Position numbers and translations under genes: made by a program | Assembly (NCBI GenBank): GCA_012516165.1 | Contig: JAAYWY010000003.1 | Location: 1 to 34,561, forward strand | Source of the DNA: Bacillota bacterium | GTDB taxonomy: Bacteria > Bacillota > DTU030 > DUMP01 | DNA length: 34,561 bases | Direction of reading: 5' to 3' | Shown here: positions 1-34,561 of the stretch, in pieces | Numbering within the stretch: position 1 is the first letter of the stretch | How the letters are laid out: each line of letters begins with the position of its first letter | Notes under the pieces: generated by a model | What the model was told of the DNA's origin: nothing | The model's database searches: none | Seen by the model: the letters and a program-made list of their open reading frames with translations, nothing else

Positions 1-554
1 AGCAGGCTTTGGACTACCGTATTGCCGTGATCGTGGACGAGGCTTACGGCGATTTTGTCCCCAACGAGAATTCGGCCATTAACTTAGTAACTAAATACCC
101 TAACGTGGTCGTAGCCCGCTCCTTTTCCAAGGGTTGGGGACTGGCTGGGCTTCGGGTAGGCTATGGGGTAATTAACACCGAACTTAAGGAACTTTACAAC
201 AAAATAGATATGCCCTTTAGTATTATCGACCCAGCAGCAGCCGCCGCCTGCGCGGCATTGGGGCAATCTGATTTCCTCGCCTTTTCCCGCGAAAAAGTAG
301 CGCAAATAAAAAAGCAGGTAAAGCACAGCCTTACCCGCCTTAAAATATCCTGTACCCACGATACTACACCCATCATGACCCTTACCGCTCCTGATCCCGA
401 TACCAACTTGCGACAGCAATTTCTCCGCCAAGGGGTACTGGTGGTGGACGGTGGCGAGTTTCCCGGCCTCTCCTCTGCTTCGGTGCGGCTGAGGGTACCA
501 GCTGACGGCGCTGCCTTGGTAGAGCGCTTGCAAGCTGTGGAACAGGATTTATAA
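1..554 (+). CDS. PLP-dependent class I/II aminotransferase, HisC-like, C-terminal part (5' end outside window)
   Basis: ORF open from the window edge (frame starting at nt 3: QALDYRIAVIVDEAYGDF...). VDEAY and SFSKGWGLAGLRVGYG (PLP-lysine region) motifs. Confidence 0.8.
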   Translation, partial: QALDYRIAVIVDEAYGDFVPNENSAINLVTKYPNVVVARSFSKGWGLAGLRVGYGVINTELKELYNKIDMPFSIIDPAAAAACAALGQSDFLAFSREKVAQIKKQVKHSLTRLKISCTHDTTPIMTLTAPDPDTNLRQQFLRQGVLVVDGGEFPGLSSASVRLRVPADGAALVERLQAVEQDL

Positions 555-560
555 AAAAGC

Positions 561-1565
561 TCAGCCAAGTAAGGGTACTGCCTTGATGCTGCCAGCCAAA
601 ACTCCACCATAGGTCCGAATAGGACGCTCCAGGTAAGGGGCGAGTTCCGCCAGCGCATCTTCGGGTAGCAGTTTTAGATCAGTTAGTACTTGGGTTACCA
701 CTGGGGCCAGCGCTCGGTCCCCGCCGTCTTCGATTTTAACTGCAATACCAATGCCCTGATCCACCAGGCCAATACCAAAGCAGCTCTCCCCACCGTCCTT
801 AGCAACAAGGACCCCTTTACCGGCGGCCAGCAAATCGCTGGTGAAGCGGCCCGTACCGGCCACCAGTTCCGGATGTGTTACCATAGCCTGCACAATGGTC
901 TCCATGCCTCGGCGTTGATCCGTCGAGGTTGCTTTTTTACTAGCCAGTTTGGCATAAGCCAAGGCCATTTGCGCCAGCGGCACAGCAAATACCGGTACAC
1001 CGCAGGTATCAAGGCCCAAGCCGATCTTATTAACCGGAAACTCGGTTACTTCCGCTACCGTCTTTAACATTAGCTGCTGTACCGGGTGCTTTATATCCAT
1101 ATAATTTTTAAGGTCCCAATCTCGAAAACGGGTGATGGCCAACATGCAGGCGTGTTTTCCTGAACAAGCATTCCTCAGCGGACTCAGCGGCTCACCGGCT
1201 GCTGCCAAGCGCTGGGCTGTTTCCCGGTGGAAAGGCCGGTGAACCCCGCATTGTAGAGCCTCTTCATTAAGACCAACCTTGGTCAAAATAGATTGTACCC
1301 GCTTAACATGCATATCCTGGCCGCTGTGGGAACCGCACATCACCGCCACTTCGTCTAACGAAAATTGGTAGTGACCATATGTTCCAGTTTCAAATAAAGG
1401 CAATACCTGCAGCGGTTTGGCCGCCGAGCGCAAAAATGTCATCCGCTCAGCGTCACCGCGGCTATAAAGCAGCTTCCCGTTAATATCCACCACGGCTATG
1501 GAGCCATAATGTCGGCTCTCTGCCAAACCACCACGGTACAGCACCGCTACCACTTCCGAGGGCAT
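561..1565 (-). CDS. L-asparaginase II family protein
   Basis: 334 aa; N-term VAVLYRGGLAESRHYGSIAVVD, LRSAAKPLQVLPL, MCGSHSGQ, NACSGKHACML and GLDTCGVPVFA motifs typical of the asparaginase_II family. Confidence 0.85.
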   Translation of the reverse strand: MPSEVVAVLYRGGLAESRHYGSIAVVDINGKLLYSRGDAERMTFLRSAAKPLQVLPLFETGTYGHYQFSLDEVAVMCGSHSGQDMHVKRVQSILTKVGLNEEALQCGVHRPFHRETAQRLAAAGEPLSPLRNACSGKHACMLAITRFRDWDLKNYMDIKHPVQQLMLKTVAEVTEFPVNKIGLGLDTCGVPVFAVPLAQMALAYAKLASKKATSTDQRRGMETIVQAMVTHPELVAGTGRFTSDLLAAGKGVLVAKDGGESCFGIGLVDQGIGIAVKIEDGGDRALAPVVTQVLTDLKLLPEDALAELAPYLERPIRTYGGVLAGSIKAVPLLG

Positions 1566-1640
1566 AGATCATCATCTCCGTTTGCCTAAGGTTCTTGGTT
1601 TATATTCCACTTCCCTCTATATCTGCTAGCTGGCACAAAA

Positions 1641-2975
1641 TTATCCCAGTTGTTCTGTAATAACAGCGGCAATTTTGTCGGCCAAATCTTTAAGCAAGCC
1701 TTCTTCTTCGCCTTCGACCATGACTCGGATCACCGGTTCGGTCCCCGATGGGCGAACCAAGATACGTCCGCGGCCGTGCAGAGTTTGTTCTGCCTTGATG
1801 ATAGCTGCCTTGATCTGTTCGTTTTCTTGCCAACCGTCTTTGCTCTTTACTGGCACGTTGATCATAAGCTGGGGAAAATGCTTGACCACTGCTGCCAACT
1901 CGGATAGAGACTGCCTTTTTTCGGCCAAAACATTAAGTAGCTGCAAGGCAGTGCTCAGTCCGTCACCGGTGGTATTATAGTTTAGGTTAATAATATGCCC
2001 CGATTGCTCGCCGCCCAGGTTCCAGCCGCGCCGCTGAAGCTCTTCCAGAACATAGCGATCGCCCACTTGGGTGCGGATCAGCTCTAAGCCGTGTTCCCTT
2101 AGCGCCACTTCTAGTCCCATATTGCTCATGGATGTGGCCACCAGGCCGTTCCCCTTAAGCAGTCCCTTTTCTTTCTGCCATAGGGCCAAGATAGCCATAA
2201 TCTGATCGCCGTCCACCACTTGTCCCCTTTCGTCTACAGCCAGCAGGCGGTCGGCATCGCCGTCAAAAGCCAAGCCTAGGTCCGCCTTGACCTCCCGCAC
2301 AGCCTGCTGCAGTGCTTCTAAGTGGGTCGAGCCGCAGTGTACGTTAATATTCGTTCCAGTAGGGGCCGCATTGATAACTGTAACTTCGGCTTCCAGCCGC
2401 TTTAGTATCTCTGGTGCCACCTGGTAAGCAGCTCCATGAGCCGTATCCACCACTATATTAAAGCCGGATAGGTCTGCTCCTAGCTCTTCTTGCAGGTGTT
2501 TTAGATAAAGAGCAGCTGCGCCGGGCAAATCCCGTTTTTTGCCCACTTGAGCACCAGTAGGCCGCGGTAAGTTATGTTCTGTTAATAAAGTTTCAATTCG
2601 GTCTTCGATTTCATCGGGCAATTTATAGCCCTGGGCTGAAAAGAACTTAATGCCATTATCCTGAACAGGATTATGGGAAGCAGAAATCATGACACCGGCA
2701 TCGGCGCCTAGGACCAAGGTAAGATAAGCCACCGCCGGTGTTGGCAAAACCCCACAGCTAAGGACATCGCCCCCTACAGATAAGATGCCAGCAATAAGAG
2801 CTGCTTCCAGCATATCCCCTGATTGGCGTGTATCTTTTCCTACTACTAATTGTGGTCTTTGCTTGCCATTGGTTAATACATAAGCCCCTGCCCGCCCCAA
2901 GGCAAAAGCCAGCTCGGGGGTGAGATCAAGATTAGCTACTCCTCGTACACCATCTGTTCCAAATAAACGCCCCAA
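1641..2975 (-). CDS. glmM: Phosphoglucosamine mutase; apparent TTG start preceded by AGGAGG
   Basis: MGRLFGTDGVRGVAN start, catalytic ISASHNPVQDNGIKFF, DGDADR metal loop, RPSGTEPVIRVM phosphate-binding motif. Confidence 0.95.
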   Translation of the reverse strand: MGRLFGTDGVRGVANLDLTPELAFALGRAGAYVLTNGKQRPQLVVGKDTRQSGDMLEAALIAGILSVGGDVLSCGVLPTPAVAYLTLVLGADAGVMISASHNPVQDNGIKFFSAQGYKLPDEIEDRIETLLTEHNLPRPTGAQVGKKRDLPGAAALYLKHLQEELGADLSGFNIVVDTAHGAAYQVAPEILKRLEAEVTVINAAPTGTNINVHCGSTHLEALQQAVREVKADLGLAFDGDADRLLAVDERGQVVDGDQIMAILALWQKEKGLLKGNGLVATSMSNMGLEVALREHGLELIRTQVGDRYVLEELQRRGWNLGGEQSGHIINLNYNTTGDGLSTALQLLNVLAEKRQSLSELAAVVKHFPQLMINVPVKSKDGWQENEQIKAAIIKAEQTLHGRGRILVRPSGTEPVIRVMVEGEEEGLLKDLADKIAAVITEQLG

Positions 2976-3091
2976 CGTGCGTCCTCCTTTTAGTTAAAGC
3001 TTTATATACCATATCTTTATATTCTTTTCGGCAGTTGTCAACATGTGCTTTGCCGGAAATTTGGGTTTTGTTTTTTGACCGAATATTATTA

Positions 3092-3115
3092 GGGGCTGTC
3101 GCCTTAGGCAGCCCC
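3092..3115 (-). terminator. Hairpin between cdaR and glmM (candidate terminator or attenuator)
   Basis: GGGGCTG...CAGCCCC inverted repeat (3092-3098 / 3109-3115). Confidence 0.5.
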
Positions 3116-3148
3116 TTTAATACATACCTGGTAAGCCAAATAGATATA

Positions 3149-4357
3149 TTATTCTGTTTTGGGGGGAATCTCCTTCAGGTTAACCTTAACCTTGCTGGGC
3201 TCTACCCCTACTTGGCGCACACCATCCGGTAAAACTAGCCGTACGGTTAGTTCATGTTCGCCTGCTGCCAGATCTTGGGCACTTACATAAGCCACTACAT
3301 CTCCTGTATTTAAGCGGTTAATAGTTTGGTAAAGTCCAGTTAAGGTTACCTTAACGTTTTTAGGATTAACCTCCCCCTCTAATTTGTCCCCTATATCACG
3401 TATCTTTACATCTACATTATCTAACGTACGCTGAACAGTCCGCGCTTCGATAATTACTGTAACCTTTGCTCGCTCCACCTCCGCCCGGACATCCTGCGGT
3501 AAAACTACTCTTACATCGCCGCTTTGCGTAGAGCTGGCTCCGCTGATATCGAACGGTAAAGTGGTAACAGACGTAACTTCGGCTAGCATGGCGGCAGGAC
3601 CGCTAACAATAATAGTGCTAGGCTCCACTAATACCTGTGCCACTTTAAAACCTTCGGCTGGTTCGCCCACCACTTGGGGCTGAATTGGGACGATTTTAGC
3701 TGGCAAGCGAGCCACTGGCAGACTAACTTCAATAACTTCCGGTTTAATCTTAAGCCCTTCGGCCGCCGGTGCTCCTTTACTGTCTAGAATCTGAACCGGA
3801 ACGCTGACTAAAAGGTTATCTTTTACTCCTTCCATATCCAACCTAACCACTGCCCGCGCGGCATTAACCACTCGGCTACGCGGTCCTTCCACCAATACCT
3901 GTACCGGGTTTAGTACAGGTTCGCCAGCCGCATAACTGTTGGCTGGGGTTCCTCGCTTAATCAATTCTACCGGCAATTGTTTTTGAATAACAGCTTCTAG
4001 TTTAATGGTAACTTCACGAGGTGTGATCTGAATTACCTGCAGGTTGTCCGGCATGGTGGTAAGCTGTATTGGATAAACACCCTCACCTTCCTCAGCTTCG
4101 CCCAGATCAATAAACGCTCCGATTTCGGCTGCCCCGGTAGCATAAAGGTCATTGCGTCGACCACGTAACTTAACCGCCACTGGTTTGATATCTTCGGTTA
4201 GAACAAACCCTGTAGGCACATTTCTCAGCTCTGGCATCACCATAATTGTCCGAACGTCAGGCGGATTTTGCTCATTGACCACAAACAACCACATGACAAA
4301 GGCTAAAATAAGCGACACCACTCGAACCACAGCGTCTTTTTGCAGCCAATTATCCAT
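3149..4357 (-). CDS. cdaR: YbbR-domain protein (CdaA regulator)
   Basis: N-terminal TM segment then repeated YbbR-like beta domains; lies between cdaA and glmM as in the conserved Firmicutes cluster; overlaps the cdaA end. Confidence 0.85.
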   Translation of the reverse strand: MDNWLQKDAVVRVVSLILAFVMWLFVVNEQNPPDVRTIMVMPELRNVPTGFVLTEDIKPVAVKLRGRRNDLYATGAAEIGAFIDLGEAEEGEGVYPIQLTTMPDNLQVIQITPREVTIKLEAVIQKQLPVELIKRGTPANSYAAGEPVLNPVQVLVEGPRSRVVNAARAVVRLDMEGVKDNLLVSVPVQILDSKGAPAAEGLKIKPEVIEVSLPVARLPAKIVPIQPQVVGEPAEGFKVAQVLVEPSTIIVSGPAAMLAEVTSVTTLPFDISGASSTQSGDVRVVLPQDVRAEVERAKVTVIIEARTVQRTLDNVDVKIRDIGDKLEGEVNPKNVKVTLTGLYQTINRLNTGDVVAYVSAQDLAAGEHELTVRLVLPDGVRQVGVEPSKVKVNLKEIPPKTE

Positions 4358-5162
4358 GCAATGACCCCCAACGCAAGAACGGTATTGTCGGCTCCTGCTT
4401 AAAAATACTCAGTAGTAATTCGTTAAGATTGGTTTCATCTAGATGGCGTTTGATCAATCCTTCGTGAGCCAAAGAGATACTACCTGTTTCTTCCGATACC
4501 ACCACTGCTGCACAATCTGATTGTTCGCTAATACCTAAGGCCGCCCGATGTCTGGTACCCAACTCTTGGCTAACGTTGTTTTCGGTTAGAGGTAAAAAAC
4601 AACCGGCAGCGGCTACCCTGTCACCACGAATAATCACAGCACCATCATGAAGGGGTGTATTGGGAACAAATATATTAACCAACACTTCCGCTGACACCAA
4701 AGCATCCAGCGGTATCCCTGTTTCCTCCACCTCCTTGAGGCCTGTCTGCCGCTCTAGTACAATGAGAGCTCCTATCTTGTTCTGGGATAATACTTGAGCC
4801 GCTCGCACTACTTCGCGAATCGTGTGACTTACGTCCCCTTCATCCATAAAGCGATGGGAACCAACAAATAGGCGGCCACGACCCAATTGCTCCAGGCCAC
4901 GTCTGAGCTCAGGCTGAAAGATAAGGGGAATAGCGATAAGGCCCATGGTCATGACCTTGTCTAACAGCCAACTGGTGGCTGCCAGGCCAAACCGGCTACT
5001 AAAAAAGTAGGCCAAAAGAAGAACTGCCAAGCCTTTTAGCAGCTGCACAGCACGCGTACCCCTTATCCAGATAATCACGCGGTAAAAGACAAAAGCAACA
5101 ATTAAAATGTCCACGACATCTAGCACGCCAAAATCGTGCAGCTGTGTTAGCATAAGCTTCAC
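4350..5162 (-). CDS. cdaA: Membrane diadenylate cyclase (DAC domain)
   Basis: N-terminal TM helices, PLHDGAVIIRGDRV and LGTRHRAALGISEQSD motifs of the DisA_N/DAC domain. Confidence 0.93.
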   Translation of the reverse strand: MKLMLTQLHDFGVLDVVDILIVAFVFYRVIIWIRGTRAVQLLKGLAVLLLAYFFSSRFGLAATSWLLDKVMTMGLIAIPLIFQPELRRGLEQLGRGRLFVGSHRFMDEGDVSHTIREVVRAAQVLSQNKIGALIVLERQTGLKEVEETGIPLDALVSAEVLVNIFVPNTPLHDGAVIIRGDRVAAAGCFLPLTENNVSQELGTRHRAALGISEQSDCAAVVVSEETGSISLAHEGLIKRHLDETNLNELLLSIFKQEPTIPFLRWGSLHG

Positions 5163-5275
5163 CCTACCATTTTTACTGTTTCTCTAACTATTACTTCCTT
5201 AACTATTGACTCCTTATACTTTCGCTGATGAAGGCACAAAAACCTTTCATATACCTAATATTTTTATCGGTATTT

Positions 5276-6073
5276 TTACCTGAGTTCTTCAGTTCGGGCC
5301 TTGACAACTTCTTCCCTTAAACTGAACCAAATCAGGTGGAACAAATCTAGAAAGCGCGGCTGGGATCGGATCACGGTAAGATCTCGCGGCCGAGGTAGAT
5401 CAATATCTAAAATAGCTTTTACCTTACCCGGTCGGGCCGTCATAACCAGCACCCGATCTCCCAATCCTAAAGCCTCGTCAATACTGTGGGTAATGAAAAT
5501 AGCCGTCTTGTTGCTTCCTTCCCAAATTTTGAGCAATTCTTGCTGCAGCAAGACCCGGGTCTGTTCATCCAAAGAGCCAAATGGCTCATCTAAAAGGAGA
5601 ATGGCCGGATCGTTAGCAAAGGCCCTAGCTACACTTACCCGTTGCTTCATGCCACCGGATAATTGATAGGGATAAGCATGGGCAAATCGACTCAGGTCAG
5701 TCATTTTAAGATAGTGATCAGCAATGCGTTCACGTTCAGGCTTAGGTACTCCTCTCATAGCCAAGCCGTAGGAGACATTATCCTTTACTGTATACCAGGG
5801 AAGTAAAGATTGTTCTTGAAATACCATAGAGTTGACCGGTTTACCTTCTTCTTTTACAGTCACCACCACTTCACCGCTAGTAGGTTCCTCTAACCCAGCT
5901 AAAATTCGTAGCAAGGTAGATTTGCCACAACCGCTCGGCCCCACAATACAGAGAAATTCACCCTCCTTTACAGTAAGGTTTATATCTTCCAAAGCCGCTA
6001 CCGGCGCACCTTGACGGCTAGGAAATGTCTTGCTGATGTTTTTCACCAAAATAGCATCGCGGCTGGCACTCAT
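5276..6073 (-). CDS. ABC transporter ATP-binding protein, nitrate/sulfonate/taurine type (ORF open to 6127; start at 6073 favoured by GGGAGGGGG upstream)
   Basis: Walker A GPSGCGKST, LSGGMKQRVSVARAF signature, LLLDEPFGSLD Walker B. Confidence 0.9.
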   Translation of the reverse strand: MSASRDAILVKNISKTFPSRQGAPVAALEDINLTVKEGEFLCIVGPSGCGKSTLLRILAGLEEPTSGEVVVTVKEEGKPVNSMVFQEQSLLPWYTVKDNVSYGLAMRGVPKPERERIADHYLKMTDLSRFAHAYPYQLSGGMKQRVSVARAFANDPAILLLDEPFGSLDEQTRVLLQQELLKIWEGSNKTAIFITHSIDEALGLGDRVLVMTARPGKVKAILDIDLPRPRDLTVIRSQPRFLDLFHLIWFSLREEVVKARTEELR

Positions 6074-6105
6074 ATTGCCCCCTCCCCTATGGTTTCGTTC
6101 GGCCA

Positions 6106-6873
6106 TCAGGCATGTGGTGCCTTCCATGGTATCACCCGCTGTTCAATAAAGTCCAAAAGGTACGAGAGCAGATAGCCCAGAACAGACATGGTGATGAGGG
6201 CCACAAACATACGTTCAATGTCGAACATATCATATGCCCGCCAGATCCAGTAACCTACACCGGCACGGGCGGCAGAAAGTTCAGCCGCCACAATAAGAAG
6301 CAAAGCTGTTCCCATCCCCAGCTTAAATCCAGCAAAAATCATGGGTAGGGCACCAGGCAAAGCTACTGTGCGGTAAAAATTCCAGCGGCTAGCACCGTAG
6401 TTTTTCGCCACATCTAGATAAATTTTGTCGATACTAAGCACCCCAGCCATGGTATTAATTAGTACCAAGTAAAATACACCAATGGCAATGGTAAACACCT
6501 TGGAACTTTCTCCTAAGCCAAAAACCAGCAAGATAAGCGGCATTATCGCTAGCTTAGGAATGGGAAAAGTAGCTGCCACCATGGGTTCTAACGCTGCTCG
6601 AACCAAAGGGAAAAGGCCCATGGAAAGTCCTAAGATTACGCCTGGCACGGCACCAGCAACAAAACCCAGAATAATACGGCGAACACTGATCCAACTATGG
6701 TAAAGTAATTCCCCAGACAGCAAAACCGGCCCAAAAGTCTTCATGATGCGGCTGGGGCAAGAAAAAAGACGAATATCCACCAAGCCCGTACGGGCCAACA
6801 CTTCCCACAGTATGAGAAGTAGGGCTGGCGAAAAAAACGAAACCAATTTACCCAGTTTACCTTCTGTTCGCAT
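6106..6873 (-). CDS. ABC transporter permease, SsuC/TauC-like
   Basis: 255 aa with multiple TM segments and a BPD_transp-like EAA loop region (VAKNYGASRWNFYRTVALPGALPMIFAGFKLGMGTA). Confidence 0.88.
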   Translation of the reverse strand: MRTEGKLGKLVSFFSPALLLILWEVLARTGLVDIRLFSCPSRIMKTFGPVLLSGELLYHSWISVRRIILGFVAGAVPGVILGLSMGLFPLVRAALEPMVAATFPIPKLAIMPLILLVFGLGESSKVFTIAIGVFYLVLINTMAGVLSIDKIYLDVAKNYGASRWNFYRTVALPGALPMIFAGFKLGMGTALLLIVAAELSAARAGVGYWIWRAYDMFDIERMFVALITMSVLGYLLSYLLDFIEQRVIPWKAPHA

Positions 6874-6910
6874 TAAACACCACCTCCAAAAAGCTCAAGG
6901 AGAGGTAGGA

Positions 6911-6936
6911 AGGAGGGCTGTAGCCCCAGCCCTCCT
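6911..6936. terminator. Stem-loop between SBP gene and permease gene
   Basis: AGGAGGGCT-gtagcccc-AGCCCTCCT perfect 9-bp inverted repeat followed by TTTTT on the + strand. Confidence 0.55.
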
Positions 6937-6946
6937 TTTTATGGCC

Positions 6947-8020
6947 TCATTGATATTTCCCTAGGACTTCGAGGGCATGATCCACATACTGGTTATCAAG
7001 GACATCTTCTAGTGTTAGATCGCCCTGTATTAACTCCCGCTGTTTATACCACTGTAGATCTAGCTCCACACCTTTGGCCCGAACATAGCCATCGGGGTTT
7101 AACCCCACCGGGAACATTTGCTCATAAAGTGCCTTGTCCTTGACCACCGATGTCTCTGCCAAAATAGAGATGATCTCATCCTTATTTATATTCTTAAAGA
7201 AGGCATCGTTGTAATCTCGTAATGCTTTGATATAGGCGATCATAAACCGGTCGGCTACTTCGGGGCGTTCTCTAATAGACGGACCGTAGACGAGAAGAGC
7301 CGTTTGAGCATGGGGGTCATACTCTGACGGGTCTTTCCATGGGTCGAGAATGTCTTGGGCCATTCCCTGGGCTACAAAGGGCTCTATCACCATGCCGCCA
7401 TCGATGCTGCCGTTGGCCATAGCAGCCACAATATCGGGAAAAGCCCGAATTACTTCTAGCTGTACATCAGCGGTAGTCATGCCACCAGCATTCAAGCACC
7501 GATCGAGGGCAATTTCATCGAGAGAAGCCGTGCCCACTATAGCTAGTCTCCGTCCTCTAAGGTCGGCATAGTCTTTGATTTCTTCCACCAGATCTTTCCG
7601 GATACAAAGCCTGTAGTATCCCTGGCCAGGAACATTAACGCCTTTATCGGCGACAATTTTGATAGGGATGCCGCGTAGCATAGCATTAAAAAGACTAGTG
7701 GCACTGACGGTACAACCCACGTCTAACTGTCCAGCTGCCAACGCATTTATCATTTCTTGACCAGTATTAAAGTTAATTGACTCTACGTTCAATCCCAATT
7801 CCTTGTAATATCCTTTGGCCATTCCAATAAGAAGCCCGGCATCAGACACAACTTCCTTAGCACCTACTGTAACGGTAACTCCAGGAGACAGCGGCTTTAA
7901 CACATCAGCTTCTGCCGCTGGTGGCTCTGGTTCCTGTGCTGGCGGAACCTGGGCAGGGCTACACCCAGCTGCCAGTACACTCACCAACACCACTAACACT
8001 AACCAGACCCTAATTTTCAC
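6947..8020 (-). CDS. ABC transporter substrate-binding lipoprotein, SsuA/NMT1-like
   Basis: Lipobox LAAGCS; SsuA/THI5-like sequence (AKGYYKELGLNVE, ALAAGQLDVG, DLRGRRLAI). Confidence 0.88.
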   Translation of the reverse strand: MKIRVWLVLVVLVSVLAAGCSPAQVPPAQEPEPPAAEADVLKPLSPGVTVTVGAKEVVSDAGLLIGMAKGYYKELGLNVESINFNTGQEMINALAAGQLDVGCTVSATSLFNAMLRGIPIKIVADKGVNVPGQGYYRLCIRKDLVEEIKDYADLRGRRLAIVGTASLDEIALDRCLNAGGMTTADVQLEVIRAFPDIVAAMANGSIDGGMVIEPFVAQGMAQDILDPWKDPSEYDPHAQTALLVYGPSIRERPEVADRFMIAYIKALRDYNDAFFKNINKDEIISILAETSVVKDKALYEQMFPVGLNPDGYVRAKGVELDLQWYKQRELIQGDLTLEDVLDNQYVDHALEVLGKYQ

Positions 8021-8121
8021 CTAATATTCCCCTCCCTTGATTTTCTTTTTGAAGGTCTGCCGGTCGAAGCATTCCTTCTTCTCCCCATAATATTGCTTTG
8101 ACACCGGTTTGGTGACTTAAA

Positions 8122-8144
8122 AACCCCTGCCGACGGCAGGGGTT
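8122..8144 (-). terminator. Rho-independent terminator of argGH
   Basis: AACCCCTGCC-gac-GGCAGGGGTT perfect 10-bp stem; followed by TTTTTAA on the minus strand just downstream of the argH stop. Confidence 0.85.
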
Positions 8145-8164
8145 AAGTTAGAAGTAAGTTTGCT

Positions 8165-9553
8165 TCACTTTTTGGTTTGGCGGGACCCTAGTGTTTTTCG
8201 AACCTGGGCTAATTGTTGTTTAACCTGCTGAGGTGCCGTACCACCATAAGAAATACGGGCAGCCACTGCTGCCTCTGGGGTGAGGACAGTCAGAGCATCG
8301 CTGTCAAATAGTGGTGAAGCCTGCTGCAGTTCCTCTAAAGTAAGCTCCTCCAAGATTTTATCCTGATCCAAACAAAACTGCACCAGTCGGCCCACCACAG
8401 CATGAGCTTGCCTAAACGGCAAACCTCGCTTAGCTAGGTAATCAGCCAAATCGGTCGCTGTAGAAAAGTCGCCTCTTGTAGCTTGGCGCATACGATCCTC
8501 ATTGACCTTGAGTGTGGCTATCATCCTGGCAAATATCCCAAGACAAGAAGTTAAGGTATCAACTGTGTCAAACAGCGCTTCTTTATCTTCCTGCAAGTCT
8601 TTGTTATAGGCTAAGGGAAGGCCCTTCATAGTCATAAGTAAAGCCATCAGGTGACCGGCCACTCGCCCGGCTTTGCCCCGTACCAGTTCTGGTACATCAG
8701 GGTTCTTTTTTTGCGGCATAATGCTGGAACCGGTGCTGTAAGCATCGTCCAGCTCCACAAAACCAAACTCTTGGCTGGACCATAAGATAAGCTCTTCCGC
8801 CAGACGGGAAAGATGCATAAGGCAAATGGCAGCAGCTGCTAAGAATTCTAGGATGTAGTCGCGATCGCTTACAGCATCTAAGCTATTGGCATAAATAGCA
8901 GCAAAACCTAATTCCTGCGCCACCTGCTGACGGTCTATGGGAAAGCTAGTTCCAGCCAGGGCCCCTGCTCCAAGCGGCATAATATCGGCCCGCTGGCGGC
9001 AACCGAGAAAACGTTCCCGATCCCGCTCCAGCATATGCACATAAGCCAGTAGATGATGTGACAGCAGTACCGGTTGAGCATGCTGTAAATGGGTATAGCC
9101 AGGCATAATCACATCAAGATTATTCTCCGCTTGTTTGACTAGTTCTTCCTGCAACAATGTAATAAGGTCTAGCACTTTGTCCACTTCTTGGCGTACATAT
9201 AAATGAGTATCTAAGGCTACCTGGTCATTGCGGCTTCTGGCTGTATGGACTTTTCCTCCCACCGGCCCAACTTTCTCGATTAGCCGATGTTCAATGTGCA
9301 TATGGATGTCTTCAAATTCCGGGGAAAAATCAAATTTATCCTGCTCAATTTCCAGTCTAATTTCTTCTAGCCCGCGGCAGATAACCTCGGCTTCATCAGC
9401 AGAAAGAACTCCCACCGCCGCCAACATTTTCACATGAGCTAAACTGCCAGCAATATCCTGTTCCCATAAACGGTGATCAAACTGGATGGAGGAGTTAAAC
9501 TCCTCCACCTCAGCCGCAGTATCTTTGCGAAATCGTCCACCCCAAAGTTTCAT
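8165..9553 (-). CDS. argH: Argininosuccinate lyase
   Basis: MKLWGGRFRKDT start, HTARSRNDQVALD, GSSIMPQKKNPD signature. Confidence 0.97.
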   Translation of the reverse strand: MKLWGGRFRKDTAAEVEEFNSSIQFDHRLWEQDIAGSLAHVKMLAAVGVLSADEAEVICRGLEEIRLEIEQDKFDFSPEFEDIHMHIEHRLIEKVGPVGGKVHTARSRNDQVALDTHLYVRQEVDKVLDLITLLQEELVKQAENNLDVIMPGYTHLQHAQPVLLSHHLLAYVHMLERDRERFLGCRQRADIMPLGAGALAGTSFPIDRQQVAQELGFAAIYANSLDAVSDRDYILEFLAAAAICLMHLSRLAEELILWSSQEFGFVELDDAYSTGSSIMPQKKNPDVPELVRGKAGRVAGHLMALLMTMKGLPLAYNKDLQEDKEALFDTVDTLTSCLGIFARMIATLKVNEDRMRQATRGDFSTATDLADYLAKRGLPFRQAHAVVGRLVQFCLDQDKILEELTLEELQQASPLFDSDALTVLTPEAAVAARISYGGTAPQQVKQQLAQVRKTLGSRQTKK

Positions 9554-9556
9554 ACT

Positions 9557-10765
9557 TTAATTCCCCTTGTTCTTAAGCCAACCTTGTACCGTAAGCGGTA
9601 GGCCAAAGAGGTTAATAAAGCCAGCAGCATCCTTTTGATTATACACTTCATCGGCGCCGAAAGTGGCCAGATCTTCCCGGTACAGACTATTGGGGGATGT
9701 GCGCCCGGACACAATAATATTGCCTTTATATAGTTTAAGCCGTACGCTGCCGGTTACCGGCTGCTGCGTTACGTTAACAAATGCATCCAGCGCTTCCCTA
9801 AGCGGCGTAAACCACTGACCATAATACACCAGCTCGGCATATTTGGCTGCAATTAGCTCTTTATAATGCATGGTATCCCGGTCTAGCGTAAGGTACTCCA
9901 GCTCTTTATGAGCATACATGAGCACTGTACCACCCGGTGTCTCATAAACACCGCGCGATTTCATGCCCACCAGCCTGTTTTCTACCAGATCTACCCGACC
10001 AACCCCGTTAGCACCGGCAATATCATTGAGTTTTTCGACCAAAGCCACCGGTGAAAGCTTCTCCCCATCCACCGCCACCGGTTCGCCCTGCTCAAAATCA
10101 ATGGTGACATACGTGGGTTTATCCGGCGCTTTTTCTGGGGATACCGTGAGTAAAAACATATCTTCTTTAGGCTCAAAATCCGGATCTTCCAGCACGCCGC
10201 CCTCGTAGCTTATATGCCACAAGTTGCGATCCATGCTGTAGGGTTTTTCTTTGCTCACCGGCACAGGAATCCCACGAGCTATTGCATAGTCAATTTCTTC
10301 TTCCCGGGACTTTATATCCCATTCGCGCCACGGAGCAATAACTTTAAGCTGTGGTGCCAATGCTTTGATCGTTAGTTCAAACCGAACCTGATCGTTGCCT
10401 TTGCCGGTGCAACCGTGGACAATGGCATCGGCCTTTTCGGCCAAAGCTATTTCTACTAGCCGCTTAGCAATTACCGGCCGAGCAATGGATGTCCCTTGAA
10501 GATACTTACCTTCGTAGACTGCCCCGGCTTTGACCATGGGAAACACGTAGTTTTTCACAAAATCGTCTTTTAGGTCCTCAATATAAATTTTGCTGGCCCC
10601 GGTTTTGATCGCTTTTTCGTTCAGAGGTTCCAGCTCTTCTCCTTGTCCTACATCAGCCGCCATGGCTATTACTTCACAACCATAATTTTCTTTGAGCCAA
10701 GGGATAATAATAGAGGTGTCCAATCCGCCAGAGTAAGCTAGCACCACTTTCTTAATTTCGCTCAT
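9557..10765 (-). CDS. argG: Argininosuccinate synthase
   Basis: [33 protein letters not shown] signatures; 3-nt gap to argH. Confidence 0.97.
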
Positions 10766-10844
10766 TGTTCTCCTCCTCTAAAACTCATCAATATCTATAA
10801 TTATAAGCTATGACGCATAGTAATGCAATACCCCTTTCTTGCGC

Positions 10845-11050
10845 CGTGGTTTCCGACCTGTCCCACCGGGAACACGGACAGGCACAGAGACCTGTCCCTA
10901 CGAACCACAGGGCCCAAGATGTAGGGGAGAGGCTCCGTCCCCTCCCGTGTCCCCCCTACCACCGCACCACACTGCATCCTATGGGAATCCGGGCGCCCGC
11001 GGAGGGTCATCCTTCGGATGCAAGCTGCCCCTACACGATACTGCAATCCA
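10845..11050. repeat. GC-rich, hairpin-rich intergenic repeat-like segment
   Basis: Repeated ACCTGTCCC, GGACAGG-cacagaga-CCTGTCC stem (10876-10897), GTAGGGGAGAGG...CCCCCCTAC, GGGCGCCC palindrome (10991-10998), CATCC-ttc-GGATG (11008-11020); composition differs from neighbours; no convincing protein. Confidence 0.5.
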
Positions 11051-11154
11051 CAGCTCTTAGGTAAGGGAACAAATGCCAGGTATGCCCGCCAAGTCACCGG
11101 GTCGGCCGCCTTGTGGCTACAGCATAAAAAAACACCGATGAGTCCTAAAATCGC

Positions 11155-11188
11155 AAATCCCGCAAGCATATCACGTCCTGCGGGATTT
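11155..11188 (-). terminator. Terminator downstream of the Fur-family gene
   Basis: AAATCCCGCA - 14 nt - TGCGGGATTT perfect 10-bp stem just past the stop. Confidence 0.7.
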
Positions 11189-11197
11189 GTTCTTGGG

Positions 11198-11638
11198 TTA
11201 TTGTTCCAATGTCCGATCTTTTTTTGCCCGTTCACTACATTCGCTGCAACGACCGTAAAACTCTAGTCGATGATAAAACACTTCCCATCCGTGCTGCTGG
11301 CGTACCTGTTCCTCCAACTTTGTTGCCACCGGAATTTCTACATCCATTACTCGGCCACAGTCCACACAGCTAAAATGATAGTGAGGTTCAGGATTGCCAT
11401 CAAATCGGCTGTACGTACTGCCGAAACTAAGTTCCGTAATCTCGCCCATATCGCGCAGCAGTTTTAGGTTCCGATATACGGTACCCAGGCTAATATTGGG
11501 AATTTCCTGCCTAACCTGTTCGTATACCCAATCGGCTGTAGGATGAGATTTAGTACTTCTTAAAACATCTAAAATCACACGGCGCTGACGAGTAGAGCGG
11601 CGGCGCAGGGTACCTTTTTTTATTGCCTTTTCTTTCAT
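11198..11638 (-). CDS. Fur-family transcriptional regulator (PerR-like)
   Basis: RRSTRQRRVILDVLRSTKSHPTADWVYEQVR; HYHFSCVDCGRVMDVE and CSECSE metal-site cysteines; GAGGTGACAACATG start. Confidence 0.88.
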   Translation of the reverse strand: MKEKAIKKGTLRRRSTRQRRVILDVLRSTKSHPTADWVYEQVRQEIPNISLGTVYRNLKLLRDMGEITELSFGSTYSRFDGNPEPHYHFSCVDCGRVMDVEIPVATKLEEQVRQQHGWEVFYHRLEFYGRCSECSERAKKDRTLEQ

Positions 11639-11743
11639 GTTGTCACCTCATCTACCATAAAGCGTAACCATTACTAACATTATATCATTGTAATATAGAA
11701 AGTAAACTTCTGCTTTTTGGTATATTATGGTTAATTGGCTACC

Positions 11744-13201
11744 TCATAATAGCCAGCGCTGAAAAAAGCCAGTTAAGTCACAGCCGCTAATTTCGTTCAC
11801 TACTTGAACAAAATCTTCGCTGGTGGCCGTTTTATAGGCGAAACGCTGGTAATAAGTCTGGAGCGCCTTAAGCATTAATTGTTCTCCTATTTCTTCTCTA
11901 AGTTGCAACAAGAGCAGACAGCCTTTGCCATACACCAGAGCATTGTACGCTAATTCATCGGGAAATTCATTTACCGGACGCAGTATTTTCCCATCACCAT
12001 TGGCCTGACAGTAAACTTGGTACAGATTAAGCAGGGAGCGGGTTTCATTTTGTCCGCGACCTCGCACTTTCTCAAAAAACAAGATGGTGCTAAATTCGGT
12101 GAGCCCTTCGTCCAACCAAGCTTCGGTAATTTGATTATTACCTACTACCCCATACCACCACTGATGGGCTGTTTCGTGAACGGTTATGTAGTCAAGAAGT
12201 TCAGCATCGGTCTGATTATATAATTGCTGGGCCAAGAATACAATATTGGGATATTCCATCCCCCCTTGACAAAAACCAGTGGCCACCAAGGTAAACTGGT
12301 CATAGGGATAAGGACCAAAAACACGGCTAAAAAAATCCACCGCTTCGATACCCGCTGTAAGTACCTGCCGTCCACCTTTTGTGTTACCACAGGGAAAAAC
12401 CGAACGGACCAAGGTCCCTTTTAGTGGCTGCTCCAGGGCAGTAAAGTTGCTGCTTACAGCCAAGGCAAAATCTCGGACCAAAGAAGTGTCCCACACTAAT
12501 TCTTTTTGGCATCCCGGTAAAAGGTGACGAACACGAAGATTGCCGGTGGCCACAGCTTTGTAGCTCTTGGGCAAAGTCAGCTTTACCCGGTATTTTCCCA
12601 CTTCACTGTAAAACGGGTCACCCCAATCGTAATATGGATCCAAATGCCAACCGGCCTCATCATACACTGCCAAAACAGGATACCAGTTACCTAAGCTGAT
12701 AATACCATCATTTTCCCCTAACCGTCCCGGGTAATCAGGCACCGTAAGCTCCCAATTAAGATCAAGAATCACTTGTTCCCCTGACTCTAAAGTAGACCCC
12801 AGCATAACCTTAAGCAATGTTCCCTCCACAACAAAAGGTCTGCTCTTTTTATCTACCCTTACCGCTGTAATCTCCAGTCGGCCCGGCCGCCTAACATCTT
12901 GGCTAAATACAGCAGCATTAGGATACAAATGAAGGTATATCTCCGGCAAAGGCACCGCTTGATTATTGGTGTATTCTATCCGGCTGCTGCCGCTTACCGT
13001 ACCCCGCTCCGGGTCCAAAGTTACCTCCAGATCGTAGACAGCTGGCACAAAACCCGTTACATCTGGAACCACAGGTGCTGGCAGCACTGCCCCTTCCACC
13101 TGCCACACACCATGGCTTTGGTAAATAAAAACAGCCATAACCAGCAAAACAGCTACCGCCGCACCAATAGCTAGCCTCTGTCTGCGTCGTGCCAGCAACA
13201 C
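11744..13201 (-). CDS. M1 family metallopeptidase, N-terminally membrane anchored
   Basis: HETAHQWW (HEXXH) plus ...WLDEGLTEF gluzincin motif; GGMEYPNIVF; N-terminal TM segment. Confidence 0.9.
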   Translation of the reverse strand: MLLARRRQRLAIGAAVAVLLVMAVFIYQSHGVWQVEGAVLPAPVVPDVTGFVPAVYDLEVTLDPERGTVSGSSRIEYTNNQAVPLPEIYLHLYPNAAVFSQDVRRPGRLEITAVRVDKKSRPFVVEGTLLKVMLGSTLESGEQVILDLNWELTVPDYPGRLGENDGIISLGNWYPVLAVYDEAGWHLDPYYDWGDPFYSEVGKYRVKLTLPKSYKAVATGNLRVRHLLPGCQKELVWDTSLVRDFALAVSSNFTALEQPLKGTLVRSVFPCGNTKGGRQVLTAGIEAVDFFSRVFGPYPYDQFTLVATGFCQGGMEYPNIVFLAQQLYNQTDAELLDYITVHETAHQWWYGVVGNNQITEAWLDEGLTEFSTILFFEKVRGRGQNETRSLLNLYQVYCQANGDGKILRPVNEFPDELAYNALVYGKGCLLLLQLREEIGEQLMLKALQTYYQRFAYKTATSEDFVQVVNEISGCDLTGFFQRWLL

Positions 13202-13508
13202 CTCACCCCCTGTATCGCTAAAAATCCACCTAATTACAAAACAATATGGGATATATATGCCAATGGCATAAGTAGCCTAAAATCTTACAAAGAAGGACCG
13301 TCTTATCTATCCTATTGCTTTAGCTTCTGCCTTATTCTCCATAGACCCATATGCTTTATTCCCTGAAAAAATGCTCCTTCTTAGAATTCTGTACCAAAGC
13401 AAACCAGCATGGTCTTCTCCTCACCATTTCTTCACTAGGACTTCACCGTTTCCTCACAAATACGAGATATACTGTACTTACAGCAGATTTCAAAGGGGGT
13501 AACTTGTC

Positions 13509-13874
13509 ATGAAAAAATGGTTGGCCCTAGGTTTGACAGTGGTGGCATTAGCCCTGGTAGCGCTGCCTGTCTTGGCCCAAGATAACGAATCGCAGCTGGC
13601 TGAGTTGGAGGATTTGTACAATCAGCTAACAACTATCAAAAAACAAATTGCCGATGTTAGAGTAGAAATGGGCCAGATTACGCCTGAGCAAGGCACTGCC
13701 ATCAAAGAACGCGCCGACGAGCACTACAACTGGGTAAAAGAAAACAATTTCCAATGTCCCGGTTATGGTTTAGGTGGCCTTCGTGGCGGCCAAGGACGCG
13801 GCCCAGGAAATGGCGCTCGCTTCCAGGGTATGGGCTGTCCCTTTGCGCCACCGTCCAGTTCAACCCAAGAATAA
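13509..13874 (+). CDS. Small secreted protein, DUF2680-like
   Basis: Signal peptide (MKKWLALGLTVVALALVALPVLAQ), helical core LEDLYNQLTTIKKQIADVRVEMGQITPEQG, Gly-rich tail; AAGGGGGT RBS. Confidence 0.7.
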   Translation: MKKWLALGLTVVALALVALPVLAQDNESQLAELEDLYNQLTTIKKQIADVRVEMGQITPEQGTAIKERADEHYNWVKENNFQCPGYGLGGLRGGQGRGPGNGARFQGMGCPFAPPSSSTQE

Positions 13875-13933
13875 CTACTTTATATCACAAAGGTTGTCTA
13901 ATCTAAACAGTAACTATCAGTTTACCTGTATGT

Positions 13934-13981
13934 AAAAGCGAGCCCGGTTAGCCAAATCCAAAGCTAACCGGGCTCGCTTTT
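13934..13981. terminator. Bidirectional rho-independent terminator
   Basis: 19-bp perfect stem AAAAGCGAGCCCGGTTAGC / GCTAACCGGGCTCGCTTTT, loop caaatccaaa, between convergent genes. Confidence 0.92.
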
Positions 13982-14007
13982 ATATGTGATTATGGGAGCC
14001 GCTTACA

Positions 14008-15075
14008 CTACTTCTCGAAAAACATCCTCTTTTGCTCTAAAGCTTTTTGGATGCGCTCTTCAGCATAAATGTTGGCTGCCTCGTAAGGCTCGATCTTTCT
14101 TTCGTCAGCAATGGCAAATATCTTGAGGAGAATATCGTAAATGCCAGCTGCTCTCTTCAGGGCCCGCTCTTTATCGTAGCCACCAGGAGCAAATTCTTCA
14201 GCACAGTTAATTACGCCGCCGCCGTTCACAATAAAGTCTGGTGAATATAAAATGCCACGTGCTGCTAAGGCTTTACCATGGCGCGGCTCCAGCAGTTGGT
14301 TGTTGGCTGAACCGCAAATAGCCTTTACTTTTAAGCGAGGAATAGTATCGTCGTTTAAGATAGCACCTAGGGCACAGGGAGCAAAGATGTCCACGTCTAA
14401 ATCATAGACTTTGTCCATCTCTACCGGAATAGCCCCAGCTTTTTTGGCCCGCTCAATTTTATCCTCGAACATATCGGTAGCATAGACAACAGCGCCTTCC
14501 TCCAGAAGGTGCTCGATTAAACTGAAGCCCACGTTACCGCAGCCCTGGACAGCTACTTTCTTGCCCTTCAGTTCATCGCTGCCCCAAACGCGTTTGGCTG
14601 TAGCCTTCATGGCATTATACACGCCCCAGCCGGTAACCGGCGACGGGTTGCCAGAAGTTCCCGGCAAACCAGCTACGTATTTGGTCTCTTTGGCCACATA
14701 GCTTAGGTCATCCAACGTGCTACCAACGTCCTCGGCTGTGTAATAGCGGCCGCCTAAGCTTTCCACCATACGGCCAAAAGCACGCATGAGTTCTTCTGGT
14801 TTTTCGGTATTGGGATCATGGATCATTACGGCTTTGGCTCCGCCAAAATCCAACCCCATGGCCGCGTTCTTATAAGTCATACCTACCGATAAACGCAACA
14901 CATCAAACAAAGCCTCGTCTTCGTTCTTATATGGCCAAATTCTAAGTCCACCCAAAGCTGGTCCTAAGGTTGTATTGTGAATAGCAATGATGCATTTCAA
15001 GCCAGAAACTTTGTCATACCCGAATAAAATCTGTTCGTGATCATAATCAGCCATGTTTTGCAGGACATCCCGCAT
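14008..15075 (-). CDS. Glu/Leu/Phe/Val dehydrogenase family, leucine-dehydrogenase-like (ORF open to 15102; start at 15075 with GGGGGAGG RBS)
   Basis: LGPALGGLRIWPYKNEDEAL, GMTYKNAAMGLDFGGAKAVM, GCGNVGFSLIEHL, ANNQLLEPRHGKALAARGILYSPDFIVNGGGVINCAEE. Confidence 0.9.
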   Translation of the reverse strand: MRDVLQNMADYDHEQILFGYDKVSGLKCIIAIHNTTLGPALGGLRIWPYKNEDEALFDVLRLSVGMTYKNAAMGLDFGGAKAVMIHDPNTEKPEELMRAFGRMVESLGGRYYTAEDVGSTLDDLSYVAKETKYVAGLPGTSGNPSPVTGWGVYNAMKATAKRVWGSDELKGKKVAVQGCGNVGFSLIEHLLEEGAVVYATDMFEDKIERAKKAGAIPVEMDKVYDLDVDIFAPCALGAILNDDTIPRLKVKAICGSANNQLLEPRHGKALAARGILYSPDFIVNGGGVINCAEEFAPGGYDKERALKRAAGIYDILLKIFAIADERKIEPYEAANIYAEERIQKALEQKRMFFEK

Positions 15076-15455
15076 AAAGCAGCCTCCCCCTTCATAAAGC
15101 AAAATGTGTTACACGGCACCTATCATACTAAAAACAGAATCAATAAAAATAATTGGATTACCTACCCCCTTCCATTATGTCATGTGGGTGTTAGGTGTGG
15201 GGTTCTTCTTCCTAGTTAGTAATATACATATGCAAATTCCATGCCATCTCCTGGGTGTATAATACAACGCTAAAAAGCTGTTGAAATAGCGGGTAATATG
15301 TCTGATAGCTTTAGACAACTCTAACTTACCTGAAGATGGTTGCAACATCTGCGTTTTGTTGCATGCAGTATACTGCAGACTATCTGCTGACGGTTCCCTT
15401 AACGCTGAGGTACCGCTTGTTAAGTATACCAAAAATGCCGGTTTTTGTCCGGGCG

Positions 15456-15977
15456 TTATTGCTGTTCTGCCAACTGGTGGGCCACAGCTGGCACCCGGCT
15501 TATGGCCGGAATAATAATAAGCTGCAAGGCTATACCCGGCAGGCCCTTCAATACAGCACCGTATACGTATATCACAGGATTAACATGAAAATTAAACAAC
15601 GGTCCAATTATAGCCGCTGCCAGACCTAATGCTATCCGCCCCAAAAGCATGGACACAGGTAAGGTAACCCAAATGCTATAGGGGGTGCGACGTGCCAAAA
15701 GAGAGAAAACCAGCGCATAAACAGACAGCTCTACTACCATCAGCGGTAACATGGGTGGCGACATGGGGGGCATACCGGTGAGCATAAAACTGAGTATGGG
15801 GGATATTACCGCTACCGCCACAGCCCATCCCGGTTCCAACATCAATCCGGCTAAAAAAATAGGAATATGCATAGGCAAAATAACCGGCCCCCCTACTTTG
15901 GTTACGTGAGCTGCCAGCGGCAGCGTAACGGCCAAAGCCACCATAAGTGCTGCGATTACCAACGGACGTGTTTTCAT
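15456..15977 (-). CDS. ECF transporter S component-like membrane protein
   Basis: Highly hydrophobic 173 aa; VGGPVILPMHIPIFLAGLMLEPGWAVAVAVISPILSFMLTGMPPM resembles substrate-binding ECF subunits. Confidence 0.75.
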   Translation of the reverse strand: MKTRPLVIAALMVALAVTLPLAAHVTKVGGPVILPMHIPIFLAGLMLEPGWAVAVAVISPILSFMLTGMPPMSPPMLPLMVVELSVYALVFSLLARRTPYSIWVTLPVSMLLGRIALGLAAAIIGPLFNFHVNPVIYVYGAVLKGLPGIALQLIIIPAISRVPAVAHQLAEQQ

Positions 15978-16002
15978 GAAAAAACCTCCTTAAAATAGCA
16001 AA

Positions 16003-16031
16003 GCCCGGCCGGTTTTCAAACCGGTCCGGGC
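16003..16031. terminator. Stem-loop between DUF3842 gene and ECF gene
   Basis: GCCCGG-CCGGTTT-tc-AAACCGG-t-CCGGGC, 13 paired positions with one bulged T. Confidence 0.75.
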
Positions 16032-16047
16032 CTTCATGGTCCCGTTT

Positions 16048-16461
16048 TTATTCTTTACTAATTTCTGTTAGCCGCTGAACTGCTATCCGAATAAGCCCTC
16101 CCAGCGGTTGAGATGTTATCCCCACCAACTCCACATGGGGTTGGGTCACGGGCAAGAGCAGTTTCTTGGCTGGGCTGGCTACCACCGCTTCTGCCATGGC
16201 AACTGTGATTTCGCCCATCATGGCATCAGGGATAATAATTCCCAGTGGGCCCAGGATGACATCGGCCTGAGCAACCATAACACGAATAGCATTTTCTCCG
16301 GTGGCTCCGCGATTAGCCCCGGCTCTTATCATGGCCTCGGTGGCAGCTGAGTTGGTACCTAGAGCTATTACTTCGCTCCCCGGCAGAAGAACAGCCTTTA
16401 GCTGACTTACTAATTGACTGCCGATGCCACCGCCTAAACCGTCGATCACTGCTACTAACAT
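16048..16461 (-). CDS. DUF3842 family protein
   Basis: MLVAVIDGLGGGIGSQLVSQLK... ALGTNSAATEAMIRAGANRGATGENA, typical of this small Firmicutes family. Confidence 0.8.
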   Translation of the reverse strand: MLVAVIDGLGGGIGSQLVSQLKAVLLPGSEVIALGTNSAATEAMIRAGANRGATGENAIRVMVAQADVILGPLGIIIPDAMMGEITVAMAEAVVASPAKKLLLPVTQPHVELVGITSQPLGGLIRIAVQRLTEISKE

Positions 16462-16637
16462 AAGTCTACCTCTTTCGAGCAGCCTTCAGACTGCATTTGT
16501 CCCCTTCATGGTTTCACTGCCCTGCTATTTATATTCGTCCCTAACTACACTATTCCTGCTTAGTACCTGACAATCGTCATTTTCCACAAAACCCCCATAC
16601 AACCTCAGCATATATTTTATTACCCAAGGCCTATTGC

Positions 16638-18413
16638 TTAATCCGATTGGGAGCTGACCGCCGGTAATGTAAATGTAAATGTAGTACCTTGCCCCAACTC
16701 ACTGCTTACGCTGATCTCGCCCCCGTGAGCTTCCACCAAACCTTTAACTATAGCCAGACCAATACCGGTGCCCGCACTGGAGCGGGTTCGGGCTTTTTCT
16801 GTTTTGTAAAACCGCTCAAAAACATAAGGCAAATCTGCCGGTGCAATGCCACTACCGGTATCACGCACACTGACCATTATCTGATCATTATTTCTTACCT
16901 GAACATCTATGGTAATGCTTCCTCCCGGCGAAGTGTAGCGCAAAGCGTTGTTTATAAGATTAATTAAGATTTGCTGCAACCGGTCGGGATTACCCCATAC
17001 CAGCGGCACATCTTCTGGTCCGGAAACCATAAGTTGTACCCCTTTGTCCGTAGCTAGCGGGGAAAGCTTTTGCTGCACTTCTTTTATAACCTGGTTTATT
17101 GCCACGCACTCTTTTTCCAACACCAGTTGCCCGGCTTCGATCCGAGCTAAATCCAGCAGATCGTTTACCAAGCGCCTTAAGCGCAAGGTTTCATCGAGAA
17201 TAATCCGCAGATATTTCTCTTCCTCTTCCCGGCTGGCCGACAAGCCGTCCAAAATCGCCTCGGTATAGCCCTGCAGGTAAGTGAGCGGTGTCCTAAGCTC
17301 GTGGGACACATTAGCCACAAATTCGCGGCGCATGTCTTCTAACCGGCGTTCCCGTGTCATATCCAATAATACGCACACCACTGCCCGTACACTGCCTTCT
17401 TCTTTGATAGGAGCTAGGCGAGCAGCTAACACCCGTTCCGGAAGCCTAATCTCTGTGCTTTGAGCTTCCCCGGTAACTACCACCTGTTTAAACAGGTCCT
17501 CCAGGCCAGGCAATATTATATCTTCTCCCAGGTGCTGCCCCACAGCCAAATCGGTTACCGTTGCCAAATACTCGGCTGCTGGCGGATTATAAACCAGCAG
17601 TTCTCCAGCGGCGGAAAAGGTAAGTACACCATCGGTCATGCCAGCCAAAATCTCTGCCAGCTGATCCCGCTCTGCCCCTAGAGCAGCTACTGTGCGGGCC
17701 AGCTCAGCCGCCAGATGGTTTAGCGCTGATCCTAGGCGGCCCACTTCGTCTTGGCTATGCACTTCGACCCGCGGCGAAAAATCTCCCGCCGCCATGGTCT
17801 GGGCTGCCTGTTCCATACGGATAAGGGGACGAGAAAGACGGTGGGAGAGAAAGAAAGCAATCACCGTAGCCACAGCCATGGTACCTAAAATACCGTACAA
17901 AATAAGTCGGCGCACAGAGGCAATGGTACGAGTAATAGGAGCCAGCGGCGTATACAAATACACGGCTCCCACCACCTGATCGCTGGTTTTTATTGGCACG
18001 GCCACCGTTAGCATGGTAGTGTCCAACCCCGTACGATAGCCCTTGATGACCACCGTTTGGCCCGATAATACCGCCGCGGCTTGCGGCGGTGTCAGGGTTT
18101 GAGCACCACCACGAAAGCGGCGGTGATGCTGCATCCCCGGACTAACGCTGGAGATAAGTCCGCTTTTGTCCATAATGACCACATTGGCATTGAGAAAGTC
18201 CTCCACCAACGCCAGCTCCTGCAAAAGTTCCGCATTGCTGGAGGACGAAAGTACCAGCTTACCCAGGTTCTGCCCCTGGGCAATAAGGTTATCGGCCTGC
18301 AGATTAAAATAGAAATTGTCAAATAGCTGGGACAAAAACAAACCCAGTAGTAGCAAAATCAGCCCTACAGTAACTACCAATGTCAACCAAAGCCGTCCCA
18401 CAATACCCTTCAC
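16638..18413 (-). CDS. Sensor histidine kinase (HAMP-PAS-HisKA-HATPase, ResE/PhoR-like)
   Basis: Two TM segments, HAMP, FVANVSHELRTPLTYLQGYTEAI H-box, NPDRLQQILINLINNALRYT, DTGSGIAPADLPYVFERFYK, GTGIGLAIVKGLVEAHGG. Confidence 0.95.
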   Translation of the reverse strand: MKGIVGRLWLTLVVTVGLILLLLGLFLSQLFDNFYFNLQADNLIAQGQNLGKLVLSSSSNAELLQELALVEDFLNANVVIMDKSGLISSVSPGMQHHRRFRGGAQTLTPPQAAAVLSGQTVVIKGYRTGLDTTMLTVAVPIKTSDQVVGAVYLYTPLAPITRTIASVRRLILYGILGTMAVATVIAFFLSHRLSRPLIRMEQAAQTMAAGDFSPRVEVHSQDEVGRLGSALNHLAAELARTVAALGAERDQLAEILAGMTDGVLTFSAAGELLVYNPPAAEYLATVTDLAVGQHLGEDIILPGLEDLFKQVVVTGEAQSTEIRLPERVLAARLAPIKEEGSVRAVVCVLLDMTRERRLEDMRREFVANVSHELRTPLTYLQGYTEAILDGLSASREEEEKYLRIILDETLRLRRLVNDLLDLARIEAGQLVLEKECVAINQVIKEVQQKLSPLATDKGVQLMVSGPEDVPLVWGNPDRLQQILINLINNALRYTSPGGSITIDVQVRNNDQIMVSVRDTGSGIAPADLPYVFERFYKTEKARTRSSAGTGIGLAIVKGLVEAHGGEISVSSELGQGTTFTFTLPAVSSQSD

Positions 18414-18414
18414 A

Positions 18415-19122
18415 CTACTTCACCTCAAACTTATAGCCCACTCCCCAAACTGTAACTAAATATTGGGCCCCTTGACCGGCTTTTTTGAGCTTTTCTCGTA
18501 GATTTTTAATGTGGGTATCCACAGTTCTAAGATCACCATAAAAATCATAACCCCACACCCGCTCCAGCAGCTGCTCACGAGTGAAAACACGTCCCTCCTG
18601 CAAAGCTAAAAAATACAAAAGATCGTATTCTTTAGGAGTCAGCGCTACTTCAGTACCATTTGCTTCCACCCGCCGGGCTGGATGGTCAATACAGAGGCCG
18701 GGAAACTCCAATCTTTCTTCTTTTTCTGCCACCTCCGGACAAACTCGCCGGAGCAAGGCCTTAATGCGCATGACCAGTTCCCGGGGGCTAAAGGGTTTTA
18801 CCACATAATCGTCGGCTCCCAGCTCAAACCCTGTTACCCGGTCGATCTCCTCACCGCGAGCCGTAAGCATAATTATGGGCACATCGCGTTTTTGCCGCAT
18901 CCGCTGGCATACCGTCCAACCATCTATCTCCGGTAACATCACATCCAGCAGCACCAAAGTAAACTCCTCCTGGGCAAATTTGTCCAGCGCTGTGCGCCCA
19001 TCGGCCGCCTCCACCACCTGGTAACCTTCCCGCTCTAGGTACAATCTTAATAAATCCCGCATCCGCTGCTCGTCTTCCACCACTAAAATCTTTGTACATG
19101 TGGCCATAACCATCGCTCCCAT
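18415..19122 (-). CDS. OmpR/PhoB-family response regulator (ResD-like)
   Basis: KILVVEDEQRMRDLL, LLDVMLPEIDGW, GADDYVVKPFSPREL receiver; winged-helix VALTPKEYDLLYFLALQEGRVFTREQLLERVWGYDF. Confidence 0.95.
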   Translation of the reverse strand: MGAMVMATCTKILVVEDEQRMRDLLRLYLEREGYQVVEAADGRTALDKFAQEEFTLVLLDVMLPEIDGWTVCQRMRQKRDVPIIMLTARGEEIDRVTGFELGADDYVVKPFSPRELVMRIKALLRRVCPEVAEKEERLEFPGLCIDHPARRVEANGTEVALTPKEYDLLYFLALQEGRVFTREQLLERVWGYDFYGDLRTVDTHIKNLREKLKKAGQGAQYLVTVWGVGYKFEVK

Positions 19123-19318
19123 TACGATATCTTATCTTTTTCCTATCTTTCCGCGTCAGGACCACATTATCCTGCTTCTATGGCCTAAAAGCTCCACGTG
19201 AACCAACAGCCGAGCAGAGGGTACCTCTGGCGGCCGTAATATTATCCCGCTTCTGGCTGTCGTAAATAAAGCCACTCCTTTCGAGAGGATTCTTCCTTTT
19301 GCTAAGAGAATTATGTAG

Positions 19319-19336
19319 CCAAGACCCGAATCTTGG
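19319..19336 (+). promoter_or_regulatory. Perfect hairpin immediately upstream of the jetA RBS
   Basis: CCAAGA-cccgaa-TCTTGG, then tGAGGTGGAGct-ATG. Confidence 0.4.
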
Positions 19337-19348
19337 TGAGGTGGAGCT

Positions 19349-20863
19349 ATGTCTGAATCATACCTAAAACCCATTACTGAAGTAAGCTATCTTACAGCCC
19401 AAAACGTGAGCCGTTACCGCCTTATTATGCGCTATTTCTATGAAGAGCACCAGCGTATGCGTCAGTGGCTGCGCCCAGAAGACGTCTTGGCTAGCGTTGA
19501 AGCCACTGGTCTATTTCCTGATTACACCTTAGAGCTTTGTCAACAAGATCTTGATCAATTGGTGGCTTGGAAAGATCTTATTCCGCGCCACGATGGTGGC
19601 CGATCGGCCAGTGTGGAAGAATATTTGCGGAAAAAATTCAAGTACCAGCTTACCCCCTATGCCATCGAAATCGAGCGTTTAGTAGACCGCCTGCAAGATA
19701 TTCGTGGTTACGGCGGATCTTTAGAACCATCGGTGTTAGATAATATTTTAGCTGTGCTGCAACAATTAGAGAATACGTTCCAGTTTCCCCCAGGAAAAGC
19801 CCTAGAGTTGTGGGATAAGCTTTATGACCAGTTTCAAAAGCTTGTTAACAATTCAGCCTCTTATTTAGCCGCCTTAAGCAGCGCTCGCGCCGAAGAGCTC
19901 ATGCAAACCGAAGCCTTTCTAGCTTTTAAAGACTCCCTCACCATTTATTTGCAGAATTTTGTTCATGGTCTACAGCGCACCGGTGTGCGGATTCAAGGCC
20001 TGTTGGCTCATATGCCGCCTGAGGCCTTAACCGCTTTTTGGGTCGCTGTGGTAGAAGATAAAAAGCAGCGTCCCACCTTAGACGAGCAGCTGCCGCCAGA
20101 AGAAGAGCTGCAGCAGCTACAGGAAAAATGGCAGGATCTAAGACGTTGGTTTATCGGTACCGCCCATGAGGAAAGCGATGTGGTTTTTCTGGAACAGGCT
20201 ACCAAGGACACCATTGCCCGCGTAGTACGCTCGGCCCTTCGGATTCAAGACCGCCAACGTTCCGGGGTCAGCCGAAGACGGGAGTTGGACTATCTGGGGC
20301 AGTGGTTCTTCGCTTGCCCCAATATTGATACCGCTCATCGCTTAGCCGCTTGCGCTTTCGGATTGTACCGTACGCGCCATTTTCAAGGCTACGACGACAA
20401 GGATTCCGACAATCCAGACGTTTCTATGTGGAATGTGGCACCCAATATCCGGGAACTAAAGTCGCGCAGCCGCCAACGCACCCAACCGGGAGGACCCGAA
20501 CCTATATACTCTCGCCGCAAGTTAGCAGCCAAAGCCCGCCACGAGTACCTGCAACACCATGCGCAAGAACAAGCCCTCCTACAAAACTTTCTAGACCAAA
20601 AACAAGTCACCCTCTCCCATCTTCCACCTTTGGCACCGCCGGTGAGGCAAAGGCTGCTCACATGGATCGGACAGTGCCTGGTTAATCCTGTGCACCGCAT
20701 ATTAACCCCGGAAGGGATAAGCATAACTTTGTCTTTTCCTCCTGACAGTGAACGAACCGTGCTCACGGCGTCCGACGGCAATCTAGAATTACCCAATTTT
20801 ACCCTGAGGTTCACGGCCAAAAACCAAGTCCTGTTATCAGCCAAAGTAGGTGATGAACCATGA
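19349..20863 (+). CDS. jetA: Wadjet JetA-like protein (TIGR02677/DUF2397 family, kleisin role)
   Basis: 504 aa; first gene of the diagnostic four-gene TIGR02677-02680 neighbourhood; YLTAQNVSRYRLIMRYFYEEHQRMRQWL..., RRRELDYLGQWF. Confidence 0.87.
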   Translation: MSESYLKPITEVSYLTAQNVSRYRLIMRYFYEEHQRMRQWLRPEDVLASVEATGLFPDYTLELCQQDLDQLVAWKDLIPRHDGGRSASVEEYLRKKFKYQLTPYAIEIERLVDRLQDIRGYGGSLEPSVLDNILAVLQQLENTFQFPPGKALELWDKLYDQFQKLVNNSASYLAALSSARAEELMQTEAFLAFKDSLTIYLQNFVHGLQRTGVRIQGLLAHMPPEALTAFWVAVVEDKKQRPTLDEQLPPEEELQQLQEKWQDLRRWFIGTAHEESDVVFLEQATKDTIARVVRSALRIQDRQRSGVSRRRELDYLGQWFFACPNIDTAHRLAACAFGLYRTRHFQGYDDKDSDNPDVSMWNVAPNIRELKSRSRQRTQPGGPEPIYSRRKLAAKARHEYLQHHAQEQALLQNFLDQKQVTLSHLPPLAPPVRQRLLTWIGQCLVNPVHRILTPEGISITLSFPPDSERTVLTASDGNLELPNFTLRFTAKNQVLLSAKVGDEP

Positions 20864-22056
20864 GCCAGGCAGAACGATTTCGCGAACAAAAGCAAGCCTG
20901 TGTCCAGGCTCTGCTTAATCGCTACTTTGTAGACAAAGCCTCCGATCCAGAGCTATTTCAATCCATTCGCTACCATTATCAGGAGCTGCGAGAATGGTTC
21001 CAGGAACAATGCGGCTTTACCCTCCTTTTGACCCGACAGTTCGCCAAACTAGAGAAAATCCCCGGTAAAGCCCAACCATGGATGGGTTGGGACACATTTT
21101 TGGAGCCACGCGATTACGGGCTTTTTACTTATTGCCTGTGGTATTTGGAAGGCAAAGGCGAAAACGAACAATTTCTGCTGACTGACATGGTGGAAGCCAT
21201 TAGGCAGCATTTGTTGGGATTAGGCGTAGAAATGGACTGGACTTTATATGACCATCGTCGCTCTATGGCCCGAGCACTAAAACAACTAAAAAACATGGGC
21301 GTGCTGATAGCTGTAGACGGCGATGAATGGGAATGGGCGCAGCTGGGTGCCGAACGAAATGTTTTGTACGAAAGCTCCGACTATGCCCGTTATGTCCTGC
21401 GCCGATTCCCTCAAGATTTGTGCCAATACACCACAATCGAAGAGCTGGGGACCACCTTTTACGCTCCAACCCCAGAAGGAGAACTTAAGGCCCGACGGCA
21501 TCATATTTTTCGCCGTCTGCTGCAGGAACCGATAGTCTACGACTGGGAGTGGTCCGACGAAGAACACTACTACGTCCTAACCCAACGGCGCTACCTACTC
21601 CAACAGCTAGAAGAAATGGCTGGCTTAGTAGGCCAGCGCTATAAGGAAGGTTTGTTGTTCTTTTATCCTGAAGCCAGTGGAGAAATGGAACTGTTTCCCA
21701 CTGCTCAGGCCGTCTCCGATATTGTCCAAACCTTGGCAGCCGAAATTCGGTGTTTGACAACAGAAAGTAAAAACAGTCCATCTACCAATAACCAAGGCTG
21801 TTTACTGCTATCCACAATAGATTTTGAAGGTTTACTCCTTAAGCTACGGGAACAATATGGCATCTACTGGTCCAAAAAGCACCGGCAGGCTACCACTTCC
21901 CAGCTGGCTGAGGAAGTAATTGGGCATCTGGAAGAATGGGGTCTAGGCCATAAGGAAGCTGACGGGACCATTTATCTTCAACCGGCTTTAGCCCGTTTCA
22001 GCGGCAACTATGGCGACATAATCCAAACGGCTATCCGACCATCCAAGGAGGACTGA
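20860..22056 (+). CDS. jetB: Wadjet JetB-like protein (TIGR02678/DUF2398 family, KITE role)
   Basis: 398 aa; ATGA overlap with jetA; RRYLLQQLEEMAGLVGQRYKEGLLFFYPE and position in the cassette. Confidence 0.85.
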   Translation: MSQAERFREQKQACVQALLNRYFVDKASDPELFQSIRYHYQELREWFQEQCGFTLLLTRQFAKLEKIPGKAQPWMGWDTFLEPRDYGLFTYCLWYLEGKGENEQFLLTDMVEAIRQHLLGLGVEMDWTLYDHRRSMARALKQLKNMGVLIAVDGDEWEWAQLGAERNVLYESSDYARYVLRRFPQDLCQYTTIEELGTTFYAPTPEGELKARRHHIFRRLLQEPIVYDWEWSDEEHYYVLTQRRYLLQQLEEMAGLVGQRYKEGLLFFYPEASGEMELFPTAQAVSDIVQTLAAEIRCLTTESKNSPSTNNQGCLLLSTIDFEGLLLKLREQYGIYWSKKHRQATTSQLAEEVIGHLEEWGLGHKEADGTIYLQPALARFSGNYGDIIQTAIRPSKED

Positions 22057-22058
22057 AC

Positions 22059-25000
22059 ATGAACACCCGCTGGCACCTTAACCGCGCTGGTATTATAAAT
22101 TTTTGGCTCTATGATGAAGCTGAATTCATATTTTCGTCTGGTCGGCTTATTTTACGTGGAGCCAACGGTTCCGGCAAATCTGTCACTATGCAAAGCCTGA
22201 TCCCTTTGGTATTAGACGGCGATAAACGCCCGTGGCGTTTGGATCCCTTTGGCTCCCGGGATCGCCGGATAGAATACTATCTATTAGGTGAAGCTGACAG
22301 CAACATCTTTGACCGCACCGGTTATCTTTATCTGGAGTTTGCTCAACCAGAAGAAGAGCGTTACCTCACCATTGGCATTGGGCTCCGCGCCCGGCGTAGT
22401 TCACCCGTGAATTTTTGGGGTTTTGCCATCACCGACAATCGCCGGATAGGCCCGGATCTGCTTTTGTACCAACGCGATTTTAGCCAGAGCCAAGAAGCCC
22501 ACATTCCTTTGACTCGTGCCCAGCTGGAAGAGGTTATCGGGGCTGGCGGCTGGGTTGTAGCAGAACAAGGCGAGTATAAAAGACGAGTAAATAAAGTGCT
22601 CTTTGGCTACCAAGACCTGCAGTCTTATCAAGAATTGCTCGATCTTTTAATCCAGATCCGCAGTCCTAAACTGTCCAAGGACTTCAAGCCTTCCACTATT
22701 TATGAGATCCTAACTTCGGCCCTGCCTCCACTACAAGAGGACGATTTGCGGCCGCTCTCTGAAGTATTGGCCGACATGAACGAAATCGGCGATCGCCTGC
22801 AGGAACTTATCGTTCATCGGCAGGAAGTAGAGCAGCTCAATAAAGCCTACAACCAATACAACCAGTATCAGCTCTTCACCACCTCACGGGCCCTTCTAAC
22901 CCAAAGCCAGGACCTGTCTTCGCGTCAGAGCGAAGAAGCAGGGCTAAATCAGGAAATCAAAACCCTCAAGCAGGAACTTACTGAACATGACTCTGCCTTA
23001 CAGCAATTGGAAGAAGAACGCTTAAAAACCCAGACCCAGTACGATACCCTCAGTAGTAGCGAAGCTCTGGCCAAAGAACAAGAACTGGAGCGTCTACACA
23101 ACGAACAAAAATTAGCTGACGAGACACTTGCTCTTTACCGAGACCGAGTTGTCCACGGTGAACAAAGCCAGCTGGAAGCCCGCGAACAAGAAAAACGCCT
23201 AACCCAAGAGATCACTGTCAACGAAAATCAGCAACGAGAGCTACTACAGCAAATGATTCAAACAGCAACCGACAGTAATTTTACCTTGCACGAAGCGTAC
23301 AACCTTCTCTGGGAAGAACAAATCCCCGCTGATGACAGCTTGTGGTCACCCTGGCACCAAGAAATTGTCACTCATGAAACCAAGTTGGACAAGGCTTTAT
23401 CTTTGGCTCGTCAGGAAACCCAGCTGAAAGAACAAACTGCCGCCGCTGAACGCGAAGTAAGCGCCGCTCGCCACAGGCGGGACCTAGCCGAAGCGGAATT
23501 TCGCACCAAAGAACAGGCTGTAGACAAAGCCTACCAAGATTTACAAGAAGAAATCTTCAGCTGGCGAAAAGATCTACAAGAGCTTCTTTTCCCCGATGAA
23601 TCCTTAAGAGAAATCCTTCATCAGCTAAGCCTTTTTCCTGATACGCCCTACAGCGACCTCCAAGCAATAGTAAGAGACCAGCAACACTTGGCTATCCGCA
23701 AGTTAGCTAAGATCCGGGCTGATATAGAAACTGAGCAAAAACATCATCAGACGGAAAAAGAAGAACTGCAGCGCCAGCTAAAGGAATGGGAGCAAAAAAA
23801 AGAACCCGAACCACCACGGTCCCCTGCCAGAGAAACCGCCCGCCAAAGGCGCCTGGCCCAGGGTGAAACCGGAATCCCACTGTACGCTGCTTGCGATTTT
23901 CACCCGACTGTTCCGGAAAACATAAGAGCTGCTCTGGAGTCAGCCTTGGAGGAAGCTGGTCTACTGGATGCCTGGATCAGCGGTAATAAGATGGCTGTAT
24001 TGCAGCCAGGCGAAGAGGAAGTCTGGATACAAGCCGATCCCCACCTGCTCACCCCTACCCTAGCCGATTATCTAGTGCCCACACCGCCAAGCGGCAGCGG
24101 ATGCACCGCCGATGAAGTTGATCTTTTGCTGCGCACCATTCAAGTAAAAAACACCCCAGCCGCAACCAGCGGTAGCTATATTGCCACCGATGGCCGCTTT
24201 CAGCTGGGCTGTCTACTCGGTCAAGCAGCGGTAAAACCACAAGCTCAATATATCGGTAAGGAAAGCCGCCGCCGGACACGCGAAGCCGAAATAGCACGGC
24301 TCAAGGAACTTATCGCCCTTGAAGACGAAGCTTTGTCCGCCGGAGCAGCTAAACTGGAAGCCCTAACCGCAAAGGAAGCTCGGTTAGAGGCAGAAACCCA
24401 CGCTTTCCCCGATGGCAAAGCCTTAATAGAAGCCCACCGCCAACTGCAAAGCCAACAGATGATTGTCGACAATACTCGCCAAGAAGTGGAGCGAAAACAC
24501 GAGCACCACAAAGCAATAGCTGCCCAATTATTTGAAGCCAGCACTAAGTTTCATCAATTTATGGGTCAGTGGACCATTGCCCATAGCGAAGCTGCCGTGG
24601 AACAGGCATGGCGCCAGCTCAGGTATTACAAAGATCAATTTAGCCAGCTACACAATCTGTGGGAAAGATGGCGCGGCCTAGCAAATAACAAAAAACAAAT
24701 CCATAACCAACGAATAGCCACCGAAAAACGGCTAGCCCAGGACTTGGCCGAACAGACCCGCTGGCAACAGCGACGACTAGAAATCGAATCTAAGATTGCA
24801 GCATTAAAAACGTTATTACAAGAGATGGGTATCTACGATCTCCATAATAAACTGTTACAACTAAAAGACGAGGAGGCTCGCCTCCAAGCCGAAATCAAAC
24901 GCCGGGAAAAAATGCAGCGCCAAGCAGAAAACAAGCTCGCAGCCAAGGAAACAGAGCTTCGCTTTGTAGCCAACCAAACTGCCGAAGCACTGAACCGCTG

Positions 25001-26117
25001 GAAAGAAAAATTTCAGCAGTGGCAGCTAGAATGGGACCGCCGCCTACTGCCAGAATGGTCCGATACTAAGCTGGAGGCGGCTCAGCCCGCCGTGGTAGAT
25101 AAACTATGCCGGTTAATAGTCCAGCATTATCCGCGAATGGAAAATCAAACAGCAGAAAACATTACTAACCGTCTCCACGATGAATTCTATTCAATTCGCC
25201 AATCCCTTCTGCCCTATGTCCCCGAATTAGATTCCGACCCAGTGAGCGGTCGACGCCTAATAATCTTTAACCGCGACCGACACAATCCCCTTACTCCCGC
25301 CTTATTGCTGCAGGAACTTACAACGGCAGAAGAAGAACAACGCCTGCTTCTTAGCCACAAGGACCGAGAATTATACGAAGAAATCCTCATTCATAGCGTA
25401 GGGCGTGCCATAAAACAAAAAATTGCCCGCGCCGAGCATTGGGTAGCTGAAATGAACCACCTAATGCAAGCTCGAGAAACATCCAGCGGCCTAAAATTGT
25501 TTTTGCGCTGGGAACCACTGGCCGCCTCCACCGAGGATGAGCTGGACACTGAACAGTTAGTTCAGCTTCTGCGGACCGACCCTCATCTTTTGCGGGACGA
25601 TCAGATTGACCGTATGGTAAAACATTTTCGAACTAGGATCAAACGAGCCGAAACCGAAGCCGAAGCTGGAGAAACATTGCGCGATTGGATAGCCAAGCTG
25701 CTCGATTACCGGCTGTGGTTCCGTTTTACTTTACACTACAGTAAGGCGGATCAATCGCGGCGCGAACTCACCGATTCCCGTTTCAATGTCCTCTCCGGAG
25801 GCGAAAAAGCCATGGCCATGTATATACCGCTATTGGCCGCCGTCTGTTCACGTTATAGCGATGCCGACTCAGCAGCCCCTCGTATCGTTTCGTTGGACGA
25901 AGCATTTGCCGGGGTAGATGAAGAAAACCTCAGGGATATGTTTGAACTTTTAACCCAAATGGACCTAGATTACATTATGACCAGTCAAAACCTGTGGGGC
26001 TGCTATGACACCGTACCGGCCCTAGCTATTTATGAACTGTACCGCCCCAAAGATGCCGCCTGCGTATCCCAGATTCATTATATCTGGAACGGTAAGCAGC
26101 GCAGCATGATAGCGTAA
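22059..26117 (+). CDS. jetC: Wadjet JetC-like SMC/SbcC-type ATPase (TIGR02680 family)
   Basis: 1352 aa; Walker A GANGSGKSVTM, long Glu/Lys/Gln-rich coiled coils, LSGGEKAM signature, RIVSLDEAFAGVDEEN Walker B; AAGGAGGA RBS. Confidence 0.93.
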   Translation: MNTRWHLNRAGIINFWLYDEAEFIFSSGRLILRGANGSGKSVTMQSLIPLVLDGDKRPWRLDPFGSRDRRIEYYLLGEADSNIFDRTGYLYLEFAQPEEERYLTIGIGLRARRSSPVNFWGFAITDNRRIGPDLLLYQRDFSQSQEAHIPLTRAQLEEVIGAGGWVVAEQGEYKRRVNKVLFGYQDLQSYQELLDLLIQIRSPKLSKDFKPSTIYEILTSALPPLQEDDLRPLSEVLADMNEIGDRLQELIVHRQEVEQLNKAYNQYNQYQLFTTSRALLTQSQDLSSRQSEEAGLNQEIKTLKQELTEHDSALQQLEEERLKTQTQYDTLSSSEALAKEQELERLHNEQKLADETLALYRDRVVHGEQSQLEAREQEKRLTQEITVNENQQRELLQQMIQTATDSNFTLHEAYNLLWEEQIPADDSLWSPWHQEIVTHETKLDKALSLARQETQLKEQTAAAEREVSAARHRRDLAEAEFRTKEQAVDKAYQDLQEEIFSWRKDLQELLFPDESLREILHQLSLFPDTPYSDLQAIVRDQQHLAIRKLAKIRADIETEQKHHQTEKEELQRQLKEWEQKKEPEPPRSPARETARQRRLAQGETGIPLYAACDFHPTVPENIRAALESALEEAGLLDAWISGNKMAVLQPGEEEVWIQADPHLLTPTLADYLVPTPPSGSGCTADEVDLLLRTIQVKNTPAATSGSYIATDGRFQLGCLLGQAAVKPQAQYIGKESRRRTREAEIARLKELIALEDEALSAGAAKLEALTAKEARLEAETHAFPDGKALIEAHRQLQSQQMIVDNTRQEVERKHEHHKAIAAQLFEASTKFHQFMGQWTIAHSEAAVEQAWRQLRYYKDQFSQLHNLWERWRGLANNKKQIHNQRIATEKRLAQDLAEQTRWQQRRLEIESKIAALKTLLQEMGIYDLHNKLLQLKDEEARLQAEIKRREKMQRQAENKLAAKETELRFVANQTAEALNRWKEKFQQWQLEWDRRLLPEWSDTKLEAAQPAVVDKLCRLIVQHYPRMENQTAENITNRLHDEFYSIRQSLLPYVPELDSDPVSGRRLIIFNRDRHNPLTPALLLQELTTAEEEQRLLLSHKDRELYEEILIHSVGRAIKQKIARAEHWVAEMNHLMQARETSSGLKLFLRWEPLAASTEDELDTEQLVQLLRTDPHLLRDDQIDRMVKHFRTRIKRAETEAEAGETLRDWIAKLLDYRLWFRFTLHYSKADQSRRELTDSRFNVLSGGEKAMAMYIPLLAAVCSRYSDADSAAPRIVSLDEAFAGVDEENLRDMFELLTQMDLDYIMTSQNLWGCYDTVPALAIYELYRPKDAACVSQIHYIWNGKQRSMIA

Positions 26118-26185
26118 AAGCCATCGGATTGATAACCTTGATGCCATCGGTACCATGTAAACAGTGCAGTATGATAGCGTAAAAG
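26092..26185 (+). repeat. Imperfect direct repeat of the jetC 3' end (29 bp, 65-bp period)
   Basis: gtaaGcagCgcagCatgatagcgtaaaag (26092-26120) vs gtaaAcagTgcagTatgatagcgtaaaag (26157-26185); 26/29 identical. Confidence 0.85.
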
Positions 26186-26411
26186 AGCGCTGTGGAAGTA
26201 TCAAAGGGACGGCAGACAGTGTGAATACCCAGGTTAAGATTGTCATCCTGCCTGTCCAGCCTGCCCAGAGCGGAGGTGCCCCTACCCATGCACTGTAAGT
26301 TACCATAGGAACAGGTCTTCTTTGTAAATGCAAGAAAACAATACCCTAGTGTTCAAAGAGTATAAGGCTACAGGGCACTTCTCGCAGCAGCGCATTATGA
26401 CCTAAACCAAC

Positions 26412-26429
26412 TCTCTACACCCCTAGAGA
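26412..26429 (+). promoter_or_regulatory. Hairpin in jetC-jetD spacer
   Basis: TCTCTA-caccccc-region loop-TAGAGA perfect 6-bp stem (26412-26417 / 26424-26429), ~38 nt upstream of jetD ATG. Confidence 0.4.
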
Positions 26430-26466
26430 ACGCCCTGGGACTTGTAATGAGAATTAAGGAGTGCTT

Positions 26467-27732
26467 ATGAACAAGCTGGAAGAATATCTAGCCCAGCCGG
26501 GGCTAAAACGGCTGTGGCCAAAGGTAAAAACAAAATACCAATCCTTGGATCGGATCGGCGGCAAAGTCAAGTTGCGTCAACTATCTTCTTTGGAACAAGA
26601 AGCCTTGGGTGGGCTCTTGGCCAAGAATTTGCTGGGCCAAGAAGAATGTACAGTGGAGCTGGCAGCCTTGGATCAGGCCCTGAAGCGTAGCCGGTTTGGA
26701 GCCGGATTAGTCGAAGCGCTGGAGTGTCTGTACGGACCAACGCTGCTGACCAAAAAAGAACAAGCCCAATTAGCGGAAAAAGAATGGCTGGCCTTTTTTG
26801 CTGCCTTAGAGCAAACCCCACAGAAACCGCAGACTAAAAGCTGGCTAACCGCATTAAAGAATAAACAAGGGCGCGGTTATCGGGCCTTTATCACCCTTTA
26901 CCACCAGGATCAAAACCAAGCTCGCAATATCCTGCATACCTCGTTACACGCCTTGGACCGACTTCCTTGTTGGCAAAGAAAGCGTACGCGACTGCCGGTT
27001 TTTGCTGCCGAACTTACTGGTGACCCCCACGCCTTGGACAGCAATACCGCACTGGGACGCCTTTTCTTCCAAGGCCTGCTTTTCGTCCGGGGAATTAATA
27101 AAGACGTAACTTCCGCTGAAAAACAGCGGGAAATCTTGTCAGAAGCAGGGCTCGAGGGCGATGACATTTCTTCTGCTGTTATCGTAGCCGGTCTTCGTAC
27201 TCTACCCTCCGATCCCAGAGCTGGTATTTTTAGCGCTAGTTTATCTAGTTGTACCCCACTTGTTTTGCCACTTAGGTTTTTTGATCAGCTCACCTCGTGG
27301 ACATCGATGCCAACAATATATGTAATGGAAAACCCTACGGTCTTTAGTGCTATTTTAGATGCCAACGATAATTCCCCGCCGCCACCCTTGGTTTGCACTA
27401 GCGGCCAGCCCAGCGTAGCCGCTTTAAGATTGTTAGACGAATTAGCTGCTGCCGGTGGTACTCTCTATTATAGCGGTGACTTCGACCCCGAAGGATTGCA
27501 AATAGGCCTCCGTCTGCACGAACGCTACAGCAGCTCATTTTATCCTTGGTTTTTCGACCGACAAGCCTATACTACCGCCCCAGCTGGCACACCTCTTACC
27601 CTGGACCAAAGACAGACTTTGTCTAACTTGATAACACCCTGGGATAAAATGCTACCAGCTGCAATCTTAAAACGAGGCACTGTGGTGTATCAGGAAAGCT
27701 TAGTAGAAGAAATGATCGCCAGCTTTAGCTGA
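26467..27732 (+). CDS. jetD: Wadjet JetD-like Toprim nuclease subunit (TIGR02679/DUF2399; ATG 26467 favoured by AAGGAG upstream; ORF track starts at GTG 26461)
   Basis: Toprim-like motifs IYVMENPTVFSAILD and LYYSGDFDPEGLQIGLRL; fourth gene of the cassette. Confidence 0.87.
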   Translation: MNKLEEYLAQPGLKRLWPKVKTKYQSLDRIGGKVKLRQLSSLEQEALGGLLAKNLLGQEECTVELAALDQALKRSRFGAGLVEALECLYGPTLLTKKEQAQLAEKEWLAFFAALEQTPQKPQTKSWLTALKNKQGRGYRAFITLYHQDQNQARNILHTSLHALDRLPCWQRKRTRLPVFAAELTGDPHALDSNTALGRLFFQGLLFVRGINKDVTSAEKQREILSEAGLEGDDISSAVIVAGLRTLPSDPRAGIFSASLSSCTPLVLPLRFFDQLTSWTSMPTIYVMENPTVFSAILDANDNSPPPPLVCTSGQPSVAALRLLDELAAAGGTLYYSGDFDPEGLQIGLRLHERYSSSFYPWFFDRQAYTTAPAGTPLTLDQRQTLSNLITPWDKMLPAAILKRGTVVYQESLVEEMIASFS

Positions 27733-28447
27733 TATAATTTCCCTTTGCTTCTGCTTCTACTGGTATATCAAGAAGTATTGCTGTTTTGGTCACCACACAA
27801 CGATATGCGAATACTTCTACTCCTGCTGCCTGGGCCTCGTAAAGAGCATGGCTAAAATCGGGGTCCATTTTAGTGTGAGGCCGGAACAGCACTGCATCCT
27901 GGCGCTGAATAATAAAAATCACTGCCGCCCGCGCACCTTGGCCCACCAACTCTGTTAATTCTCTTAGTTGACGCGTACCTCTTGATGTGGGGGCATCGGG
28001 GAACAAGGCTACACCATCTTCTACCAGAGTACAACCTTTTACCTCTATATAGCAGTCTGGTTTATTTTTGCCCTGGAGCAAAAAATCAAAGCGACTGTGC
28101 TTGTACCTGGGTTCAGCCTTCACACTATCATAGCCTGTAAATGGTGGCCAAAACCCCGACTCCAAAGCCAACTTGGCCAACCGATTAGGTACACCGCTGT
28201 CTACCGATACCAAGCCCTCTGGCCCATCCACTAGCTTTAGATCAAAGGCTGTTTTCCTGTTTGGATTAGCGGCGGCCGATACATATACTTTTGCTCCGGG
28301 AAAAAGCAGTTCCTTTAGTCTTCCCGGATCAGCCACATGAGCTAAAAGCTCTTTTCCCTCCACATCCACCTGCGCCAAAAACCGATTGGGACGGGCAATA
28401 AGCTGCCCCCTCTTGAGCGGTGGTAAAGTAATACCAATGGAAGTCAT
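27725..28447 (-). CDS. sfsA: Sugar fermentation stimulation protein SfsA family
   Basis: ARPNRFLAQVDVEGKELLAHVADPGRLKELLFPGAKVYV, HSRFDFLL, DCYIEVKGCTLVEDGVALFPDAPTSRGTRQLREL. Confidence 0.93.
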   Translation of the reverse strand: MTSIGITLPPLKRGQLIARPNRFLAQVDVEGKELLAHVADPGRLKELLFPGAKVYVSAAANPNRKTAFDLKLVDGPEGLVSVDSGVPNRLAKLALESGFWPPFTGYDSVKAEPRYKHSRFDFLLQGKNKPDCYIEVKGCTLVEDGVALFPDAPTSRGTRQLRELTELVGQGARAAVIFIIQRQDAVLFRPHTKMDPDFSHALYEAQAAGVEVFAYRCVVTKTAILLDIPVEAEAKGNYIS

Positions 28448-28527
28448 TTATGCACACCCACTTTTATTAGTAAACCATGCTTCTTTTATACACAGGATGT
28501 AAAACAAAAGCAACCCCAAAAGAAAAA

Positions 28528-28547
28528 GCGGGGCTTTAAGCTCCCGC
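28528..28547 (-). terminator. Terminator of the hydroxyacid dehydrogenase gene
   Basis: GCGGG...CCCGC stem followed by TTTTTC on the minus strand. Confidence 0.7.
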
Positions 28548-28564
28548 CTCTGCCTATATAATTA

Positions 28565-29548
28565 TCACTTACGTCTTTTATCCCAGGCTTCTTTATTTAA
28601 AATATTGGGTGGGATTTGTCCTTTTAGTGCCGCCACCACATTTTCGGCTGCCATGGTAGCCATGCGGGTACGAGTAGCAATGCTGGCGCTGGCGATATGA
28701 GGAACTATGGTAACATTGTCTAGCTTTAATAACGGGTTATCGGCCTTTGGCGGTTCCGGGTCCATAACATCGAGGCCTGCAGCAGCAATCTGACCGCTCT
28801 TTAGGGCATTGTATAATGCAGCTTCATCCACAATAGGGCCACGGGCAGTATTGACCAATACAGCTGTAGGCTTCATTTTGCTAAAAGCCTCAGCATTAAA
28901 AAGGTGCCGTGTATCCGGTGTTAGAGGTACATGGATGCTAATAAAATCGGATTGGCTGAGTAATTCGTCGAAAGAAACGTACTCTACCCCTAGTTCTTTT
29001 TCCATCTCCTCGTTGCGGGGAACACTATAATATAGAACCTTCATGTTAAAACCCTGGGCCCGTCTGGCTACTGCCGAACCAATACGCCCTAGCCCCACCA
29101 GGCCCAATGTTGCTCCATGGATATCCTGCCCGAGCAAAAGAGTGGGGCCCCAAGTTTTCCATTTCCCAGCCATCACGTATCTGTTAGCTTCAACTATCCG
29201 ACGCCCCGCAGCTAAGATAAGCGTAAAGGCTAAGTCAGCGGTGGTATCAGTTAAAACACCAGGGGTATTGGTCAGGAGAACCCCCCTCTGGGTAGCAGCA
29301 GATATATCCATGTTATCATAGCCTACAGCATAATTAGCCACTACCTTAAGCTTAGAAGCTTGATCCAGCAGCTCGCCATCGATTCGGTCTGTAAGGAGCG
29401 ATACCAAAGCATCGCAATCTTTTACCTCCCGAAGAAGAGTTTCGCGGGGCGGTGGTAACTCTTCAGGCCAAACTTTAACCTCAGCAAATTGACGCAACAA
29501 ATCTAGACCTGGTTCTGGAATCTGACGCGTTACAAAAACCTTCGGCAT
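28565..29548 (-). CDS. D-2-hydroxyacid dehydrogenase, glyoxylate/hydroxypyruvate reductase-like
   Basis: [20 protein letters not shown] Rossmann motif, [44 protein letters not shown] catalytic region. Confidence 0.92.
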
Positions 29549-29744
29549 GGTGCACTCTCCTTTACAAAATTAGAATGGTACCTTGGGATACCTAAAAGCT
29601 AAGGAATCCGCAACCAAAAAGCAGGAATAACAATCCTTTTAAGGGAATGTTATGGAGTAACCGCCAAACACATTTGGTTAGTTTTTTAGGCCAAAACCTA
29701 TCGGGCCATAACAACTATGTCGCACTTCAAGGAGGAATTTTGTT

Positions 29745-30896
29745 ATGCATATTATCATTGCACCAGACTCGTTCAAAGGTAGCCTTACTGCTATACAGGC
29801 AGCAAAAGCCATGGCCACTGGAGTAAGACACCTCTGGCCTCAAGCCAAGATAGAACTAATCCCTATGGCTGACGGTGGTGAAGGAACTGCAGAAGCCCTG
29901 GTCATGGCCACAGGGGGTACCCTGCAGCCTATTACCGTAACTGGCCCTTTAGGTGAACCTGTTCAGGCCAGTTTTGGCATCTTAGGAGATGGAAAAACAG
30001 CGGTTATAGAAATGGCGGCGGCGGCCGGCCTATATTTAGTTCCCGAAGAAAAGCGCAATCCCCTTGTCACCACCACCTACGGTGTAGGTGAGCTTATACT
30101 AGCAGCTTTAGCTGCTGGTTGTCAGCATTTGATAATAGGTATCGGCGGCAGTGCCACCAATGATGGTGGCGTGGGTATGGCCCAGGCTTTGGGAGGCAAG
30201 TTCCTCGATGCCAACGGGAAGGATATCGGCTGGGGTGGCGGCGCACTCGAGAATCTAGCCCATATTGACCTTACGGTCCTTGATCCCCGTTTGCAAGAAG
30301 TAACCGTTACCGTGGCCTGTGATGTAAACAATCCGCTTTGCGGTCCCCAAGGTGCAGCTGCTATTTATGGGCCCCAAAAAGGTGCTACGCCTGCCCTGGT
30401 AACAAAGCTGGACGAAAATTTAGCTCATTTGGCCCAAATTATAAAGCAAGATTTAGGAAAAGACATTATATCATTTCCTGGTGCTGGGGCTGCTGGCGGG
30501 CTGGGGGCTGGGCTCATGGCCTTTCTTGATGCTACCTTAATGCCCGGCATTGAAATTGTCATGAAAGCCGTTGGCTTACAAGAACGATTGCAAAAAGCCC
30601 ACCTGGTGCTCACCGGCGAAGGCAAAATCGACGCTCAAACCGCCTTCGGCAAAACCCTCTCCGGCATCGCCCAAGCAGCTAAAGCCCATTCCCTGCCGGT
30701 CATTGCTCTTGCTGGCGGCATTGGCGACGATGTAAAACCCGTTTATTCTTGCGGTATCGATGCCGTGTTCCCTCTCACGCCTTACCCCATATCCTTACCC
30801 GATGCCATGCGCCGTAGCGAAGAATTGCTTGTCTTGGCCACCGAACGGGCCCTACGTCTGGTTGGTGTGGGCCAACAACTCAGCAATTTTAAATAA
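29745..30896 (+). CDS. Glycerate 2-kinase (GarK/GlxK family)
   Basis: IIAPDSFKGSLTAIQAAKAMATGV, PMADGGEGTAEAL, GIGGSATNDGGVGMAQALG, GAAGGLGAGLMAFL, LTGEGKIDAQTAFGKTLSGIA; AAGGAGG RBS. Confidence 0.95.
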   Translation: MHIIIAPDSFKGSLTAIQAAKAMATGVRHLWPQAKIELIPMADGGEGTAEALVMATGGTLQPITVTGPLGEPVQASFGILGDGKTAVIEMAAAAGLYLVPEEKRNPLVTTTYGVGELILAALAAGCQHLIIGIGGSATNDGGVGMAQALGGKFLDANGKDIGWGGGALENLAHIDLTVLDPRLQEVTVTVACDVNNPLCGPQGAAAIYGPQKGATPALVTKLDENLAHLAQIIKQDLGKDIISFPGAGAAGGLGAGLMAFLDATLMPGIEIVMKAVGLQERLQKAHLVLTGEGKIDAQTAFGKTLSGIAQAAKAHSLPVIALAGGIGDDVKPVYSCGIDAVFPLTPYPISLPDAMRRSEELLVLATERALRLVGVGQQLSNFK

Positions 30897-30918
30897 ACCA
30901 AGTGGGTAATTAACTAAA

Positions 30919-30935
30919 GGGGGCGCCTGGCCCCC
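30919..30935 (-). terminator. Stem-loop between convergent glycerate kinase and DUF1537 genes
   Basis: GGGGGC-gcctg-GCCCCC; followed by TTTAGTTAATT on the minus strand. Confidence 0.6.
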
Positions 30936-30939
30936 GTCC

Positions 30940-32394
30940 TCATCCGTTTAATATTTCTACTGCATTGGCCAAATCCTGGTTAGAACCCACATTACCAGGA
31001 AACACAACATAAGGTAATCCGGGAAACCTTGTTTCTTGCCCAAGGCGGACGACAGGAACTCCGGGCAGCACTTGCCCAAGTACCGCCGCCTTTTTTATAC
31101 CCAATCCTTTCGTGGCCACATCGCTGGAAGTTATTCCGCCTTTGCCAATTATAAAGCGTGGGCGAACTTTTAGCGATTCTACCAACTTAGTCAAATACCT
31201 CGATATTTCATTGCTTATGAGAATATCTTCTTCGCTGCTCTTCCCACGTATTACTTCCCGACTTGTAGCCACAATAGCCACCTGGTTTGATCTTAACATT
31301 CGTTCAACTTCTAGACAAATTTCGTCTGCCAGTTCGGTCCCGTCCCCATTATGAAAATCTAGTATACGTTTAACATCTATCTCCAGTACTTTATAGCCTC
31401 GTTCTTTAAGAGCTATCAGCTGCTCATTAGTTCGTTGAACATGGGACCCCACTACAACTAAACCACCTGAGCCTTTTATTTCTTCCTTTTGATAAATGTC
31501 TTCGGCACCAAGAAGTGGCTTATCACCAATTCCGCCATAAACCTTGGGAAAAGAGGACGCTGTGCGGTATATAAAATGCTTTCCCGCCGCTTCAGCCCTT
31601 TGTAAACCTTGCACTACGATATCTAAATCACTGTAGCTGGCAGCATTGACGACAACCGGCTTACCACCGGAGACTTGTTCAAAATATTGTGCTACTATAC
31701 TGGGACCTTGGGAACGAATAGTCTCCAGCGATAACGACAATACCTCTTTGCTGCTCCAACGTCCTTCACTTTTTTCTTGTACCCATTCCTTTAAATCGGA
31801 ACTTCTGTATCCAAACACCGGGTCCTTGGCAAATTCAGTTTGCCCCGCCGGTACAAGTAGGTCGCCTTCTTGGACGTAGTGAACATCATCCACCGTAAAG
31901 CGTCCGCCTTCGGGAAAAGCAGGAACAATAACATGCCCATCAATTTTGCACCCATACGCTTTTTCCCATAGGTCCTGGATGACCAACACTTCCAGCGGAT
32001 AATGGCCTCGGAGAGTGGAATCACTTCTGCTGATGAATATTACCTCTCGATCAAGTTTTTGCCCCAGTTCCAGGATAGTCGATACTATTTTCGTGTTTAA
32101 TTGCCGTGCCCCTTGGGAAGTTAAACTACGAGAATTAGTGATCAGAAAAGCCAACGGCTCTTCTTCTAGCATCATATCGCTAAGAGTTGCATAATCCCAA
32201 GATGTGTAGACATTAATGCCATGTACCGTCTGGATGCCTGTAGGGTCATCGTCTAAAACAACAATTTTTCGCCCAGCTTGAAGAACAGTCTCTCTTATCG
32301 AGGCACGAAACCCCTGGGTATTAGGTTCAGGCGGCAACAGGTCTAATACGGATTGTGGGCTATATAGTCCTTTCACAGAATTCACATCCGTCAA
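30940..32394 (-). CDS. DUF1537 / four-carbon acid sugar kinase family protein
   Basis: IVVLDDDPTGIQTVHG, FISRSDSTLRGHYPLE, VPAFPEGGRFTVDDVHYV, GKGGITSSDVATKGLGIKKAAVLGQVLPGVPV. Confidence 0.92.
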   Translation of the reverse strand: MTDVNSVKGLYSPQSVLDLLPPEPNTQGFRASIRETVLQAGRKIVVLDDDPTGIQTVHGINVYTSWDYATLSDMMLEEEPLAFLITNSRSLTSQGARQLNTKIVSTILELGQKLDREVIFISRSDSTLRGHYPLEVLVIQDLWEKAYGCKIDGHVIVPAFPEGGRFTVDDVHYVQEGDLLVPAGQTEFAKDPVFGYRSSDLKEWVQEKSEGRWSSKEVLSLSLETIRSQGPSIVAQYFEQVSGGKPVVVNAASYSDLDIVVQGLQRAEAAGKHFIYRTASSFPKVYGGIGDKPLLGAEDIYQKEEIKGSGGLVVVGSHVQRTNEQLIALKERGYKVLEIDVKRILDFHNGDGTELADEICLEVERMLRSNQVAIVATSREVIRGKSSEEDILISNEISRYLTKLVESLKVRPRFIIGKGGITSSDVATKGLGIKKAAVLGQVLPGVPVVRLGQETRFPGLPYVVFPGNVGSNQDLANAVEILNG

Positions 32395-32482
32395 TTATTC
32401 TACTATATCCTTAATAAGTGGGAACACAGGCTGTCGCTTAATGTAACATCAATTTAATTTCACTCTAATATAGATAGTCCTC

Positions 32483-33640
32483 TTACTTCATGAGCGATGG
32501 TAACCAAAGGGATACCCCAGGCACATAGGTAACTAGAATGAGCACTACCAAAGCTACTACATAGAAGGGAGCAAGCTTTTTTACAACTTCCTCCATTTTA
32601 AGCTTGGCTAACGCACTGGCAACGAAAAGGCAAGTCCCCACTGGGGGAGTGTAGAGCCCAATGCCAAGATTAACAACCATCAAAGCACCAAAATGAATCG
32701 GATCCACTCCAACTTGTTTAGCAACAGGCAATAAAATAGGGGTAAGTATCATTACAGCAGGAGAAAGATCAATGATCATTCCTGTAAGTAATAATACCAA
32801 ATTCATCAACAATAAAACCCCGAACTTGCTAGTTGTGATTGATAGTATTAACTGGGCAACTTGTTCAGGCACACGTCCTAAAGCTATTAACCAGGCAAAA
32901 ATATTGGCAGCAGCAATTATAATCATAACCCCTGCCGTACTTATAACTGTGTTCTTTAACACCGTTGGAATCATTTTCCATTCTAAGTCATGATACACAA
33001 ATTTTCCAATAAGAAACGACCATACCACGGCAATTACTGCGGCTTCAGTAGGAGTTACAATTCCGGATAAAATACCACCAATAATTACCACTGGTGTGAG
33101 TAATGCTAAGATAGTGCTTTTGCCCGCTTCTAGTACCATGCTGAAAGATGCACGAGGCTCGCGCGGATAATTGTTTTTGCGAGAAATTACCGCACACAAT
33201 ATCATTAATGCTATACCTAACATCAAACCTGGTATTGCTCCTGCCAAAAGAAGCTTACCTATAGATTCATTAGCAAGCCACCCATATACTACCATGGGTA
33301 TGCTTGGAGGTATCAATATGCCTATGGTCCCAGATGCCGCAATGACAGCAGCAGCAAAAGCCTTATCATAGCCTCTTTCATCCATGGCATCTATTAAGAC
33401 TGTGCCAACAGCCGAACTATTGGCAACCGCTGATCCCGATACACCAGCAAAAAACATACTCACAAGTACTACTACCTGAGCTAAGCCGCCCCAGAGGTGC
33501 CCCACAAGGGTACTAGCAAACTTCAATAGCCGCTTAGACAACCCACCATGATTCATTAACTCCCCGGCTAGGATAAAAAAAGGAATAGCCGTCTCGATAA
33601 CACTTACTGCGTGTGACATTTTCTTTATCACTGATCTCAA
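32483..33640 (-). pseudogene. TRAP transporter large permease (DctM), N-terminally truncated
   Basis: AIPFFILAGELMNHGGLSKRLL, SMFFAGVSGSAVANSSAVG, GILIPPSIPMVVYGWLA, NLGIGLYTPPVGTCLFVASALAKL; only ~18 residues precede AIPFFILAG, with an in-frame stop upstream and no leading TM helix. Confidence 0.75.
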
Positions 33641-33677
33641 GCTATCAACCCCTATATCAGAAACTGTAATAGTTTAG

Positions 33678-33697
33678 GTGGGCCATTGCTGGCCCAC
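33678..33697 (-). terminator. Stem-loop between dctP remnant and dctM remnant
   Basis: GTGGGCCA-ttgc-TGGCCCAC perfect 8-bp stem. Confidence 0.65.
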
Positions 33698-33710
33698 GCA
33701 TATTCCGTAG

Positions 33711-34148
33711 CTACCTAGCTTCAGCAGCAGCATTTTTAAGTTTTTCTATTAGGTCACGCCCAAATGTATCTTCGAATTCTGCGTATACAGGTTCTACTGC
33801 CTTACGAAACGGCTCGATGTCTGGCACAGCGTTTATAATTACGCCTTCTTTTTCAAGCTCACTAACTAGCGCCTCATCGTCTTCTTTAATCAGTGAACGA
33901 TGGTAGTCTCTCGCCTCGTTTGCTGCTTCTTGGATAATATCCTGATATTCTTTAGGTAAAGTTTTCCAAAATTCCTCGCTGATTGCAAGCGGAAGAGGAC
34001 TATACTGGTGTTTTGTTTGTGATAGATATTTAAGACCTAGAACGCCCGCTTTAGAAGCCGAGTAGTGCGCACCACCAAAAATCCCGCCGCCTCGTTTAGC
34101 AGATACAGATGAGATGGCTACAATACGACCATATTTTTGTTCTACCAT
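33711..34148 (-). pseudogene. Chimeric ORF: SDR internal fragment fused in frame to C-terminal TRAP DctP fragment
   Basis: MVEQKYGRIVAISSVSAKRGGGIFGGAHYSASKAGVLGL (SDR Ser...YxxxK region) then KYLSQTKHQYSPLPLAISEEFWKTLPKEYQDIIQEAANEARDYHR... (DctP C-term). Junction near 34031/34032. Confidence 0.8.
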
Positions 34149-34157
34149 AAATAATAC

Positions 34158-34193
34158 GGCGGGAAATAGCCCACATCCTAGGCATTTCCCGCC
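34158..34193 (-). terminator. Terminator upstream of the SDR/DctP chimera
   Basis: GGCGGGAAAT ... ATTTCCCGCC 10-bp perfect stem (plus GCC/GGC inner pairing), followed by GTATTATTTAT on the minus strand. Confidence 0.75.
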
Positions 34194-34404
34194 CTATCTA
34201 TAGTGATGTCTGTTATTAGTCACTAAATTGTTGTACTTTATCGGCCACGGTACAATGTTTATACGCATCTTTTCTATAAGCAATGGTATATGAACTCCGC
34301 AAATTCCATAACCTGCTCCTTATCCTTGTCTGATAGCATCTTAGCTCAGCTATACTTTATTTAGTCCTGATAATATTATATCTTATTGCTGCAAAGTCCC
34401 TATC

Positions 34405-34561
34405 TTATTTCCCGCCGACGTTAACCCCAGTCGGTAGGGTCTTGAGCTCGCCTTCGGTGGCAGCAACTACCACGGCACCAGCCGCATCGCCCACCACGTT
34501 CATGGATGTACGGATCATGTCAAAGATTCGATCCACGCCAGCAATAAGAAGAATACCGTCC
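34405..34561 (-). CDS. Dicarboxylate/amino acid:cation symporter, C-terminal end (gene continues beyond window)
   Basis: Minus-strand translation from window edge: DGILLIAGVDRIFDMIRTSMNVVGDAAGAVVVAATEGELKTLPTGVNVGGK*, matching the DRxxDMxRTxxNVxGD motif of GltP/DctA-type symporters. Confidence 0.88.
   Translation of the reverse strand, partial: DGILLIAGVDRIFDMIRTSMNVVGDAAGAVVVAATEGELKTLPTGVNVGGK

Follow-up and report, generated by a model that had tools for sequence, protein, structure and literature searches.

For the locus described here, sequence searches found solved relatives only in PDB entries 9qe0 and 9qe1, namely their JetA, JetB and JetC chains; these entries most likely represent the Wadjet complex of type II from Neobacillus vireti (nvJET). 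We infer this link; the entry name 9QE0 is not mentioned in the Wadjet literature searched. Passages of PMC12647877 cite the structure of the N. vireti complex and state that it cuts naked circular DNA in vitro. A natural Bacillota operon whose effect on plasmid transfer has been tested is jetABCD of Clostridium cellulovorans: passages of PMC12287153 report that Wadjet prevents plasmid transfer into this host and present a jetABCD deletion strain, and its likeness to the present operon is one of description. Natural plasmid interference by jetABCD in M. smegmatis is cited in a passage of PMC10586767. The type I systems of E. coli GF4-3, P. aeruginosa PA14 and C. glutamicum (MksBEFG) share the same four-subunit logic with the operon studied here. 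Less work has been done on type II, which makes one more natural example, with a divergent JetD, mildly useful.

Here we describe a four-gene block on the plus strand, at positions 19349-27732 of the window, that is, of the whole 34,561-nucleotide stretch of DNA analysed. It is very probably an intact type II Wadjet operon of the chromosome that would restrict small circular plasmids through loop extrusion and JetD cleavage. The gene set, its full length, the motifs, the subtype, the JetD fold and the insertion were observed in this analysis. The operon is an ordinary example of a described system and leaves the understanding of Wadjet unchanged; its value is as a record of type II, intact, from a Bacillota lineage of which few relatives have been sequenced, and of a clean pair of filled and empty sites in related genera where the operon is a lone cassette and not part of a defence island.

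Gene content and subtype

The block consists of four intact, consecutive open reading frames without internal stops, in the contiguous order jetA-jetB-jetC-jetD. The first gene, jetA (19349-20863, +), encodes a type II kleisin subunit of 504 aa (DUF2397/TIGR02677) and overlaps by 4 nt with jetB (20860-22056, +), which encodes a type II KITE subunit of 398 aa (DUF2398/TIGR02678). After a gap of 2 nt comes jetC (22059-26117, +), for a type II SMC/MukB-like ATPase of 1352 aa (TIGR02680), and after a 343-nt spacer jetD (26461-27732, +), for a type II Toprim nuclease (DUF3323 and DUF2399/TIGR02679). Judging from the AAGGAG found 5 nt before ATG 26467, jetD likely starts at this codon rather than at GTG 26461. 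The histidine kinase and response regulator genes on the left and sfsA on the right all lie on the opposite strand, and the 3' ends of jetD and sfsA overlap by 8 nt. The earlier note had proposed a four-gene plus-strand island free of frameshifts and running against its neighbours, and the layout found here is the same. A start of jetD frameshifted within the spacer was considered and ruled out: the N-terminus of JetD is complete, since the profile matches begin at residue 31 (profile position 2) for NCBIfam and at residue 3 (position 5 of 430) for PADLOC.

The four proteins were compared with the NCBIfam, PADLOC and Pfam models. JetA matched TIGR02677 (E 4.8e-108), PADLOC JetA2 (E 8.6e-176, 583 bits) and Pfam PF09660 (DUF2397); JetB matched TIGR02678 (E 8.1e-71), JetB2 (E 3.4e-128, 426 bits) and DUF2398; JetC matched TIGR02680 (E 5.9e-271), JetC2 (E 0, 1446 bits) and SbcC_Walker_B; JetD matched TIGR02679 (E 9e-86), JetD2 (E 2.4e-118, 393.9 bits) and DUF3323 plus DUF2399. 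All four NCBIfam scores were far over the curated cut-offs and the matches spanned almost the entire profiles, which excludes a chance match. The set TIGR02677/02678/02680/02679, which the earlier note had read as a complete Wadjet system, is thus present with every model covered near full length, in PADLOC as in NCBIfam.

The subtype turned out to be a different one from the type III that had been thought probable. Every best PADLOC model was of subtype 2, with full-length scores, while the sole type III model matched was JetD3, whose 22.3 bits compare with 393.9 for JetD2, and type III was rejected. Type I was rejected as well: JetA1 and JetB1 had no match among the four open reading frames, JetD1 scored no higher than 39.5 bits and JetC1 no higher than 70.6 bits, where the type II JetC model scored 1446. 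By sequence, JetC matched the JetC chain 9qe0_A over residues 3-1351 (E 6.5e-206), and JetA and JetB matched 9qe0_E (E 8.8e-91) and 9qe0_D (E 1.1e-52) over their full length. Because the best PADLOC models are all of subtype 2 and the matches to 9qe0/9qe1 are full-length, we assign the operon by sequence comparison to Wadjet type II. The solved complex belongs to a different Bacillota lineage, and unlike its three partners the JetD of the window has no match in the PDB, either with the single sequence or with a profile.

JetC contains GANGSGKS, LSGGEKAM and SLDEAFAGVDEEN; its Walker A is at residue 34, its signature motif at 1245 and its Walker B at 1278, and the columns of these ATPase motifs are conserved in 67 JetC proteins. 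JetD contains MENPTVF and SGDFDPEGL. Its Toprim residues are conserved in 82 JetD proteins, and E290, N291, G339, D340, D342 and G345 are invariant in 49 relatives. Most of these loci were found with the motif 'YSGD[FL]D', whose conservation is therefore partly by construction, so that E290 and N291 are the sole independent evidence. As no PDB entry matched JetD by sequence or profile, we turned to a fold search. An AlphaFold2 model built from 49 relatives (mean pLDDT 95) was compared by Foldseek, and its only strong fold matches were topoisomerase VI subunit A (1d3y, 9o0g, 9o7o, 9o8p, 2zbk and 2q2e; E 4.9e-6 for 1d3y_B) and Spo11 (8urq and 8uru; E 4.8e-4 for 8urq_A). In line with this predicted fold, JetD has been described as CAP plus Toprim and as a relative of topoisomerase VI subunit A (PMC10586767). 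The motifs of JetC and JetD had already been judged intact or Toprim-like from the letters alone, a view that conservation and fold both bear out.

By analogy with the characterised complexes (PMC10586767 and passages of PMC12647877), JetA, JetB and JetC would form a dimer-of-dimers motor, in which the kleisin and KITE subunits accompany the SMC ATPase, and this motor would load on DNA and extrude loops. On a small circle, two motors would meet once the entire circle has been extruded, and the Toprim nuclease JetD would then be activated to cut the plasmid. Neither linear DNA nor the chromosome, which is very large, would be cut. That the present operon is expressed, that its products assemble, extrude loops and cleave DNA, and that it restricts plasmids would be expected on the same grounds.

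The intergenic region ahead of jetD

The non-coding stretch between jetC and jetD (26118-26460, +), which the earlier note had not mentioned, measures 343 nt to GTG 26461 and 349 nt to ATG 26467. The corresponding gap is at most 42 nt in 61 of 71 relatives and exceeds 100 nt in the other 10. The end of jetC carries a 29-nt sequence, GTAAGCAGCGCAGCATGATAGCGTAAAAG (26092-26120, +), of which a near-copy with 3 mismatches (26/29) lies 65 nt downstream, in the spacer (26157-26185, +); none is expected by chance. Further on, positions 26241-26275 hold a 35-nt fragment, TGTCATCCTGCCTGTCCAGCCTGCCCAGAGCGGAG, of a dispersed repeat that also occurs at many places in the window's own genome and in the same-family genomes G005 and G007. 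This non-coding repeat has the form TGTCATCCTG...CCAGAGCGGAGCGTAGGGAGCGAAGCG...GGATCT, within which short units stand in tandem. The spacer most likely grew through local duplication and repeat insertion. A structured RNA or a hidden gene was rejected: the spacer has no Rfam match and no open frame across it, and its RNA fold is no better than that of shuffled sequences (z = -0.12). A consensus scan for sigma-70-like promoters directly upstream of jetA or jetD found none.

The uncoupling of jetD from jetC by 343 nt could alter the supply of JetD, while jetD retains its own ribosome-binding site. This raises the alternative that the operon is impaired, the spacer lowering or uncoupling JetD expression and JetABC then serving as a condensin that organises DNA, with scarcely any nuclease activity left. 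Such a state would be in line with the unusual length of the spacer and its assembly from repeat fragments, with the splitting of jetC over two reading frames in a genome of the same family (G006:C7:7934-11897), possibly a decaying or mis-assembled copy, and with the proposal that MksBEF originated by loss of JetD (PMC10586767). We nevertheless consider it unlikely, given that jetD keeps its full length, all Toprim residues and an AAGGAG 5 nt before its ATG, that gaps above 100 nt are also found among the relatives, and that the spacer has no plus-strand terminator-like site. It is unlikely, too, that the repeat-derived spacer gives jetD an expression control of its own, by which the level of the nuclease would be set apart from that of the motor complex in this lineage. 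An intact operon with all four subunits is the preferred reading.

The site between the response regulator gene and sfsA

The junction between the two-component system and sfsA was compared in related genomes. On a single 7.5-kb contig of G005, a genome of the same family and another genus, the genes for the histidine kinase and the response regulator and sfsA have the same order and orientation as in the window; the last two are adjacent, with no jet genes between them. Bases 1-2373 of this contig (G005:C167, L034) align to positions 16808-19175 of the window and bases 2377-3087 to positions 27755-28464, with three bases in between. Relative to this empty site, the window contains 8,579 extra bases (19176-27754). 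Both edges carry the 9-nt direct repeat CTGCTTCTA, at 19172-19180 on the left and at 27751-27759, within the 3' end of sfsA, on the right; the 9-mer occurs exactly twice in the window, once per junction. Since two randomly drawn 61-nt stretches also had a word of at least 9 nt in common in 46 of 2981 trials, the pair is suggestive, and no proof, of a target-site duplication or of a microhomology join. The right edge lies within sfsA, the final codons of which differ from those of its relatives. The genome that contains the window is a draft assembly of 291 contigs. Insertion of the jet operon between the response regulator gene and sfsA, as proposed in the earlier note, is supported by the empty site and by the repeat at both edges.

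At the same junction, a third genome (G007:C124, L035 7400-7881) has about 480 nt without jet genes, an insert that resembles, by eye, a degraded acetyltransferase gene fragment. The spot therefore varies between genera, being empty in G005, filled with another small insert in G007 and occupied by the jet genes in the window. Neither an integrase nor a transposase was found in the window, and a tRNA as insertion site was rejected, the window having none. GC, GC3 and codon usage of the operon are those of its neighbours, with no compositional sign of foreign DNA. Beside the operon we found no other defence or mobility genes, the neighbours being housekeeping, signalling and transport genes, so that the term island given to the block holds in the sense of a lone operon and fails in the sense of a defence island.

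Distribution in related genomes

Of the 61 genomes searched, 6 have JetD, counting that of the window, and TIGR02680 is present in 5 of the 13 genomes of the class. Among the seven other genomes of the family, four lack the jet operon and one, mentioned above, has it split. The nearest JetD sequences are those of G004 (JASKKP010000028.1, Bacillota isolate DJKA57) and G001, with 60% and 58-59% identity to the JetD of the window. Both genomes are of the same family and their operons have the same gene order; they differ from that of the window by a jetC-jetD gap of 7-12 nt against 343 and by their location, 70-100 kb from sfsA and the kinase in G001 and on another contig in G004. In the JetD tree the window groups with these two (support 99/94); next to this clade come a Clostridia MAG and Thermincola, then Tumebacillus and Paenibacillaceae. 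JetD had no match in phage records, and 27 plasmid records carry distant relatives. These data fit an operon circulating among related lineages, or one that is old in the family and has undergone relocations and losses.

It is barely credible that the operon is a vertically inherited housekeeping condensin (MksBEF-like) serving chromosome segregation and not defence: the supported clade of same-family relatives, a base composition and codon usage like those of the neighbours and the lack of adjacent defence genes would suit such a role, but the operon is missing from four and split in one of the seven other genomes of the family and lies elsewhere in G001 and G004, its site is empty in G005 and holds something else in G007, and its fourth gene is a Toprim nuclease, absent from condensins.

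Beyond sfsA, the neighbourhood of the operon varies as well. At the end of the window (region 28565-34561) lies the 3' end of a transporter gene, whose match in G005 adjoins sfsA; in G007 a matching gene lies near sfsA, with only the glycerate kinase gene between. Because this transporter gene is at or near sfsA in both genomes, the 2-hydroxyacid dehydrogenase and TRAP genes in 28565-34561 are a second presence/absence difference in the neighbourhood. In the same region, a 145-aa open reading frame (33711-34148, -) matches the middle of a short-chain dehydrogenase with residues 1-40 and the C-terminus of a TRAP DctP solute-binding protein with residues 40-126; either a deletion has left it as a fused remnant, or it is an assembly join close to the end of the contig.
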